From Labrenzia sp. R4_2 (GTDB lineage: Bacteria > Pseudomonadota > Alphaproteobacteria > Rhizobiales > Stappiaceae): DNA of 64,000 nt. Under the pieces are notes generated by a model that worked only from the letters and a program-made list of their open reading frames with translations, was not told the origin of the DNA and did not search any database. The stretch is from contig NZ_JAGHRJ010000003.1 of assembly GCF_017743865.1 (NCBI RefSeq), positions 248,001 through 312,000 of the forward strand, given 5' to 3'. The translations under genes were made by a program, and so were the position numbers. Of this stretch, positions 1-64,000 are shown piece after piece (position 1 is the stretch's first letter; each line of letters opens with the position of its first letter).

Positions 1-125
1 GTCATTCAGCCGAGTTTGAAGAATGGCGCTGGGAAGATGTATCCCGGCTGCCGGAATTGATCGTCCCCTTCAAACGCCCGGTTTACGAGAAGGTTGTGGC
101 CGCCTTTTCGCATCTGACGATATAA
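1..125 (+). CDS. rppH: RNA pyrophosphohydrolase (RppH/NudH), 3' end only
   Basis: The window opens inside a reading frame (first full codon at 3, TAA at 123-125) encoding about 40 C-terminal residues. The pattern [20 protein letters not shown] followed by KRPVYEKVV is the typical alphaproteobacterial C-terminus of the Nudix hydrolase RppH, which removes pyrophosphate from the 5' triphosphate end of mRNAs to start decay. The Nudix box itself lies outside the window, so assignment rests on the tail only. An internal ATG at 23 is out of frame and is not a gene. Confidence 0.7.
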
Positions 126-159
126 ACCCAGAGCCCATGTTTTCGTCGGGTCTGTTGTT

Positions 160-177
160 CCAAAGCGTCAGCTTTGG
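160..177 (+). terminator. possible terminator hairpin after rppH
   Basis: A perfect 7-bp stem (CCAAAGC, loop GTCA, GCTTTGG) lies 35 bases after the rppH stop. A short T run (GTTTTT) follows only about 15 bases downstream, so it is a weak candidate for a rho-independent terminator separating rppH from the formate dehydrogenase operon. Confidence 0.3.
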
Positions 178-263
178 GATCGCGCTTGTCGTTTTTCAAA
201 CAGACAGGCCTGAGTTCGCTGGATAACATCCGGCCAACGAAATCATTCTGGGAGTAAACGCCA

Positions 264-1940
264 ATGTCTTTCGGCAAGGGGCTTTCACGCAAGCCGTCCC
301 AGCCAAAAGGGCGTCAATTGGAGGATGCGGCACTTACAGAAGTGCAGGCGCTGCTTGGAGATGAGCCGCGCCGCCGCGATCTGTTGATTGAACATCTGCA
401 CAAAATCCAAGATGCATATGGGTGTCTGGAGGCGCGGCATCTGCGTGCGCTGGCAGAGGAAATGCGTCTTTCTCAGGCCGAGGTCTATGAAGTCGCGAGC
501 TTTTACCACCACTTCGACATTGTCCGCGAAGGCGAGGCAAAACCGGCACCGGTGACTGTCCGTGTGTGCGACAGCATCACGTGTTCGCTCAAAGGCGCGG
601 ATGCCTTGGCGGCGGCTCTGGAAAATGGTGTGGACCCGAGCAAAGTCCGGATACAGAAAGTGCCCTGCATAGGCCGGTGCGCAGCTGCCCCGGCCGCTCA
701 AGTGGGCAAGCGGGCGGTCGATCATGCAAACGAGATGTCTGTCCGCTCTCTGCTGTTTGAAGGAACAGTTACGCCGGAGATCCCGCAATACACAGGCTTT
801 GAGGCCTATCGTACATCAGGCGGTTACAAAGTCCTGGAGCGTGTCAGGTCTGGCGAGTTGACAGCCGAATCCGTGGCCGATCTTGTACTGGCCGCGGGTC
901 TGCGTGGTCTGGGTGGTGCAGGCTTTCCGACCGGTACCAAGTGGAAGATTGTCCACGATCTTCCGGGACCGAAATTCCTGACGATCAATGGCGACGAAGG
1001 CGAGCCGGGGACGTTCAAGGACCGGTATCACCTGGAGAGCGATCCGCACCGTCTCCTTGAAGGTGCTCTTGTTGCTGCCCATGCGATTTCTGCCGATCGG
1101 ATCTATCTCTACATGCGGGACGAGTACCCTGCCGTTCTGGAGATTTTGAACACGGAAATCGAGGCGCTGCGGTCAGCCGGTATCATCACAACGATCGATA
1201 TCGAGATTCGCCGGGGCGCTGGCGCGTACATTTGCGGCGAAGAAAGCGCAATGATCGAGTCGATCGAAGGCAAGCGTGGTTTGCCCCGTCATCGCCCGCC
1301 GTTCATTGCTCAAGTCGGTCTGTTTGGCCGCCCAACTCTCAACCACAATATCGAGACGCTTTTCTGGATCCGCGACATTGTTGAAAAAGGGCCGGAGTGG
1401 TTTGCCGAGCAAGGGCGTCGGGGGCACAAGGGTTTCCGGTCTTTCTCGGTATCAGGCCGTGTCAGGGAGCCGGGTGTGAAACTGGCTCCGGCCGGAATCA
1501 CCATGAACGAACTGCTTGAAGAATATTGCGGTGGCATGGAAGACGGCCACAGCTTCAAGGGCTATCTGCCGGGTGGCGCATCCGGTGGCATCCTGCCGGC
1601 TTCGCTCGCAGATGAACCGCTTGATTTCGGCACGCTCGACAAGCACGGCTGCTTCATTGGCAGCCACGCGATTGTTGTCTTTTCGGATCAGGATGACATG
1701 CGCGATGCGGCCCTAAACTTGATGCGGTTCTTCAAGCATGAGAGCTGCGGTCAGTGCACACCGTGCCGGTCTGGCACTGAAAAAATGGAAAAGTTGCTCG
1801 CTGAGGGCGACTGGGATCAGGACAAGATTGCTGATCTGGACGCAGTCATGCGTTCAGCGTCCATTTGTGGTCTTGGACAAGCCGCCAGCAACCCTGTGGC
1901 GTCCGTGCTAAAATTCTTCTCCGAGGAGTTTGAAGTATGA
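264..1940 (+). CDS. fdsB: NAD-dependent formate dehydrogenase, fused diaphorase (beta) subunit
   Basis: This 558-residue protein fuses two complex-I-like modules. Residues 1-160 resemble NuoE/FdsG (thioredoxin-like [2Fe-2S] domain; Cys102, Cys107, Cys135, Cys139). Residues 180-558 resemble NuoF/FdsB, with the FMN/NADH-binding GLRGLGGAGFPTGTKW at 212-227, the INGDEGEPG segment near 241, and a [4Fe-4S] site at Cys495, Cys498, Cys501 and Cys535. It would pass electrons from the alpha subunit to NAD+ in the cytoplasm. The fused architecture matches the Fdh1B type known from Methylobacterium rather than the separate FdsG+FdsB arrangement. GGGAG sits nine bases before the ATG. Its stop overlaps the alpha-subunit start (ATGA at 1937-1940), so the two are translationally coupled. 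Confidence 0.9.
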   Translation: MSFGKGLSRKPSQPKGRQLEDAALTEVQALLGDEPRRRDLLIEHLHKIQDAYGCLEARHLRALAEEMRLSQAEVYEVASFYHHFDIVREGEAKPAPVTVRVCDSITCSLKGADALAAALENGVDPSKVRIQKVPCIGRCAAAPAAQVGKRAVDHANEMSVRSLLFEGTVTPEIPQYTGFEAYRTSGGYKVLERVRSGELTAESVADLVLAAGLRGLGGAGFPTGTKWKIVHDLPGPKFLTINGDEGEPGTFKDRYHLESDPHRLLEGALVAAHAISADRIYLYMRDEYPAVLEILNTEIEALRSAGIITTIDIEIRRGAGAYICGEESAMIESIEGKRGLPRHRPPFIAQVGLFGRPTLNHNIETLFWIRDIVEKGPEWFAEQGRRGHKGFRSFSVSGRVREPGVKLAPAGITMNELLEEYCGGMEDGHSFKGYLPGGASGGILPASLADEPLDFGTLDKHGCFIGSHAIVVFSDQDDMRDAALNLMRFFKHESCGQCTPCRSGTEKMEKLLAEGDWDQDKIADLDAVMRSASICGLGQAASNPVASVLKFFSEEFEV

Positions 1941-4705
1941 GCAACATCACCTTCTCTCTCGACGGGAAAACCGTAACAGCGGAAGACGGCGAAACCATTT
2001 GGCAAGTGGCGAAACGCGAAGGCGTCGCCATTCCGCATCTCTGCCACAAGGATGCGCCAGGATACCGGTCTGATGGAAACTGCCGGGCCTGTATGGTCGA
2101 TATTGAGGGCGAGCGCACGCTTGCGGCCTCCTGTATCCGCACACCGGCCGAAGGCATGGTTGTCCAGACGGCCACGGAGCGCGCGTCCAAGGCGCGCGAG
2201 ATGGTGTTCGAGCTTCTTGCCTCTGACCAGCCGAGCCGCGATCAGCACCCGGACCCGGAGAGCGATTTTTTCAAATGGTCCGATGCGATTGGTGTCACCT
2301 CCAGCCGTTTCGCACCGTGCGAAAAGCCGGCTCAGGATGTGTCCCATCCCGCAATTGCCGTGAATCTCGACGCTTGTATCGCCTGTAATTTGTGCGAACG
2401 AGCCTGTCGGGAAGTCCAGGTGAACGACGTTATCGGAATGGCGGATCGCGGGTCCCACACGGCTCCGGTCTTTGACCTTGCCGACCCCATGGGCCTGTCC
2501 ACCTGTGTGGCCTGCGGTGAGTGCGTTTCGGCTTGTCCGACCGGCGCACTGATGGAAAAGAGCCTGCTCGACGCAGACGCGAAGTCCCGGGAAGTCTATG
2601 CGGATGAGACCATCGACAGTGTGTGCCCGTTCTGCGGTGTGGGCTGTCTGACATCTGTTTCCGTGAAGGACGGAAAGGTCGTGAGTGTTGAAGGCCGCAA
2701 CGGCCCAGCCAATGAAAACCGGTTGTGCGTCAAAGGCCGCTTCGGTTTTGACTATGTATCAAGCCCTGAGCGACTGACAAAACCGCTGATCCGCCGAGAC
2801 GATGCGCCGAAGGATGCGGGCATCTCGCTAACCCTCGACAACTATCTCGAGGTCTTCCGCGAAGCGACCTGGGACGAGGCGCTGGATCGGGCGGCAAATG
2901 GCCTGAAAGCGACGTTTGAGACCAAGGGCGGTGCGGGCATCGCCGGGTTCGGGTCTGCAAAGGGCTCCAACGAAGAAGCCTATCTTTTCCAGAAGCTCAT
3001 TCGTCAGGGATTTCAGACGAACAATGTCGACCACTGCACACGGCTTTGCCATGCTTCATCCGTTGCGGCACTGATGGAAGGTATCGGCTCCGGGGCCGTC
3101 ACTGCACCGTTCAACGCGGCAGAAGATGCCGACTGCATGATCGTGATCGGTGCGCGGCCCGAACAGAACCACCCGGTCGCCGCGACCTACATCAAGCAGG
3201 CGGCAAAGAACGGCACCAAGCTGATCGTCATGGATCCGCGCGGGCAGGGGCTGATGCGCCACGCCGATTACGGGCTCAAGTTCAAGCCCGGTACGGATGT
3301 TGCCATGCTCAACGCCATCCTGAACGTCATCGTGAGCGAAAAGCTCTATGATGAGCAATATATCGCTGCACATGTGGATGGCTTTGAAGCCCTGAAGGAA
3401 AAGATCCAGGATTTCACCCCGGAAGCCATGGAACCGGTTTGCGGCATTGATGCCGTCACCTTGCGCGAGGTTGCCCGGCTTTACGCGACCAGCCCGCGCT
3501 CGATTATCTACTGGGGCATGGGTGTTTCCCAGCACGTTCATGGCACTGACAATGTCCGCTGCCTGATCGCCATGGCACTGACGACTGGCCAGATCGGCCG
3601 TCCAGGGACCGGCCTCCACCCGCTGCGCGGCCAGAACAACGTGCAAGGCGCCTCCGACGCGGGACTCATCCCGATGGTTTTCCCGGACTACCGGTCCGTC
3701 GAAAATGTCGACATCCGGACAGAATATGAAGATGCCTGGGGCCGTACGCTTGACCCAGTTCGCGGTCTGACCGTCGTCGAGATCATGGACGATATCCTGG
3801 CTGGTGGCATTGAGGCCATGTACATCCAAGGCGAGAATCCGGCTATGTCCGATCCGGATCAGAACCATGCACGAAAGGCCCTTTCCAGCCTGAAGCATCT
3901 GGTGGTTCAGGACATCTTTTTGACCGAAACCGCCTGGCATGCGGATGTGGTCCTGCCGGCCTCCGCTCATGCGGAAAAGCTCGGCACCTACACCAACACC
4001 AACCGTCAGGTTCAAATCGGCCGGCCTTGTGTCCCGATGCCGGGCGAAGCGCGCGCAGATTGGGAGCTGATTATTGCAATCGCCAACCGGCTGGGGCTCG
4101 ATTGGTCCTATGACGGCGTACCGGCGATCTACGAGGAAATGCGCTCCCACATGGCGTCCATCCAGAATATCTCCTGGGAGCGTCTGGAGCGCGATGGAAC
4201 GGTGACCTATCCGGCAGACAGCCCGGACAAGCCCGGCAACGAGATCCTGTTCGGTCAGTCGTTCCCGACGGCTGATGGCCGGGGCAAGATCGTGCCAACG
4301 GACTTGGTCCCACCGGATGAAACGCCGGATGAGGACTTCCCGATGGTCTTGACCACCGGACGGATGCTGGAGCATTGGCATACCGGTGCGATGACCCGCC
4401 GGGCGGCAGTTCTGGATGCGATCGAACCGGAACCGGTGGTCTCGATGAACCCGCGCGACATCAAGCTTCAAGGCTTGGAGATTGGCCAACAGGTGACTGT
4501 GGAAACACGCAGGGGGGCGATCACGCTGACACTTCGAGCGGACCGTGACGTGTCGACTGGGATGATGTTCGTGCCCTTCTGTTTTTATGAGGCGCCGGCG
4601 AACTTCCTCACAAATCCGCAGCTCGATCCGTTCGGCAAGATCCCGGAGTTCAAGTTCTGCGCGGCCCGGATTTCAGCCGCCGAACACCAGGAAGCTGCGG
4701 AATAA
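1937..4705 (+). CDS. fdsA: formate dehydrogenase alpha subunit (Mo/W-bis-MGD, Cys type)
   Basis: The 922-residue catalytic subunit oxidises formate to CO2. In order: an N-terminal ferredoxin-type [2Fe-2S] domain (Cys36, Cys49, Cys52, Cys66), a histidine/cysteine segment near 103-128, two [4Fe-4S] sets (Cys147/150/153/157 and Cys190/193/196/200), the cluster at the start of the molybdopterin domain (Cys230, Cys233, Cys237, Cys264), then the molybdopterin oxidoreductase and dinucleotide-binding domains. The metal ligand is Cys371 followed by His372 (CTRLCHASS), encoded by TGC, so no selenocysteine is used. No fdhD, fdsD or cofactor gene follows; the operon ends at a terminator. Mo and W cannot be distinguished from sequence. 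Confidence 0.93.
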   Translation: MSNITFSLDGKTVTAEDGETIWQVAKREGVAIPHLCHKDAPGYRSDGNCRACMVDIEGERTLAASCIRTPAEGMVVQTATERASKAREMVFELLASDQPSRDQHPDPESDFFKWSDAIGVTSSRFAPCEKPAQDVSHPAIAVNLDACIACNLCERACREVQVNDVIGMADRGSHTAPVFDLADPMGLSTCVACGECVSACPTGALMEKSLLDADAKSREVYADETIDSVCPFCGVGCLTSVSVKDGKVVSVEGRNGPANENRLCVKGRFGFDYVSSPERLTKPLIRRDDAPKDAGISLTLDNYLEVFREATWDEALDRAANGLKATFETKGGAGIAGFGSAKGSNEEAYLFQKLIRQGFQTNNVDHCTRLCHASSVAALMEGIGSGAVTAPFNAAEDADCMIVIGARPEQNHPVAATYIKQAAKNGTKLIVMDPRGQGLMRHADYGLKFKPGTDVAMLNAILNVIVSEKLYDEQYIAAHVDGFEALKEKIQDFTPEAMEPVCGIDAVTLREVARLYATSPRSIIYWGMGVSQHVHGTDNVRCLIAMALTTGQIGRPGTGLHPLRGQNNVQGASDAGLIPMVFPDYRSVENVDIRTEYEDAWGRTLDPVRGLTVVEIMDDILAGGIEAMYIQGENPAMSDPDQNHARKALSSLKHLVVQDIFLTETAWHADVVLPASAHAEKLGTYTNTNRQVQIGRPCVPMPGEARADWELIIAIANRLGLDWSYDGVPAIYEEMRSHMASIQNISWERLERDGTVTYPADSPDKPGNEILFGQSFPTADGRGKIVPTDLVPPDETPDEDFPMVLTTGRMLEHWHTGAMTRRAAVLDAIEPEPVVSMNPRDIKLQGLEIGQQVTVETRRGAITLTLRADRDVSTGMMFVPFCFYEAPANFLTNPQLDPFGKIPEFKFCAARISAAEHQEAAE

Positions 4706-4725
4706 ATCTCCCGATCATTAAACAA

Positions 4726-4751
4726 AAAGGGCGGCCCTGCGGCCGCTCTTT
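4726..4751. terminator. bidirectional rho-independent terminator
   Basis: An 11-bp stem (AAAGGGCGGCC / GGCCGCTCTTT, one G-T pair) with a CTGC loop lies 20 bases after the formate dehydrogenase operon. A-rich and T-rich flanks on both sides suit termination of fdsA and of the convergent minus-strand gene ending at 4774. Confidence 0.85.
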
Positions 4752-4773
4752 CATTTCTGCATTTCCCGAGGCC

Positions 4774-6942
4774 TTAGTTTGCCTTGACCTGAATGTTCAA
4801 GAGGTCCGGCAGGGTTTGAGGCGCCGCCAAGCTGCCGACAATTTGCGCCAGCGGGACAGGTGCCTGCGGCTTGAGGCTCACAGTGATCTCGCCTGGATTT
4901 TTGAGAAACCTTGAAACCGCTGATCGAACCATTTCGGTGAAAGCAGCATTTTGGATTGGCGCCGTCATTTCGGCTGCCTGCTCCGTCAGAGCTTCGCGGA
5001 ACACATTGACCGGTATGTTCTGGTCATTGGCGATGTGAGCGAGACCGTTCTCGGTAACGCCGTCGTCGACAAACCGGATGCGGGCGTCGATGAACTGGGC
5101 AACGATCAAGGCCATCTGACCCTGGCCCTCAGGATCTTGAAAAAGCTCTTTCGGAACATTGCCGAACCGCGCGGAAGCCTCTGCGCGTCCAACCCCTTCC
5201 ATTTCGAAAGTAAGCCGTTCGAGGTTGAGTTCCTTTGTGGCTTCATCCCAATAAAGACGCGTTTCATCAGACCAGATGATCTCGGAGATCCCAAGCGCTT
5301 CCAAAAATGCTTCCACTTCCGGATCGCCCAAAGCCTTCGCAGGGATCTGAATGCCGTCGTTCTTGGCATAATAGCTTGTAGGGATGGGCGGCACCGTTGA
5401 AGACATTCGCATCTCAGCACGGTTCACACTGGTGACACCAGCATCCGGCACGGCGACCTTAAGCCCCTCCACTTCATACGAAATGGACCGCGGCATGAAC
5501 GCCCGAAGGACGTCCAAAGGGTTCTCCTCGCCATAATCGGGATTGTCGACCAACGTTGCGATCATGCTTTCCATCGGAGCAAAGTCGGCGAATTCAATAT
5601 CGCCAAGTGCGGCCCATTCCAAAGACATGGCTGCACCCTCGGGCAGGTCTGGGGCGGCAACACCGACAAGCATCATTTCCCCGATGCCATCAGAACTGAC
5701 ATTTGTCAGTGCGGCCTCCTTGATGGTCACCTTTGCAGGTGTGTCCACGCCTGCTTGCTCTATGCTGACGTCAATTCCGGAAACACGCGCGTCTGCGATC
5801 GCAAAGGAGCGGTAGATCTGGAAAACATTGGTGATGATGTCGACAGGCTCCGGCAATTCTCCGGCAATCATCTTGTCCATCAGATCGAGGAAATCATTTT
5901 CGCGTTTTACGAAGGTCAAATCATCCATCGAGCTCCGGTCGATCTTGAAGGCAATCGTCGTCCCGTCGCCCAGATCCTGCCGAGTGGAATAATCAACCGC
6001 AGAAGCCGTCCTGATAACTGTTACTTGATCACCGGTCTCCGGAACATCCGGATCGAGCAGCGCAATCAGGGCGTTTGCATCCATGTCCTCATAGACAGTC
6101 TTTCCCTGGGACGTGGTTTGAGTAAGTGTCTGCCGGCTGGTCTCATCTCGGGTTTCGAGGGTCTGGGTCATCTTGTCGAGCGAATAACGTGCGATCTTTC
6201 CGTCGACCGCCCCGGCCATGAGATACCCGTCCAGTTGAACGGTTCCAGACATGACTTGGGCTTCGTTACCGTCTTCGTCTGCATATGCTTCCAGCGTCAT
6301 GGCTGTCGTATCGACCCGAACCTCATCATAGGAAGCTTGCAGGAGGGTTTTGAAAAACGGCAACCATCGGCTGGCTTGACTACCCGGATCTTCGGCAGGC
6401 AGTTCGGGTATGGTGAAGCTGTAGTTTTCAGCTTTTGCTCCCGACATCCGTGCGTCCGCCAAAAAACGGCCTTCACCGTCAATGCTGGCTGATATGGTGA
6501 GGCTCGTGTCGTCTGAGTATGACCACCGGTCCGCGGAGAAAACGTTGTTGTCTTCGCTCAAACCTTCAATTGTCACCGTGCCCGCTGACAAGGACAGGTC
6601 GTAGGAAAGGCTTGTGTTTTCGGACGCATCTGCGTCAGCGTCATCACCGTCAAATCCCTCGGCAGGAAGATCTGTAATAACGCCTTTGAAACCGAGACTG
6701 GCGCCCGAGATCGTGAGTGTATCTGTGGTGCCGTCATAGTTGATCGCACCGTCCTCAACTGTAAACCCGAGATCCTTCAGGCCGGCAACATAAGCGTTAT
6801 AGGCTTCGAGCCCGGTCGTTTGCGCGCTGGCTATTCCAGGAGTAATTGCAAGAGCAAAACCGACCGAAAGCACGGTCGTTCTCATGGGCGCCAGGTAGGC
6901 GGGGCGGGGGCATTTGGAGAGAGGGCTGGAAAAATACAACAT
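4774..6942 (-). CDS. large secreted or periplasmic protein of unknown function
   Basis: I do not recognise this protein (722 residues from the ATG at 6942, 703 from the ATG at 6885). A hydrophobic stretch followed by ITPGIASAQT, from about residue 27 to 42, looks like a signal peptide cleaved after ASA. The start at 6942 has GGAG six bases upstream and gives a long n-region; the ATG at 6885 gives a standard signal peptide but has no clear ribosome site. The mature part is acidic, lacks cysteine and transmembrane segments, and alternates beta-strand-like stretches (TGLEAYNAYVAGLKDLGF at the start), suggesting an elongated beta-rich protein, perhaps AsmA/DUF2125-like in style. It is monocistronic, convergent with the formate dehydrogenase operon. 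Confidence 0.8.
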   Translation of the reverse strand: MLYFSSPLSKCPRPAYLAPMRTTVLSVGFALAITPGIASAQTTGLEAYNAYVAGLKDLGFTVEDGAINYDGTTDTLTISGASLGFKGVITDLPAEGFDGDDADADASENTSLSYDLSLSAGTVTIEGLSEDNNVFSADRWSYSDDTSLTISASIDGEGRFLADARMSGAKAENYSFTIPELPAEDPGSQASRWLPFFKTLLQASYDEVRVDTTAMTLEAYADEDGNEAQVMSGTVQLDGYLMAGAVDGKIARYSLDKMTQTLETRDETSRQTLTQTTSQGKTVYEDMDANALIALLDPDVPETGDQVTVIRTASAVDYSTRQDLGDGTTIAFKIDRSSMDDLTFVKRENDFLDLMDKMIAGELPEPVDIITNVFQIYRSFAIADARVSGIDVSIEQAGVDTPAKVTIKEAALTNVSSDGIGEMMLVGVAAPDLPEGAAMSLEWAALGDIEFADFAPMESMIATLVDNPDYGEENPLDVLRAFMPRSISYEVEGLKVAVPDAGVTSVNRAEMRMSSTVPPIPTSYYAKNDGIQIPAKALGDPEVEAFLEALGISEIIWSDETRLYWDEATKELNLERLTFEMEGVGRAEASARFGNVPKELFQDPEGQGQMALIVAQFIDARIRFVDDGVTENGLAHIANDQNIPVNVFREALTEQAAEMTAPIQNAAFTEMVRSAVSRFLKNPGEITVSLKPQAPVPLAQIVGSLAAPQTLPDLLNIQVKAN

Positions 6943-7068
6943 CTTGGCTCCGGTATCCGGGATAGTGGTCCGGCATATCCGAGGAAAAACACCCCTTGCC
7001 GTGATGACCTTTCAATAAACTATAGACCATTCTCACGAGAAGATGGCCCAAAGCTGGCGATCACTTTT

Positions 7069-8220
7069 TTATCCTTGCTTCTGCCATTCTTTGCGAACTT
7101 CAGCGCTGGTTTCGGAAGCGAGCGCGGCATGACTCTTTTGTTTGAACATGTCAGTTGGAACAAGTTGGCGCCAGGCCCAGACCGCTGTGCCACGCACAGT
7201 TTCATCCGGATCCTCCAGGTGCTGCTCAACAGAGTGTATGAGATCCGGTTTTCCGGAATTCCCGGCTGCAATCAGAACATTGCGCAGGAACCGGTTTCGG
7301 CCAATCCGTTTGATCGGAGATCCGGAAAAGAGTTTCCGGAACGCTGGATCGTCCAATTTCAACAAGTCTGCGAGCCGCGGAGACTTCAAATCCTCTCGGG
7401 CCACCAGTTTTGCCTCGCTTGCCGCTTCAGCAAATTTGTTCCAGGGACAGGCTGCCAGGCAATCGTCACAACCATAGATCCTGTTACCGATGGGTTTTCG
7501 AAATTCATCTGGAATGGGACCGGCATGTTCGATGGTGAGATAGGAAATGCAGCGCCGTGCATCCAGCTCGTAAGGCGCCGGAAAGGCATCTGTCGGACAA
7601 GCATCGAGGCACGCCTTGCAGGACCCGCAGTGATCGGTCTCCGCGCCGCTTTCCGGCAATTCCAGTGTCGTGAAGATAGAGCCCAGGAAGAACCAGGATC
7701 CGAGCTCCCGGGAAACCAGATTGGTGTGTTTGCCCTGCCAGCCAAGCCCGGCCGCCTGACCCAAAGGTTTTTCCATGACGGGCGCTGTATCGACGAACAC
7801 CTTCACATCTCCGCCCGCACGCGAGATCAGAAAACTGGCAAGTTCCTTAAGGCGCCCTTTGATAATGTCGTGATAATCGCGGTGCCGTGCGTAAACAGAG
7901 ACGCCGCCAGCGCCTTTGTCGCTCAGATACGCCAGTGGATGGTTCTCCGGGGCATTGTCAGGGCCATAGTTCATGGCCAGCATGATGACGGAATTCACCT
8001 CGGACCAAAGCGCTTTCGGCGCCGCTCTGCGTTCGGCAGTTTCGGCCATCCAGCTCATCGAGCCGTGATAGTTTTTTTTAAGAAACGTATTCAGCCGGTC
8101 TCTTGCGTCCGGAATACTGTCCGCGGCTGCAATGTTTAAGGCATCGAAGCCGAGTGCGGTTGCCTTTGCTTGGAGAGCTGCAACAAGTTTTTGCGTCTTG
8201 GTGTCCAAGGCAGGCCCCAA
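7069..8220 (-). CDS. queG: epoxyqueuosine reductase QueG
   Basis: The 383-residue protein is the cobalamin- and [4Fe-4S]-dependent enzyme that reduces epoxyqueuosine to queuosine in tRNA. Visible are the N-terminal DUF1730-type domain (residues 60-150), the two cluster motifs [16 protein letters not shown] and [11 protein letters not shown], and a C-terminal HEAT-like segment ([17 protein letters not shown]). The TTG at 8220 is the longest start; a TTG at 8208 is an alternative. It follows the glutathione S-transferase gene by seven bases and is probably cotranscribed with it. Its B12 requirement fits the cobalamin genes later in the window. Confidence 0.93.
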
Positions 8221-8226
8221 CGGTGC

Positions 8227-8919
8227 TCAAAAATCGAGATCCGCATAGGTCGATGCGGGTGGCATTCCCAGAACCTTTTCTCCCAGAAGAGGCCTCATGC
8301 TGGGGCGGGATTTTACCCGCGCATACCAGTTCTTGATATCCTCTTCGTTGTGCCATTTCACCTCGCCGAGATAGTCGGCGCAAGATAGCGACGCAGCCAG
8401 CGCAAAATCCGCGAAAGAGAGGCGGTCGCCGGCAAGCCAGCGGCGGGACGCAACGAGGTAGCCAAAGTACTTCAGATGGTGGTCGATGTTGGCCCGGGCG
8501 ACCCGTAGAGCCGCAGAATCCGGCTCGCCCCCACCGGCGGATTTCGGCATGATCTGTTTGTAAATCCGCTCCCGCACCAGATGACCGATCACTTCGACGT
8601 CAAATTTTGCCAGTGCCCAATCCACCAGTCTGCGGGTTTCCGCACGTGCATCGGGATGATCGGGCATCAGCCTGCGATCGCCGATCGCATATCCGCGGGT
8701 CTCATCAAGGTACTCCATGATCGGACCAGGGCCACAAATTGCCGGACCTTCATTCTCGACCATCACCGGAATTGTGCCTGCAGCGTTCAGGATGAGCAAT
8801 TCCTGAGGCCGTTCCCACGGGTTGATATGCCGCTCCTCGAAAGCCGCACCATACTCGCTCAAGATCAGGCGAATAAACCGGGAGGAAGGTGAAAACGGGT
8901 GGTGATAAAGGGTCAGCAT
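8227..8919 (-). CDS. glutathione S-transferase family protein
   Basis: This 230-residue cytoplasmic protein has an N-terminal thioredoxin-like GST domain (MLTLYHHPFSPSSRFIRL; then the cis-Pro region GTIPVMVEN) and a C-terminal all-helical domain with the N-capping-like segment LSFADFALAASL. I chose the ATG at 8919 because the GST fold begins there. The frame stays open to 9033, but the extra residues do not look like part of the family. The role (detoxification or another thiol transfer) cannot be told from sequence. It is the first gene of a pair with queG. Confidence 0.88.
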   Translation of the reverse strand: MLTLYHHPFSPSSRFIRLILSEYGAAFEERHINPWERPQELLILNAAGTIPVMVENEGPAICGPGPIMEYLDETRGYAIGDRRLMPDHPDARAETRRLVDWALAKFDVEVIGHLVRERIYKQIMPKSAGGGEPDSAALRVARANIDHHLKYFGYLVASRRWLAGDRLSFADFALAASLSCADYLGEVKWHNEEDIKNWYARVKSRPSMRPLLGEKVLGMPPASTYADLDF

Positions 8920-9110
8920 GAAAGCGTATAGAGCCTGAACTGTGGCAAGACTATGCCCGATGGCCGTGGCAGACGAGAAGTTTGCCTCAGAACTGGTTAT
9001 CAAGGGTTTGACGGAGGTCTCCGGGTCCGGCAAATAGGCGGTCGGAATTCGTCGCGACAGTTAGCGGATCAACCCGCCTGTCATCAAGGCTTTTGGAGAC
9101 CTGATACACA

Positions 9111-9917
9111 ATGGATGGCCAAACAATTGTAAATGCTCTCATTTTGGGAGTGGTTGAGGGGCTGACCGAGTTCATTCCGGTCTCCTCGACAGGGCATTTG
9201 CTCCTCATTGGTCATTTTCTGGGATTTGAGAGCACCGGCAAGACGTTTGAGGTGCTAATCCAGCTTGGAGCAATTCTGGCGATTCTGTCGGTTTATTCTG
9301 CACGGCTGTGGCAACTTGCGACGTCCTTGCCCAGTGATGCGGCCAGCCGAAGGTTTGTGTTCGGCATCCTGATTGCCTTTCTTCCGGCTGCCATCATCGG
9401 GGTCATGGCGCATGGCTTCATCAAAGAGGTGCTGTTTGAAACTCCAGCACTCGTCTGCACGACATTGTTGGTTGGCGGTATCATTTTGTTGTGGATCGAC
9501 CGCCTCGAGCTTTCACCGAAATACACCAACGTGATGGACTATCCGCTGTCTCTTTGCCTGAAGATCGGGTTCTGCCAGTGCCTGGCAATGGTTCCCGGTG
9601 TCTCCCGGTCCGGGGCAACCATCGCCGGGTCGCTGTTGATGGGCACGGACAAGCGGTCTGCGGCCGAGTTTTCCTTCTTTCTCGCCATGCCGACCATGGC
9701 GGGGGCCTTTGCCTATGATCTTTATAAAAACCGGAATGTGATTTCGACGGACGATGTCGTCCTGATCAGTATTGGATTTGTCGCCTCCTTCATCGCGGGT
9801 TTCTTTGTTGTCAAAGGGCTCCTCGATTTCGTCTCCCGTCATGGCTTTGCGCCTTTTGCCTGGTGGCGCATTTTTGTCGGTCTGGCCGGTTTTGCCGGTC
9901 TTTATTTCCTAGGCTGA
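9111..9917 (+). CDS. uppP: undecaprenyl-diphosphatase UppP (BacA)
   Basis: The 268-residue polytopic inner-membrane protein has the two BacA signatures: [20 protein letters not shown] near residues 13-32 and [15 protein letters not shown] near 162. It dephosphorylates undecaprenyl diphosphate so that the lipid carrier can be reused in peptidoglycan and polysaccharide synthesis. Length and hydrophobic pattern match the family. Its 3' end overlaps the convergent WYL regulator by nine bases. Confidence 0.95.
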
Positions 9918-10934
9918 TTTTTCAAGCCGGGGTGAGCCGTGCGCGTTTGCAAGCGCCGCATACTCCGATGCGATTTCCTCGCGCAGGTGAGCGGGTTCCA
10001 ACAGTTCAGCTCCGGGTCCCAACCAACGGACAAGTGGCAGGATGCGTCCCGGGTCGACGCTCGGGATGCTGATCAGGATCTCACCGTTGGCAATTGGTGT
10101 GAAAACCGCGTGGCGATAATACCAGTCTGCACTCAACCGTTTGGCCTGCCTTGCGGTCAAACGGATCTTGCTGATCTTGTCTTCCTGTTCCCAGCGCCGC
10201 ATTGCATGTGACAACCACGCGCCACCCAAGAGGGACTGGATCGAAAAGTCTTGTGGCGGGCGGAACCGGAAACCGCTGATCTCGAGATCATGAACACGGT
10301 CTGCGCGGTATACTTTCAAGGTGTCCGTGTCGACGCACCGGCCGGCAAGATACCAAAGATCTCGGTCAAACATGACACCTTGCGGCTCGACATCATGGGA
10401 CTTGCGGGTTTGCCGCGAGGGATTGACGTGATCAAACCGAACCCGTCTTGCCTCCAGGATGCCCGTCATGAACCCGTCGAGCGCGCTTTGCCATGCGTCA
10501 GTTGCTTCAGCTTTTGTGCCGGAGTGAAAGATATCGGGCGGGATCGGTTCGATCCCGACAATCCGTTCGGCATCCTTAAGCAGTCCGTGGACCGCCTTGG
10601 GAAGTGTCGCCAGAAGTTTTTGTTCCGCTGAGGAGAGGTCGTTCGCCAGCGGAACGGTTCTGCTTGACCGGGCGAGGGCCATTGCCGTGAGAAGGGCGGC
10701 GGTCTCGTTCCGGGTAAGCGCGACAGGCGGCTGCAAATATCCCTTGGCCAGCCGGTAGCCGCCTTCAGCTCCGCGTTCTGCATCGATCGGAACACCAAGG
10801 GAGATCAGCCGGTCGATGTCCCGATAGACCGTTCTCAAAGAGACGTGAAACCGGTCTGCCAGAACAGTCGCGGGTACGAGTTTGCCGCCGGTCAACAGCA
10901 GCAAAATGCCGAGTGCGCGTTCAATCGGGTTCAT
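9909..10934 (-). CDS. YafY-type transcriptional regulator (HTH-11 + WYL domain)
   Basis: The 341-residue protein begins with a DeoR/HTH-11-like winged helix ([20 protein letters not shown], residues 21-40; then a [12 protein letters not shown] wing) and continues into a WYL domain ([20 protein letters not shown] near 190-210) with a C-terminal extension. WYL domains sense small ligands or nucleic acids. The C-terminus ([17 protein letters not shown]) is typical of YafY/YobV regulators. Its target is not obvious: neighbours are uppP (convergent) and a divergent DUF1127 gene. Confidence 0.88.
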
Positions 10935-11082
10935 GAAACAAGGCTCTTCAGAGTTGTAGCGAAAAAAATCATATCCTGAGAACAGAACAAGATCAAACCT
11001 GACTCCCTGCTGTCAGGATTGCCCTGCCAGGATGGTTTCATCCCCGGACAAGACGGGGTGACAATGATCCCGGAGAAGTGAG

Positions 11083-11319
11083 ATGAGCCTTGAGATGGAT
11101 ACCGTTTTCCGCCGCCGTGCCCATAACCGCAGTTTGTTCCTCGCTGCCATTCGTACTTTGGCCGCAGGTGTTCAATTGTATCTGCGCCGCAGGTCAACTG
11201 AGCGGGCTCTTGCACGTTTGAGCAATCAGGAACTGGACGACATCGGTCTTGTGCGAACGAATCGCGGATACCGCGAGCTGCACCATGACCGCCTCGGCGC
11301 GAGCTATTGGAATGACTGA
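11083..11319 (+). CDS. DUF1127 domain small protein
   Basis: The 78-residue basic protein carries the DUF1127 core in its C-terminal half (RALARLSNQELDDIGLVRTN). Such arginine-rich small proteins are common in alphaproteobacteria, and some have been linked to RNA turnover and phosphate or stress responses. AGAAGTGAG precedes the ATG. It is followed by a hairpin and the convergent MFS gene. Confidence 0.85.
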   Translation: MSLEMDTVFRRRAHNRSLFLAAIRTLAAGVQLYLRRRSTERALARLSNQELDDIGLVRTNRGYRELHHDRLGASYWND

Positions 11320-11331
11320 AGAAACAAGAAG

Positions 11332-11355
11332 TCCGGCGCTATCTTATGCGCCGGA
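11332..11355. terminator. terminator between DUF1127 gene and MFS gene
   Basis: An 8-bp perfect stem TCCGGCGC / GCGCCGGA with loop TATCTTAT lies 12 bases after the DUF1127 stop and overlaps the last codons of the convergent transporter gene. The T tail is short on the plus strand, so its strength is uncertain. Confidence 0.55.
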
Positions 11356-12597
11356 TTTCCGTGTCAGGGATTTGATCTCGGGCCGGTTCCAGACAATGAA
11401 CATGACGATCAGTGCGATAATGGACGCGGCCATCACGGTGAAGAATGGCAGGTCCAGATCAATCGCAATCAGCCGGCCGCCCAAGAGTGAGATAACGCCG
11501 GCGACCAGTGTGAAGACGGCGATTGTGACACCCATGATCCAGCCCTGTTCCTCGTCAGTCACCGCCGCCGAATACAGGCCGAGGAACGTCGGATAGGCGA
11601 TGCCGAAGACGAAATAGAAACAGAAAACCGGTACGAACGTCAAAATCGGGTGAGGCGCTGCCACAAACGCAGCTGCCGATAGTGCCCAGACGATAAACGT
11701 CACACTCAAAATGGCCTCTTTGGTCAACCTTTTCTGGACTGGAACAACAAGGAACGTGCTGGAGAAAGCAAGCGCCACTCCAATCGTCAGCATGATCATG
11801 CTGCCGCCGAGCGTCCCATACCCAAACCGGCTTGTCAGATAGTTGTCGACGAAGATGTAGAAGGACAGGTTTGCGATGTGGAAGAACAGGAACACCGCTG
11901 AGAGCCTGACGACAACGGGATAGTTTTTGATCCGCCATAGCAGTTCAAAAATCTCTGACGGCTTGAAAACAAATGGCGCAAGATCCTGCTTTTCATCCTT
12001 GAAGAAGACGAGAACCAGGACAATAGCAATCGCGACCAGGACAAAGCAGGCATAAAACGGCATCTGCAAGCTGGCATAGCTGCCCAGAATAACCGGATCT
12101 GAGAGAAATCCGCCGATCAAGGGGCCGCCGACCAATCCGAAACTGACGCCGGTAATGATGTAGCCCATGTTCCGGTTACGATCCTCTTCATCAACGCTGC
12201 CATCGATCATGGCCGCTTGCGCAATCGGCTGGTTGCCGGCGGTCAGTCCCGTGATTGCTCTGCCGACGATCAGAAGAGTGAAGCTCTTCATGTAAAGTGC
12301 AGCAATGGTCAACGCGTAGCCCGCAAGGGCCCCGACGAGACAGATGAGGATTGCGTTTTTGCGGCCGATGCTGTCGGAAAGCTTCGAAATGTAGGGGGCC
12401 CCGAAAAACCAGCACAAGAAAAAGACGCCTATGATCAGGCCGTAGTTAAAATGCCGTGTGGCCTCAGAGGTTGCGGCCGGGAGCAGTGCCGTATCCGGGT
12501 TCATGATCAAGCTATTGATGATTGGAAACACCAAGCCTTGTCCGAGCAAGTCGACAAACACGACAAACAACAAGGTGATCTTGGCAACAACCGGCAT
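11344..12597 (-). CDS. MFS transporter (TetA/drug-efflux-like)
   Basis: The 417-residue integral membrane protein has about twelve hydrophobic segments. Motif A of the major facilitator superfamily (SKLSDSIGRKNAIL) lies between segments 2 and 3, and a motif C-like GVSFGLVGGPLIGGFL lies in segment 5, the pattern of proton-driven antiporters of the TetA/DHA1 type. Substrate is unknown. It stands alone and is convergent with the DUF1127 gene, so there is no neighbour to suggest the substrate. Confidence 0.85.
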   Translation of the reverse strand: MPVVAKITLLFVVFVDLLGQGLVFPIINSLIMNPDTALLPAATSEATRHFNYGLIIGVFFLCWFFGAPYISKLSDSIGRKNAILICLVGALAGYALTIAALYMKSFTLLIVGRAITGLTAGNQPIAQAAMIDGSVDEEDRNRNMGYIITGVSFGLVGGPLIGGFLSDPVILGSYASLQMPFYACFVLVAIAIVLVLVFFKDEKQDLAPFVFKPSEIFELLWRIKNYPVVVRLSAVFLFFHIANLSFYIFVDNYLTSRFGYGTLGGSMIMLTIGVALAFSSTFLVVPVQKRLTKEAILSVTFIVWALSAAAFVAAPHPILTFVPVFCFYFVFGIAYPTFLGLYSAAVTDEEQGWIMGVTIAVFTLVAGVISLLGGRLIAIDLDLPFFTVMAASIIALIVMFIVWNRPEIKSLTRKSGA

Positions 12598-12656
12598 GTA
12601 TCCGTCTCCACTTAGTCAGCCTATGTGCAGCACCGGATGACCGCAATGCGGTGAAA

Positions 12657-12682
12657 ACAAAAAAGGCGGGCCAAGCCCGCCT
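12657..12682 (-). terminator. rho-independent terminator of the NDUFA9-like gene
   Basis: On the minus strand, an 8-bp stem AGGCGGGC / GCCCGCCT with a TTG loop is followed directly by a run of T residues (AAAAAA on the plus strand), 30 bases downstream of the gene ending at 12712. Confidence 0.85.
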
Positions 12683-12711
12683 GATCTTCCGCTTTTGAAG
12701 CCCAACCGGGC

Positions 12712-13692
12712 TTAGGTGCGATTGGCCTTGTGGGCGTCATACTGGCCATGTTCCCGGAACCGATCGAGATAAGACGGCAGAATAGCGGCCAGGGTTGTTG
12801 GTTCGATGCCAATGCCTGAGAGGGTTCGGCCTTCGGAGATCGCAGCTTCAGACACCACATTGTCTTTCTTGAGCAACTCCACCTGATCCGCCGTTAGCGG
12901 GGACCCGGGCAGATACTGCATGACCTTGCCCATGACTTCGGAAACAGGGAAGGGGATCGGCAGCAGAACGCGAGAGCGCTGTGTGACCTCCAGCATGTCT
13001 TCCAGGCAGTCCCGGAAACTCTTGATCTCTGGTCCGCCGAGTTCATAAACCGAGCCGGGCTGAAGAGTACCGTCAACAGCACGTGCAACAGCTTCGGCGA
13101 TATCACAAACATAGACCGGCTGGAATTTGGTTTCCCCGCCGCCAACCAGCGGTAGGACCGGAGAAATTCTGGCCATGCCGGCAAACTGGTTGAAGAAATT
13201 GTCTTCCGGCCCAAAGACGATCGAGGGCCGCAGGATAATGCTGTCGGGTAGGGTTTCCAGAACACCGGCTTCGCCGACGGCTTTGGACCGGGCATAGGCA
13301 GAGGCGCTCTCAGGATCCGCGCCAATTGCTGAAATGTGGGTAATGCTGTTCAGTCCGGCCGCACGGGCGGCCTCGGCAATGGCGCGGGGCCCGAAGGCCT
13401 GAACAGCATCGAAACTTTGTTTCCCGGTTGGGGCAAGGATGCCGACCGCATTGACAACAGCGTCGGCCCCTTGAACGGCGCGATCGACGGACCAGCGGTG
13501 GCGTAAGTTGGCCTGCACAGCCATGATTTGACCGGGTGCGCCGAGCGGTTGCAGATGGCTGGCGAGATCGGGCCGCCGCACAGCCGCCCGTACACGGTAG
13601 CCGCGCTTAGACAATGCCTGAACGATATGCCGGCCGAGGAAGCCGGATCCACCGAAGACTGTGACGAGTTTTCCGTTAAGGGGTGTGGACAT
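12712..13692 (-). CDS. NAD(P)-binding protein of the complex I NDUFA9 / atypical SDR family
   Basis: The 326-residue protein has an N-terminal Rossmann motif (VTVFGGSGFLGRHIV), the atypical-SDR features NAVGILAPTGKQSF and a YARSK-like segment (SAYARSKAVGEAGV), and the C-terminal NDUFA9-type region (SVYELGGPEIKSFRD). Homologues in alphaproteobacteria resemble the mitochondrial complex I accessory subunit NDUFA9, although bacterial function is mostly unproven. I chose the ATG at 13692; a TTG at 13719 would add nine residues with no family support. Confidence 0.88.
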   Translation of the reverse strand: MSTPLNGKLVTVFGGSGFLGRHIVQALSKRGYRVRAAVRRPDLASHLQPLGAPGQIMAVQANLRHRWSVDRAVQGADAVVNAVGILAPTGKQSFDAVQAFGPRAIAEAARAAGLNSITHISAIGADPESASAYARSKAVGEAGVLETLPDSIILRPSIVFGPEDNFFNQFAGMARISPVLPLVGGGETKFQPVYVCDIAEAVARAVDGTLQPGSVYELGGPEIKSFRDCLEDMLEVTQRSRVLLPIPFPVSEVMGKVMQYLPGSPLTADQVELLKKDNVVSEAAISEGRTLSGIGIEPTTLAAILPSYLDRFREHGQYDAHKANRT

Positions 13693-13867
13693 CGTGAGAA
13701 GGCCCTTTGTCGCGTCCAAAAGCTTTACCCGGCAAAAAGGCCGGGACTTTCCAACAGTCTCTTAGACCGTTGCGTCCGGTGTGTGAAGGGCTGGAGGAAA
13801 AGGATCGAAAAAAGTATAAGACGGCGATTGACAAGCTGCGGGCTGCCCCTTACAAGCCCCCCTCACG

Positions 13868-13954
13868 GCCCAGGTGGCGGAACTGGTAGACGCGCTAGCT
13901 TCAGGTGCTAGTGCCCTTACGGGCGTGGAGGTTCGAGTCCTCTCCTGGGCACCA
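13868..13954 (+). tRNA. tRNA-Leu (anticodon CAG)
   Basis: An 87-base class II tRNA ends in an encoded CCA. The acceptor stem is GCCCAGG/CCTGGGC. The anticodon arm CTAGC-TTCAGGT-GCTAG gives anticodon CAG. A long variable arm follows, and the T arm is GAGGTTCGAGTCCTC. It is free-standing on the plus strand, with no integrase nearby. Confidence 0.97.
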
Positions 13955-13996
13955 AACACACGTTTCAGATCATCCAGTTCGATCCGAAACTCTTCG

Positions 13997-14024
13997 AAAA
14001 AGCTCCGGTTTCCGGAGCTTTTTT
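13997..14024 (+). terminator. rho-independent terminator after tRNA-Leu
   Basis: An AGCTCCGG / CCGGAGCT stem extended by A-T pairs, with a TTT loop and a T run, lies 42 bases after the tRNA 3' end. Confidence 0.9.
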
Positions 14025-14382
14025 CGTATTCGGCGCCCGGTTTTTAAAGAATAATATGACGCCTGCATGTGGTTGCGAATTACGCATCTGCAGCATCTGT
14101 TATGAATGCCGAGTAGCTGAAGACTTAATTGTGTCTTGGGTTGGTCTTTGCTCTTGTTCTAGGCTCAGTCCCGTCGTTCTGCGTACATAATTGCTAATAC
14201 CAATTTAAACACAAGTTAGCGATCTCGAAAGTCAGCTGGCTGAAACAGGCAGTAACGGCATTTTGGTAGTTTTAGCTTAAATCGAAGATATGGAAGATGG
14301 CCGGGTATTGCCCGGCCGTTTTTTTACATTGACCCAGGCGATCGATGTTCTCAAAGCACCCTCGACCAGCCGAGCAGAGTGC
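14025..14382. other. gene-free interval between tRNA-Leu and the CueR promoter
   Basis: No open frame with coding character is seen on either strand. The only structure is the T-tailed hairpin at 14299-14325, listed separately. The stretch 14100-14290 could be transcribed as a small RNA ending at that hairpin, but I see no convincing promoter. Confidence 0.6.
14299..14325 (+). terminator. orphan rho-independent terminator
   Basis: A GGCCGGG / CCCGGCC stem (7 bp) with loop TATTG is followed by G and seven T residues. No protein gene ends nearby on the plus strand, so it would end either read-through from tRNA-Leu or an unannotated small RNA. Confidence 0.7.
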
Positions 14383-14414
14383 TTGACCTTCCTGTGACTG
14401 GAGGGTTTAAGAAT
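14383..14414 (+). promoter_or_regulatory. CueR/MerR-type promoter with operator dyad
   Basis: A -35 TTGACC at 14383-14388 and a -10-like TAAGAAT at 14408-14414 are separated by 19 bases, the long spacer characteristic of MerR-family controlled promoters. Within the spacer lies the dyad ACCTTCC-N7-GGAGGGT, close to the CueR/HmrR copper operator consensus (ACCTTCC...GGAAGGT). It points toward cueR, 158 bases upstream of its ATG, with no other gene between. It therefore most likely drives autoregulated transcription of cueR and perhaps the cytochrome c' gene. Confidence 0.75.
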
Positions 14415-14572
14415 ACAAAGTGAAGTTGTGTTTAAGGGCCAGCATGGCAGGTTAATGATGCCGGTCCTACCGCAGCCGTTGGCGTTTCAAAAAACGGCCA
14501 GAAATCCCTGGCCTACGCTCGTAGTCGACAACGGTTTGCGTCATAAATGCTATAAATAGTGAGGACACATTC

Positions 14573-14971
14573 ATGAACATTGGCGATGCTGCAAAACAAT
14601 GCGGGCTGCCGACGAAAACGATCCGATACTACGAAGACATCAAGTTGGTCGCACCAATGCGCTCAGAAAATGGCTACCGGGATTATTCGGAGACAGATGT
14701 CCAGCGTTTGGCGTTCATACAACGATCGCGAGGTCTCGGCTTCACCATTGATCAATGTCGTGAGCTCTTGTCACTTTATGATGATCGCAATCGGGCAAGC
14801 GCAGATGTCAAAGCGATTGCGCGCCTGAAGATCGACGAGATTGATGCCAAGATCAACGAACTCAAATCCTTGAAGAAAACCCTGAAGTCTCTGGTGGCGA
14901 GTTGCCAGGGTGATGATCGTCCGGACTGTCCGATCATTGATGATCTGGCGGGAGCGATTTCGAGCGGTTAA
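14573..14971 (+). CDS. cueR: Cu(I)-responsive MerR-family regulator CueR/HmrR
   Basis: The 132-residue protein has an N-terminal MerR winged helix (MNIGDAAKQCGLPTKTIRYY), a dimerisation helix near 75-108, and the metal-binding loop CQGDDRPDC followed by PII. The Cys-x7-Cys spacing is that of CueR, which binds Cu(I) or Ag(I) and untwists 19-bp-spacer promoters. GTGAGGAC lies nine bases before the ATG. Normally cueR accompanies a copper ATPase or chaperone. None is adjacent here; the next gene encodes cytochrome c'. Confidence 0.9.
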   Translation: MNIGDAAKQCGLPTKTIRYYEDIKLVAPMRSENGYRDYSETDVQRLAFIQRSRGLGFTIDQCRELLSLYDDRNRASADVKAIARLKIDEIDAKINELKSLKKTLKSLVASCQGDDRPDCPIIDDLAGAISSG

Positions 14972-15092
14972 ACGGTATCTGATGGCAATCGCTGCGAGGC
15001 GGCAGCAGTCTTTGGTGGGTATCTTGTCAATTCCACCGGCGATACACCGCCCTTTAGCGCCCGGGCAAAGTTTGGAAGTGGAAGGCTCTACG

Positions 15093-15554
15093 ATGAATAT
15101 CAGAAAGACTGCAAGCATTTCCGCTGCAATGTTGGCCTTAGGTGTCGCGCTGGCATTTGCGCATGGGGGCGCGACTGGAATTGTCAAAGAGCGGATGGAA
15201 GCCATGGAGGAGATCAGCGCCAGCATGAAACAAGTTGGGCAGATGCTCCGAGGCCAGAAGCCCTTTGATGCGTTGGAAATCGGAGCTGCTGCGGGGATAA
15301 TTGCGGGGCACAGCGGTGACAATCTGACACGGCAATTCCCGCCAGAAAGCCTGATGCCGCCAACTGAAGCGAGCCCGGTCATTTGGGAAAAATGGGAACA
15401 GTTCTCAGGCATCGCAAATGACATGGAAACTGCGGCTATGAGCGTCACGGATGCAGTTCAAAGTGGTGCGGACCGTGACCAGATAGCGACCGCGTTTGGT
15501 CGTCTCGCCCAAACCTGCAAGACTTGCCACGAGACGTTTCGGGTCAAGAAGTAA
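15093..15554 (+). CDS. cytochrome c' family protein (periplasmic)
   Basis: The 153-residue protein starts with a signal peptide (hydrophobic to about residue 22, ending ALAFAHG). It carries the haem-binding motif CKTCH close to the C-terminus, which defines class II cytochrome c / cytochrome c'. Family members form four-helix bundles that bind NO or serve in electron transfer. The ATG at 15093, after GGAAGG, gives a standard signal peptide; the frame stays open upstream but without coding character. It begins 121 bases after cueR on the same strand with no terminator between, so co-transcription from the CueR-type promoter is plausible. Confidence 0.88.
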   Translation: MNIRKTASISAAMLALGVALAFAHGGATGIVKERMEAMEEISASMKQVGQMLRGQKPFDALEIGAAAGIIAGHSGDNLTRQFPPESLMPPTEASPVIWEKWEQFSGIANDMETAAMSVTDAVQSGADRDQIATAFGRLAQTCKTCHETFRVKK

Positions 15555-15692
15555 CGCAACAGTTTTCGGTCGACGCATCATCCAGCCACTTGCGCCCATT
15601 CGTGGCATGTTTTACGTGACGAGAAGTGGCGACCTCTGCGTATGTGTCGTGCACCTATTCGGTCTGAGAAAACTCCAGAAGGAAATGGCGAT

Positions 15693-16313
15693 ATGACAAT
15701 CCGCTACCACAAAGGTGACTTACCGGACTTGAGTGCCTATAAGACGGCATCCGCCGTGGCAGTAGATTCAGAAACGCTCGGATTGAACCCCCACCGGGAC
15801 CGTTTGTGTGTTGTGCAGCTCTCACCTGGCGACGGGTCTGCAGATGTGGTGCAGATCGCTCGCGGGCAAACGGAAGCGCCCAATTTAGCCACATTGTTCA
15901 CCGATCCATCCAAACCGAAGATTTTCCACTTCGCGCGGTTTGACGTGGCTGTTCTTCGTCACTATTTGGGGATTCATGTAACCCCGGTCTGGTGCACCAA
16001 AATCGCTTCGAAACTGGTGCGCACTTACACTGACCGCCATGGATTGAAAGATATTACCCGCGAACTTTTAGGGGTTGAGTTGTCGAAGCAGCAGCAGAGC
16101 TCAGACTGGGCGGCTGAAATACTATCGGATGCGCAATTGGCCTATGCAGCATCAGACGTATTGCATCTGCATGATCTGAAGGCAAAACTTGAGATGATGC
16201 TTGAGCGCGAGGAGCGGACGAATATTGCAGATGCCTGCTTTGACTTCTTGCCGGTTCGTGCGGAACTCGATCTAAAGGGCTGGGAAGAAAACGACATTTT
16301 TGCTCATTCCTGA
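15693..16313 (+). CDS. rnd: ribonuclease D (short, exonuclease domain only)
   Basis: The 206-residue DEDDy 3'-5' exonuclease shows VAVDSETLGLNP (Exo I: Asp and Glu), FHFARFDVAVL (Exo II) and QLAYAASDVLHLHDL (Exo III: Tyr and Asp). It lacks the C-terminal HRDC domains of the E. coli enzyme, as usual for alphaproteobacterial short RNase D proteins. The ATG at 15693 is preceded by AAGGA. It immediately precedes lptC, a conserved order in this class. Confidence 0.9.
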   Translation: MTIRYHKGDLPDLSAYKTASAVAVDSETLGLNPHRDRLCVVQLSPGDGSADVVQIARGQTEAPNLATLFTDPSKPKIFHFARFDVAVLRHYLGIHVTPVWCTKIASKLVRTYTDRHGLKDITRELLGVELSKQQQSSDWAAEILSDAQLAYAASDVLHLHDLKAKLEMMLEREERTNIADACFDFLPVRAELDLKGWEENDIFAHS

Positions 16314-16354
16314 GGAGCCTTCGCCGCCGGAAAGCTGCGTTACTGAGTTCGGGA

Positions 16355-17026
16355 GTGCTGGAGTTGCCTTTGAGCGCAGTGAACCAACAGTTCGGCGGGC
16401 TAAGACCACGCGACATGGAGAGCCGGGTCCAGAGATCCGCACGGCGGCACAGCACACTGGTGCGCGTTCTGCGCTTTCTGTTTCCCGCAATAGGGCTGCT
16501 CATCTTGGCCGGCATGATCGGCGCTGTGGTGTTGTTCAATGTTCTCGGGTCTTTCGGCGCGGCCAATCTCGTTTTGACCAGCGACGGGATCGTGATGGAT
16601 CACCCGAAACTGTCAGGCAATGATGGCGAACGCTCCTATCAGGTAACGGCACGCAAGGCGATCCAGCGCCTTGCCGATCCGAGGATCATTGATCTGGAGG
16701 AAATTCGCGCCGATATCGTGCTTGCACCGGACGAGGGCGCGCGGATAATTTCCCTTAAAGGCATATATAATAACGCTGCGGAAACCCTGCGCCTTTATGA
16801 GGGGGTGCAGCTGAACTGGAGTGAAGGGTATACAGTGGATGTTGAGACGGTCGACGTTGACCTGAAAACAGGTGCGATATCGTCCGACGATCCTATTACC
16901 ATTGGGTCCGGTGAGGCTCAGTTGACCGCCGGAAAAATCGATTACGACAAAGACAAGCAAATCGTTTGGTTTAAAGAGGGCGTCAAGCTGATCCTTTACC
17001 CGGCGACCGAGGACGAAAACCAATGA
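16355..17026 (+). CDS. lptC: LPS export protein LptC
   Basis: The 223-residue bitopic protein has one transmembrane helix (about 45-65, LFPAIGLLILAGMIG) and a periplasmic LptC-type beta-jellyroll (LTSDGIVMDHPKLSG, then repeated strands). It forms the bridge with LptA and the LptB2FG transporter. The GTG at 16355 is the longest start; an ATG at 16415 would still retain the helix. Its stop overlaps the lptA start (ATGA region at 17023-17026). Confidence 0.9.
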   Translation: MLELPLSAVNQQFGGLRPRDMESRVQRSARRHSTLVRVLRFLFPAIGLLILAGMIGAVVLFNVLGSFGAANLVLTSDGIVMDHPKLSGNDGERSYQVTARKAIQRLADPRIIDLEEIRADIVLAPDEGARIISLKGIYNNAAETLRLYEGVQLNWSEGYTVDVETVDVDLKTGAISSDDPITIGSGEAQLTAGKIDYDKDKQIVWFKEGVKLILYPATEDENQ

Positions 17027-17604
17027 TGAAACCGGTCTTTAAATGCGGCTTGGTTGCTTATTCAGTATTGATGCTGGCAATTGCGCCTCTGTCCGCGCAG
17101 ACTTTTTCGGATTCTTTCGCCGGATTTGGGTCAAGCGACGGTCAACCGATCGAGATCGAGTCAAATGAACTCAAGGTCGAAGACCAGACCAAAGTCGCGA
17201 CGTTCATCGGCGATGTCGTGGTGATCCAGGGAGACACACGTCTTGAAACATCGCAGCTGAAGGTTTTCTACGACGGCGATGGTCAGAGTTCTGAGGGCGC
17301 GGACGCAAGCAATGGCGCTGTTCCAGCTCAACAGGAGATTTCGCGGCTTGAGGCAAGTGGCGGTGTTCATATCTCCTCCAAGGACCAGACCGCGACCGGC
17401 GATGCTGCAAACTTCGATATGAAAACCGAAGTCATGGTCATGACGGGGAAAGAAGTTGTCCTCAAGCAAGGCGGTAATGTCGTAGTTGGCAATCGTTTGA
17501 CGGTAAACCTGAAGACCGGTCAGGCCAATTTGAACGCCCCCGCCGACGATGGGCGTGTAAGGGTTCGCATCCTTCCCAATTCAGCGCCCAGCACACAGCA
17601 GTAG
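17023..17604 (+). CDS. lptA: LPS transport periplasmic protein LptA
   Basis: The 193-residue protein has a signal peptide ending APLSAQT, and an OstA/LptA domain beginning PIEIESNELKVEDQTKVATF and continuing through FIGDVVVIQGDTRLE. LptA forms the periplasmic bridge for lipopolysaccharide. A low-complexity insertion (GQSSEGADASNGAVPAQQ) around residue 87-105 interrupts the strand pattern. It is translationally coupled to lptC. Confidence 0.92.
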   Translation: MMKPVFKCGLVAYSVLMLAIAPLSAQTFSDSFAGFGSSDGQPIEIESNELKVEDQTKVATFIGDVVVIQGDTRLETSQLKVFYDGDGQSSEGADASNGAVPAQQEISRLEASGGVHISSKDQTATGDAANFDMKTEVMVMTGKEVVLKQGGNVVVGNRLTVNLKTGQANLNAPADDGRVRVRILPNSAPSTQQ

Positions 17605-17685
17605 TGCCGGACAGTCATCGGTAATGTATTTCGTATCTAATGACTTCAACAGCGCCCCATTGTGGTGCGAACGGATAGAACATAA

Positions 17686-18483
17686 GTGAACCGGCCTCCT
17701 ATGGACAATTACGATTTCGAACATGGCCTTACTGGTGCCGCGGCACCAGCTGAAGATCTGTCCAACGCACTCGTGGTTGATGGGATTGGCAAAACCTATG
17801 GCCGCCGTCAGGTGGTGAAGCATGTTGGCTTGATGGTTCGGCCGGGGGAGGCCGTTGGTCTGCTCGGCCCGAATGGTGCTGGCAAGACAACGACCTTTTA
17901 TATGATCACCGGCTTGATCCGGCCGGACCAGGGCAAGATTTACCTCGAAGGATTCGACATTACCCGCATGCCGATGTACCGCCGGGCTCGGCTGGGGATT
18001 GGGTATCTGCCTCAGGAAGCATCCATCTTTCGCGGATTGACCGTGGAAGAAAACATACGTGCGGTCCTTGAGGTGATCGAGCCGAACCGGAAACAGCGCA
18101 AGGAAGACCTGGATTCCCTTCTGGCGGAATTCGGTCTGACTCACCTACGCAAATCTCCAAGTATCGCGCTGTCTGGCGGTGAGCGCCGCCGTGTGGAAAT
18201 TGCCCGCGCTCTGGCAAGCCGTCCATCATTTATGTTGCTCGATGAACCGTTTGCGGGGATCGATCCAATTGCTGTCGGTGACATTCAGCAGCTGGTCCGC
18301 CATCTCACAAAGCGCGGTATTGGCGTGTTGATTACGGATCACAATGTCCGGGAGACGCTCGGACTGATCGACCGGGCCTATATTATTGCTGCCGGAGAGG
18401 TTCTGACCGAAGGGCTTCCGCGGGACATTGTGTCAAACCCAGATGTCCGCCGACTTTATCTTGGTGAGCAGTTTACCCTTTGA
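17686..18483 (+). CDS. lptB: LPS export ABC transporter ATPase LptB
   Basis: The 265-residue cytoplasmic ATPase has Walker [11 protein letters not shown], the Q-loop region [10 protein letters not shown], the ABC signature [15 protein letters not shown] and Walker [13 protein letters not shown], followed by a switch histidine ([10 protein letters not shown]). It energises LPS extraction by LptFG, which are not in the window. The start is GTG at 17686 or ATG at 17701. It belongs to the lptC-lptA-lptB-rpoN series. Confidence 0.95.
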
Positions 18484-18565
18484 TGACAAGGCGCGTGCAA
18501 GTTTGTATCTTGTGATCATAAGCAAGAAGCAGACCAACCGAACCTGACGAGCGCCCGGGACATCA

Positions 18566-20128
18566 ATGGCAATATCAACCAAATTGGAGATGCGACAGAG
18601 CCAGTCGCTTGTCATGACGCCGCAGTTGATGCAGGCGATCAAGCTGCTGCAGATGTCCAATCTCGATCTGGTTGCCTATGTCGAGGCTGAGCTGGAACGC
18701 AATCCGCTTTTGGAAAAAGGGGAGGCCGATACAGGTGACAGCTCTCCCAGCGACGCCAATACCCAGTCCGAAGCACCCGGTGATGCCCGCTCGGAACGGC
18801 CAGAGACGCCTGCGGGCGGCGATAGCGAGCCTGGCAGCGATGACTGGATGCAGAGCGATTTGGAAACCGGCGCAGAGGCAATTGCCTCGCGGATGGATAC
18901 AGATCTGAGCAACGTGTTTCCGGATGAGCCTGGAGTGCCCGCCTCTCCGGACCCGGCTCAGCTGAAGGGTGGCGACAGCTACAAGAATGCGGGGTCGAGC
19001 GCGGCCTCCGAAGACTACAATCTTGAAGCTTTTGTCGCCGAAGAGGGGTCTCTAACCACCTCTTTAGAGGAGCAGATGAACCTCTCAATATCCGATGAGG
19101 TGGACAAGTTGATTGCCGGTCACCTGATCAACTCACTGGATGAAAACGGATACCTATATCTCGATTTGGTTGAAGCCGCCGAGCAACTCGGTGTTGAGCC
19201 GGAACGGGTTGAGAGTGTTCTGAGTATCCTGCAAACGTTCGAGCCGGCCGGCGTCTTTGCCCGAAACTTGGCTGAGTGTCTCAAGCTCCAGTTGATCGAG
19301 AAGAACCGGTATGACCCGGCGATGGAAGCGTTGATCGCCAATATCGAGTTGCTTGCCAAGCGGGAACTTGCGGCGCTTAAAAAAATCTGTGGTGTCGACG
19401 AAGAAGACCTCAAGGATATGATCCACGAGATCAGAGCCCTGGATCCAAAACCCGGCTCTGTATTTGGCGGCGCTTTGGTCCAGCCAATGGTACCGGATGT
19501 TTTCGTGCGCCCGGCCAACGACGGCACTTGGGCGGTCGAACTGAACTCCGATACGCTTCCAAAGGTTCTTGTCAATCAGACATATTTTGCGCGTGTCGTG
19601 AAAACAGCCCGCAATGAGACCGAGAAAGAATATCTGACGGAGTCGTTGCAAACCGCAAACTGGCTCGCGAAAAGCCTGGACCAGCGTGCCAAGACAATTT
19701 TAAAGGTCGCCACCGAGATCGTGCGTCAACAGGATGGTTTCCTGACTTACGGAATTGCGCACCTCCGCCCACTCAATTTGAAAACGATTGCTGAAGCGAT
19801 CGAAATGCACGAGTCGACGGTCAGCCGGGTGACGTCCAACAAATACATGGCGACACCGCGTGGCATTTTTGAACTTAAGTACTTTTTCTCCTCGGCAATC
19901 TCCGCGACCGTCGGCGGTGATGCGCATTCCGCCGAATCTGTGCGCCACAAGATTAAGCAGATGATCGACGCTGAAGATCCAAAGGCGATTCTTTCCGATG
20001 ACACCATCGTGAAAGTCCTCAAAGATGAGGGCGTTGATATTGCGCGTCGCACAGTCGCAAAATACCGCGAGGCCATGAAAATCGGCTCTTCCGTCCAACG
20101 GCGGCGGGAAAAAAACGCAAAGATGTAA
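18566..20128 (+). CDS. rpoN: RNA polymerase sigma-54 factor RpoN
   Basis: The 520-residue protein has the glutamine-rich activator-interacting region I (MRQSQSLVMTPQLMQAIKLL), an acidic region II (about 50-150), the core-binding domain, a helix-turn-helix and the RpoN box ARRTVAKYRE near the C-terminus. It directs transcription from GG-N10-GC promoters for nitrogen metabolism and other regulons. The lptB-rpoN-hpf-ptsN order is the classical proteobacterial arrangement. Confidence 0.97.
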   Translation: MAISTKLEMRQSQSLVMTPQLMQAIKLLQMSNLDLVAYVEAELERNPLLEKGEADTGDSSPSDANTQSEAPGDARSERPETPAGGDSEPGSDDWMQSDLETGAEAIASRMDTDLSNVFPDEPGVPASPDPAQLKGGDSYKNAGSSAASEDYNLEAFVAEEGSLTTSLEEQMNLSISDEVDKLIAGHLINSLDENGYLYLDLVEAAEQLGVEPERVESVLSILQTFEPAGVFARNLAECLKLQLIEKNRYDPAMEALIANIELLAKRELAALKKICGVDEEDLKDMIHEIRALDPKPGSVFGGALVQPMVPDVFVRPANDGTWAVELNSDTLPKVLVNQTYFARVVKTARNETEKEYLTESLQTANWLAKSLDQRAKTILKVATEIVRQQDGFLTYGIAHLRPLNLKTIAEAIEMHESTVSRVTSNKYMATPRGIFELKYFFSSAISATVGGDAHSAESVRHKIKQMIDAEDPKAILSDDTIVKVLKDEGVDIARRTVAKYREAMKIGSSVQRRREKNAKM

Positions 20129-20136
20129 ACGCCTTG

Positions 20137-20160
20137 GAGTTCAGCCGAACTCTTTCTGGT
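20137..20160 (+). terminator. possible terminator after rpoN
   Basis: A perfect 6-bp stem GAGTTC / GAACTC with loop AGCC is followed by a T-rich tail (TTTCTGGTTTTG). A second A-T-rich hairpin (AAGAAAC / GTTTCTT) lies about 30 bases on. Confidence 0.5.
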
Positions 20161-20377
20161 TTTGTTGGCGTGTACTGTAAGAAACGTCGGTTTCTTTAGC
20201 GTTTTTCGCAATATTACCCCATTTTCTTAATTGGTTTTATCGGATTCTTTCCCATTTCATGAGACGATTGACTCTCATGCAGACGCCGATTATAGGACCG
20301 CCCTTGTGACTATGAGGGGGATGGCACTTTAGAGCTGACTGGTCCATTGTGTAGGTGTGAAACGTTTCTCGTTTCCG

Positions 20378-20397
20378 CACCGGCGGTTCCGCCGGTG
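20378..20397 (+). promoter_or_regulatory. GC-rich hairpin in the hpf leader
   Basis: CACCGGCG, loop GTTC, CGCCGGTG forms a perfect 8-bp stem about 34 bases before the hpf start codon. It is not followed by a T run, so it is more likely a 5'UTR stability or translation-control structure than a terminator. Confidence 0.35.
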
Positions 20398-20430
20398 ACC
20401 TGTCGGTCAATAGAAAAAGAAGAGGTCCCC

Positions 20431-21018
20431 ATGGCTTTGCGGATTTCGGGTAAAAATGTTGATGTTGGTGACGCAATGCGTGTCCATATCACAGACCGAA
20501 TCGAAGACGCCCTTTCGAAATACTTCACGGGCGGTTTCACTGGCCACGTCACGCTGAGCAGGGAGGGCACGGGTTTTAAATCCGAGTGCACCGTGCATCT
20601 GGACACTGGAATTGTGCTGCAAGTGTCAGCTCAGGATCAGGATCCTAGAAACAGCTTTGATCAAGCTGCTGACAAGATCGAAAAACGATTACGCCGTTAC
20701 AAGCGTAAACTGAAGGATCATCACAGTCACAACGGCAACGGCCGCGAGGCGTTCGAAGCAGCGTCCTACGTGTTGGCCTCGCCGGAGGAAGACGAGGAAG
20801 TCCCGGCAGATTTCAATCCGCTGGTAATTGCAGAGACATCTGCAAAAGTGAAAACGATGACCGTAGGCATGGCCGTTATGGAGCTTGATCTGACGGAAGC
20901 CCCGGTTGTTATGTTCAAAAATGCGGCAAATGGTGGTGTCAACGTTGTCTACCGCAGGGCGGATGGCAATATAGGGTGGATAGACCCTGCACTGGTGGCA
21001 AACGCCGCCGCAGAATAA
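20431..21018 (+). CDS. hpf: long-form ribosome hibernation promoting factor HPF
   Basis: The 195-residue protein has the S30AE/YfiA domain at 1-110 (MALRISGKNVDVGDAMR) and a C-terminal dimerisation domain (KVKTMTVGMAVMELDLTEAP). This is the long form that pairs 70S ribosomes into 100S dimers in stationary phase. The ATG at 20431 follows AGAAGAGG. A longer open frame from 20347 has no coding support. It sits between rpoN and ptsN as in other proteobacteria. Confidence 0.93.
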   Translation: MALRISGKNVDVGDAMRVHITDRIEDALSKYFTGGFTGHVTLSREGTGFKSECTVHLDTGIVLQVSAQDQDPRNSFDQAADKIEKRLRRYKRKLKDHHSHNGNGREAFEAASYVLASPEEDEEVPADFNPLVIAETSAKVKTMTVGMAVMELDLTEAPVVMFKNAANGGVNVVYRRADGNIGWIDPALVANAAAE

Positions 21019-21086
21019 CACTGATGCGCTAGGGTCCGGCTTCCTTGTAAGCGGGAAGCCGGCGCCCGAAACGGATAGGCGAAGGA

Positions 21087-21554
21087 ATGGATCTTAGTGA
21101 TCTTCTGAGCAAAGACGCGGTTATCTCCAGGCTCAAAGCCAAGAGCAAAAAGCAGGCGATCCAGGAGTTGGCAGCCAAGGCGGCTGAACTGACCGGTCTT
21201 TCTGAGCGGGAAGTCTTTGATACGTTGCTGCAGCGTGAGCGGCTTGGTTCCACGGGCGTTGGGCAAGGTATCGCAATTCCACACGGCAAGCTTATCCGTC
21301 TCGACCGACTTGTCGGGGTATTCGCGCGTCTGGACAAACCGGTCGATTTTGATTCACTTGACGAAGAGCCGGTGGACCTTGTGTTCCTACTTCTGGCGCC
21401 TGAAGGGGCAGGAGCTGACCACTTAAAGGCCCTTGCCCGCATTGCGCGGCAATTGCGCGATGCAACGGTCACTGAAGGGATCCGGTCTGCAGCTGAAGCT
21501 GAAGACATTTACGAACTACTCACCCAGCCAATAGCATCGTCCAACGCTGCCTGA
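21087..21554 (+). CDS. ptsN: nitrogen-PTS EIIA protein PtsN
   Basis: The 155-residue cytoplasmic EIIA-Ntr protein carries the phosphorylated His66 in the motif GQGIAIPHGKL, and the flanking LGSTGVG pattern of the family. It receives phosphate from NPr and regulates potassium, nitrogen and phosphate responses. It follows hpf by 68 bases on the same strand. Confidence 0.95.
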   Translation: MDLSDLLSKDAVISRLKAKSKKQAIQELAAKAAELTGLSEREVFDTLLQRERLGSTGVGQGIAIPHGKLIRLDRLVGVFARLDKPVDFDSLDEEPVDLVFLLLAPEGAGADHLKALARIARQLRDATVTEGIRSAAEAEDIYELLTQPIASSNAA

Positions 21555-21613
21555 TCGGCCAGGCGTTGCCTGCTGAGAATTACTGAAACCTCTGAGCGTG
21601 GCTGTGTGCCTGA

Positions 21614-23446
21614 TTAGCGCGCTTCGACGGGTTCAGGTTCGGCGGCAGCTGTCGGCAAGTCTTGCGACTGAAACTCGGTCCCTCTGCCTTTCTGCAAAGC
21701 CGGCAGTTGAAGCTGCAGCAACTCGGCAGGAGGCGCGGTCTCCTCGGGGATCCGCCAGAGTGTGGACCGGATTGCCAAGGTGCCTAGCGTTTTCGTCGAG
21801 GTCATAACGGCCAGTATCGTGGCAAGCAGTGGCCCCACCGCGACAGGGATGACCGGCCAAACCAGATCAATGGGTTGCTGAACGATCCAGACAAGGCCAG
21901 CTGCACCGAAAAGGGTCTGCGGCCAGAGTTTGGAAGCGACTAGCAAGACCGGCAAGCGAGCAACACCACGTGCTTGCGCACCCCAACCAATAGATTTTCC
22001 GAAAGCAAGACCAGCCATGAAGACGGTGTGAGCAACCGCCATGATTGGCGCAAGCATGGCCGCATAGACGATCTCAGCCATCACGCTGAGCAGTATTCGG
22101 ATGGGGCCGCCAAACGCTTTTCGAAGATCCGTGCGTGCAATGATATCCGCGACAGTTGCCAGCTTCGGTGCAAAAACCATTGTCAGCACGGAGAAAAACA
22201 AAACAGCGCCGGTATCCGCCCGATAAGGAGCGTAATCCGTGGTCATTCCAAGGGTTGCAGCCCCCACCATAAATCCGATCCAGGCGGGTGACCCGAGAAA
22301 CATTAGGATGGCGAGCACCAACTGGGCACGGCTAACGGGTTTAAGGCCCTTGAGACCGAGCAGTTTACGGTACTGCAAATTGCCCTGGCACCAGCGAAGA
22401 TCGCGGCGGATGAACTCTAAGAGATGTGGCGGATTGGCCTCATAACTCCCGTTTTCCTGCGGCAGGACACGGACTTCATATCCGGCGCGGCGCATCAGAA
22501 CAGCCTCGACTTGGTCATGCGACAAAACCGGACCGCTCAACGGGCCTGTTCCAGGTAGAACTGGCAGCTTGCAATGCTCCTTGAACGGCTTTAGCCGCAG
22601 GATGGCATTGTGCCCCCAGTAGGGCCCACAATCTCCCTGCCACCATGCACTGCCGATCGTGTAGGAGCGCATTCCAAGACGCATCCCAAACTGGAAAACC
22701 CGTGCAAAGGCGCTGTCTGTCGGCAGCCCAACCACGAGGCTTTGAAGGATACCGATCTGCGGATTGACTTCCATGCGCCGGACCAGATCGATGATCGCTG
22801 AGGCGGACATGTAGCTGTCCGCATCCAGGACGATCGCAAACTCGTGACGACCTCCCCAACGTTCGCAAAAATCTTCGATATTGCCAGCTTTGAACGCGGT
22901 GTTTTCAGACCGGCGCCGATAAACGACGTCCATTTGCCCAGAAAAACGGGCAGACAGCCGTGCCGACATTTGCTGTTCTTGCTGCGCTGTTTCGTCCCGG
23001 GACGTATCGCTCAAAACATAGAGCGTAAAGTTATGGCCGGAGCCTGCGCGGATCAGATTGCTGGCCATCGCGGTGAGATTGGTCTCCAGCGCGTCGACGT
23101 CCTCATCCTTGATACAGGAGAGGAGCGCTGTTGAGCTGGAGATCGATTGAGACGCATCTCCTGGGGCAATCGGGCATACTGCTGCGACAGGATCCTTGGA
23201 AAGCCGCATGACCAAAAGACCGATCACAGCGTTCCAAAAACCGATAATGGTCCATGGAAGTGTGACCATGAAACAGCCAAGGATGAAGAAGTCCAAGGGC
23301 GTGTGACCGCCCGGAGATAACGTCACGAACATTAATGCTGACAAGGCAACGAAACTTGCCGCCAACAGGAAGGCGAACAGAACCCTGCGGCCGGTCATGG
23401 ACGTTTTGGACAATGCCGGATTAGGTTTATCAATGACTTGCAACAT
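21614..23446 (-). CDS. opgH: glucan glucosyltransferase OpgH (MdoH)
   Basis: The 610-residue polytopic inner-membrane GT2 enzyme shows two N-terminal transmembrane segments, the donor-binding LDADSYMS, the acceptor-region ARRAGYEVRV-like MRRAGYEVRVLPQ, the processivity motif RRDLRWCQGNLQ, and C-terminal membrane helices. OpgH polymerises UDP-glucose into periplasmic glucans. The ATG at 23446 follows GGAAG at ten bases; the open frame to 23524 is not supported. The usual partner opgG is not adjacent. Confidence 0.92.
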   Translation of the reverse strand: MLQVIDKPNPALSKTSMTGRRVLFAFLLAASFVALSALMFVTLSPGGHTPLDFFILGCFMVTLPWTIIGFWNAVIGLLVMRLSKDPVAAVCPIAPGDASQSISSSTALLSCIKDEDVDALETNLTAMASNLIRAGSGHNFTLYVLSDTSRDETAQQEQQMSARLSARFSGQMDVVYRRRSENTAFKAGNIEDFCERWGGRHEFAIVLDADSYMSASAIIDLVRRMEVNPQIGILQSLVVGLPTDSAFARVFQFGMRLGMRSYTIGSAWWQGDCGPYWGHNAILRLKPFKEHCKLPVLPGTGPLSGPVLSHDQVEAVLMRRAGYEVRVLPQENGSYEANPPHLLEFIRRDLRWCQGNLQYRKLLGLKGLKPVSRAQLVLAILMFLGSPAWIGFMVGAATLGMTTDYAPYRADTGAVLFFSVLTMVFAPKLATVADIIARTDLRKAFGGPIRILLSVMAEIVYAAMLAPIMAVAHTVFMAGLAFGKSIGWGAQARGVARLPVLLVASKLWPQTLFGAAGLVWIVQQPIDLVWPVIPVAVGPLLATILAVMTSTKTLGTLAIRSTLWRIPEETAPPAELLQLQLPALQKGRGTEFQSQDLPTAAAEPEPVEAR

Positions 23447-23543
23447 TTTTCGGACTTCCAATCCTTGCAAACATGGCATGAATGGGCGTAGCGATAAGTG
23501 GATGTGGTGGCAAAAGCGTGTCACGGTTCGGAGAAACTGCAGA

Positions 23544-24557
23544 ATGCCAACTCCCCCTAAAGAAGCTGATCTCCATGAAGCTCATGCCGTTTGGTATGTC
23601 GGCGGCGGTGGGTGTGCGGTTAGGCCGGCTGCGCTCTCGCATCCGCAACCGGGAGAGGTTCTGATCAAAGCCTTGAACAGTGCGATCAGCCGGGGAACCG
23701 AAGGGCTTGTGCTCCGCGGTGCGGTTCCGGAAACAGAATGGCATCGCATGCGTGCGCCTTTTCAGGAGGGGCAGTTTCCCTTCCCGGTGAAATACGGTTA
23801 CGCCAGCGTTGGAACCGTTGTTGACGGAGACGCTGAACTTGCAGGTAAGCTCGTGTTTTCGCTCTTTCCGCATCAAGATCTCTACACTCTCCCGTCGGAT
23901 GCCTGTGTCCCTGTGCCTGCTTCCATTCCGGCCGAGCGGGCGACGCTTGCCGCCAATTTAGAAACCGCTCTCAATGCTTTATGGGATGGAAAACCATCAC
24001 CTGGGGATCACATCTGCGTGGTCGGCGGCGGTGTCGTCGGGCTTCTGACAGCTTACGTGTGCAACCGTATCCCCGGATCAACGGTGACTTTGGTGGATAT
24101 CAATCCGGGTCGCGCTGAGATCGCATCCGGCCTTGGTTTTCGTTTCAGCCTTCCAGGGGATGCGCCGCGAGACCAGGACCTCGTGTTCCACACAAGTGCG
24201 AGCGCCGCCGGGCTGAAAACGGCGCTTTCGAGCGCCGGTGACGGCGCCTCGGTCATTGAAATGAGCTGGTATGGCGATTTGACCGTCGGGGTGCCACTCG
24301 GAGCTGATTTTCATAGCCGCCGGATCAAATTGATCTCAAGCCAAGTGGGCACAATTCCGGCCGAACGGCAGGCGCGCTGGACTTACCGGCGGCGAATGGA
24401 ATTGGCGCTTTCTCTACTGGATGATCCACGTCTGGATCTTCTGATCAGTCACAAAATCCCATTTGAAGACGCGGCAGTGCGCGTTCCCGAAATATTGAAC
24501 AAGGCATCAGATGTCTTGGCTGCGGTCATCGTTTATGACCAAGCCGACGAGGCGTGA
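23544..24557 (+). CDS. BchC-like medium-chain dehydrogenase (cluster gene 1)
   Basis: The 337-residue MDR-superfamily oxidoreductase has a GroES-like N-terminal domain and a Rossmann motif VVGGGVVGLL at 159-168. Where classical alcohol dehydrogenases carry the catalytic-zinc cysteine (GxCGTD), it has NSAISRGTEGL (46-55), as do BchC-type bacteriochlorophyllide dehydrogenases, so it is probably zinc-free at that site. No chlorophyll genes are in the window. The ATG at 23544 follows GGAG at ten bases. It leads a four-gene plus-strand cluster, divergent from opgH, with a PTPS-like protein, a glycosyltransferase and a methyltransferase. Likely role: oxidation or reduction of a side-chain hydroxyl of the cluster's product (inference). 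Confidence 0.82.
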   Translation: MPTPPKEADLHEAHAVWYVGGGGCAVRPAALSHPQPGEVLIKALNSAISRGTEGLVLRGAVPETEWHRMRAPFQEGQFPFPVKYGYASVGTVVDGDAELAGKLVFSLFPHQDLYTLPSDACVPVPASIPAERATLAANLETALNALWDGKPSPGDHICVVGGGVVGLLTAYVCNRIPGSTVTLVDINPGRAEIASGLGFRFSLPGDAPRDQDLVFHTSASAAGLKTALSSAGDGASVIEMSWYGDLTVGVPLGADFHSRRIKLISSQVGTIPAERQARWTYRRRMELALSLLDDPRLDLLISHKIPFEDAAVRVPEILNKASDVLAAVIVYDQADEA

Positions 24558-24597
24558 TGCCAGCTTGGCAGAAAACTCAGGAACTTAGGAATATAAT

Positions 24598-24996
24598 ATG
24601 TTTGCTGTAGAAGTTCGCGATCACGTGATGATTGCCCACTCCTTTAAAGGGGAACTATTTGGTCCGGCACAGGCGCTGCACGGAGCGACGTTTGTCATAG
24701 ACGCGGCCTTTTTGTCAGAAGAACTCGATGAAAACGGTGTTGTGATCGATATCGGCCGGGCGCATGAAGCGCTCAAGGAAGTGCTGGCGCCGCTCAACTA
24801 CAAGAACCTTGACGAGGTGCCCGAGTTCGCCGGGATCAATACGACCACAGAATTCCTGACCAAGCACATTCATGACCATCTGGCCGAAGCTGCGCGGCAA
24901 GACCGGCTTGGCCGCAAGGGCGGCGAGCTTGCGTCCATCCGGGTGACGATCTCCGAATCCCATGTTGCCCGTGCGTGGTACGAGGCAAAGATCTGA
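24598..24996 (+). CDS. degenerate 6-pyruvoyltetrahydropterin synthase/QueD-like protein (cluster gene 2)
   Basis: The 132-residue protein has the PTPS (T-fold) length and layout: the first zinc histidine His14 (MIAHSF), the second at His28, the IDIGRA strand, a PEF segment and the pterin-anchoring Glu120 (VTISES). However, the HGH zinc pair reads HGA (Ala30), the upstream catalytic cysteine is absent (GPAQALHG), and the catalytic Asp-His pair of LDHxxLN is Asn67-Tyr68 (LNYKNLD). It is therefore unlikely to perform the classical PTPS or QueD reaction. It may bind a pterin or catalyse a different step. It lies one base before the glycosyltransferase start. Confidence 0.82.
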   Translation: MFAVEVRDHVMIAHSFKGELFGPAQALHGATFVIDAAFLSEELDENGVVIDIGRAHEALKEVLAPLNYKNLDEVPEFAGINTTTEFLTKHIHDHLAEAARQDRLGRKGGELASIRVTISESHVARAWYEAKI

Positions 24997-24997
24997 C

Positions 24998-26056
24998 ATG
25001 CCGGACAAACGGCTTGTGTTTGCCTATCCCGGTGATCTGGAAACGCTCACGGGCGGATACGGGTATGACCGGCGCGTGATTGCCGGTCTTGCTGCCAACG
25101 GATGGGATGTAAGGCCGCTGTCGCTTGGATCGGGGTTTCCTTTCCCATCAGGAAAGACTCTACAGGCCGTTGACGCATCTCTTTCTGCTCTCCCGGACGA
25201 TACTGTGGTCATTGTCGATGGCTTGGCCTACGGCGTTATGGATCAGGCGGCTGAAAAGCACGGCAAGAGACTGAGGCTGATCGCCCTTGTTCACCACCCG
25301 CTCTGCCGGGAAAATGGCTTGCCCAGCGACGTCGCCGCGCGGCTGCAAGCCAGCGAAAGCGCGGCTCTCAGTCATGCCCGTCATGTGATCGTGACAAGTC
25401 CGGCGACGGCCGTTCAAATCGAGGACCTGTTCGGGATCTCAATGGATGCGATCAGTACTGCTCTTCCGGGCACGGAGCTTCCCGCACAGGGGCGTAAAGC
25501 GTCAGAAGGTGCAACGCGGCTCTTGTCCATCGGAACCGTGACACAAAGGAAAGGTTACGATCTTCTCTTTGAGGCGCTCAGCCAGGTGAAAGAGATGGAT
25601 TGGCATCTCGATGTCGTTGGCGGACTAGAGGCGGATCCGGGCTGTGTCACGGCCTTAAAGGAACAGATTAAAAGTCTGGAGCTGACCGGCCGCGTCACGT
25701 TCCATGGGGCGGTACCGCAGGAACAGCTTAGCGATTACTACTGCTCGGCGGACACTTTCGTTCTGGCGAGCCGCTTTGAGGGGTACGGCATGGCCTATGC
25801 GGAAGCGCTGGCGCATGGTTTGCCGGTGATCGGCAGCGGTGCTGGAGCGGTTAAGGACACCCTCTCGGTCGGCGGGGCGATCTATTGCGGCGTGGAAGAT
25901 GTGCAGGCTTTAACCGCTGCCCTTACCAATGTCATATCTAATGCCGAGGCCCGGAAACGCCTTGCCACAGACGCCAGACAGGCCGCTCATTCCTTGCCAA
26001 GCTGGGAGGACGCGGTGAGGGTTTTCGAGACAGTCATAGAAAAGGTGATGCAGTGA
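24998..26056 (+). CDS. GT4-type glycosyltransferase (cluster gene 3)
   Basis: The 352-residue GT-B enzyme has an N-terminal domain with GGYGYDRRVIAGLAANGWDV, a linker, and a C-terminal donor domain with LLSIGTVTQRKGYDLL and the E-x7-E motif EGYGMAYAEALAHGLPV. This is the GT4 retaining family, using nucleotide sugars, and it is cytoplasmic with no membrane helix. The ATG at 24998 lies directly after the PTPS-like stop. Its stop overlaps the methyltransferase GTG (26053-26056). Given the company, its acceptor may be a pterin or similar small molecule rather than a polysaccharide (inference). Confidence 0.88.
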   Translation: MPDKRLVFAYPGDLETLTGGYGYDRRVIAGLAANGWDVRPLSLGSGFPFPSGKTLQAVDASLSALPDDTVVIVDGLAYGVMDQAAEKHGKRLRLIALVHHPLCRENGLPSDVAARLQASESAALSHARHVIVTSPATAVQIEDLFGISMDAISTALPGTELPAQGRKASEGATRLLSIGTVTQRKGYDLLFEALSQVKEMDWHLDVVGGLEADPGCVTALKEQIKSLELTGRVTFHGAVPQEQLSDYYCSADTFVLASRFEGYGMAYAEALAHGLPVIGSGAGAVKDTLSVGGAIYCGVEDVQALTAALTNVISNAEARKRLATDARQAAHSLPSWEDAVRVFETVIEKVMQ

Positions 26057-26847
26057 GCGGTTTCTCAGCAACGTGGCTGGCATTACGCGAGCCTCTGGAC
26101 CTTGCGGCCCGCAATAAAGAGGTCGAGGCAGCCTTCTTCGAGGCGTTGCCGGCTGAAGCCCCAAAAATTCTCGACCTTGCGAGCGGTGCCGGCTCGACGG
26201 TTACAGCTTTGGCAGGAGAAAAATCGGACATCCAGTGGACTTTGTCCGACTATGATGCCGATCTTCTGTCGGTCGCGGCCAGCCGCAAATTTGCGACCCG
26301 GCCAGCGTCGCTTCAGACGCGGGAAATCGATCTTGCGGCAAACCTCATGGAACTCCCGTTTGACGCGGTCGATGCGATCACGACATCTGCATTCCTCGAT
26401 CTCGTTTCGGAAACATTTCTGACGCAACTTGTCGAAGCAATCGTCTTATCCAGAAAGCCGTTTCTTGCCAGCCTGACTTATGATGGCCGGACTGGTTTCA
26501 GCCCTGCTGAACCGTTGGATCAGGATCTCTGTGATGCGATGAACCGTGACCAGCAGACCGACAAGGGGTTTGGTCCGGCGCTGGGCCCCAGGGCTGCCGA
26601 ACGGGCAATAGCCCTCTTTCAGGCTAAGGGATACAGGATTGTCAGCGGTGAATCCGATTGGGTCATTGGCCCGCAGCATGAGGATTTTCTGGCGGCATTC
26701 CTGCCCGGTTGGATTGGCGCTGGCATCAAGCAGGGCGTTGAGAAAACCAGGGCTGATGATTGGCTGGAAAGCCGCCGCTCGCAGATCGCGGACGGCACGT
26801 TCGCTATGACAGTTGGCCATCTGGATTTTGTCGCGCTGCCCGCCTGA
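26053..26847 (+). CDS. class I SAM-dependent methyltransferase (cluster gene 4)
   Basis: The 264-residue protein has a class I motif I (ILDLASGAGSTV) at about 37-48, an acidic motif II (TLSDYDADLL), and a motif IV-like DAITTSAFLDLVSE. The GTG start at 26053 overlaps the glycosyltransferase stop (GTGA), so translation is coupled. The substrate is unknown; presumably it methylates the product or an intermediate of this cluster. Its 3' end is 15 bases from a convergent GH5 gene. Confidence 0.85.
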   Translation: MSGFSATWLALREPLDLAARNKEVEAAFFEALPAEAPKILDLASGAGSTVTALAGEKSDIQWTLSDYDADLLSVAASRKFATRPASLQTREIDLAANLMELPFDAVDAITTSAFLDLVSETFLTQLVEAIVLSRKPFLASLTYDGRTGFSPAEPLDQDLCDAMNRDQQTDKGFGPALGPRAAERAIALFQAKGYRIVSGESDWVIGPQHEDFLAAFLPGWIGAGIKQGVEKTRADDWLESRRSQIADGTFAMTVGHLDFVALPA

Positions 26848-26862
26848 GACCGTCTCTCAAAC

Positions 26863-27921
26863 CTAGTTTGGAGCTCCACCGCAGACTGCGGAGGACCCAT
26901 CTGACGCAGTCAAATATGGCTTTAGAACCGTCATCTGCGGAGTGTCGATGATCCCTCGTGGCTGGAGGGACAAGGCGTAGTCCCCCCACCAATCACCGGC
27001 GGCCCAGGCTGTCCAACCGATCCAGACGTCGCTCTCGTCGTTGATGTACGCGGCCACTTTTGCAAGGCCATCCAGGCAATCGGGTGACCCGGTCCCGCCG
27101 AACTCGCCGAGATGCGCGTGGAATCCGGACTGCCGCATCCATATCGTCACCGCTTCAATGGCCTTCAGGGCATCTGTAGTCCGCGGACAGGTGGCGTTCC
27201 TGCCGGAAAAATCCGTGTCCAGATACTGATGAATGTCGAAGGCGAAGTTGTTTGCCGGGTCTGCGATGCCCTTGAAGACGTCAGCATTGGATCCTCCGGG
27301 CATATCATCGAACCAATGAGAGGCCCCGGTCCAAATGGTGCCGGGAACAAGGACGAGATTGTCCGCACCAACGCCCCGGATCGCAAGGATTGCGGCTTGG
27401 GCAGCCTTGAACCACGTGGTTGCGATGACACCCTCCGGCTCATTCATCAAAAGATAGAGGACACGCGGGTCACCGGAAAATTCCGAGCCAAGTTTGCGCC
27501 AAAAGTCTGCGAAGGCCTCCACCGTCACTGGTTCCTGACCGATTTTCACATCGCGGTATTCAGCAAAATTGTGCGGATCCAAAATGATTGTTAGGTCGTG
27601 TTGTTTGGCGTTGGCCACCGTCTTCTTGAGGCGGGCCAGCTCGGCCGGATCCAGTGCCGCATGCAGCTCCGGCTGGAGACGTTCCCAGCGGAACGGAAGA
27701 CGGATTACGGTCATTTTCCGGGAGGCCGCCCACGCCAGTGTTGCATCGGAAGGATAGATGTAGCTTTGCCCATAGGGCCCTTCATAGCCGCCGAACTCGG
27801 CACCGGCGATATTGACACCGCGCAGGCAGGTACGTTCTTGAGCGCTTGATGCTGTGATAGTGCCGGTCAATATCAAAAGCAGGATCGAGGCAGTGGCCAG
27901 GGCGGCATTGAGCGTGTTCAT
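26863..27921 (-). CDS. secreted glycoside hydrolase family 5 (cellulase-like)
   Basis: The 352-residue protein has a signal peptide (hydrophobic to about residue 25, ending SSAQE) and a GH5 (beta/alpha)8 barrel. The acid/base glutamate is in LLMNEPEG, a HQYLD motif follows, and the nucleophile glutamate is in AHLGEFGG. Substrates could be cellulose-like beta-1,4-glucans. The ATG at 27921 gives the signal peptide; the frame stays open to 27969. It is monocistronic and convergent with the methyltransferase. Possible function: trimming a self-made beta-glucan or using external polysaccharide. Confidence 0.88.
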   Translation of the reverse strand: MNTLNAALATASILLLILTGTITASSAQERTCLRGVNIAGAEFGGYEGPYGQSYIYPSDATLAWAASRKMTVIRLPFRWERLQPELHAALDPAELARLKKTVANAKQHDLTIILDPHNFAEYRDVKIGQEPVTVEAFADFWRKLGSEFSGDPRVLYLLMNEPEGVIATTWFKAAQAAILAIRGVGADNLVLVPGTIWTGASHWFDDMPGGSNADVFKGIADPANNFAFDIHQYLDTDFSGRNATCPRTTDALKAIEAVTIWMRQSGFHAHLGEFGGTGSPDCLDGLAKVAAYINDESDVWIGWTAWAAGDWWGDYALSLQPRGIIDTPQMTVLKPYLTASDGSSAVCGGAPN

Positions 27922-28052
27922 CAAACATCTGCCGATCGCGTGATCTAATGTAAGGTTATTGATACGCAACTAAAGCGCGATAATTGGTTCGCCTGCAAGA
28001 AAAACCTGTTGTTTGCGGCTTGCTGGTTCTCCTGGAAATCCCGGCAGTGGAA

Positions 28053-28808
28053 TCAGGTGTTTAGAAACTTGTCGGTCCAGTCGAGCAAGTCGTTGACCGT
28101 AGCTGCAGTATCCGTTGACGGCAGTTCGGGCCGGTCCACTATTATGACCGGGAGCTGCATCTGCCGCGCGGCCTCGATTTTTGCATAGGCTCGCGTTCCG
28201 CCGCTGTTCTTGGTCACCACGTGGGTAATGCCTTTTTCTTGGAACAGCTCGACTTCTTCTTCAGCCGATTGGGGCGGACGCGAGAGCACGAGCGACCAGT
28301 GGTCCGGCAAGGGAGCGGGAGGTGGTTCGATCATCCGGGCGGTGCCGATGATATCGCCGCGCCGGTAAAACGTTGCGATTTCCTTTCGACCGACAGCCAG
28401 AAAGGCCCGAGCCCCGTCGGGAATGGCATCGGCGGCGTTATCCATGGAGGCGACTGGGTTCCAAAGATCATTCGGTGCCTGCTGCCATACAGGTCGCTCG
28501 AACCTGAGGATCGCAACGTCCTCACGCTCCGCCGCATGGAAGGCGTTCCAGCTCATTTGAGCTGCGAACGGGTGTGTTGCATCGATGGTGAGCGAAACCT
28601 TCTCGGTCTGAAGGTATTGGCAAAGCCCCTCAATGCCGCCAAACCCGCCAATGCGCGTTGGAACACCAAGATCCGGCAAGTCTTTCACGGCACCCGCGAA
28701 GGACGCTGTCAGGCGAACAGCTCGAAACCTTTCCTGGAGTTTTTTTGCAAGCACGCGGGCCTCAAAGGTCCCGGCCAGCAGCAGGATGTGCGGTTGATCA
28801 GCCGTCAA
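28053..28808 (-). CDS. cobK: precorrin-6A reductase CobK
   Basis: The roughly 251-residue NAD(P)H-dependent reductase of the corrin pathway has ILLLAGTFEARVLAKKL at the N-terminus, RIGGFGGIEGLCQYL, a TIDATHPFA motif and VTKNSGG near the C-terminus, all typical of CobK/CbiJ. The frame has no ATG start. I chose the TTG at 28808 because GGGGAG lies seven bases upstream; a TTG at 28823 is the alternative. It overlaps the end of cbiD, so the pair is coupled. Confidence 0.9.
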   Translation of the reverse strand: MTADQPHILLLAGTFEARVLAKKLQERFRAVRLTASFAGAVKDLPDLGVPTRIGGFGGIEGLCQYLQTEKVSLTIDATHPFAAQMSWNAFHAAEREDVAILRFERPVWQQAPNDLWNPVASMDNAADAIPDGARAFLAVGRKEIATFYRRGDIIGTARMIEPPPAPLPDHWSLVLSRPPQSAEEEVELFQEKGITHVVTKNSGGTRAYAKIEAARQMQLPVIIVDRPELPSTDTAATVNDLLDWTDKFLNT

Positions 28809-29892
28809 ATCCGCACTCCCCAATGATGTTGCCCTGGCGGTCTACGATTATGACTTCCACGTCGACGGGCGCATCACGCAGAACTGTTCTAACTGCTGTC
28901 TTCGCGCGCCTTGCAAGGGGGGCGCTCAGATTGATCCCCTCTGCAGCCGCCATATCGAGTACTTCCTTCGCCGTATTCGATGTTCCAGCATGGGTGATGA
29001 GGCTGGTTGGGGCGTCGGCCTCACGAAGCAAGTCCTGAAGGAACTCAAAACTGACCGAGCTCCGGGCCGAGTGCAGGTCGAGCGCGCCTTGGGCAAGCTT
29101 GGTGAACTTGGCAAAGCCCCCGGCCATGGTGATTTTCGGGACCGGGTGACTGCGCAGGTATTTCAGGAGCCCGCCGGCAAAATCGCCCATGTCGAGATAG
29201 GCGCTGTCGTCGAGGTCATGACGGGATTGCACGGCCTTTTCCGACATATAGCCTGTTGCGCCCACGACATGCTCAAGCCCGGTTGCACGCGCGACATCGA
29301 TCCCGCGATGGATGGATGCGATCCACGCTGCGCAGGAGAACGGGCGCACGATCCCGGTTGTTCCGAGGACCGACAATCCGCCAACGATGCCAAGGCGCGG
29401 GTTCATGGTTTTCAAAGCCAATTCCTCGCCGCCGGCAATCGAGATTTCGATCTCGACATCGCCTGTGCCGCCGCAAAGGCAGGTCACTTCCTCAATGGCT
29501 GTTTGCAACATCTGACGGGGCACCGGATTGATTGCTGGTTCACCCGGCGGGATCGGTAAGCCGGGTCGCGTAACGGTGCCAACCCCTGCCCCGGCCTTGA
29601 ACTGGACACCGCTTCCCTCTGGCAGAAGCCTGACAGTTGACGTGATTTCGGCGCCATGGGTCACATCCGGATCATCGCCCGCATCTTTGGTAATCGTGGC
29701 TAAGCTGCATCCGTCAGCCAATGCGTGGCGGGTCAGAACGAAGTCCGTGGTTCTGCCTTGCGGTAAGGTTATCTCGACCGGATCCGGAAACGTACCCGTG
29801 AGCAAAGCCTGGTAGGCAGCCTTCGCCGCCGCCGTGGCACATGCCCCCGTCGTCCAGCCGCGCCGCAATTCTTTGCCGTCAGGTCTGACCAT
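28798..29892 (-). CDS. cbiD: cobalt-precorrin-5B C1-methyltransferase CbiD
   Basis: The 364-residue SAM-dependent enzyme starts with the CbiD signature RRGWTTGACATAAAKAAY and has a GAGVGTVTRPGLPIPPGEPA segment and IVGGLSVLGTTGIVRPFS. It methylates C1 after deacylation, the role taken by CobF in the classical aerobic pathway. Its presence next to cobK is one sign that this locus is not the Pseudomonas denitrificans-type set. It is divergent from cobA with a 120-base gap. Confidence 0.95.
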   Translation of the reverse strand: MVRPDGKELRRGWTTGACATAAAKAAYQALLTGTFPDPVEITLPQGRTTDFVLTRHALADGCSLATITKDAGDDPDVTHGAEITSTVRLLPEGSGVQFKAGAGVGTVTRPGLPIPPGEPAINPVPRQMLQTAIEEVTCLCGGTGDVEIEISIAGGEELALKTMNPRLGIVGGLSVLGTTGIVRPFSCAAWIASIHRGIDVARATGLEHVVGATGYMSEKAVQSRHDLDDSAYLDMGDFAGGLLKYLRSHPVPKITMAGGFAKFTKLAQGALDLHSARSSVSFEFLQDLLREADAPTSLITHAGTSNTAKEVLDMAAAEGINLSAPLARRAKTAVRTVLRDAPVDVEVIIVDRQGNIIGECGFDG

Positions 29893-30012
29893 GAAATGTC
29901 TATAACCGAGTTTTTCAAAAATGCGCAGATCGAGAGATGAAATGTCGCATTCGGAGAGCTTTATACCGGCGGAGGACTTGGCGCTTTTCTATCCCCGCTG
30001 TAAACAGGATTC

Positions 30013-30879
30013 ATGCAGTCTGAACAACACCTGACATTGCCTGCGCAATCCTTACCGGAATTTGAAGCCGGATGGGTCTGGCTGGCCGGAGCGGGGCCCG
30101 GGGATCCCGGCCTTTTGACGCTGCACGCCGTCAATGGGCTTCGGCAGGCGGACGTGGTTGTTTATGACGCGCTTGTGGATCAGAGCATCCTGAGCTGGGC
30201 AAGGCCTGGAGCTGTGCTCGATTATGCGGGCAAACGCGGTGGCAAGCCGAGCCCTAAACAGCGGGACATCACCCTCAAACTCATCGACTATGCGCGGGCC
30301 GGCAAGCGTGTCTTGCGCCTTAAAGGCGGCGATCCCTTTGTCTTCGGGCGAGGCGGGGAAGAAGCGCTCGGACTTGTCGAGGCCGGGGTTCATTTCCGGA
30401 TCATTCCAGGCATTACCGCAGGGATTGGCGGGCTGGCCTATGCCGGGATCCCGGCGACCCACCGGGATTGCAATCAAGCTGTGACGTTTCTTACCGGACA
30501 CGATCAGACCGGCCTAACGCCGGATGCAATCAACTGGGACGGCATCGCCCAAGGGTCCCCAGTCATCGTGATGTACATGGCAATGAAACATCTTGAGACA
30601 ATCGCCGGCAAACTGATTGCCGGTGGACGCTCGGTGGATGAGCCTGTGGGCATCGTGTGCAACGGGTCCTTAGCCGGGCAAGAAGTTCTGGAGACGACAC
30701 TCGGAAACTGCGCAGAAGAAGCAAAGCGCGCTGGTCTCAGCCCACCCGCCATTGTATGTGTTGGTGAAGTTGTCCGTTTGCGCGCTGGGCTCGACTGGCT
30801 GGGCGCCCTGTCTGGGAAGGTTCTGACACCCGATCCACTTGGGCTGCGCGAAGCGACCCGACATGCCGATGCAGGTTAA
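30013..30879 (+). CDS. cobA: uroporphyrinogen-III C-methyltransferase CobA
   Basis: The 288-residue SUMT has VWLAGAGPGDPGLLTLHAV (SAM pocket), VVVYDALVD, RLKGGDPFVFGRGGEE and PGITAGIGGLAYAGIP. It makes precorrin-2, the branch point to cobalamin and sirohaem. There is no CysG-type dehydrogenase/ferrochelatase fusion. Its end overlaps the start of cobB by 17 bases. Confidence 0.95.
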   Translation: MQSEQHLTLPAQSLPEFEAGWVWLAGAGPGDPGLLTLHAVNGLRQADVVVYDALVDQSILSWARPGAVLDYAGKRGGKPSPKQRDITLKLIDYARAGKRVLRLKGGDPFVFGRGGEEALGLVEAGVHFRIIPGITAGIGGLAYAGIPATHRDCNQAVTFLTGHDQTGLTPDAINWDGIAQGSPVIVMYMAMKHLETIAGKLIAGGRSVDEPVGIVCNGSLAGQEVLETTLGNCAEEAKRAGLSPPAIVCVGEVVRLRAGLDWLGALSGKVLTPDPLGLREATRHADAG

Positions 30880-32206
30880 TTCAGACGGACCGAAGGGAAT
30901 TTTGATCGCTGCGCCGTCTTCCGGCGCTGGCAAGACGACCGTGACACTGGCCTTGCTGCGGGCTTTAAAGAACGCGGGCCATTCCGTTGTTTCGGCAAAA
31001 TCCGGACCCGATTACATCGATCCCAAGTTCCATGAAGCTGCAAGTGGCACGTCCTGCCTCAACCTCGATGCCTGGGCGATGGGTGAGGGCACCTTGCAAA
31101 CGCTTGCGGGTTCCCACGCTGCTGGACACGATCTTTTGATTGCCGAAGGGGCCATGGGCCTGTTCGATGGCGCTGCAAATGGCAAGGGATCAGCTGCGGA
31201 CCTGGCAAGTGCACTCCAGCTCCCGGTGGTGTTGGTTGTCGATTGTGCGAAACAGGCGCAGTCGGTTGCTGCTCTCGTCAGTGGCTTCAAACACTTCCGG
31301 TCCGATGTGCGGCTGACGGGTGTCATTCTTAATCGTGTCGGCAGTGCCCGCCATGAAGAGATGCTGCGGGCAGCCCTGAACGGGCTCGATATTGAAGTCC
31401 TTGGGGCTATCCCGCGCAAGAGCGATTTGATTCTGCCGGAACGCCATCTCGGCTTGGTTCAGGCTCAAGAACATCCAGAACTGGACGCTTTTCTGGACGC
31501 AGCGGCGCGCATTTGTGAAGATCATCTAGATCTCGATGGAATTCGAACGCTGGCGCAAACCATTGCCACGCCTGATGATGAAGTGCGCCAACTTCCATCA
31601 CCTCTTGGACAACGGATCTCGGTTGCCAGGGACATCGCCTTCGCATTTTCTTACATTCACCTGCTGGACCATTGGCGGCGCATGGGGGCGGAGATTTCGT
31701 TCTTCTCGCCGCTCGCCAACGAAGTGCCGAGGTCTGATGCCGACGCGATCTATCTACCGGGCGGATATCCCGAACTCCATGCCGGCAAACTCTCAGAGGC
31801 GCAAACCTTCGTTTCCGGGGTACAAGCAGCGGCTGAAAACGGCGCGCTGATCTATGGCGAATGCGGCGGCTACATGATCTTGGGTGACATGCTGGTGGAC
31901 GCAGATGGTTGCCGGCAGAAAATGCTTGGGCTTTTGCCACTGGAAACGTCGTTCCAAACCCGCAAACGGCACCTCGGCTATCGGATTGTCACTCCAAAAA
32001 CTGGTGCGCCATGGTCAGGTTCGCTGGCAGCACACGAGTTTCACTATGCCAGTGTTGTGAGTGAGGGCGCCGTCGATGGGCTGTTTTCGGCAAGCGATGC
32101 GTCCGGGAACGGCTTGCCCGACATGGGGCTGCGCGTAAACAACGTGATGGGGTCGTTTGCGCATGTGATTTCACGCCATCAAACGACTTCCAGCACGCAG
32201 AGCTGA
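30863..32206 (+). CDS. cobB: cobyrinate / hydrogenobyrinate a,c-diamide synthase CobB
   Basis: The 447-residue amidotransferase has an N-terminal dethiobiotin-synthetase-like ATP domain (APSSGAGKTTVTLAL; SGPDYIDPKFH) and a C-terminal class I glutamine amidotransferase domain (YLPGGYPELHAG, nucleophile Cys in YGECGGYMILG, then a HLGYR segment). Sequence alone does not tell whether it acts on cobyrinic acid (CbiA use) or hydrogenobyrinic acid (CobB use). The ATG at 30863 overlaps cobA; its 3' end overlaps the convergent methyltransferase by 28 bases. Confidence 0.93.
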   Translation: MPMQVNSDGPKGILIAAPSSGAGKTTVTLALLRALKNAGHSVVSAKSGPDYIDPKFHEAASGTSCLNLDAWAMGEGTLQTLAGSHAAGHDLLIAEGAMGLFDGAANGKGSAADLASALQLPVVLVVDCAKQAQSVAALVSGFKHFRSDVRLTGVILNRVGSARHEEMLRAALNGLDIEVLGAIPRKSDLILPERHLGLVQAQEHPELDAFLDAAARICEDHLDLDGIRTLAQTIATPDDEVRQLPSPLGQRISVARDIAFAFSYIHLLDHWRRMGAEISFFSPLANEVPRSDADAIYLPGGYPELHAGKLSEAQTFVSGVQAAAENGALIYGECGGYMILGDMLVDADGCRQKMLGLLPLETSFQTRKRHLGYRIVTPKTGAPWSGSLAAHEFHYASVVSEGAVDGLFSASDASGNGLPDMGLRVNNVMGSFAHVISRHQTTSSTQS

Positions 32207-32808
32207 CAGAAAACGTCTTCCTTTGTGTGATACGGGCTGAGCTGGATATCGACAATCCGCACCGCTCCATCATTTTCAAGCTTCTCGATCTTCTGCGCAA
32301 AGCCGTCAGTGTCCCATGTGGTGTCCCGCACCGTGAAGACGATTGGAGCACCGGGCTTGGCAATCCGGATCAGTGCATCAAGGCCGTCTGGTCCGACATG
32401 GCCGCTGGTAAACACGCCCGCGCTGACAATGCCATCATAACTGTCGTCGTCGATCTCATGCAGCGGGCCGCACATGTCGGCTTCATTCAGTTTCCGATAA
32501 GCGCCGCTTTTACGCGACGCAGCCAGCATTTCCGGCGTGAGGTCAATCCCGTCGATGGTCAGCTTATAGTCAAGCTTCAAAAGGTCCAGCCCAACGAGTC
32601 CGGTGCCGCAACCTGCATCCAGTACCAAATTGCCGTCACCCAGATGCCGGACCAAAGTCTCAGCAGCGACTTGCGGAGCGACATAACCGATCGCAAGCAG
32701 GAGATCCGTGTCGTAGGTCTGCACCCAGTTGGCATAGAACTCCCGGATCGCGAGAGGGTCACCGTTCAACGACAGCGCATGTTCCAGAAGCGGATTTCGT
32801 TCAGCCAT
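32179..32808 (-). CDS. class I SAM-dependent methyltransferase in the cob locus
   Basis: The 209-residue protein has motif I LVLDAGCGTGLVGLDLL, an IDGIDLTPEML motif II and VFTSGHVGPDGLDALI. The fold is that of small-molecule methyltransferases with a WBSCR27-like C-terminus. It does not resemble any corrin-ring methyltransferase, which belong to the tetrapyrrole methylase fold. It lies 72 bases downstream of cobM on the same strand and may be cotranscribed, but a role in B12 synthesis is unproven. Confidence 0.83.
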   Translation of the reverse strand: MAERNPLLEHALSLNGDPLAIREFYANWVQTYDTDLLLAIGYVAPQVAAETLVRHLGDGNLVLDAGCGTGLVGLDLLKLDYKLTIDGIDLTPEMLAASRKSGAYRKLNEADMCGPLHEIDDDSYDGIVSAGVFTSGHVGPDGLDALIRIAKPGAPIVFTVRDTTWDTDGFAQKIEKLENDGAVRIVDIQLSPYHTKEDVFCQLCVLEVV

Positions 32809-32880
32809 GCGGCGTCTCCCGTCAAATGTTCCTAAAGAAAACTACGGGATCAGCGTGGTGAAAGGCAATTGTCGAAGCGC

Positions 32881-33654
32881 TTAGCCTTTGGCCTTTTTCT
32901 TCGGTCGTAGGACATGCACGTGATCTGCATCGTACAGCGCGCTGTCTCTGAAGTCCTGACCGGGCTTCAAGGCGTGACCAACGAAGATCAACGCAGTGCG
33001 TGTGATCTTTGCTGCCCGTACCTTTTCCGCAATCGTAGACAACGTTCCGTGAATGAAGGCTTCGTCCGGCCATCCGACACGATAAGCAATGATCACAGGG
33101 CAATCTGCACCGTAATGTGGCGCAAGTTGCCGCTCGACTTCGCGCAGGTTCCGGATGGACAGGTGGATTGCAAGCGTTGCGCCGCTTTTTCCAAGCGTGT
33201 CGAGATCCTCGTTGTTTGGCATTGCCGAGGATTTCATAGCCGTGCGGGTCACAATTACGGTTTGCGCGACTTCGGGTATAGTGAGTTCAGTTTTCAACGC
33301 TGCGGCTGCCGCGGCAAAGGCCGGGACGCCTGGCGTCACATCATAGTCGATGCCGAACGCTTCCAGGCGGCGCATCTGTTCGGCCGTCGCGCCGTAGATC
33401 GATGGATCGCCGGAGTGGACACGGGCCACATCCTGGCCGTTCTCATGGGCGGTCTGGATCTCAGCAATAATCTCGTCGAGGGTCATAGGCGCCGTGTCGA
33501 TCACCCGCGCGCCTTCCGGCGCTGCGGCGACTATCTGTTCCGGCACCAACGAGCCTGCATAAAGGCAGACCGGGCAGTTCTGAATGAGCCTCAAGCCACG
33601 AACGGTGATGAGATCCGGATCGCCGGGACCGGCGCCAATGAAGTGAACGGTCAT
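32881..33654 (-). CDS. cobM: precorrin-4 C11-methyltransferase CobM
   Basis: The 257-residue tetrapyrrole methylase has VHFIGAGPGDPDLITVRGLR, CLYAGSLVPEQIV and HSGDPSIYGATAEQMRRLE, and the family-typical AIHLSIRNLREVE. It methylates C11. Its ATG overlaps the stop of the preceding cbiG-cobJ gene (ATGA at 33651-33654). The C-terminus is basic (RPKKKAKG). Confidence 0.95.
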   Translation of the reverse strand: MTVHFIGAGPGDPDLITVRGLRLIQNCPVCLYAGSLVPEQIVAAAPEGARVIDTAPMTLDEIIAEIQTAHENGQDVARVHSGDPSIYGATAEQMRRLEAFGIDYDVTPGVPAFAAAAAALKTELTIPEVAQTVIVTRTAMKSSAMPNNEDLDTLGKSGATLAIHLSIRNLREVERQLAPHYGADCPVIIAYRVGWPDEAFIHGTLSTIAEKVRAAKITRTALIFVGHALKPGQDFRDSALYDADHVHVLRPKKKAKG

Positions 33655-35495
33655 GCGGTTTCTTCCGTTTTTTGGTCTTTCGGGGCGTCGATACGTTTTG
33701 CATAACCGCGCGGCGTGTAGACGAACTTCCTGCCGTCTCCCCGTTTGACCGCCTTCGAATTGGACGACCCGACCATGACTGTCGTCAGCATGTCGACATC
33801 ATCCACTTCGAGTTCGGCCAATGTAAGCACACGCAATGTTTCTTCCGGACGGCCAAGATTTACACCGAGCACAACCGGTGTTTCTGGCGGTCGATGTTTC
33901 AGCAGGATGTCCTTGGCAGCGGCCAGCTGTGTCCTACGCCGCTTTGACACTGGATTGTAGAAAGCAATTACAAAGTCCCCTTCAGCCGCTGCGTTGAGAC
34001 GCTTTTCGATCGCTTCCCATGGGGTGAGCAGATCGGACAGCGAGATCGCGCAGAAGTCATGGCCGAGCGGTGCGCCGATCTGTGCTGAACACGCCTGAAG
34101 GGCAGAGATGCCGGGTGCGTTGGTGATGCTGACCCGTTTGGCGGCATCGGACACACCACCGTTATCCGCATCGCGATCCAGAAGTTCGTAAACAAGGGCG
34201 CCCATCGCGTAGATGCCAGCGTCGCCGGACGAAATCAGCGCGACATTCTTGCCTTTGCCCGCCTCTTCAAGGGCAAACCGAACACGGTCTTCTTCTGCGC
34301 CAAGAGGGAAATTGTGGTGGGTCTTGCCGGTAATGTGAGAGGCGACGATTTCAAGGTAAAGCGAGTATCCTACGACATCGCTCGCGGCGGCGAGAAGACG
34401 GGTTGCTTGCGGTGTGCGCCAGTCGTCTTTCCCTGGGCCAATGCCAATTACTGACAAGTGGCCGCGGCCACGGCCAACTGTCATTCCGTTAAGCGGTTCC
34501 AGCGCACGAGTGATGGCGCATGTGGCGTTTGCGGTCTTTTGTTTCTCGACCACCAATCGGCCTTCGCGGCCAGCGGCCGCAAGTGCTGCGCCTTCGGCCA
34601 CACCATGGCAGCGCACTTCAGAATAGACGACTTCTGACGGGTTCTTGAGGCGCGGTTTTTCCAGCTCCAGCGTTTCAGCCGGGAAGAGACGTAAGGGGGC
34701 ATCCAGATGGGCGGCCAACGCATTCATGGCAGCTTCATCGGCTTTGAGATCGATGGTTGCGACACAGGCGACAGCGCCCTTTGCAACACCTTGAACCGCA
34801 AGATGCGTATCAACCAGATCGATCAGTTCTTTCGGATCGCAGCCGCGGGCACAACCGACGCCAACCACATACCGCTGCGGATGATAGACAAGCCGAGTTG
34901 GCGTCCCGTCGACTGGTTCATCGGTTGCCAAAAGCGTCAGTTCGGCATCCTCGGAAATGGTCAGTTTGTCCCGCTTCAACCAGTCTGCGGAGCCCAATAC
35001 CTGAACCGGTGCGCCGGACAGTAGCTCAGCCATGACCGGCTTGGCGTCTTCCGGGTTTGCGAGTTTCCAGCCCTTGGGCGGTGCATCCAGCGCGATACCA
35101 AGGGCGGTGTCGCCTGCGGTGGTGATCGCCGCATGGCCGCCAAGGGCTTTTGCGAGAAGGCGCGCCAATTCGTTGGCCCCGCGATGTCCGCCGAGCAGCG
35201 GGACGATGCTGGAGCCATCTTCGGACACGGCCACAACCGGCGGCTCGGTCCGCTTGTCTGACAGGATCGGAGCCAGGGCCCGGATCAAAATGCCGCTGGC
35301 GCAAAAGCCTATGATCGGATGCCCGGCCCTGAACAGCATCTGAATGTGTTCAATCGTCTCGTTGAACTGCGTGTCGGCGGTCGGCACTCGGCCGGCAAGG
35401 CCATGGATGCGCGCCGTTGAAAACCGCTTGGCGACGTCTTCTGCCGTATCCAGACCAGCTTGGTTCAGGACGAGAAGGATGGGGGAAGCGTCCAC
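33651..35495 (-). CDS. CbiG-CobJ fusion: cobalt-precorrin-5A hydrolase + precorrin-3B C17-methyltransferase
   Basis: The 614-residue bifunctional protein has a CbiG-type N-terminal half: CbiG_N with IIGFCASGILIRALAPIL and LLGGHRGANELA, a mid-domain, and a CobE/CbiG_C domain with VVGVGCARGCDPKELIDLV. The C-terminal half (from about residue 350) is a CobJ/CbiH methylase: LSVIGIGPGKDDWRTPQA, SGDAGIYAMGALV and FAISLSDLL-like CAISLSDLLTPW. It would combine ring contraction/C17 methylation with opening of the delta-lactone. GTG start. It overlaps cobI by 31 bases and cobM by four. Confidence 0.92.
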   Translation of the reverse strand: MDASPILLVLNQAGLDTAEDVAKRFSTARIHGLAGRVPTADTQFNETIEHIQMLFRAGHPIIGFCASGILIRALAPILSDKRTEPPVVAVSEDGSSIVPLLGGHRGANELARLLAKALGGHAAITTAGDTALGIALDAPPKGWKLANPEDAKPVMAELLSGAPVQVLGSADWLKRDKLTISEDAELTLLATDEPVDGTPTRLVYHPQRYVVGVGCARGCDPKELIDLVDTHLAVQGVAKGAVACVATIDLKADEAAMNALAAHLDAPLRLFPAETLELEKPRLKNPSEVVYSEVRCHGVAEGAALAAAGREGRLVVEKQKTANATCAITRALEPLNGMTVGRGRGHLSVIGIGPGKDDWRTPQATRLLAAASDVVGYSLYLEIVASHITGKTHHNFPLGAEEDRVRFALEEAGKGKNVALISSGDAGIYAMGALVYELLDRDADNGGVSDAAKRVSITNAPGISALQACSAQIGAPLGHDFCAISLSDLLTPWEAIEKRLNAAAEGDFVIAFYNPVSKRRRTQLAAAKDILLKHRPPETPVVLGVNLGRPEETLRVLTLAELEVDDVDMLTTVMVGSSNSKAVKRGDGRKFVYTPRGYAKRIDAPKDQKTEETA

Positions 35496-36190
35496 GCTTC
35501 GTCTCCCTTGTAGATGAGGATCATGGAAAAATACGGGGCTTTGTCCGTATCAAGATCTTGAAGCCGGTAGACCTTCTGCTCTGGCAGGCTTGCGCGTTCA
35601 ACGTACCCGGCGTGGTCGAGAAGGTTCATGTCGTCAAGAAGTGCTTTCAACCGCGGCAAATGCCGGCCCACCTTCATAATGGCAACGGCCTGGGCTTCTT
35701 CGATCTTGGCGCGGATATCAACATCGGGCAGCGGGCCAGGAATGACAGTCAGAACGTCGTTGCGGGACGTTAGTGGCCGCATCAGCTGCGCTGCGCAGGC
35801 GGTCAAGGAAGTCACGCCTGGCACGACTTCACATGGGAAACGTCCGGATAGACGGTCGAACAGATACATGAAGGACCCGAAGAAAAATGGATCGCCTTCA
35901 CACAGCACGACCACATCTTCACCGGTTTCCAGAACCTCCGCGATTTCTTCTGCGGCCTTGTCGTAGATTTCCTGGGCGGGAAAGCGGTCGACACGCATCG
36001 GCACAACAATCGGGATCTCCCGGGTGCCTTGCGGAATCGTGTCAGCTGCGATTGACCGCGCAAAACTCTCGCCGGTATCTGGAGCTGGATAGGCAATCAC
36101 CCTGGCCGAAGTAATCAGCCGATGCGCTTTCAGGGTCATCAGTTCCGGGTCACCCGGTCCAAGACCAATTCCATAGAGCGTGCCGCTCAT
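35465..36190 (-). CDS. cobI: precorrin-2 C20-methyltransferase CobI
   Basis: The 241-residue tetrapyrrole methylase has LYGIGLGPGDPELMTLKA, VLCEGDPFFFGSFMYLFDRL and EVVPGVTSLTACAAQL. The ATG at 36190 overlaps the cobL stop (ATGA), which favours it over the upstream ATG at 36235. The 3' end runs 31 bases into the cbiG-cobJ frame. Confidence 0.95.
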   Translation of the reverse strand: MSGTLYGIGLGPGDPELMTLKAHRLITSARVIAYPAPDTGESFARSIAADTIPQGTREIPIVVPMRVDRFPAQEIYDKAAEEIAEVLETGEDVVVLCEGDPFFFGSFMYLFDRLSGRFPCEVVPGVTSLTACAAQLMRPLTSRNDVLTVIPGPLPDVDIRAKIEEAQAVAIMKVGRHLPRLKALLDDMNLLDHAGYVERASLPEQKVYRLQDLDTDKAPYFSMILIYKGDEAWTLPPSFSS

Positions 36191-37386
36191 GACTTCACAA
36201 AACTCCACTGGGTAACCGGCATTGCTGGCCGCCATCCGGTTAGCCCGCCGACTGCGCTGGCGCGCTGAACGGACAACCGTTTCAAATCGCCGCCATGTTT
36301 CTGATAGGCATCGAGGAGAACCGCTTCGCTTTCAAGCGTGACAGCGTTTGCGACCAATGTTCCTCCAGGTTTCAATGCCGACAGGCAGAATTCAACCATG
36401 TTGTCAGCAGTCAGGCCGCCACCGATAAAGATCGCATCTGGTTCAGACAAGCCGTGCAATCCGTCCGGCGCGGTCGCATCAATCAGGTCAAGATGGGGGA
36501 CGCCAAGGGAACTTGCGTTTTCCGCCGCCATCAATCGCCGTTCTTTATGGGGCTCGAGGCCAATCGCTTTCGTACGATCCGCTGCGCGCAGCCACTCGAT
36601 CGCCACTGACCCGCACCCGGAGCCAACATCCCACAAAAGCGCACCTGGATAGGGCTTAAGTGCTGCGAGGGTCACCGCGCGAACTTCCTGCTTGGTCATC
36701 TTGCCGTCGTGACGGAAGGCCTCATCCGGCAGGCCTGGAACACGAGAGTGGACAGCGGCACCGGGGGTCGCAACAACTTCGATACCAAGGGTGTGAAAGT
36801 CAGCGGCGTCTTCCGACCATGCATGAGCAACACCCGAGAAAACTTGTTCCTTTTCACCGCCAAGATGTTCAAGGACGGTCATGCGGCTTGCACCACAACC
36901 TTCGTCTTGCAGAAGCTTGGCAATTTCGCGCGGCGCATGGCCATTGCTGGTCAGAAGCAGCAAATGTGCTCCGGGGTAAAGATGGCAGCGCAGCCGGTCA
37001 ACCGGCCGCCCGTGAACGGAAAGGCATTCGCACTCCTGAACCGCCCAGCCCAGACGCGCTGCAGCCAGCTGGAACGCGGAAGGTGCCGGGAAAACGGTCA
37101 TTTCCGCGGACGGGAAATGCCGCGCGAGGCTGGAGCCAATTCCGTACCACTGCGGATCACCGGTCGCGAGCACGGCGACAGAGCGGCCTTTCAGAGCAGC
37201 CATGTCCTCAAAAACCTTGGCAAACGGCGAGGGCCACAGGCGCTTTTCGCCGAATATTCCCGGAACCAGATCAAAGTGGCGGGCACTGCCATAGACGATT
37301 TCCGACCCGTCCAGCGCAGTTTGCGCGGCGGCCGAAAAGGAGCCGTCTTCGCCCAGTCCGATCAGGGTGAGCCAGGGGGCGTTCAT
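36187..37386 (-). CDS. cobL: precorrin-6Y C5,15-methyltransferase (decarboxylating) CobL
   Basis: The 399-residue CbiE-CbiT fusion has an N-terminal tetrapyrrole methylase (LTLIGLGEDGSFSAAAQTAL; ATGDPQWYGIGSSLARHFPS) and a C-terminal CbiT-type Rossmann methyltransferase (LLWDVGSGCGSVAIEWLRA; DAIFIGGGLTADNMVEF). It methylates C5 and C15 and decarboxylates ring C acetate. Both ends overlap neighbours by four bases, indicating tight coupling in the operon. Confidence 0.95.
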   Translation of the reverse strand: MNAPWLTLIGLGEDGSFSAAAQTALDGSEIVYGSARHFDLVPGIFGEKRLWPSPFAKVFEDMAALKGRSVAVLATGDPQWYGIGSSLARHFPSAEMTVFPAPSAFQLAAARLGWAVQECECLSVHGRPVDRLRCHLYPGAHLLLLTSNGHAPREIAKLLQDEGCGASRMTVLEHLGGEKEQVFSGVAHAWSEDAADFHTLGIEVVATPGAAVHSRVPGLPDEAFRHDGKMTKQEVRAVTLAALKPYPGALLWDVGSGCGSVAIEWLRAADRTKAIGLEPHKERRLMAAENASSLGVPHLDLIDATAPDGLHGLSEPDAIFIGGGLTADNMVEFCLSALKPGGTLVANAVTLESEAVLLDAYQKHGGDLKRLSVQRASAVGGLTGWRPAMPVTQWSFVKS

Positions 37387-37613
37387 GTGTCCCCCAGTTT
37401 GTAGGGCTGGATGGCGACTTTGGTGGTCAAGTTTGCTGGTTTTCCCCCATCCGACACAACCGGCTGTCGTTTGCCGCGAGACATGTTCGGTTTGCCCAAA
37501 GAACCATCGCCGGACGGGGCGTGAGCGCCCGGCTGGGAAAGAAATCCACGGGAACGCAAGGCGTTTGGTTTGCTGACGGATTTCATTGTGGGCTTGCGAT
37601 CATCGATGGTCAT
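37383..37613 (-). CDS. small basic protein of 76 residues between cobH and cobL
   Basis: I do not recognise this protein. Its context makes it look translated: the ATG at 37613 lies one base after the cobH stop, GGAAGAGGT sits five bases upstream as a strong ribosome site, and its TGA overlaps the cobL ATG (ATGA at 37383-37386). The product is rich in Lys, Arg, Gly, Pro and Ser (for example SKPNALRSRGFLSQPGAHAP) with no cysteine, no membrane segment and low predicted order. Function is unknown; it could be a scaffold or regulatory peptide, or a coupling ORF bridging cobH and cobL translation. Confidence 0.65.
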   Translation of the reverse strand: MTIDDRKPTMKSVSKPNALRSRGFLSQPGAHAPSGDGSLGKPNMSRGKRQPVVSDGGKPANLTTKVAIQPYKLGDT

Positions 37614-37614
37614 G

Positions 37615-38280
37615 TCACACCTCTTCCGGCAAACCGGCCGCAAGGGCATTTACAGCAGCGGCTGCCATGGCCGATCCGCCCCGGCGGCCCTTCACCGCAA
37701 GATAGGGAACGCCAAACGGATTGCTGGCCAGCGCGTCCTTCGACTCGGCGGCACCGACAAAGCCCACCGGAAAGCCAAGAATGACCGCAGGTTTCGGTCC
37801 GCCCACAGCAATCATCTCAAGAAGATGAAATACCGCTGTTGGGGCATTGCCAATCGCGACAATTGCACCGTCCAGCCGGTCGCGCCAGAGCTCGACAGCA
37901 GCGGCTGACCGGGTCGTTTTGAGCTCAGATGCAAGGCCGCGGACCGAAGGGTCATTCAATGTGCAGATGACTTCGGAGCCTTCCGGGAGGCGGTTCTTGA
38001 TAATGCCATGTGCAACCATCTCCACATCGCAAAATACCTGAGCTCCCTTTGCGAAAGCTGCTTGTGCTGCTTCCAGAACGTCATCCGACCACATCAGATC
38101 TTGTGGTAGATCGGTCATGCCGCAGGAATGGATCAACCGGACAGCCGTTGGATGCAAGGCCTTTGGCAAATGCGAAAGGTCTGCTTCTTGCCGCACGATG
38201 GAAAAGGATTGGCGGTAGATTGCCGCCGGGTCCGTCTCATATGCGTATTGCGGCGTGTCATCGGCTGGCAAAAGCGTCAC
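37615..38280 (-). CDS. cobH: precorrin-8X methylmutase CobH
   Basis: The 221-residue CobH/CbiC protein has YRQSFSIVRQEADLSHLP, the catalytic-histidine region VRLIHSCGMTDLP, CDVEMVAHGI and GFPVGFVGAAESKDAL. It moves the C11 methyl group to C12, giving hydrogenobyrinic or cobyrinic acid. GTG start. It is separated by 90 bases from the upstream small membrane-protein gene and is followed with one-base spacing by the 76-residue ORF. Confidence 0.95.
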   Translation of the reverse strand: MTLLPADDTPQYAYETDPAAIYRQSFSIVRQEADLSHLPKALHPTAVRLIHSCGMTDLPQDLMWSDDVLEAAQAAFAKGAQVFCDVEMVAHGIIKNRLPEGSEVICTLNDPSVRGLASELKTTRSAAAVELWRDRLDGAIVAIGNAPTAVFHLLEMIAVGGPKPAVILGFPVGFVGAAESKDALASNPFGVPYLAVKGRRGGSAMAAAAVNALAAGLPEEV

Positions 38281-38370
38281 TCAGGTGTCCGTGTTATCGG
38301 GTTGCGCGGCAAGTGTAAGGCTAAAATACGGGTGCCGCTAAAACAGCAATTCGTAGGAGCTTGTTTTTGA

Positions 38371-38616
38371 TTATGACGCTGGATTTTCCGCAGTCTCACC
38401 GGGCTCAGCATCTGCTTCGTCGCTGTCGGCTGCACTGTCCTTGTCTTTCCGGCTCGCCCAAGCAACGACACCGGCAATGAGAGCTGCACCTGCAAGCGCA
38501 GCGGCACCAGCCCAATGTGTGTGCCCGGCAAGTTCGCCCAAGTGGCCTGCGTGCGCAAATGCGGCTGAAGGTGCTGAAAACGCGAACACGGCAGACAGGA
38601 TTATCCTGTGGGTCAT
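38371..38616 (-). CDS. small His-rich membrane protein at the head of the cob operon
   Basis: The 81-residue protein has a signal peptide (hydrophobic to about residue 20, ending AAFAHA). A histidine-containing periplasmic stretch (HAGHLGELAGHTHWAG) follows, then one transmembrane helix (about 38-56) and an acidic cytoplasmic tail. The ATG at 38616 is preceded by GGAAGAG. It is the first gene downstream of the riboswitch-like element. The His motifs suggest a metal-related role such as cobalt handling; it differs from CbtB in topology. That role is inference only. Confidence 0.75.
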   Translation of the reverse strand: MTHRIILSAVFAFSAPSAAFAHAGHLGELAGHTHWAGAAALAGAALIAGVVAWASRKDKDSAADSDEADAEPGETAENPAS

Positions 38617-38679
38617 GGTCTCTTCCAATCATAGTGCCGTTTAGGCAAACAAGAATGCGGCTGTCCAGAAAGGAAGAAA

Positions 38680-38875
38680 GGCACGCCGACTCGGCTGCAG
38701 CTTCGACTGCATGCGGGGCGATTTGCCTTCAACAGCTCCGGCATTGGCCCCCGGTATGGGTCAGCCGCATCCAGAATCTCTCTCAGTCCCTATTAGGACG
38801 CCGTCAGATCGACGCACAGTACGGGAGGGTCTTGCGGTGATCAAGCATCAAAACGACACGTTATTGACGGGCACC
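38680..38875 (-). promoter_or_regulatory. candidate (diverged) cobalamin riboswitch upstream of the cob operon
   Basis: Read on the minus strand, the segment shows an ordered series resembling the cobalamin riboswitch core: GGTGCCCGTC near 38866-38875, a GGGACTG element, GCGGCTGACCC, then CAATGCCGGAG and GAAGGC (38725-38730), and finally AGCCGAGTCGGCGTGCC (38680-38696) where the B12 box is expected. The length (about 195 bases) and the position 64 bases before the small membrane-protein gene fit. The match to the consensus B12 box and to the CCCGCAACTG block is imperfect, so the call is tentative and was made by eye. Confidence 0.45.
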
Positions 38876-39088
38876 GCCACAGCGTTCCAATGCGAAGAGA
38901 AGGGGTGGGTAAGCGGTTGCGTCAATCAGCCAATTTACAACGCTTGTTAAAGGCGATAGGGGTTTTTACGTAGCCTGTGGAGGGGCTCAGGCCGGCGTCT
39001 TGCCGGTAGTTCCAGCGCTGAGATGCGTTTGGAAACGGCGGGTGGCTGTTTTGGTCATCCGCCACTCCCAAGTCCTCAAAGCTTTTCC

Positions 39089-40651
39089 TTATCTGCGGCG
39101 GGCGACGAGCAGAGTGATGTCGTCAAAAATCGCCGCTGACCCGATATGCGATCTAAGATCGGCAATCATCGCCTCCAACATTCGTGCGGCGTCCTTGTGG
39201 CCATGGTCCTTGGTGCTCGCGATCAACCGATCCAATCCGTACATCTCGCCCTTGGTGTTTTCCGCCTCTGTAACACCGTCCGTATAGAGGACAACCGTGT
39301 CTCCGCGCTCAAAGGGCATGGGCAACGGGCGCACGAATTCCGAGATGTTGTCTTCCAATCCAACCGGAAAACCAAGATCCAGTGTGTCGACCGTTTCCAC
39401 AGCACCTGAGCGCCGCAGCAGAATCAACTCTTCATGCTGACCAGTCAGCGTCAGTTTGTCGTGCTCAATATCCAGGAAACACAAGGTCAGGTGTTTGTCG
39501 GTCTTGGTGCGCTTGATGTTGCGGCAGATCGCATTGTTGAGCGCAACAAGAAATTGTTTGGGGTCGCTCGGGCCCTGTTCTTGAAGGGCGACGGCAACCG
39601 ACTGCACCATCAGCATGAGGACGCCGCTTTCAAGACCATGGCCGGTGACATCGCCGATGCCGATTTTGACGCGGTCCCCTAATTGCAGGACGTCGTAGTA
39701 ATCTCCGCCGACTTCATCGGCAGGTTCCATAAACGCGGCGACTTCCAGCTGATCAATCTCACCCAATTCGTTTTGCGTGGGTAGGACCATCATCTGGATC
39801 TGCCGCGCAACTTCAATTTCGGCTCCGAGACGGACATTTTCAGAAGCCAGCTGTTCGTTCAGGTGGCTGATTTCAGAGTTCGCCGCTTCCAGGTCGCCGT
39901 TCATCTTGTGGAAACGATACGCCTGACGCCATTGCAAACCGGCAAATGCAATCCCGAACGCACCAGCGCCTGCGAAATAGGTCAGCAAGTACTTAAAGGA
40001 CCAAAGGTTTTCCGCGATGGGCTGGTCAATCGTGATGGCTTGAATGCCGCGGATATCGCCGACCACCCAGTCCGTTTTTGGGCTCTCAGGATGCGTATTG
40101 TGGCAGGCGACACATGAAGCTCCCATGTATACAGGAGAGGCGATTTGAACCTGGCGGTCGAACAAGGACCCCGTGAAGCCGATCTCCAGGTCCTTGGGAT
40201 CCCGGGTCTCCCGGAAGTCAGCCAAGGCCTTTTGCTCAAAAGCGGTGAGTTCGTAGGGCTCGCGTTCTGTGAACGGCAGATCGGAGACGAACCGGTATTC
40301 AAGCGTACCTTGATCGCCGATGACGTCTCCGAGCTCAATTGACAACGTTGCTGGAATGGGAATTCCGCCATCCCGTTCGTGGTATTCATGCGTCGGTTGA
40401 ATGTCACCGCTTGCGCTTTGCACGCGCCCTACGACATTGCGGGCGTAGTACGTCCGGATCTCGGTGATTGCCTTGTCGAGATCAATGGCTTGAGAGCGGA
40501 GAGACTGGTCGGAAAACGTACGCAGATCCATCCAAACGGCGACCGGCAGCAAAGCGAGTGCCAGCAAGACAACCACTGCGAAGACAAGCGGGCGGTCCAT
40601 GAATTTGAGCCAGAAGCGATCCAGTGTTTTCAAACTGTTGTGGGTCTGCAT
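39089..40651 (-). CDS. membrane PP2C/SpoIIE-type phosphatase with c-type haem sensor domain
   Basis: The 520-residue protein has a transmembrane helix at about 22-42 and a periplasmic DUF3365 (Tll0287-like) sensor at about 45-212 containing the covalent haem motif CVACH (Cys180, Cys183, His184). A second transmembrane helix lies at about 220-240, a coiled-coil linker at about 250-285, and a SpoIIE/PP2C phosphatase domain follows (GGDYYD 315-320; GIGDVTGHGLESG; YTDGVTEAEN). It should report redox state or a haem ligand (NO, CO, O2) to a serine phosphatase acting on an anti-sigma antagonist or similar target. No STAS or anti-sigma gene is adjacent. Confidence 0.9.
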   Translation of the reverse strand: MQTHNSLKTLDRFWLKFMDRPLVFAVVVLLALALLPVAVWMDLRTFSDQSLRSQAIDLDKAITEIRTYYARNVVGRVQSASGDIQPTHEYHERDGGIPIPATLSIELGDVIGDQGTLEYRFVSDLPFTEREPYELTAFEQKALADFRETRDPKDLEIGFTGSLFDRQVQIASPVYMGASCVACHNTHPESPKTDWVVGDIRGIQAITIDQPIAENLWSFKYLLTYFAGAGAFGIAFAGLQWRQAYRFHKMNGDLEAANSEISHLNEQLASENVRLGAEIEVARQIQMMVLPTQNELGEIDQLEVAAFMEPADEVGGDYYDVLQLGDRVKIGIGDVTGHGLESGVLMLMVQSVAVALQEQGPSDPKQFLVALNNAICRNIKRTKTDKHLTLCFLDIEHDKLTLTGQHEELILLRRSGAVETVDTLDLGFPVGLEDNISEFVRPLPMPFERGDTVVLYTDGVTEAENTKGEMYGLDRLIASTKDHGHKDAARMLEAMIADLRSHIGSAAIFDDITLLVARRR

Positions 40652-40899
40652 TCTGCGTTTACCGCTCTCTGAAGTGCCATCTGAATTTGGCTGTTGTGTA
40701 CATGTCTGCGCCTCGAAATGAATATAGGGGCGCCCTGGTAAATTCTAAATGACCACTGTTGAAACCGCGGATCCCGGGTCGCAATAGAGACGTTATAGAG
40801 ACGGACGGTGTCCTTAGCTATTTTGCGTAGTCACTTGTTTTCTCAATCTTGAAATGTCAACAAGAACTGTAACAACCTCGATCAAACGGGTGCCGTATC

Positions 40900-41418
40900 A
40901 TGCAAGACCATCTCGTGTTCACAGTCATTGCCGAAGACCGTTCTGGGCTTGTCGAGAAGATCGCTGACGTCATCGCAGGCGCAGGCGGGAATTGGATCGA
41001 GAGTTCCATGGCCCGACTTGGTGGCGAGTTTGCCGGCATCGTGCGCATCTCTGTTCCTGCCGAAAACGCCAGCCAGTTGACTGCGGCGCTGGAGGCACTT
41101 GGATCAGACGGGATCGATATCACGCTGCGGTCCGGCCAGGGCAGCGACAATGAAGCGCTTGGAGCGTCCGCCCACCTGGATCTGGTGTCGCAGGATCATC
41201 CGGGTATATTGCGCGACATCACCCACATTCTGAGCGAGCACAAGGTCAGCATCGAGCACCTGGAAACGTCCGTTGAAGCAGGATCCATGCAGGGCGGTTT
41301 CCTGTTCAAGGCCTCGGCGGATTTGAGGCTCCCAACCGGACTGACACCTGCTCAATTGAGCGACGCACTGCAAGCAACAGCGGCGGATCTGATGGCCGAC
41401 ATCAGCCTTGCCGAGTAA
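40900..41418 (+). CDS. GcvR-like protein with two ACT domains
   Basis: The 172-residue protein has two ACT domains: LVFTVIAEDRSGLVEKIADV at residues 5-24 and LDLVSQDHPGILRDITHIL at about 93-111. This is the layout of the glycine-cleavage-system regulator GcvR. In alphaproteobacteria such proteins usually stand alone, and the ligand is not known. There is no gcv gene nearby. Confidence 0.83.
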   Translation: MQDHLVFTVIAEDRSGLVEKIADVIAGAGGNWIESSMARLGGEFAGIVRISVPAENASQLTAALEALGSDGIDITLRSGQGSDNEALGASAHLDLVSQDHPGILRDITHILSEHKVSIEHLETSVEAGSMQGGFLFKASADLRLPTGLTPAQLSDALQATAADLMADISLAE

Positions 41419-41502
41419 GGCGACAGGCTGGCTGTTCCGGCACATCTGATTTTTAGAATTGTCTTTGCTCGGGATCTACCTTAAGCACTCAGCCGTTCTG
41501 AA

Positions 41503-41922
41503 GTGAGGGGCATCAGGATCTTGGGCGAACTCCGGCAAAACATCCGGAAATTGAATGCAGCAGTGTTTGTGCTGCTGCTGCCGTTCCTGCTGTCTGCCCT
41601 TTTGCCGCAAGGCTTCATGCCATCGCTGCAAAAGGATCAGGGCTTTACGGTCGTCCTGTGTACTCCGGACGGCATGAGAACCATCACCCTAGATGCCGAC
41701 GGTAAAGAACTGCCGTCTGGACCGATGGGTGATGATGAAGGCAAAGCATCAAACCACTGTGTATTTTCCGGTGTTGGAGCGGTGGTCGTGCCGGTCTTGG
41801 CATCGGACAGCGCCTTACCGGTCTTCGCTTCGCTGGCAAGTCCGTTCTTTGCCGAAGCGCCACGGACAAGCTCGCTGAACCGCAGCCAGAACGGGGCACG
41901 CGCTCCGCCTCTTGGGATCTGA
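41503..41922 (+). CDS. DUF2946-type membrane-anchored protein
   Basis: The 139-residue protein has an N-terminal transmembrane segment (about 20-35), a short periplasmic region with a Cys pair (VVLCTPDGMR and NHCVFSG) and a second hydrophobic stretch (about 90-112), the outline of DUF2946 proteins. The CTPDG motif recalls proteins found with TonB-type metal transporters. GTG start. The next gene, 86 bases on, encodes a PepSY membrane protein, a common pairing. Confidence 0.65.
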   Translation: MRGIRILGELRQNIRKLNAAVFVLLLPFLLSALLPQGFMPSLQKDQGFTVVLCTPDGMRTITLDADGKELPSGPMGDDEGKASNHCVFSGVGAVVVPVLASDSALPVFASLASPFFAEAPRTSSLNRSQNGARAPPLGI

Positions 41923-42008
41923 TCTTCCCGAAATCCATTTTGAAATTGATATGAACCGGACCGCCTCCAACTGTCTTTGAATGGTGGGGAATCCGGTATG
42001 GAGATCCC

Positions 42009-43415
42009 ATGAGTGATGTCTCACAAGACGTTCGAAGTGCGTCCGCACCGAACGCGTTCTATCGCGCTGCATGGCGCTGGCACTTTTATGCCGGATTGTT
42101 TGTCGTGCCCTTCCTTATGATCCTCGCGGTCACAGGCATGATGATGATGTTCATCGGTTACATAGATGGCCGTGACGGCGAAAAAATTACCGTGTCTGTC
42201 CCTCAAGATGGTCAGCAGCTAAGTGTGTCCGAACAAGTAAGCCAGGCCCTGAAGCAACATCCAAACGGGGTTGTTGTGGAGTGGCTCAAAGGGCGGACTG
42301 AAAACAACGTTTCAGTTTTTCGCGTCAAAGCCGACGGTGTTCAGTCGATGGTTGCTGTCGATCCTTACACTGGAGACGTGGTTGAAAGCTGGGACCGGCG
42401 CAAGGGCTGGTATGACTTTGCTGACGGCATCCACAGTGATCTCCTGCTTGGAACACCCGGCGACCGTCTTCTGGAGATTGCAGCGGGACTGTCGATCGTG
42501 TTGGTGGTTACGGGACTTTACCTTTGGTGGCCGCGTGACCGGCCCTTTGTACAGTCCGTCGTTCCAAACTTGAAAGCCAGGGGACGAGACTTCTGGAAGG
42601 GGCTTCATTCCAGTATCGGGATCTATGTTTCAGTTGTTTTGCTGGCTTTCTTGATCACCGGCATGGCGTGGACCGGTGTTTGGGGAAGCAAGATCGTTCA
42701 GGCTTGGAACACGTTTCCTGCGGAAAAATGGAACAATGTTCCCTTGTCCGACAGCACACACGCTGCAATGAATCACGGTCCCGTTGGTGAAGTGCCCTGG
42801 GCTCTGGAGCAGACACCAATGCCGGCTTCCGGCTCAGGATCCGGAGCTTCTGGAACGCCCGAGGGCGTTCCTGTGACGATCGACAGCATCGCGGATTTGG
42901 CGGCGGCAATCGGCTTCAATGCCCGATACCGTATTTCCTATCCCCAAGGAGACACGGGTGTGTGGACCATCAATCAGGACACAATGAGTTCTGACGCTGA
43001 AGATCCCTTCTCAGATCGCACTGTCCACATTGATCAGTACACCGGCAAGATTCTGGCGTCTGTTGGGTTTGCCGACTATTCGCTTGCCGCAAAAGCAATG
43101 GCTGTTGGCATACCCCTGCATATGGGATTGGTGGGGCTTTGGAACCTGGTTCTCAACACACTCGCGTGCCTGTCCGTGATCTTCCTGTGTGTGAGTGGTG
43201 TTGTCATGTGGTGGATGCGACGCCCGAAAGGTGCTGCGCTTCGGATCATTGCGCCGAAGACACCGGAAAACATGCCGCATTGGCGTGGCGCAATGATTTT
43301 GATGTTGTTCCTGTCGCTGGCGTTTCCGCTTGCCGGAGTGACCCTTTTGACAGTCCTGGCGCTCGATTATGTGTTGGTCAAGCGCATACCGGTTCTCAGA
43401 AAGGCCTTCGGCTAA
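42009..43415 (+). CDS. PepSY-associated transmembrane protein (PiuB-like)
   Basis: The 468-residue inner-membrane protein has a PepSY_TM architecture: a first helix with FYAGLFVVPFLMILAVTGMM, a PepSY-type domain (VDPYTGDVVESWDRRKGW), a helix LSIVLVVTGLYLWWP, a second periplasmic part (VHIDQYTGKILASVGFADY), and terminal helices with VVMWWMRRP. Family members serve in siderophore- or heavy-metal-linked electron transfer or reduction. It is probably cotranscribed with the DUF2946 gene and followed by a strong terminator. Confidence 0.88.
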   Translation: MSDVSQDVRSASAPNAFYRAAWRWHFYAGLFVVPFLMILAVTGMMMMFIGYIDGRDGEKITVSVPQDGQQLSVSEQVSQALKQHPNGVVVEWLKGRTENNVSVFRVKADGVQSMVAVDPYTGDVVESWDRRKGWYDFADGIHSDLLLGTPGDRLLEIAAGLSIVLVVTGLYLWWPRDRPFVQSVVPNLKARGRDFWKGLHSSIGIYVSVVLLAFLITGMAWTGVWGSKIVQAWNTFPAEKWNNVPLSDSTHAAMNHGPVGEVPWALEQTPMPASGSGSGASGTPEGVPVTIDSIADLAAAIGFNARYRISYPQGDTGVWTINQDTMSSDAEDPFSDRTVHIDQYTGKILASVGFADYSLAAKAMAVGIPLHMGLVGLWNLVLNTLACLSVIFLCVSGVVMWWMRRPKGAALRIIAPKTPENMPHWRGAMILMLFLSLAFPLAGVTLLTVLALDYVLVKRIPVLRKAFG

Positions 43416-43422
43416 TTGATGG

Positions 43423-43450
43423 ACCGGGCTCTCTTCTGAGAGCCCGGTCT
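43423..43450. terminator. bidirectional rho-independent terminator
   Basis: A 12-bp perfect stem GACCGGGCTCTC / GAGAGCCCGGTC with loop TTCT lies between the PepSY gene and the convergent Hsp70-like gene. Confidence 0.85.
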
Positions 43451-43467
43451 GTCTTAATCAGACCGTT

Positions 43468-44757
43468 TTATGCTGCCACCGACCAATCTGCCGCATCCTG
43501 TCGGGCGCCGATGAGAGCAAGGCCGTTGGCCACTGATGTCAGTTCATTGCCGCCTGAAATCCGCTCGGCACCAAAACGGTCTGCGAACATTTTCCGCACC
43601 GCAGGCACGAACGACGTGCCGCCGGTCATGAACACCCGGTCAATGTCGTCTTCGCTCAACTTGGCGCGTTCCAGTGTGCTGTCGAGTGCGCGATTCATCT
43701 TCAAGAGATCCGGAGCGATCCAGTTCTCAAAGTCCTTCCGCGCAACGCTTGCTTTGAAGTCAGGGCCGAGTGGTTTGAAGGTAAGTTCGGCTTCTTCGTT
43801 TGCTGAAAGAAGTGCCTTTGTCTCCGAAACCGATTTGTAGAGCGGATAGCCTTGATCTTCCTCGACGAGCTCAATGAACAACTCGATCTGGTCTGGGTCG
43901 AGGCACCAGCGGAGCAGCTTTTTCATCTCCTTGAAATCATCAGATGTCTTGAAGATGGACAGCATGTGCCAGCGGGCAAAATTTGAGAAAAGGTTGGGCG
44001 GAATATCCAGTGTCTTGCCCATGCTTTTGTATTGAGACCCTTTGCCGAGCTTCGGCAGTACGACGTTATCAATGATCCGGTAGTCAAAGGTGTCTCCCGC
44101 AATGCCTATGCCGCCACGCCCCAGCGGGTGCGCGTGCATGTGGCTAGCTGAGGTCTCAAACCGCATGAGCGAATAGTCGGTGGTGCCGCCGCCAAGGTCC
44201 GCCACTAGGATGGTCGTATCCTGCTTGAGGGACTGAGCATAGGAAAATGCGGCGCCAACAGGTTCCATGACAAAAAGGATGTCGTCGTAGCCGAGTTTGC
44301 GGAAAGCTGAGCGATACCGCTTCATCGCGAGCTGTTCATCCGGATTGTGACCGGCAAACTCAACGGGCCGACCAACCACCAATCGGGTTTGAGACGAATT
44401 GATCTGAGGATGGGCACGCTCAAAAGCGGCCGTCAAGAACGTCGCCATCAGGCTCTCAAAGTCAAACGGAACGCCAAAAATGCCCGTTCCTTTAAAGGCC
44501 GCGCTCGCCGCAAAGGTTTTAAGTGACTGAATGAAACGAACATCACCAAGACTTTCAAGGAACTGACGGATTGCCCAGGGGCCGACTTCAGGGTGGGGCG
44601 CTTTTGCAGCCCCCTTGTCGAGAAAGCTCAGGACGGATGGCAACGAGGTTACTTCTTCCCGGTCGCCGAGAAATGTCACCGCTTCTGCAGCCCCAGACAT
44701 GGAAGCTGTCATTGCCACGGTGTTCGATGTGCCGAAATCAAGTCCAATGGTTTGCAT
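43468..44757 (-). CDS. Hsp70-family (YegD-like) ATPase
   Basis: The 429-residue protein has the actin/Hsp70 nucleotide-binding fold: phosphate-1 loop TIGLDFGTSNTVAM, phosphate-2 loop LVADLGGGTTDYSLM and adenosine motif RVFMTGGTSFVPAVRKMF. It lacks the substrate-binding domain of DnaK, like E. coli YegD. The precise client is unknown. Single gene, convergent with the PepSY operon. Confidence 0.88.
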   Translation of the reverse strand: MQTIGLDFGTSNTVAMTASMSGAAEAVTFLGDREEVTSLPSVLSFLDKGAAKAPHPEVGPWAIRQFLESLGDVRFIQSLKTFAASAAFKGTGIFGVPFDFESLMATFLTAAFERAHPQINSSQTRLVVGRPVEFAGHNPDEQLAMKRYRSAFRKLGYDDILFVMEPVGAAFSYAQSLKQDTTILVADLGGGTTDYSLMRFETSASHMHAHPLGRGGIGIAGDTFDYRIIDNVVLPKLGKGSQYKSMGKTLDIPPNLFSNFARWHMLSIFKTSDDFKEMKKLLRWCLDPDQIELFIELVEEDQGYPLYKSVSETKALLSANEEAELTFKPLGPDFKASVARKDFENWIAPDLLKMNRALDSTLERAKLSEDDIDRVFMTGGTSFVPAVRKMFADRFGAERISGGNELTSVANGLALIGARQDAADWSVAA

Positions 44758-45276
44758 GAAAATGGTGTCCTTCTGAAACGCGTAATAAAAACCGATCGCG
44801 ATAATGACGATCAGTTGCGCAGTCTTCGTGTCAGTAATGTGGGCCGTGCGGAGTACGCTTGTTTGATGCGAAAGGCAAGCGAGGCGTTAACACCTCGAAT
44901 GATCGGCTCGCAGTGATAGCCGCCTGGCTCGTCCTTGGTGATCCACCTCAATGGGTTCCGGTACGACTGGAACTTCAAAGCAAAACTGCAGCGTCACAAA
45001 GATAAATAAATTCGAATTTTCGAAATAAAAGGTATCTTGAGCTCAAAACGGTAAGAAGAAAACGCGCCAAAATTTATAGTTAACGGCTCAAAATAGTGTT
45101 GTTGTTGAGGCGTGTTTACGAAGTTGTTCAAAATACATCGCATTAACTTAAATTTTTAGCCACTTAAGGTCTTGTTAAGGTTATAAAAGCCCTAACCGCA
45201 TAGGGACGATGCGGCTCTCATTGGGACTAAGCGAAACCCGGCAGGGGGTAATCGTGTCGAATAATAAAGGTATAAA
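44758..45276. other. AT-rich gene-free interval with a structured 3' part
   Basis: No coding frame is convincing on either strand. The last 90 bases before the ATG at 45277 contain a hairpin CCGCAT-AGGGACG-ATGCGG (45197-45215) and a G-rich run near 45241-45250, followed by AAAGG as ribosome site. The interval from 45000 to 45180 is notably A/T-rich compared with flanks and could be the promoter region of the interrupted ORF at 45277. Confidence 0.5.
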
Positions 45277-45314
45277 ATGTCTATCGCGTTCAACCTGATG
45301 CTGTGGACGGCCCC

Positions 45315-45351
45315 GCACCGGCGCAGTGTGCCATGATTTGGCCGTTAAGCC
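45315..45351 (+). repeat. left inverted repeat of the IS110/IS1111 element
   Basis: GCACCGGCGCAGTGTGCCAT continuing to GGCCGTTAAGCC at 45351. It matches the reverse complement of 46641-46677 except at two positions (C for G and G for A). Confidence 0.85.
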
Positions 45352-45612
45352 TGTGTGGACGGCTCCCTTGGTGCAAGAGGATTTTTGATGCGACAAGCAC
45401 CGGTCGGGTGCATCCATGTGTTCGGCCTGTTTGCGCAGCTCGACATGTCTGCTGGCCCTGATGAAGTCCGCAGATCGGTTCCCTGATCAGGTCAAAGCGC
45501 TCTTAGCGCTCTGCTCCCGTGAGTTTGGCCGATCCCCGGCTTGACCGGTTTGTCATTACCGCTCAGTCCTCTTTCACCATCCCTTCGCCTCGTATGGGCG
45601 ATCGGGACGATT

Positions 45613-46621
45613 TCAGCCGGTGTAGACTTCCTTTCTCGTCATGATCGCACATGCGATCCGTAGTCTTGTTGGCTAGCCCGACAGTTGCCACCCGGACAGC
45701 CTTTCGTTAGAGAAGCTCCGCGAGCCAAGGTTGCCTGCTTGGGTCAGCGCGTACCCTCCGCACTATAGCGGTGGCTCCAACTACGAGCAATCGTCGGAGA
45801 TACCCGTCTCTCTGCTTGCTGATGCCACCGATCCTATCCTTTTCCCCTGAGCTGTTGGGGCGCGGCGTTAGGCCAAGCCAAGCGGCGAACTGCCGGCCTG
45901 ACCGGAATTGCCCCGGGTATGGGACCGCTGCGGCAATGACAGAAGCCGTGATTGGTCCGATCCCTGGGATGGTCGCCAATCGGCGGCTGGTGTCGTCGGA
46001 GCGATGCCAAGCCAGGATTTTCTTCTCAAGTCTCTCGATCTCCTCAGCAAGCGATTCAAGTTGCTCGATGATTGAGAGGAGAGCAGTGCGCGCATGGGAT
46101 GGCAGGTCTGCCTGCTGCTCGTGCACAAGACTGGCTAGTGCCTTGACGCCGCCAGGGCCTGTTGCAGTGATCAAGCCAAGTTCGGCCAATTCAGCACGCA
46201 AGGCATTGATCAGCGCGGTACGTTGTCGAACCAGCAGATCCCGTGTCTTGTGCAGCATCAATACACCCTGCTGCTCGCGGCTCTTTAATGCAACGAACCT
46301 CATACTCGGCCTCGTTACCGCTTCGCAGATCGCTTTGGGATCGGCTGCATCTGTCTTCCCTCGCTTTACATAGGGTTTGACATATGCAGGTGGCATCAAC
46401 CGAACGTGATGGCCGAGCGCAATGAACTCCCGACCCCAGTGGTGCGCTGAGGCACAGGCCTCCATTCCGATGAGTCATGGTGGCAGCGCAGAAAAGAAGG
46501 GGAGGACTTCGCTTCGGCGCAACTTACGCTTAGAGACAACTTTTCCATCGACGCCGATGGCGTGAACCTGAAACACGCGCTTGGCGAGATCCAGACCGAC
46601 AACTCTAATATCCTGATGTAT
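45613..46621 (-). pseudogene. IS110-family transposase, multiply disrupted
   Basis: Read from 46621 down, the frame gives the IS110 N-terminal DEDD motif VVGLDLAKRVFQVHAIGVDG, an in-frame TGA at 46475-46477 exactly where family members have Cys (PP-stop-LIGMEAC), the long central part with GIGPITASVIAAAVP, GRQFAAWLGLTPR and GGISKQRDGYLRRLL, then an in-frame TAA at 45707-45709. After LANKT near 45660 the frame shifts to LRIACAIMTRKEVYTG and a stop at 45613. The codon after AAGGAG and a seven-base spacer is ATA (46619-46621), where ATG is expected. The two nonsense codons and the frameshift are seen directly; the lost start is an inference. Confidence 0.88.
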
Positions 46622-46640
46622 GGGAATGCTCCTTAGACCT

Positions 46641-46677
46641 GGCTTAACGGTCAAATCATCGCACACTGCGCCGGTGC
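46641..46677 (-). repeat. right inverted repeat of the IS110/IS1111 element
   Basis: GGCTTAACGGTCAAATCATC followed by GCACACTGCGCCGGTGC. It is the inverted partner of 45315-45351. Confidence 0.85.
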
Positions 46678-46780
46678 CGTTCACAGACACCGTCAATACG
46701 ATTGCAAGTGTCGGTATGACGGCAGCAGATTATGCCAACTTTGCGGTGAACTCGTTGGTGTTCGACTAAGCGTAAGACTG

Positions 46781-46820
46781 TTGCCCGTCGGGTTTCCATA
46801 ACCTGGCGGGCAAATTTTTT
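46781..46820 (+). terminator. rho-independent terminator after the split small ORF
   Basis: Outer stem TTGCCCG / CGGGCAA (46781-46787 with 46807-46813) and inner GGTT / AACC are followed by ATTTTTT. It begins 12 bases after the TAA of the interrupted ORF, which supports that ORF as a real transcription unit. Confidence 0.8.
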
Positions 46821-46933
46821 GGGAGGTCTTGAACGAATTCTTGGCACCGGACCCGTCTTCGGGCGGTTCATAAGTTATGCCAAATGGCACCGCCTGTAAC
46901 AATCAGCGGTGTTTTCTAAATTTAGTTTTCAGA

Positions 46934-46952
46934 GGTAATGGCGGACAGAGAG
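46934..46952. repeat. attL core of the tRNA-Ser integrative element
   Basis: GGTAATGGCGGACAGAGAG is identical over 19 bases to the sequence at the 3' end of the tRNA-Ser gene (52766-52784), in the same orientation. It marks the distal end of the element, 155 bases before the integrase start. Confidence 0.85.
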
Positions 46953-47030
46953 TCCGCCAAACTTATATCCTCTACATTCCGCGAACGTTCAAAAAAACCA
47001 TTAAAATATTGATATTTATTCGAGGGGTTG

Positions 47031-47100
47031 TTCGCCTTAGTTCGTTGAAATTCGCCTTAATCCGCATTATCTTTTAGGGGTGATTTTAGGGTTTTTAGGG
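47031..47100 (+). promoter_or_regulatory. repeat-rich region upstream of the integrase
   Basis: It contains two copies of TTCGCCTTA 20 bases apart (47031, 47051) and three copies of TTTTAGGG (47072-47079, 47084-47091, 47093-47100). The first two TTTTAGGG copies are spaced by exactly 12 bases, the same as the pair at the opposite end of the element. These are candidate integrase arm-type or regulatory sites; the last copy ends seven bases before the integrase ATG. Confidence 0.6.
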
Positions 47101-47107
47101 TTGGATT

Positions 47108-48313
47108 ATGGCGCGGGCAGCAAAACGGCTATCAGCAAGAACAGTGCAGACTGTTACAGAGGCGGGTTTGCATGCGGATGGGGACGGGCTTTACCTTTCG
47201 GTCTCAAAATCCGGCGCAAAATCCTGGAGGTTCATTTTCCAATGGCATGGCAAACGAAAAGAGATGGGGCTGGGCAAGCTCTCCGCCGTGTCTCTTGCTG
47301 ATGCCCGAGAGGCGGCGAGCCAAGCTCGGGCAACTGTGGCTAGGGGCATCAACCCGATTGCGGCCCGAGAGACAGAACGCGCAAAAAACTCGAACCAAAC
47401 ATTTGGGACTTTTGCCGATGAGTTGGTCGATGACCTTGCGCCCGGTTTTCGAAATGCAAAGCACCTAGCACAGTGGCGAATGACGCTTAAAACCTATGCC
47501 GCTCCCCTTCGAGGAAAACGTTTAGACGATATAGAAACCTCTGCCGTGTTGGCCGTTCTGAAGCCTATCTGGCAGGACAAGCCTGAAACCGCTGTTCGGC
47601 TCCGTGGGCGAATTGAAAGGGTGTTGGATGCTGCTAAGGCCAAAGGGCTGCGGACCGGAGAAAACCCTGCACGATGGCGCGGTCACTTGGACAAGCTCTT
47701 GCCAAAGCCGCAAAAACTTAAACGCGGCCATCATTCTGCGATGCCTTATGCAGATTTGCCAGATTTTGTCTCATTACTTCGAGAGAAGGAAAGCTTGTCT
47801 GCCCTTGCTTTGGAGTGGTGCATTTTGACAGCTTCGCGAAGCGGTGAAACGCTCAACGCGAAGTGGAGCGAAATCAACCGCGAGGCAAAGGTTTGGACCA
47901 TTCCCGGTGAGCGTATGAAAGCCGGAAAGGAACATAGGGTTCCTCTCACAAAACGTATGTTGGAAATTCTCGAAAGACTTACTCTGTTACGTCGCGATGA
48001 CGACTACCTGTTTCCCGGCAACAAAAAAGACAGGCCGCTTTCCGGCAATGCAATGCCAAAGCAAATGCAGCGTATGGGGCAAGGTGAATTTACGGTCCAC
48101 GGGTTCCGCAGCAGCTTCAGAGATTGGGCCGCGGAGGAGACGGGCTATCCGAGGGAGATTGCCGAAGCGGCGCTTGCGCATGCGGTTGGCGACATTACGG
48201 AAAGAGCCTACAGACGCGGCGATGCCTTGGAGCGGCGGCGTGAGTTAATGGAGGCATGGTCTAGAGCATGCACTCTTGGTCCGAACGTAGTTGAGTTGGT
48301 TCGCAATGCCTAG
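47108..48313 (+). CDS. tyrosine-type site-specific integrase (DUF4102/P4 family)
   Basis: The 401-residue recombinase has an N-terminal DUF4102 arm-binding domain (GLHADGDGLYLSVSKSGAKS; YSLADARE-like VSLADAREAASQAR), a core-binding domain (about 95-200) and a catalytic domain with the first Arg in LTASRSGETLNAKW, HGFRSSFRDWA (His-x2-Arg), a His in LAHAVGDITERAY and the nucleophile Tyr in that same segment. Such integrases use tRNA 3' ends, consistent with the tRNA-Ser repeat. It is unusual in lying at the end farthest from the tRNA. Confidence 0.94.
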   Translation: MARAAKRLSARTVQTVTEAGLHADGDGLYLSVSKSGAKSWRFIFQWHGKRKEMGLGKLSAVSLADAREAASQARATVARGINPIAARETERAKNSNQTFGTFADELVDDLAPGFRNAKHLAQWRMTLKTYAAPLRGKRLDDIETSAVLAVLKPIWQDKPETAVRLRGRIERVLDAAKAKGLRTGENPARWRGHLDKLLPKPQKLKRGHHSAMPYADLPDFVSLLREKESLSALALEWCILTASRSGETLNAKWSEINREAKVWTIPGERMKAGKEHRVPLTKRMLEILERLTLLRRDDDYLFPGNKKDRPLSGNAMPKQMQRMGQGEFTVHGFRSSFRDWAAEETGYPREIAEAALAHAVGDITERAYRRGDALERRRELMEAWSRACTLGPNVVELVRNA

Positions 48314-48812
48314 AGGTGGGGCACGCAAGGGAGCTGGACGGCCCGCTAAGTTAAGCATCTGGCAGACTATTGAAATTGGAGCCTTTTGCGATGAATGCGC
48401 GAGAGAGTTCTCCAAAATGAAACTCGAAAATAGAATAGCTAAAGATTATGAAGACACAGATATAGATGACCTTCAAAAGGAGTTAGTCGAGCAGCTCAGG
48501 GAAGGTCAAGGCGTTCCTTCTCATGAAGAAATTCGCCAAAGAATATTAGAAAATCCAAAAATAAGTGATGATGATACATTTGACGGGGTGGAATACACAG
48601 TAAGAGAAGCTGTTCAACGTACAATAATGAAGCGAAAGTCTTTCTATTCCGCGAGCCGTTACTACGGTAAGCGTGCTGAGATTTTGCAAGCCGCCGCCGC
48701 GCATTTTTCTACAAAGTTTGGAATATACCTTCGCCCTTCGCGAATCGAAGACGCATGGAAAGAGTATCGTCGTGAATTCATAAATGATATCCAAAGTATT
48801 GAAAAAAATTAA
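48306..48812 (+). CDS. hypothetical element protein with RGGARKGAGRP N-terminus
   Basis: The 168-residue protein starts with MPRGGARKGAGRPAKLS, a basic motif recurrent in phage and plasmid DNA-binding proteins, including some small terminase subunits. The rest is charged and helical, without a family I recognise. The ATG at 48306 overlaps the integrase stop by eight bases. Its coding region is conspicuously A/T-rich (AAAATAGAATAGCTAAAG), unlike the surrounding chromosome. Confidence 0.65.
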   Translation: MPRGGARKGAGRPAKLSIWQTIEIGAFCDECAREFSKMKLENRIAKDYEDTDIDDLQKELVEQLREGQGVPSHEEIRQRILENPKISDDDTFDGVEYTVREAVQRTIMKRKSFYSASRYYGKRAEILQAAAAHFSTKFGIYLRPSRIEDAWKEYRREFINDIQSIEKN

Positions 48813-48933
48813 TTACTTTGAATTTCCACTCAATTTGAAAATGGAGAGTCGGGCCCCTTTCTAAAAGTTGCTTACCAGCGGGCAATCACGCCACTGGAAG
48901 CACCGGCAAGGTAGCCGGAGAAAGGCGAACCGC

Positions 48934-49113
48934 ATGCGGCAGGCGCATACGCTTCGAGATTTAAAAGAGGCCGGTTATGCCGGTTTCACCAAGCTCTATG
49001 AAGAAATCAGAGCAGGGCGATTAGTCGCTACCAAAATTGGACGGCGGACCGTCATTCTTGATGACGACCTGAAGGCTTGGCTTTCAAGGCTGCCAAAGCT
49101 CTCCACCCAATAA
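48934..49113 (+). CDS. small helix-turn-helix protein (excisionase-like)
   Basis: The 59-residue protein has an arrangement typical of MerR/excisionase-type winged helices: TLRDLKEAGYAGFTKLYEEI followed by the wing RLVATKIGRRTVILDDDL and a short helix. Proteins of this size in integrative elements often act as excision directionality factors or regulators. The ATG at 48934 has AAAGG about nine bases upstream. The exact role is inferred from context. Confidence 0.65.
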   Translation: MRQAHTLRDLKEAGYAGFTKLYEEIRAGRLVATKIGRRTVILDDDLKAWLSRLPKLSTQ

Positions 49114-49170
49114 AGAAAAAGTGCCGCGCTCGGGATGCACCCCGCACGCAGCACAGAAAGCGATTAAGCA

Positions 49171-49374
49171 ATGTTTAGATACAATGAGGCGGCCTTGCGC
49201 CGCAACAGGAAAAGTGTGTCCGCAAATGGACAGCTGGACCTTTTCGATTGGGCGGCAACGAGCCGTTCTTCTTCCCCTTATCACGTCCGCAAAATAGCCC
49301 AGCGCTTCGGTGTGTCCGATGCGAAAGCAAACCTTTTTGCAGAACTGGCTGGCATCAACGGAGGGCTGAGCTAA
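49171..49374 (+). CDS. small hypothetical element protein with HTH-like C-terminus
   Basis: The 67-residue protein has an N-terminal basic stretch and a C-terminal HVRKIAQRFGVSDAKANLFA that resembles a helix-turn-helix. I have no family name for it. Its stop overlaps the next start (TAATG at 49372-49376), so it is coupled to the following gene. Confidence 0.6.
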   Translation: MFRYNEAALRRNRKSVSANGQLDLFDWAATSRSSSPYHVRKIAQRFGVSDAKANLFAELAGINGGLS

Positions 49375-49682
49375 TGCAGAAGCAGCGAGCAATTTTCCAA
49401 TTTGAAATGGCGGACGCTACATGGCTCGAAGGCCTTGCAGTCGGTCGGAACCTTGAAACGTTAGATGCGCTGATTGCCCAGCCAGAAGGCGTGGAAGTGT
49501 TGAGCTTTCCGGGCGGTCCAGCTTATCGCCTCGCGGCATATGTTCACCAGCTCCGAGAACAGGGCTTGGATATTGAGACGGAGAGTGTCGCCCACAATGG
49601 CGGATGGCATGCTTGTTATGTTCTCAAGTCCAAGGTGCGGATTGTCCGGCGCTGGACTGAAGACAGCGGGGCAGCGGCTTGA
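49374..49682 (+). CDS. HTH_39-like (PF14090) DNA-binding protein
   Basis: The 102-residue protein has RLAAYVHQLREQGLDIETES in its second half, matching the winged-helix PF14090 pattern seen in many phage and island proteins. GGAGGG lies eight bases before the ATG at 49374. It is translationally coupled on both sides (TAATG and TGATG). A regulatory role in the element is likely but unproven. Confidence 0.65.
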   Translation: MQKQRAIFQFEMADATWLEGLAVGRNLETLDALIAQPEGVEVLSFPGGPAYRLAAYVHQLREQGLDIETESVAHNGGWHACYVLKSKVRIVRRWTEDSGAAA

Positions 49683-49978
49683 TGCGGGTTATGAACCGGC
49701 AAGCGTGCAAATCGCATAGGGAGCGTGACGACGACTATTGCGGCGTCATGTTCCCACTCAATGCGACGCACCGGCTCGTTGTTTGCCAAGACGGCATTCA
49801 ATGGATTGTTCAGCGCCGCGATGGTCCCGGCAGGTGGAAATCGTTGTCCTACTGTCGGACGCAGCATGGACTTCTTCTGGCAGTGAAGCGCTGGGCTATC
49901 GAATGTCAGCCGCAGGTACGGCTACTGCTTGAGGCTTTGCCGCAAACTGTCTGCATGACTAGCGTAGTCCTAACTTAA
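49682..49978 (+). CDS. hypothetical element protein
   Basis: The 98-residue protein is not recognised. Visible are three cysteines in the N-terminal half and a WKSLSYCRTQHGLLLAVKRW segment typical of a small helical domain. The ATG at 49682 overlaps the preceding stop (TGATG). It is the fifth plus-strand gene of the element after the integrase. Confidence 0.55.
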   Translation: MRVMNRQACKSHRERDDDYCGVMFPLNATHRLVVCQDGIQWIVQRRDGPGRWKSLSYCRTQHGLLLAVKRWAIECQPQVRLLLEALPQTVCMTSVVLT

Positions 49979-50078
49979 CCAACGCTGGGCGGGACTGCGG
50001 ACTTTTCAGCATCCAGTATGCCGGAATGCTCCAATTCCCGCCCAGCCGGACCTTATTTCCGAGAGAACGGGAATTAGA

Positions 50079-50477
50079 ATGACGCAGAACAAAAGTCGGA
50101 AACGGTCAGACAAAGCGCATGCCAGGATTTATTCGGCATGGCTGGATTTACCTGCTTGGCAGGCGCTTACACCTTACGCCAAAGCCCTCTTGATTGAGCT
50201 TCTGGCAAGGTATCGTCCAATGGATGGAAACCATTTTCCTCTATCTGGACGAAAGGCGGCAGAGCTTTTGAATTGCAGTCGTAATGCAGCTTCGGCAGCT
50301 ATTGCTCTGTTAGAAGACACCGGCTGGGTTCGTGTTGAACAGGTTGGAACAGGTTTGACAGGGCGGCGGTCTAGCAGGACAACCCACTACCGTTTGACCA
50401 TGTTTCCCTCCAATGATTGGACTGCCCCGACACGGGATTTTGAGAAATGGTCGCAGCACAGCAGGCGGGCTGCATGA
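50079..50477 (+). CDS. winged-helix replication-initiator-like protein
   Basis: The 132-residue protein carries LPAWQALTPYAKALLIELLA, then GRKAAELLNCSRNAASAAIA and LEDTGWVRVEQVGTGLTGRR, a winged-helix layout resembling small replication or partition-associated proteins of alphaproteobacterial plasmids and elements. The gene is followed after 28 bases by three 22-bp tandem repeats, which strengthens the reading as a replication module. A purely regulatory role is the alternative. Confidence 0.6.
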   Translation: MTQNKSRKRSDKAHARIYSAWLDLPAWQALTPYAKALLIELLARYRPMDGNHFPLSGRKAAELLNCSRNAASAAIALLEDTGWVRVEQVGTGLTGRRSSRTTHYRLTMFPSNDWTAPTRDFEKWSQHSRRAA

Positions 50478-50505
50478 GTGGTGGCTTGCAACACTTCCAA
50501 GCGCG

Positions 50506-50571
50506 CCAACGGCTCAAATTGTTGCCGCCAACGGCTTAGATTGTTGCCGCTAACGGCTCAAATGTTTGCCA
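50506..50571 (+). repeat. three tandem 22-bp repeats (iteron-like)
   Basis: Units start at 50506 (CCAACGGCTCAAATTGTTGC...), 50528 (CCAACGGCTTAGATTGTTGC...) and 50550 (CTAACGGCTCAAATGTTTGC...), each 22 bases without spacers and with two to four differences. They lie just after the winged-helix gene and before an A/T-rich stretch, as iterons of a small replicon would. Confidence 0.75.
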
Positions 50572-50966
50572 CGTTGCCATGTTGCCCAGACGGGGCTTAA
50601 AAGCAGAAAACCCCATTTGCTCAGAGCGTTACGTACTAAACGCTGCGCTGGGCGGTCCGGCTCTAACATACCTACTATATAAAAGCTGTATGCCATTGGC
50701 CGTTACCAGCAACTCATCATGCGCTCAGTTCGTTGAGGCGCTCAGGTCTAAAATAGGCAGAAATAGATGATGCGAGCCTTAGTTGGTTTCCTTAATGGAA
50801 GATGCCCGAGGTTTCGGCAAACAGAGACAGGGGTTAGCCTTTTAAGTATCTGAATATAAACCCATTTTCTTGTTTTTTGCGGGAGCGAAGGGTTTCCGAA
50901 CGAACAAGAACCTTTTTTCATATAAAATACAGAGACTTAAGGCAGGTCATGCGGGTCGTGATTTGT
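50572..50966. other. gene-poor interval after the iterons
   Basis: No convincing gene. A 63-codon frame at 50579-50770 lacks a ribosome site and family features. From about 50840 on the sequence is A/T-rich (TTTTTTCATATAAAATACAG near 50913-50930) and could be an unwinding region of an origin or simply the 3' flank of the protease gene. Confidence 0.5.
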
Positions 50967-52376
50967 TTAGTTGCAAAGTACCTGAACGGTAAAGCTCTCA
51001 GCCTTGCTTGATACATCCGCAGCTGACATGTCATCAGTCGGAGCGGCGTAGCTCGGTTCAATATTTGCGCTGCTCATCAGAATTGCCATCATGTTCCCGT
51101 GCACGGCGAAATTGACATTCTCGGGCAGCGTCCCAGCCAATTCTAGCGTTTTCATCGCATCAAGTTTCGCGACAACGGTACCGACTAAATCACCTGAGGC
51201 ATCCAACACTGGGCCGCCAGAATTGCCCGGTTGAACTGGTGCGGACAGGTGAAAGTTTCTAACGTCGCCGCCAATCCCTGCGAGCGACGAAACGATGCCT
51301 TCTGATATTGTCAGGTTATTACCCAGCAAGTCTGAAAATGGGAAACCTAAGACGTATATCTCTTCCCCGCGCCGCACCGGTGCTGACCGAAATTTTGCAA
51401 CTGAATGCGGCTTTGTTGTTTCGACCTGAATTATCGCAAGGTCGTTCATCTCGTCTGCTTTGACCAAGCGCGCTGGGCCAAATCCTGCAACTCGAATACG
51501 AGTGCATTCCTCTATAACATGCTGATTGGTTCCGATGTGCCCATCTGCCGTTACGAAATAGCCGGACCCTGAAGACCGGTTTTGAGGCGTTGTTTCCGGG
51601 GCTGGGGCTGGGGTCGGGGCGATGTCCGATACCGAAGGGCCTCGTTTTTGTATTTGCGGTGGGCGGGCTGCTTCCGAGCCGTCATAGAATGACAGGCTAT
51701 TGGACATTGCGACTGAAACCCGGTCCATCAGAGCGCTGACCTCGCCGTCCCAAGCCAATGAGAAGCCGCGAGTGTCGCTGCGCGTACGGAACATTCGAAG
51801 ATAGAATTTCTTTCCGCGATTGGTGCCGCTGACAATGAAGTTGTTATTCCGAAAGAACTTGTATTCTATCCGCCTGTTTGGGTTTTGAGCGGCGAGCCGC
51901 CTATACAGTTGTTCGTATGAGGTTTCAAACTGCGGAATTCTAAGGGTTTCGAGTTCGATTATTCCATTCTTGTCTATCCAGCGTGTGCCGCGTTCGGTCG
52001 GCTCCATTGAAACGAATAGGCTCTCTGGAATTCCAAGGGTGATGCCGGTCGATAAATCATCCCGGAATTCAAACCCAACTTTTTCCATGACTGAGCCGCC
52101 TTGGTCCCAAAGCAGACGCAACTCTCTCTCACTTAGAACACCGTCCGGGTTCTCATTGTGTTTGAGCTGAAACTGGCGGAGTGCGTCGTAGGTCCGCTTG
52201 CCAAATGCGGCATCAACAATCGCTACGTAGTCCCCGGTGAAAATCAGAAGCAGTTGGATGACAATTCGTTCGTCACGGTCTTTCGAGTAGAACCAGTTTT
52301 TGGATTGGTTGTAATTCGCAAAAGCTAAATTCGAAAAGCTGAGTAAAAACAGAACGGAAGCAATAAGTACGCGCAT
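50967..52376 (-). CDS. secreted trypsin-like serine protease with peptidoglycan-binding-like domain (element cargo)
   Basis: The 469-residue protein has a signal peptide (LIASVLFLLSFSNLAFA), a PG_binding_1-like domain at about 40-95 (AFGKRTYDALRQFQLKHN), a region with no known family (95-250), a proline-rich linker (PTPAPAPETTPQ) and a chymotrypsin-fold S1C-like protease with triad His in GTNQHVIEE, Asp in MNDLAIIQV and Ser in PGNSGGPVLD. No PDZ domain follows. It is oriented against the other element genes, with its own promoter, as expected of cargo. Target is unknown. Confidence 0.85.
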   Translation of the reverse strand: MRVLIASVLFLLSFSNLAFANYNQSKNWFYSKDRDERIVIQLLLIFTGDYVAIVDAAFGKRTYDALRQFQLKHNENPDGVLSERELRLLWDQGGSVMEKVGFEFRDDLSTGITLGIPESLFVSMEPTERGTRWIDKNGIIELETLRIPQFETSYEQLYRRLAAQNPNRRIEYKFFRNNNFIVSGTNRGKKFYLRMFRTRSDTRGFSLAWDGEVSALMDRVSVAMSNSLSFYDGSEAARPPQIQKRGPSVSDIAPTPAPAPETTPQNRSSGSGYFVTADGHIGTNQHVIEECTRIRVAGFGPARLVKADEMNDLAIIQVETTKPHSVAKFRSAPVRRGEEIYVLGFPFSDLLGNNLTISEGIVSSLAGIGGDVRNFHLSAPVQPGNSGGPVLDASGDLVGTVVAKLDAMKTLELAGTLPENVNFAVHGNMMAILMSSANIEPSYAAPTDDMSAADVSSKAESFTVQVLCN

Positions 52377-52542
52377 AATACACCGATGCATCTTTTGCTG
52401 ATGGGCAATTTTTGCATCAATGCCGAACCCAAATCAAGTTGCTGCGCTTTTTAAACTGCAACCTATGATAAAATGAACCCGTCGCTTGGTTCTAAGTCAA
52501 ATTGGCTTGTTCTATTGTGTTCAAGACGGGAGGTACTTTGGC

Positions 52543-52728
52543 ATGCAATCAGCGCGCAAACAAAAAACGCTGCATGAAACATATGAGGATTTGACCGATG
52601 CGGAGAAAGAGAAGCTATCGTCGGTCTTAAACTCAATCAGTCCGCGACCGGCAATTAATAATTCCACCGGGACGCAAGGCATGCTCGGTCGTATTTTAGG
52701 GTTATTTTTAGGGGCAAGAGGTAGTTAG
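52543..52728 (+). CDS. small hypothetical protein at the element's right end
   Basis: The 61-residue protein starts at ATG 52543 with GGGAGGT eight bases upstream, an unusually good ribosome site. Residues 8-30 (TLHETYEDLTDAEKEKLSSV) look helical and charged; the tail MLGRILGLFLGARGS is a short amphipathic or hydrophobic segment, reminiscent of small toxin-like or membrane-active peptides. Its last codons contain the paired TTTTAGGG sites. Function unknown. Confidence 0.55.
   Translation: MQSARKQKTLHETYEDLTDAEKEKLSSVLNSISPRPAINNSTGTQGMLGRILGLFLGARGS
52694..52713 (+). promoter_or_regulatory. right-end pair of TTTTAGGG sites
   Basis: TTTTAGGG at 52694-52701 and 52706-52713, 12 bases apart start to start and in the same orientation as the pair at 47072/47084. 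They lie 53 bases inside the right core repeat. They are candidate arm-type integrase binding sites. Confidence 0.55.
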
Positions 52729-52765
52729 TTGAAAATAACTTCTAAATAACAAGAACTTATCTTGT

Positions 52766-52784
52766 GGTAATGGCGGACAGAGAG
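52766..52784. repeat. attR core at the tRNA-Ser 3' end
   Basis: GGTAATGGCGGACAGAGAG includes the tRNA-Ser CCA end, discriminator and part of the acceptor stem (read on the minus strand). It is identical to 46934-46952. Confidence 0.85.
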
Positions 52785-52860
52785 GGATTCGAACCCTCGA
52801 TACGGTTACCCGTATACACGCGTTCCAGGCGTGCGCCTTCAGCCACTCGGCCACCTGTCC
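52771..52860 (-). tRNA. tRNA-Ser (anticodon GGA)
   Basis: A 90-base class II tRNA with encoded CCA. The acceptor starts GGACAGG and ends CTGTCCG-CCA. The anticodon arm CACGC-CTGGAAC-GCGTG gives GGA. The variable arm is long and the T arm contains GGGTTCGAATCCC. Its 3' end doubles as the element's attachment site, and the gene remains intact. Confidence 0.97.
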
Positions 52861-53347
52861 GTTGCAAGCAGTGTCCCGCTTGAGTGGGCGCAATATACTG
52901 ATGCGGCGGATGAAGGCAAGCATCTCATGAAGTTTTTTTTATCCAATCGGTCTGAGCTTGGGGATAGCTGATTGGAACACGGCGAAATGTTTGAATTTAT
53001 GCCGAAAAATGCGGGTTTGATTATCTGAATTTTGAAGCAATGAAGTCGGAGATTTTCGCTGAAAGCAGGCGCTCCTATGGATGTGAGTTGGCTATTATGA
53101 TCGAACTCATTTGGTCGATGGAACCTCGGTGGTCCAATAGCCGTGCCCATCATAACGTTAGGGCAGAGAATGATTGCAGTGCTAAAGCCGGAAACACAAA
53201 AGTGTTAGCTGACAATACTTGATCAAGAAATTAACGATATTACTTGAAGCCTGTTCGCCTTTAGTCAAATTGCATATGTGCAGCGAGCAAGGTCAAATCT
53301 GGAATTTTGAAATAACACAGAAAAATATAAAATATGACGGTACGGCA
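52861..53347. other. gene-free interval after tRNA-Ser
   Basis: No coding frame with a ribosome site and protein-like composition is seen. Open frames at 52839-53153 and 53040-53222 have neither. It likely contains the tRNA-Ser promoter (minus strand, just above 52860) and the promoter of the membrane-protein gene at 53348. Confidence 0.55.
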
Positions 53348-53674
53348 ATGATAAGTATTGTGAAGTTTTTATTACGTATGTTCGGTTTCGGGTTGCTAGC
53401 AATTGCGATTGTTGTTGGCATTGCAGATGCAAGCCGTTCGATTGCAGAATCGCAAATTATGTTCAAGCCACTCGGTCAGCTTTGGTTCGAGATGTCACCT
53501 GAAACGCTTAATTTATCTCAAGCTGTGATTCAGCGGTATGTCCATCCGACTGTTTGGGATCCGATGCTTCAAACGTTTTTGACGTGGCCGGCATGGGCCG
53601 TCTTTGCTGGGATCGGGGTGCTATTCTTGCTCATCGGCGCCAGAAGGCAAAAGCGCCGTTTTCGCTATGCTTAG
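53348..53674 (+). CDS. small two-helix membrane protein of unknown function
   Basis: The 108-residue protein has two transmembrane segments (about 8-28 FGFGLLAIAIVVGIADA; 80-100 WAVFAGIGVLFLLIGARR) and a periplasmic loop with WFEMSPETLNLSQAVIQRYV. The basic tail RRQKRRFRYA would be cytoplasmic. The ATG at 53348 is chosen because the first helix begins there; the upstream open frame is not protein-like. I have no family name. It precedes msrA by 145 bases. Confidence 0.65.
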   Translation: MISIVKFLLRMFGFGLLAIAIVVGIADASRSIAESQIMFKPLGQLWFEMSPETLNLSQAVIQRYVHPTVWDPMLQTFLTWPAWAVFAGIGVLFLLIGARRQKRRFRYA

Positions 53675-53819
53675 AGCGTACAGCATTGTGAGCTTCAGTG
53701 GGCATTGGCCCCTGACCGTAGACAAGCTGCAAAATTGATCCACATAATCCATCAATCGGTATTCATCTGCACTGGATCGCAGGTGCGTACGCCTGTTTTC
53801 AGAAACCTGGAGCGTGATC

Positions 53820-54485
53820 ATGTCTTTCATGACAATGTTGAGCAAAAAGTTCTCACTTCCGACCTCTGCAGAGGCACTTCCAGGCCGCGCAGAAGCCATC
53901 GTGCCGGGTGAGGCGCATTTTGTGAATGGAAACTCGATGACGGGGCCGTACCCGGAAGGGTCGGAAACCGTTCTTTTCGGGATGGGATGTTTCTGGGGCG
54001 CTGAACGCCTGTTTTGGACGTTGCCCGGCGTCCATGTGACAGCTGTCGGTTATGCAGGCGGGATCACACCAAACCCAACCTACCATGAAACCTGCACCGG
54101 CCGGACAGGCCACACGGAGGCTGTACTGGTTGTTTATGATCCCGTTCAGGTCAGCCTTGGAGATCTCTTGAAGGTTTTCTGGGAAAATCACGACCCGACA
54201 CAAGGCATGAGGCAGGGCAATGATACCGGCACCCAGTACCGCTCGGCGATTTACGTTCCGACAGACGCGGCATTGAGTGAAGCCAATGCATCCACGGTCG
54301 CGTATCAGAAAGCGCTTCATGACAGCGGTATCAAGAATGCGATCACGACTGAAACCAAGAAGCTCGACGAGTTCTATTTCGCCGAAGATTACCATCAACA
54401 GTATCTTGCGAAAAATCCGGGCGGATATTGTGGGATCGGTGGAACCGGTGTCGCGTGTCCAGTTGGGCTCACCTCGGCTGAATAG
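53820..54485 (+). CDS. msrA: peptide methionine sulfoxide reductase MsrA
   Basis: The 221-residue MsrA has the catalytic Cys57 in [12 protein letters not shown], the family block [20 protein letters not shown] and C-terminal resolving cysteines ([15 protein letters not shown]). It reduces methionine-S-sulfoxide in proteins. An extended N-terminus of about 45 residues precedes the domain, as in other long alphaproteobacterial forms. The ATG at 53820 follows GGAG at eight bases. Confidence 0.95.
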
Positions 54486-54534
54486 GACCGGTCTTGGACG
54501 AACCGCAACCCGGTTCTAAAATGGGTATTTTCAG

Positions 54535-54564
54535 ACGGCCTGACGAATTCGTCAGGCCGTTTTC
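54535..54564 (+). terminator. rho-independent terminator after msrA
   Basis: ACGGCCTGAC / GTCAGGCCGT around a GAATTC centre is a perfect palindromic stem followed by TTTTC, 50 bases after the msrA stop. Confidence 0.9.
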
Positions 54565-54696
54565 AATTGTTACAAAGCGCTTGGAAGTGGCGAAAATCCG
54601 GCATGTGTGTCCAAACATAAAGTTCCGAAATTTCAGAGTTTATTAAATTGCCGCAGGGATAATTACGCCAAAACGTGTTGGTGATTTGGCAAAAAG

Positions 54697-55017
54697 TTGA
54701 GCAATTCCACAAAGCGCTTCGTGGCTCTTTATTTCCTGGGAAGCAGTTTGATCGTGCTTCTCGGGACACTGGTGCCATCAGGGAACGGTCCGGTGGTCGT
54801 ATTTGCGAAGCCATGGGGGGCGTCCGCCCTTGAGGTTGTCGCGAAAGCGGAAGGTCGGATCATGGCGGCGCCAACTGCAACCTGGTTTGCTTTGAGCCAA
54901 AGTGCAAACAGTGATTTTGTTCAGCGCCTCTATCAGTCGGGGGCCGGATTTGTTGCGTCCTCTGCCGTTGCCTATGCCTGTGCACGAATAACTGGCACAC
55001 CCATGGAGACCCAGTAA
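54697..55017 (+). CDS. small membrane protein translationally coupled to a chemoreceptor
   Basis: The 106-residue protein begins at a TTG (54697) and has two hydrophobic segments: about 8-24 ([17 protein letters not shown]) and 83-98 ([15 protein letters not shown]). Between them lies a [18 protein letters not shown] loop. Its TAA overlaps the chemoreceptor ATG (TAATG at 55015-55019). I do not recognise the family. The coupling suggests joint function with the receptor, for example as a partner subunit in the membrane. The ribosome site is weak, so the start is uncertain. Confidence 0.65.
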
Positions 55018-56507
55018 TGAATAACATGGTATCGGCCGCATCTGGCCTGGACGTCTTGCGGGAAAAGTTTTCCCGGATCGTGATTTTTTTCACATGGTTT
55101 AACGTCTTTCTGGTCATCGGAACGGCGTGGGTCGTGGGGAATGTCTCTTTCGTGACCATGTGCGGCGGCGCGCTTTTGCTGGGCGTTGCAGCAACAGCCA
55201 CCTGGGTCCGGTTTGGCATTGGCGTAGAAACGCGTTTGGCAACTGCTATGTCACTCGCTGGATTGGCGGCCTTGTTCGTTGCAGCACTTCACACACCGAA
55301 TGTCGAGGCCTCCTACCAACTTGACGGGCACATGTATTTCTTTGCCGTTCTGGCGGTGTTGACGGGGTGGGTCGACTGGCGCGCTCTTGTGGCATACGCG
55401 GGCGTGGTCGCCGTGCATCACCTGGGTTTGAACTTTGCAATGCCTTGGGCGGTGTTTCCAGCGGGGGCAGACTTTGGCCGGGTGGTCTTCCATGCCATCA
55501 TCGTTGTTGCCGAGGTAGCTGCGCTTTGGTGGATCACAGATTTCATCGCAAAGGCATTCGCGGCATCGGATGAAGCTCGCGAGGAAGCCGAGGCCGCGCA
55601 AGCTGAAACACAGTCTCTGCAAACGCAGGACGAGGAACGCGCAGAAGTCGAGCGTGCCAAGCAAATGGCCATTACAGAACGCATCGGGCAGTTCCAGTCG
55701 GAGATTGCTACAAAGCTGAACGGCGTAACGGCGAAAGTCGAAGAGATGCGCGGCTCAGCTCAAGAGCTCGGCCAAATTTCCGAAGACACGACGGTTCGCG
55801 CCACTTCTGTCTCTGATGCCTCCGAAACGGCTTCGTCAAATGTCCAGACAGTTGCTTCAGCGGCCGAAGAGTTGAGCAGTTCGATCAGCGAGATTTCGCG
55901 TCAGGTTGAACAAACGACCGGCATCGTGATGAAGGCGACTGAAAACGCACAGACCAGCAACCAGAAAGTTGCCGGGCTTGCGGAGGCTGCGAACCGGATT
56001 GGCGAGGTTGTGACCCTCATTCAGGCAATCGCTGAGCAAACAAACTTGCTGGCGCTCAATGCCACGATCGAGGCCGCTCGTGCCGGCGAGGCGGGCAAGG
56101 GTTTTGCTGTTGTTGCGGCTGAAGTCAAAGAACTGGCAACTCAGACGTCCAAAGCAACGGAAGAGATTGGCGCACAGATTTCCGCCATCCAGGAGGAAAC
56201 CAAAGGTGCCGTTGAATCCATCGGGGCCATCGCGTCCACAATGGATGAGGTTAACAGCTACACAGCGGCCATCGCGGCCGCGGTTGAGCAACAAGGTGGC
56301 GCTACACAAGAGATTTCGCGCAATGTTGCAGAAGCTGCAGACGGCACCGGCCGGGTGGCGACCAACATTGGCGATGTTCGGGAATCGGCAGAACGTACGG
56401 GCGCCTCGGCGCGCTTGATGGTTGATGCAACCCAGATGCTCAACGAAGAAGCTGATGATGTGAAGCGTGCAATTGATACCTTCCTGAAGGACGTTGCTGC
56501 TGCCTAA
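55017..56507 (+). CDS. methyl-accepting chemotaxis protein with polytopic membrane domain
   Basis: The 496-residue protein has about six transmembrane helices in the first 180 residues (with HH in AVHHLGLN) and no large periplasmic sensor or HAMP domain. A coiled coil with [20 protein letters not shown] comes next, then the MCP signalling domain with the hairpin tip [19 protein letters not shown] and [15 protein letters not shown]. The stimulus may be sensed within the membrane. It forms a coupled unit with the 106-residue protein upstream and ends at a terminator. Confidence 0.92.
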
Positions 56508-56574
56508 ACCGCAACGGACTATTTTGATCTAACTGCAGCGGCTTATATCCAGTTGCGCGTGACACAATTAGATG

Positions 56575-56600
56575 GCCGGCAAAGAGTTTTGCCGGTCATT
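56575..56600 (+). terminator. rho-independent terminator after the chemoreceptor
   Basis: GCCGGCAAA, loop GAGT, TTTGCCGGT is followed by CATTTTCG, 68 bases after the stop codon. Confidence 0.8.
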
Positions 56601-56735
56601 TTCGTTTTTCCGGGACGAAAGACTTGACCACATGACGCATGAGTGCAATCTGCCGCCTCTTATGGACCGTTAGCCTTCGCTCAGTTCGGTCTAATTGACG
56701 GCATAAACCACCCTCTCGAACCTCGGCGTCAGCAG

Positions 56736-58595
56736 ATGTCAACGCGCACTATGAAAACCGGATCAGTCTTGCTGCTCGACGTTTTGAAGCGCCGGACGGC
56801 GACCCTGTTCGAAGCGCCGGTCGACGTGGTGACCTGCGCGCGTTTGGAAGAGGTCGACAGCTGTCTAAGGCAGATGGAGCGTGCGCAAAAGGACGGATAC
56901 CATTGTGCTGGTTATCTGGCGTATGAACTCGGGTTTGCCTTTGAGGAAAAACTTAAAACGCGCTTTGAAGAAACCGGCGAACCGCTTCTATGGTTTGGCC
57001 TGTATGAAGAGCGCCAGGATCTCACGCACGATGAGGCTTTTGACGTCCTGAACGCGGACACCGCGAATGCTCCGCGAGGCTTCAGCAAGCCATCTTTTGA
57101 TATGGCGATCGAAGACTACGAACGTGCGTTTGCTCAGGTCCAGGATCATCTTTCAAAAGGTGATATCTATCAGGTAAATCTGACGCTTCGGGCCAAATTC
57201 AGCCATCAAGGCGCCGCGGCGCTCTTATTCCAGGACCTTCTGAAACGCCAGCCGGTGGAGTTTGCAGCTTTTTTGAAGTTGGAAGACCGGACTGTATTGT
57301 CGTTGTCACCGGAGCTCTTCTTGGAGCGCACCGGAACGACGCTGCGGACACGGCCCATGAAAGGCACGGAGCCACGCGGCAGGTTCGCATCTGAAGATGC
57401 CCGCATTGCACGAGACCTTGCTCAGGATCCCAAGCAGCGGTCAGAGAACATCATGATCGTTGATCTGATGCGCAATGATCTTTCCAGAATTGCAGAAACA
57501 GGATCCGTCAAGGTCACGAAACTGTGCGATGTTGAGCGGTATCAGAGCGTTCAGCAGATGACGTCGACCATCGAGGCTCAGGTTCCAACAACAACCGGAT
57601 TTGGGAACATCGTCCGGCAGCTGTTTCCATGTGGTTCCATCACAGGTGCGCCCAAACTAAGCGCCATGCAGATCGCTCATAACCTAGAAACGGCACCTCG
57701 CGGGGTTTACACCGGCTCGATCGGATTTCTCGCACCAACGGGTGATTTCTGCTTGAACGTGGCGATCCGCACACTGGTTCTGCGGCAAGAAGGAACGGGA
57801 GAAATTGGGACCGGATCCGGCGTTGTGTTTGATTCCAAGGCACAGCACGAATACGACGAATGTGCTTTGAAATTGAAATTCATGACGGAAGATCTGCCCG
57901 AGTTCGATCTCATCGAGACCATGGCGTATGATCCAGACGTTGGGTACCTGCTGCTTGAGCGTCATATGCAGCGGCTGCAAAAGTCCTCAGAATACTTTGG
58001 GTTTCAGTTTGACCTGCAAACCGTTCTGGATCGACTGGAGACCGCCGGCGAAATCTATCGCGGCCCGCAGCGTGTCCGGCTGTTGTTGAGCCGTTCAGGC
58101 GACATTTCCATTTCTACAACGGAGTTGCCGCCTGCGGACCGCGGATCTGTTTTTAATCTGGTGCTCGCAACAGAAACCACGCGGTCCAGTGATCGTTTCC
58201 TCTATCACAAGACGACCAACCGGTCCTTCTACGACGAGACCCGAACTAGGTATCAAGCCGAAACAGGGTGCCAGGAAGTTATTTTCTTGAATGAAAGCGG
58301 CTATCTCACGGAAGGCTCCTATACAACACTGTTCCTCAAGGTCGACGGCAAGCTGCTGACACCGGCGCTGGAACACGGCGTATTACCCGGAACGTTTCGT
58401 GCGGGGCTGCTGGAGGCCGGTTATGCAGTTGAAGCCGATCTGACGCCGGAAGACTTGGAAAGAGCTGAGGCGGTGTTTGTCGGAAACTCCGTCCGCGGTT
58501 TGGTCAGAGCTCGCATGATTGCAGCCGAGAAAATCGAACTGTCATCGCCGGCACTTGAGGGCATTCCGGTACAAGAGACGCGGCGCTTGGGATAA
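56736..58595 (+). CDS. pabB: fused aminodeoxychorismate synthase component I / lyase (PabB-PabC)
   Basis: The roughly 619-residue fusion has a chorismate-binding PabB half (GDIYQVNLTLRAKF, MKGTEPRGRFASED, IMIVDLMRNDLSRIAETGSV and GSITGAPKLSAMQIAH) to about residue 385, then a class IV PLP aminotransferase-fold PabC half (YHKTTNRSFYDETR with the Lys, NESGYLTEGSYTTLFL). It makes 4-aminobenzoate for folate. The start is uncertain: ATG at 56736, ATG at 56751 or a GTG at 56643; I prefer 56736. Confidence 0.93.
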   Translation: MSTRTMKTGSVLLLDVLKRRTATLFEAPVDVVTCARLEEVDSCLRQMERAQKDGYHCAGYLAYELGFAFEEKLKTRFEETGEPLLWFGLYEERQDLTHDEAFDVLNADTANAPRGFSKPSFDMAIEDYERAFAQVQDHLSKGDIYQVNLTLRAKFSHQGAAALLFQDLLKRQPVEFAAFLKLEDRTVLSLSPELFLERTGTTLRTRPMKGTEPRGRFASEDARIARDLAQDPKQRSENIMIVDLMRNDLSRIAETGSVKVTKLCDVERYQSVQQMTSTIEAQVPTTTGFGNIVRQLFPCGSITGAPKLSAMQIAHNLETAPRGVYTGSIGFLAPTGDFCLNVAIRTLVLRQEGTGEIGTGSGVVFDSKAQHEYDECALKLKFMTEDLPEFDLIETMAYDPDVGYLLLERHMQRLQKSSEYFGFQFDLQTVLDRLETAGEIYRGPQRVRLLLSRSGDISISTTELPPADRGSVFNLVLATETTRSSDRFLYHKTTNRSFYDETRTRYQAETGCQEVIFLNESGYLTEGSYTTLFLKVDGKLLTPALEHGVLPGTFRAGLLEAGYAVEADLTPEDLERAEAVFVGNSVRGLVRARMIAAEKIELSSPALEGIPVQETRRLG

Positions 58596-58603
58596 TTCTG
58601 CTG

Positions 58604-59260
58604 TCAGCCTGATGCTGCTGGTACATCCCATGGGATAACGTCGAGCTCAGGCCATAGCATCTTCATTCGTGCCGCCTTCTCCGCGTAGGTTTCCGGATTG
58701 GGTTGGCTATAGTTTGGGACCAGCCGCATCGCGAAAATGTTTGCAAGTCCGAATGGAGCATGAATGCAAATCTGATCGTCCTTACCGAGTTGCGCAGCAA
58801 CGGCATGGGTCCGCGCGGCGTAAGTCGTGAGCGAATCCATCGCACAGTCAAGCGGCCTGTAAGGCCTTCCGAATCTCTGTTCATACCAGAGATGGACACG
58901 GGCCTGATTGCGGACTTCCACGAGCTCTCCAAGGTCCGGAAGTGCGGACTGCACCTGTTGGATCACCGCATCCTCACCTTCGTAAGAAAGGTCGCGTCCA
59001 TCAAAATAAATGACGTCGTAGTCCTTTATCCCGTGATCTATAGGTCTGTCTGTGATGACGTTCCAGATGGTCTGGTAGATGCCGCCCGATACAAGCCAGC
59101 CATCGCGAATCTGGAGGTCTCTGATGCATCGGAGAATAACCATAACACGCGGTATTTCCTGAAGAATATCGGCCAACACTTGGACGCGTTCGAGCTCCGT
59201 TGTTTCGGCAATATCTGCAAGAAGGCAGAAGTCTTTGGTGCACGTTTTGGAAGGAAGCAT
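58604..59260 (-). CDS. nucleotidyltransferase family protein (PF06042-like)
   Basis: The 218-residue cytoplasmic protein has WLVSGGIYQTIWNVITDRP and the catalytic acidic pattern IKDYDVIYFDG, then VHLWYEQRFGRPYRPLDCA, the signature of the NTP_transf_6 family (nucleotidyltransferase fold). The substrate is not known. The C-terminus ends WPELDVIPWDVP, as usual for the family. It is convergent with pabBC, eight bases apart. GAGGA lies seven bases before the ATG. Confidence 0.85.
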   Translation of the reverse strand: MLPSKTCTKDFCLLADIAETTELERVQVLADILQEIPRVMVILRCIRDLQIRDGWLVSGGIYQTIWNVITDRPIDHGIKDYDVIYFDGRDLSYEGEDAVIQQVQSALPDLGELVEVRNQARVHLWYEQRFGRPYRPLDCAMDSLTTYAARTHAVAAQLGKDDQICIHAPFGLANIFAMRLVPNYSQPNPETYAEKAARMKMLWPELDVIPWDVPAASG

Positions 59261-59455
59261 GCGATGTCCTCACGCGAGAAAGGCATCTATCGTTAGGCGA
59301 TTCTCGCCTGCCTGTCTTCACGCAGGCTTGTGCGCGCCAGCTACCAAACCTGCTTTCACGCAGTGGCAGAGCGGTTAAAATTGACGCGGTGTTTCAACTT
59401 GATCTGATTGGCCACGGCGCCAATGTTGATTCATCTTGATTTTGAGGAGGCGCCT

Positions 59456-59794
59456 ATGGCACGGCAATTCAGAAGTACATCTAAGCGGTTTTGGTCCCGG
59501 GCCGTTCCCGCAGTAACAGCGTTGGTCGCAACAGCAATCCTGACCCTTCCGGCAGATGCACAGAGCCGGCGCGCAAATTCCACATCATTGACTTGCGCGC
59601 AAGCGCAATCTTTGATTGCTCAGCGCGGCGCTGTGCTGATGAACACCGGTCCGAACACATTTGACCGTTACGTCAATGATCGTGGGTCTTGTCAGGTCAA
59701 CGAGTATGCGAAAACCGACTTCATTCCTACGAAGGACAAAAAGAAGTGCGCGGTGAAACGCTGCGAAAGCATTACACCATTCTCTGTCCCGTAA
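59456..59794 (+). CDS. small secreted protein with paired cysteines
   Basis: The 112-residue protein has a signal peptide (basic RSTSKRFWSR then a hydrophobic stretch ending PADAQS) and a mature part of about 75 residues with four cysteines (SLTCAQAQSL, GSCQVNEY, KKCAVKRC). Two disulphides would hold a compact periplasmic domain. GAGGAGG lies five bases before the ATG. I do not know its function; similar small proteins are widespread in Hyphomicrobiales. Confidence 0.75.
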   Translation: MARQFRSTSKRFWSRAVPAVTALVATAILTLPADAQSRRANSTSLTCAQAQSLIAQRGAVLMNTGPNTFDRYVNDRGSCQVNEYAKTDFIPTKDKKKCAVKRCESITPFSVP

Positions 59795-59811
59795 GACTGG
59801 AACCAAACAAT

Positions 59812-59847
59812 TTGCGCTGCCGCTACAACCCATGTGCGGCAGCGCAA
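59812..59847. terminator. bidirectional terminator between 59456-59794 and pheT
   Basis: A 12-bp perfect stem TTGCGCTGCCGC / GCGGCAGCGCAA with a 12-base loop lies between convergent genes; T-rich flanks are short. Confidence 0.6.
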
Positions 59848-59853
59848 TAAGTG

Positions 59854-62271
59854 TTAGCCGCGCAGCGTGCCGCCGGTGGCTTTCTCAACGTTGGCGATCA
59901 CCTTCTTGGCAACCGCGTCGATTTCTTCATCCGTCAGCGTTTTTTTGCGTGGTTGGAGAACAACGTCGATCGCAACAGACTTTTGCCCTTCTGGAACACC
60001 GGCCCCCTCGTAGATATCGAAGAGTGTAGTGTCTTCGATGAGGCTCTTGTCGGCCCCGCGGGCAGCCTTGAGGATCTTGTCGGCGGTGACCGCGCTATCT
60101 ACGAGGAACGCAAAATCGCGGCGAACCGGCATCAAATCGGAAGCATTCAGGGACCCCTTGGAGCGGCCTCCCTTGGCTTTTGGTTGCGGCAAAGCATCAA
60201 GATGGATTTCGAAAGCAACGAGCGGCCCTTCGATGTCCATCTTCTGCAAAATGCGCGGATGGACTTCACCGAACACGGCAAGCGTGTTCTTTGGACCAAG
60301 CTTCAAACACCCGGAGCGGCCAGGGTGAAATGTATCCGGAGCATCGGTGAATACCTGGAGCTTGTCGACTGGCGCGCCAATTGCTGCCAGCGCCGCTTCC
60401 GCATCCGCTTTGGCATCAAAGACATCAACTGCGGCTGATGTGCCAGACCAATGGCGTCCGCTTCCAGACATCTTTGCGGTTCCACGGCGCACGCCAGCAG
60501 CCACGATCTTCTGTCCCTCTGGGGCATCGGATTCGAAGACCTGGCCGATTTCGAAGAGAGCGACATCACCATAGCCGCGATCGGCATTGCGCTGCGCTGC
60601 CATGAAAAGGCCAGCCAGCAGGCTCGGACGCATGTCTGACATCTCCGGTGAGATCGGATTAGCCAAAGCGAGCGTGTCGTTGCCGCCACCGAACAGAACG
60701 GCATGGTCTTTCGGAATGAAGGACCATGTGACGGATTCGTTGAACCCGCGAGCGGCCAGTGCACGGCGTGCCTTGTTACGGCGGATCTGGCTTGGTGTCA
60801 GCACGGTTTTGGCGACAGTGCCCAAGCGTGGCAGAGGCGTTGACGGGACACGATCCAGTCCCACGATCCGGGTCACTTCTTCAACCAGATCGGCCTTGCC
60901 TTCAATATCCGGGCGCCAGCTGGGTGCGGCCACCTTGACAGTTTCTCCGGAACCGGAAATCCAGAAACCGAGCGCCTTCAGGGTGACGTTTGCCTCAGCC
61001 GGTGAGAGGTCGATGCCCGACAGCCGTTTGATCTCGGAATACGGGAAATCGATGATGTTTGTGCTGTCAGGAATGTCACCGGTGCGAATGGCTTCGGACG
61101 GCTCACCACCGCACAGGTCCAGCACCATGCGGGTCGCGTACTCGAGACCAGGCATCATGTAGTCCGGATCGACACCGCGCTCAAAGCGGTAGCGGGCATC
61201 CGTATTGACGCCCAGTTTCCGACCGGTGGCCGCAATATCATCCTCGTCCCAAAGCGCAGACTCGATCAGTACATTGACAGTTTCCTCAGTACAGCCGGAG
61301 GGTTCGCCGCCCAGGATGCCCCCAAGGCTTTCCACGCCATTGTCATCCGCGATCACGCAAATTGTGTCGTCGACGTCATAGGATTTTGCATTGAGGCCGT
61401 CGATCTTTTCGCCAGTTTTGCCTCGGCGCACAACAAGGTTGCCGTGCACTTTGTCCGCATCGAAAACGTGAAGCGGGCGCCCCTGGTCGAAGGTGATGTA
61501 GTTGGTGATGTCGACCAAGATGTTGATCGGCCGCAAGCCGATCGCCACCAGGCGGTCCTGAAGCCACTGTGGTGACGGGCCGTTCTTGACGCCTTTGACC
61601 ATCCGCAGACCGAAAGCCTTGCACATTGGCTTGGTGTCGCCGAAGTCGAACGTCACGTCGACGGGGCAGGGATAAGCGCCGCGGATCTGCTCATGCGAGC
61701 GTTCCTTCAGCTTGCCAAGGCCGGCCGCCGCGAGATCGCGCGCAATACCGTAAACGCCAGTACAATCAGGACGGTTCGGCGTCAGGCCGATCTCGATCAC
61801 AGGTTCGTCCAGGCCTGCCCATTCGGCATAGTTCACACCAACAGGGGCATCGTCTGGCAAATCGATGATGCCGTCATGCTCGTCGGACAGCTCCAACTCG
61901 CGCTCCGAGCACATCATCCCGAAGCTTTCCACATCGCGGATCTTGCCGACGGATAGCGTAACATCCAGGCCGGGTACATAGTCGCCAGGTTTTCCAAGAA
62001 CACCGACGAGGCCTGCACGGGCGTTGGGCGCACCGCAGACAACCTGAACCGGCTCGCCGTCCCCGGTATCGACCTTTAAGACGCGCAAACGGTCTGCGTT
62101 CGGATGTTGTTCGGCTTCCAGGACTTTCGCGATCTTGAAAGGCTTGAGGCGGTCGGCGCGGTTCGTAACCTCTTCCACCTCCAGGCCGATCATGTTCAAG
62201 CGGTCCAAGATGTCCTCAAGGCTGGCATCCGTGTCCAGATAGTCCTTGAGCCAGGACAGAGTGAATTTCAT
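59854..62271 (-). CDS. pheT: phenylalanyl-tRNA synthetase beta subunit PheT
   Basis: The 805-residue subunit starts [18 protein letters not shown] and contains the EMAP/OB tRNA-binding domain ([20 protein letters not shown]), the B3/B4 editing region ([20 protein letters not shown]), B5, the core catalytic-like domain, and a C-terminal ferredoxin-fold anticodon-binding domain ([17 protein letters not shown]). The ATG at 62271 matches the family start; the frame runs to 62289. It is separated from pheS by a membrane-protein gene. Confidence 0.97.
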
Positions 62272-62327
62272 AACAAGTCTCTTTATCAATCATGCGGCGC
62301 AGGCCGCGAATTTTGTTCAAGAAGCGC

Positions 62328-62993
62328 TTACTGGCTAAAGCGGTCCACTTCCGGGATAACCGTTGCTTCGCCGTAGTTCTCCGCAAACCGGCGCCCGATT
62401 GCGGACAGGTCGCGGGTCCAGTCGGTTACCATTGCCGGTGTGATTTGCTGACCAGTTGCGATCGATTGTGCTGCTTCCGTTTCGATCCGGTCACGCAAGA
62501 TGCCAAGCTCGACCTGTGCAGCGTATTCGGCCCGGTACTTGCCGAGCCAGCCCATGGCAACGATGATCACCATCACAAGCAAAGCCGCTGTGCTGGTCAG
62601 GCTTGCCCACTTTGCTGTGCCGCCAATACGGCGTTCACTCGCAATCAGCACGATCGAGGCGATCGTCAGGAACGCCACGATATAGATCGCTTGCAGAAAG
62701 CTCTCATACTTATCGGCAGAACTGGTCTCGTGAGAAGCCCGCAGACGTGTGATCCGGTCTCTGAGGTACAGCAGCGCGTCAGCTTCAGTTCCGAGCTTGT
62801 CGCGAAAATAGGTGTCACAGAAACGAAGTCGGCCACGTTCTTCGATCTTCTCGGCACAGGCCTCCAGGAACGACGTGGGTGCAGCAACGCGCGCGTCACG
62901 ATCAGACGTTTGGCTTGCTGTCTGTGCGGCCGCCGGCAGAAGGCTTGCGACAATCAAAACAGTTGCGACACAAAGACGGGTCAGGACTGACAT
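62328..62993 (-). CDS. membrane protein of unknown function between pheS and pheT
   Basis: The 221-residue protein has a signal peptide (LCVATVLIVASLLPAAAQ), a periplasmic region with two cysteines (FLEACAEKIEE, RLRFCDTYFRD), two adjacent transmembrane helices (about 103-120 and 133-150) and a C-terminal helical part. No family is recognised. It sits in the pheS-pheT interval, in the same orientation, 27 bases after pheS and 56 before pheT, so it is probably cotranscribed with both. Confidence 0.75.
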   Translation of the reverse strand: MSVLTRLCVATVLIVASLLPAAAQTASQTSDRDARVAAPTSFLEACAEKIEERGRLRFCDTYFRDKLGTEADALLYLRDRITRLRASHETSSADKYESFLQAIYIVAFLTIASIVLIASERRIGGTAKWASLTSTAALLVMVIIVAMGWLGKYRAEYAAQVELGILRDRIETEAAQSIATGQQITPAMVTDWTRDLSAIGRRFAENYGEATVIPEVDRFSQ

Positions 62994-63020
62994 GAAGAAT
63001 GCCCCTTTAAAGATCCCAAG

Positions 63021-64000
63021 TTAGCTGGACAGCCCGCCGAACAGGGTCGGCAAGTCGAGCGGCCGGAAACCATAGTGCTGGATCCAGCGGACATCTGCAT
63101 CAAAGAACGCGCGCAGATCGGGCATACCGTATTTCAGCATGGCGATCCGATCGATGCCCATGCCCCAGGCAAAACCCTGGTAAACGTCTGGGTCCAGTCC
63201 GCAGTTGCGGATCACGTTCGGATGCACCATGCCACAGCCGAGGATTTCTAGCCAATCATCGCCCTGGCCGATTTTGATTTCGCCGCCGGACCGGTCGCAC
63301 TGGATGTCGATTTCCATGGACGGTTCGGTGAACGGGAAGAAACTCGGGCGCAAGCGCATTTTGATGTCGTCGACTTCGAAAAACGCCTTGCAGAATTCTT
63401 CCAGAATCCACTTCAGGTGGCCGAGGTGGCTTTCCTTGTCGATCACCAGGCCTTCGACCTGGTGGAACATCGGCGTATGGGTCTGGTCGCTGTCGCAGCG
63501 ATAGGTCCGGCCGGGAATGATCACACGGATCGGCGGTTCCTCGGTGCGCATGGTGCGGATCTGAACCGGCGATGTGTGGGTTCTCAAAAGCAGGCGCTCA
63601 CCGTCGTCCTTTTCATTGAAGAAGAAGGTATCGTGCATTTCCCTTGCAGGGTGGCCTTCCGGAAAGTTGAGTGCCGTGAAATTGAGTTCATCCGTCTCAA
63701 TGTCCGGACCTTCCGCAATCGAAAAGCCCATATCGGCGAAAATTGCGGTCAGTTCGTCGATGACCTGGCTGACCGGGTGAATGCGTCCGGTGTCGGTCGG
63801 GGACGGCCGCATCGGCAATGTGACATCGACTGTCTCGCTTGCCAGCCGGGCTTCCAGCGCGGCTTCCGCAAGGACGTCTTTGCGGGCCGCGACGGCATCA
63901 GTGATTTTCGCCTTGAGGCCGTTCAGCGCCGGGCCCATCACCTGGCGTTCTTCCGGCGTCATCTTACCGAGCGTCTTCATTTGCTCAGAGATGCTGCCCT
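63021..64000 (-). CDS. pheS: phenylalanyl-tRNA synthetase alpha subunit PheS (5' part beyond window)
   Basis: At least 326 residues of the catalytic alpha subunit: N-terminal coiled coil ([20 protein letters not shown]), class II motif 1 region ([20 protein letters not shown]), [20 protein letters not shown], motif 2 ([20 protein letters not shown]) and motif 3 ([17 protein letters not shown]). The frame is open to the window edge (GSISEQM precedes the ATG at 63980), so the true start lies outside. It belongs to the pheS-membrane protein-pheT operon. Confidence 0.96.

Follow-up and report, generated by a model that had tools for sequence, protein, structure and literature searches.

What do four tightly packed genes of Labrenzia sp. 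R4_2 make together? The window analyzed here, 64,000 nucleotides of contig NZ_JAGHRJ010000003.1, encodes on its plus strand an MDR dehydrogenase distantly related to BchC (23544..24557), a PTPS-like T-fold protein of the SCO6650 type (24598..24996; 132 aa), a GT4 glycosyltransferase with a GT-B fold like that of MshA and BshA (24998..26056; 352 aa), and a class I SAM-dependent methyltransferase (26053..26847; 264 aa). We propose, with a probability of about 0.6, that these genes form the heart of a conserved pathway leading from GTP to a glycosylated, methylated pterin-type compound that is used at the cell envelope.

A conserved four-gene module

ORF coordinates bore out the close spacing described in the original prediction, with gaps of 40 and 1 bases followed by a 4-base GTGA overlap between the GT4 gene and the methyltransferase gene, which starts with GTG. 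Counted from the ATG chosen in that prediction the dehydrogenase has 337 aa, and its ORF contains a further in-frame ATG at 23397. Divergent from the operon, on the minus strand, lies a gene for an OpgH-type (MdoH) membrane glucosyltransferase (21614..23524), whose translation may in fact begin at an internal ATG near 23446. A scan for promoters and terminators gave no signal above chance.

The PTPS-fold and GT4 family assignments made earlier held (PF01242, E = 2e-22; PF00534, E = 8e-28, 97.5 bits against a cut-off of 26.4). The predicted GT4 model had a pLDDT of 95 and its best fold matches were retaining GT-B enzymes. Its best solved or fold relatives include the small-molecule glycosyltransferases sucrose-phosphate synthase, MshA, BshA, and SenB, and the fold list also contains lipopolysaccharide, polysaccharide, and protein glycosyltransferases. 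For the dehydrogenase, described earlier as BchC-like, a distant resemblance stood and family membership did not: it scored 40.7 bits against TIGR01202, so far under the curated cut-off of 291.25 that the BchC label was rejected. It matched MDR dehydrogenases weakly and two NAD/FAD-binding Pfam models below cut-off, and no Cys was conserved throughout the family (101 of 153 in the best Cys column). The methyltransferase had a weak Pfam match under cut-off (Methyltransf_25, E = 9e-5), and its fold search returned ordinary class I enzymes, which gave no clue to a substrate.

All four genes occurred together in 112 of 132 loci of at least 15 kb. On one strand and at most 300 bases apart, the dehydrogenase gene preceded the PTPS-like gene in 131 of the 151 loci with both, the PTPS-like gene preceded the GT4 gene in 120 of 153, and the GT4 gene preceded the methyltransferase gene in 80 of 132; two duplicates (L282 and L297) had been removed before these counts, which are non-independent because the loci share ancestry. 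Family profiles were built from one 80-locus draw plus the window, which makes the counts for these 80 loci partly circular, and presence score cut-offs were set by us. The class, phylum, and actinobacterial draws stayed outside profile building. The class draw comprised 29 loci fetched wide out of 35 strong-PTPS genomes besides the window's own, and the actinobacterial draw 20 of 43 positive genomes, hand-picked with a preference for long contigs. Eighteen loci made up the phylum set, with L302 to L305 of the same draw entering the total only and L301 being counted in both class and phylum sets. Eleven module profiles run on 20 control stretches gave zero matches over the cut-offs, which together with the conserved order rules out chance adjacency. 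The gene order was shared by relatives across phyla, among actinobacteria as well as marine and freshwater proteobacteria, and the four genes thus form the core of a conserved module with a wide distribution.

A PTPS fold with lost catalytic residues

The PTPS-like protein matched the Pfam PTPS superfamily (79.9 bits; cut-off, 22.4) and scored 37.8 bits against the QueD model TIGR03367, below its cut-off of 89.25. With the residue register taken from PDB alignments, Ala stood in place of the catalytic Cys in 160 of the 161 module sequences, and Gly in one. Two zinc ligands, His14 and His28, were kept in all 161, and the second His of the HxH motif was Ala in all 161. The catalytic Asp-His pair was gone: position 67 was Asn in 119 sequences and Asp in 7, position 68 was Tyr in 142 and His in 1, and the window protein has Asn-Tyr. 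Pocket residues were retained (Glu120 and Glu85 in 161/161, Thr84 in 159/161), of which we take Thr84 and Glu120, by analogy with PTPS structures, to be the pterin anchor. The closest solved relative was Streptomyces SCO6650 (PDB 3D7J; full-length profile match over 129 columns, E = 1e-60), whose motif reads FGPAQRLHGAT and whose residue losses are the same as those of the module PTPS, which is thus of the SCO6650 type.

RefSeq names the plasmid homologues 6-carboxytetrahydropterin synthase, as would be expected if this were simply a QueD or tetrahydrobiopterin/folate gene whose neighbors have nothing to do with it. We consider this extremely improbable: a separate QueD, with CxxxHGH and DH motifs intact, is found by eye in the genome among QueC-, QueD-, QueE-, and QueF-like ORFs, and the QueD and BH4 labels are excluded by the curated cut-off and by the residue losses, which in the module include Cys and one zinc His to Ala. 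Judged by its lost triad residues, the module PTPS is not QueD. That it acts as a cyclase is a guess, given the missing catalytic triad.

GTP cyclohydrolase II, RibD_C, and creatininase neighbors

Co-occurring cyclohydrolase genes had been named in the original prediction as support for a pterin. Of the 132 long loci, 99 had a gene for GTP cyclohydrolase II, for a RibD-type reductase, or for both, and 33 had neither nearby; the window genome had no dedicated copy. It contained a single RibD_C domain (393-aa frame) and a single GTP cyclohydrolase II domain (449-aa frame), which look like housekeeping RibD and RibBA. Typing of one cluster representative per family gave RibD_C (268 aa, without a deaminase match) and GTP_cyclohydro2. 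RefSeq plasmid annotation adjoining module genes lists a RibD family protein in Methylosinus, Palleronia, and Rhizobium, and ribA in Streptomyces, Palleronia, and Rhizobium.

All three zinc Cys were retained in 68 of 68 cluster cyclohydrolases, and the Tyr105 site was Tyr in 54, Met in 11, His in 2, and Gln in 1. In actinobacteria, a creatininase-family gene lay next to 14 of 14 cluster cyclohydrolases that lack the key Tyr and to 0 of 4 that have it. Weak creatininase matches were also seen in 11 of 50 non-actinobacterial Tyr loci (56 to 89 bits) and in 6 loci without a cluster cyclohydrolase (60 to 93 bits). The one creatininase typed was nearer MftE (141 bits) than ArfB (37 bits), both under cut-off. 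According to PMC9478397, the creatininase-family proteins BrbF and ArfB deformylate the formyl intermediate to 2,5-diamino-6-ribosylamino-4(3H)-pyrimidinone 5'-phosphate (DARPP). The coupling of non-Tyr cyclohydrolases with creatininase points to a diaminopyrimidine intermediate, and the protein families speak for a precursor route that relies on GTP cyclohydrolase II rather than on cyclohydrolase I.

Such chemistry could also yield a GTP-derived compound other than a pterin, namely a ribityl- or ribosyl-diaminopyrimidine, a lumazine, or an azapteridine-like product comparable to those of the toxoflavin and pseudoiodinine clusters. The lost PTPS triad leaves room for different pocket chemistry, but the module PTPS retains Thr84 and Glu120, the presumed pterin anchor, and we regard such a product as quite unlikely. 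According to PMC9911603, the pseudoiodinine cluster has GTP cyclohydrolase II-like, RibD-like, and methyltransferase proteins, but its seven listed genes include neither a PTPS nor a GT4, and WD-40 and sulphatase-modifying-factor proteins are present.

OpgH and a possible link to the cell envelope

This envelope link goes beyond the original prediction. The window OpgH matched NCBIfam MdoH models with up to 673 bits and was the sole OpgH match in its genome, in which no match to MdoG/OpgG, the OpgG partner of the standard OpgGH system, was found. Window-type OpgH (>600 bits) occurred in 38 of 61 relatives, and in 37 of these 38 it lay on the same contig as the PTPS-like gene, within about 3 kb. 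In a tree rooted on E. coli OpgH, the module-linked clade was separate from 19 copies sampled away from the module, and the window copy fell among 71 module-linked sequences. The node of these 71 had a low support of 0.315 because the OpgH of L285 and L299, also module-adjacent, branch just outside, and the node of all 73 had a support of 1.0. Betaproteobacterial OpgH and core genes nested within those of alphaproteobacteria (support, 0.98/0.94 and 0.97/0.92). The module and window-type OpgH are thus inherited together.

These patterns would also suit the biosynthesis of a periplasmic glucan of the OPG type, in which OpgH makes the backbone, the GT4, methyltransferase, and MDR proteins make or modify a glycan substituent, and the ligand of the PTPS-like protein is not a pterin but a nucleotide or sugar. 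Co-inheritance of OpgH with the core, the shared nesting of the betaproteobacterial genes, and MdoG-like genes at most 8.5 kb from PTPS in 6 loci (one member Pfam-confirmed) all favor it, as do the neighbors in loci of the other type, which include UPF0104 genes and sulfatase-family genes that we labeled phosphoglycerol-transferase-like. The top NCBIfam models for the GT4 were likewise exopolysaccharide glycosyltransferases, far under cut-off (EpsE, 97.9 bits against 400). Grouping of the GT4 with polysaccharide assembly, which the original prediction had set against itself, thus appeared by half, in the frequent and co-inherited OpgH and in these best but distant models. However, much of the module does without OpgH, which was over cut-off in 54/80 loci of the partly circular profile-building draw, 0/20 of the actinobacterial, 4/18 of the phylum, and 8/29 of the class draw; glucan synthesis has no known use for RibD_C or cyclohydrolase II; and of the 38 genomes that carry window-type OpgH, 24 had no MdoG match, so this is not standard OPG synthesis. 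We therefore hold a glucan pathway of this kind to be unlikely. What speaks against the proposed envelope use is that OpgH and the CDP-alcohol transferase are each missing from many loci, with neither over cut-off in 27 of the 132 long ones.

Discussion

The pterin-type pathway that we favor may run as follows. GTP cyclohydrolase II would open GTP to yield DARPP, and a deaminase-less RibD-type reductase would convert the ribose to a ribityl chain while retaining the 2-amino group that a pterin requires. In the window genome housekeeping RibBA and RibD would have to supply both steps, because no dedicated copies were found. The MDR dehydrogenase might then oxidize a side-chain hydroxyl to a ketone, and ring closure between this ketone and the 5-amino group, within the pocket of the PTPS-like protein, would produce a dihydropterin; the exact chemistry here is speculative. 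The GT4 would attach a sugar and the methyltransferase a methyl group, reaction types that, like the first two, are suggested by the protein families. Entirely speculative is the last step, a handover of the glycoside at the membrane to the OpgH-type glucan synthase in the window type or to the CDP-alcohol phosphatidyltransferase in the other. The methylated, glycosylated pterin of the original prediction is partly supported and seems largely right as an idea, in view of the conserved gene order, the cyclohydrolase II/RibD co-occurrence, and the small-molecule relatives of the GT4; the loss of the PTPS catalytic residues and the lack of dedicated precursor genes in the window genome were no part of it.

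A bolder version, which we think rather unlikely, has the pterin displayed at the envelope: made by a FolE-independent cyclohydrolase II route, the glycosylated, methylated pterin would in the window lineage be extended by OpgH to a glucan conjugate for export, and elsewhere be lipid-anchored by the CDP-alcohol transferase and a UPF0104 protein. In many proteobacteria cytochrome b561 would be its redox partner. If the pterin-type pathway is right, riboflavin-style chemistry leads to a pterin-type metabolite in a pathway spanning actinobacteria to Roseibium-like, Polynucleobacter-like, and methanotrophic bacteria. A PTPS family annotated as QueD would also gain a function, as would additional RibA and RibD_C genes and a second family of OpgH, often found without OpgG.

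In open-licence papers, our literature search recognized no description of this gene set. Cyanobacterial pterin glycosides such as cyanopterin involve a glycosyltransferase and a methylated sugar on the pterin, and the BH4 glucosyltransferase is BGluT, of which no entry was recognized among the listed GT4 structure and fold matches. Glycosylation and a methylated sugar on a pterin are shared with the proposed product; the cyanobacterial compounds are built via FolE and an active PTPS, whereas the module PTPS lacks the catalytic residues. Compared with OpgGH, the window OpgH matches the MdoH models, yet its genome has no OpgG and the module clade stands apart. In toxoflavin, with which the pseudoiodinine cluster is compared in PMC9911603, and in pseudoiodinine itself, cyclohydrolase II-like and RibD-like proteins and methyltransferases serve outside riboflavin synthesis, as proposed here; unlike the module, the seven pseudoiodinine genes listed there comprise no PTPS, GT4, MDR, or OpgH. 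On a Streptomyces fungicidicus plasmid, genes for a CDP-alcohol transferase, MDR, PTPS, GT4, methyltransferase, creatininase, and ribA stand together. In Streptomyces coelicolor, SCO6650 presumably clusters with the GTP cyclohydrolase II homologue SCO6655. In work by Spoonamore, Bandarian and co-workers from 2006 and 2008, SCO6650 is said to lack zinc and the triad and to keep a pterin-like pocket, and SCO6655 reportedly carries Met for Tyr and yields a formyl intermediate. PMC2853524 names SCO6655, and PMC3509567 cites Spoonamore 2006. Set against this SCO6650/Streptomyces type, the window locus is without an adjoining dedicated cyclohydrolase, reductase, or creatininase, and OpgH replaces the CDP-alcohol transferase.

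Conservation of the gene cluster and its module

On sequence evidence, the most likely product of a conserved module around the four core genes is a pterin-type compound that carries a methyl group and a sugar; the original prediction had proposed such a product for the cluster, and the module fits it, but with a PTPS that lacks the catalytic residues. Re-inspection of the window bore out the GTGA overlap, the gap lengths and all four ORFs: an MDR dehydrogenase (23544..24557), a PTPS-like protein (24598..24996), a GT4 glycosyltransferase (24998..26056) and a methyltransferase (26053..26847), all on the plus strand. Pfam recognized the second and third products (PTPS, E = 2e-22; GT4, E = 8e-28), while NAD/FAD-binding models matched the first and a methyltransferase model the fourth, in each case below cut-off. 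The methyltransferase has an ordinary class I fold. The first product was weakly placed with MDR dehydrogenases (NCBIfam, PDB), and its predicted resemblance to BchC is present but scores far under the curated cut-off (40.7 versus 291.25 bits). Because no Cys is conserved throughout the MDR sequences (best column, 101/153), a classical catalytic zinc is unlikely.

A query with the window's PTPS-like protein hit 41/61 genomes in the relatives' set with E-values no higher than 2.4e-37 (42 at 0.001), and 36/289 genomes in the class, the window's own counted, with E-values no higher than 1.9e-30 (42 at 0.001). Profile A1, comprising 24 PTPS sequences, was used at 1e-20 for the phylum (27/398 genomes matched) and for the class of G349, titled as an Actinomycetospora MAG, here termed actinobacterial (43/296). 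The named-genome draw consisted of the best 80 of at least 586 confirmed loci, among which Roseibium were the closest named relatives. Family profiles were derived from the clustered ORFs of these 80 loci plus the window and run on 161 loci; removal of two duplicates left 159, of which 132 spanned at least 15 kb. All four core genes were co-present in 112 of these 132, so the core is kept together in other genomes, as the original prediction required. Tight gene order held for MDR>PTPS in 131/151, PTPS>GT4 in 120/153 and GT4>methyltransferase in 80/132; loci from betaproteobacteria have the methyltransferase on the opposite side of OpgH, a glucan synthase. Twenty control stretches of ~20 kb (19 at arbitrary places in PTPS-bearing genomes, one around the window genome's QueD) gave zero matches above cut-offs with 11 profiles, and one cytochrome b561 under its cut-off.

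RefSeq names on plasmids agreed with the profile-based module, with one exception. The Streptomyces fungicidicus plasmid carries CDP-alcohol transferase, MDR, PTPS, GT4, methyltransferase, creatininase and ribA; that of Methylosinus trichosporium OB3b, mdoH, MDR, PTPS, GT4, a hypothetical and a RibD family gene; that of Palleronia, GT4, inositol monophosphatase, ribA, MDR, PTPS, methyltransferase and RibD family. The Rhizobium sp. SL42 plasmid has sulfatase, LPG-synthase TM, CDP-alcohol transferase, ribA, the four core genes, RibD family and cytochrome b, and the Thiodictyon plasmid the four core genes, cytochrome b, RibD family and CDP-alcohol transferase. The exception is a Streptomyces anthocyanicus plasmid (L378; NZ_CP109572.1 154011-174394), where PTPS lies beside MEKHLA-domain and cupin proteins and no further core gene is annotated in that stretch. 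Module copies were also seen in records titled as a Gemmatimonadetes MAG (L133) and as a MAG labelled Bordetella parapertussis (L083), with PTPS 60% and 71% identical to the window's; these odd hosts reflect either mislabelled bins or transfer.

Envelope genes associated with the module

An OpgH (MdoH)-type glucan synthase gene (21614..23524, minus strand) diverges from the core. OpgH was called at >600 bits against NF003963, a threshold of our choosing, and was found in 38 of the 61 genomes of the relatives' set; in 37 it shares a contig with PTPS, ~3 kb apart or less. The exception, G001, a 560-contig assembly from the window's genus, has a module-type OpgH (G001:C364:646-2346) and no PTPS match in a search of its contigs, probably owing to an assembly gap. 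The four strong-PTPS genomes without a >600-bit OpgH (G014, G015, G021, G029) are all of a second type, with a CDP-alcohol phosphatidyltransferase instead (L334-L337). MdoG (OpgG), the usual OpgH partner, had no match in 24 of the 38 OpgH genomes, the window's own included; a second OpgH, where present, can adjoin MdoG, e.g., in G017.

In a tree of 94 OpgH sequences, the 71 linked to the module share one node (support 1.0) with L285 and L299, both near a module; the 21 outside are 19 copies away from the module plus L293 and L298, from module loci. The nine OpgH from betaproteobacteria, as assigned by record title, form a group (support 0.98, with 0.94 above it) that nests within the alphaproteobacterial sequences; the betaproteobacteria are likewise nested among alphaproteobacteria in the core-gene tree (0.967, 0.919). 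Since the copies nest in both trees, and the module OpgH was the single match in each of seven of these genomes searched, OpgH and the core were most likely transferred jointly. OpgH presence requires 14 changes on the core tree versus a mean of 48 across 200 label shuffles. The glucan synthase is part of the window-type module.

One or other membrane gene was present in 105 of the 132 longer loci, and both together in one locus only across the four draws. OpgH is divergent and within 600 bases in 59 of 71 loci holding MDR and OpgH, as is the CDP-alcohol transferase in 32 of 51 loci holding it with MDR. The latter type often carries UPF0104 and a sulfatase-family gene, which we label phosphoglycerol-transferase-like (Pfam score slightly under cut-off). 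Cytochrome b561 lies nearby in 28/80, 4/18 and 7/29 loci of three draws and in 0/20 actinobacterial loci.

Other neighbors were also observed. Convergent with the window's methyltransferase gene, and ending 16 bases after it, is a GH5 cellulase-family gene (PF00150; 26863-27969, minus strand) that belongs to no family present in at least four of 81 clustered loci; its product could cut OpgH-made glucan. A cobalamin biosynthesis-like run (CobK-, CbiD-, CobA-, CobB- and CobM-like, by eye) occupies 28053-33654. A YceI-like periplasmic protein (one member Pfam-confirmed) is encoded within 8.5 kb of PTPS in 11 loci (L119, L134, L138 and eight others). To the right of the cluster in L062, L063, L064, L086 and L097 is a small carrier protein of the phosphopantetheine type (PF00550, from typing of one member), adjoined by a protein that by eye is class II tRNA synthetase-like, the same pairing as in amino acid:carrier-protein ligase systems.

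Proposed precursor supply

GTP cyclohydrolase-like neighbors had been named as support for a pterin, and these, or a RibD_C gene, do recur across the family, although not beside the window's cluster: RibD_C or GTP cyclohydrolase II was present in 99 of the 132 longer loci (by draw, named-genome 55/80, actinobacterial 18/20, phylum 16/18, class 22/29). All three zinc Cys are kept in 68/68 cluster cyclohydrolases. At the position equivalent to E. coli Tyr105, 54 of them carry Tyr, 11 Met, two His and one Gln, with all 14 non-Tyr enzymes in the actinobacterial set. Streptomyces SCO6655 reportedly has Met here and takes the reaction no further than the formyl intermediate. A creatininase-family gene accompanies 14/14 non-Tyr cyclohydrolases (263-450 bits) and 0/4 actinobacterial loci with a Tyr enzyme; weak matches occur in 11 of the 50 remaining Tyr loci (56-89 bits) and in six loci that have no cyclohydrolase in the cluster (60-93 bits). 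The Streptomyces creatininase-family protein is nearer MftE than ArfB, and under both cut-offs. Creatininase-family BrbF and archaeal ArfB strip formate from the formyl intermediate (PMC9478397). The pairing of non-Tyr cyclohydrolases with creatininase-family genes is as expected if the module requires DARPP, a diaminopyrimidine formed from GTP via GTP cyclohydrolase II. Because the cluster reductase that was typed has the C-terminal domain of RibD but no deaminase, it would keep the 2-amino group.

The window genome has a single RibD_C (393-aa frame) and a single cyclohydrolase II (449-aa frame), by size presumably the housekeeping RibD and RibBA. Profile searches found neither gene beside the cluster in the window or in five Roseibium loci (L060-L064), whereas L334 (G014, same genus as the window) has RibD_C beside it; dedicated supply genes were thus lost from the window's lineage or never present. 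As applied to the window, the precursor model is weakest on this point.

Glycosyltransferase acceptor and the PTPS-like protein

The predicted GT4 model (pLDDT 95) best matched the folds of methylmannose polysaccharide mannosyltransferase, sucrose-phosphate synthase, MshA and BshA, with SenB lower; LPS, exopolysaccharide and protein glycosyltransferases are also on the list, and the top NCBIfam models are exopolysaccharide enzymes far under cut-off (EpsE, 97.9 versus 400 bits). Because small-molecule enzymes are mixed with polysaccharide, LPS and protein ones, homology points to no single type of acceptor.

Residues were counted in 161 module PTPS sequences, with the register taken from PDB alignments. 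His14 and His28 are kept in 161/161, Glu85 and Glu120 are invariant, and position 84 is Thr in 159/161; the second His of HxH is Ala in 161/161, the catalytic Cys is Ala in 160/161, and the Asp-His pair is replaced, mostly by Asn-Tyr. Loss of the Cys, the HxH His and the Asp-His pair rules out a genuine PTPS enzyme. The window genome encodes a separate QueD with motifs intact, adjoined by ORFs that by eye are QueC-, QueE- and QueF-like.

Beyond the original prediction, these comparisons add a family-wide gene set, a probable diaminopyrimidine origin, an apparently inactive PTPS, an envelope gene (OpgH) traveling with the module and a tie to SCO6650. The structure study of SCO6650 reportedly found zinc and triad absent and a pterin-like pocket. 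This Streptomyces coelicolor protein (3D7J) is the nearest solved structure to the module PTPS by a wide margin (E = 1e-60; runner-up, 1e-6).
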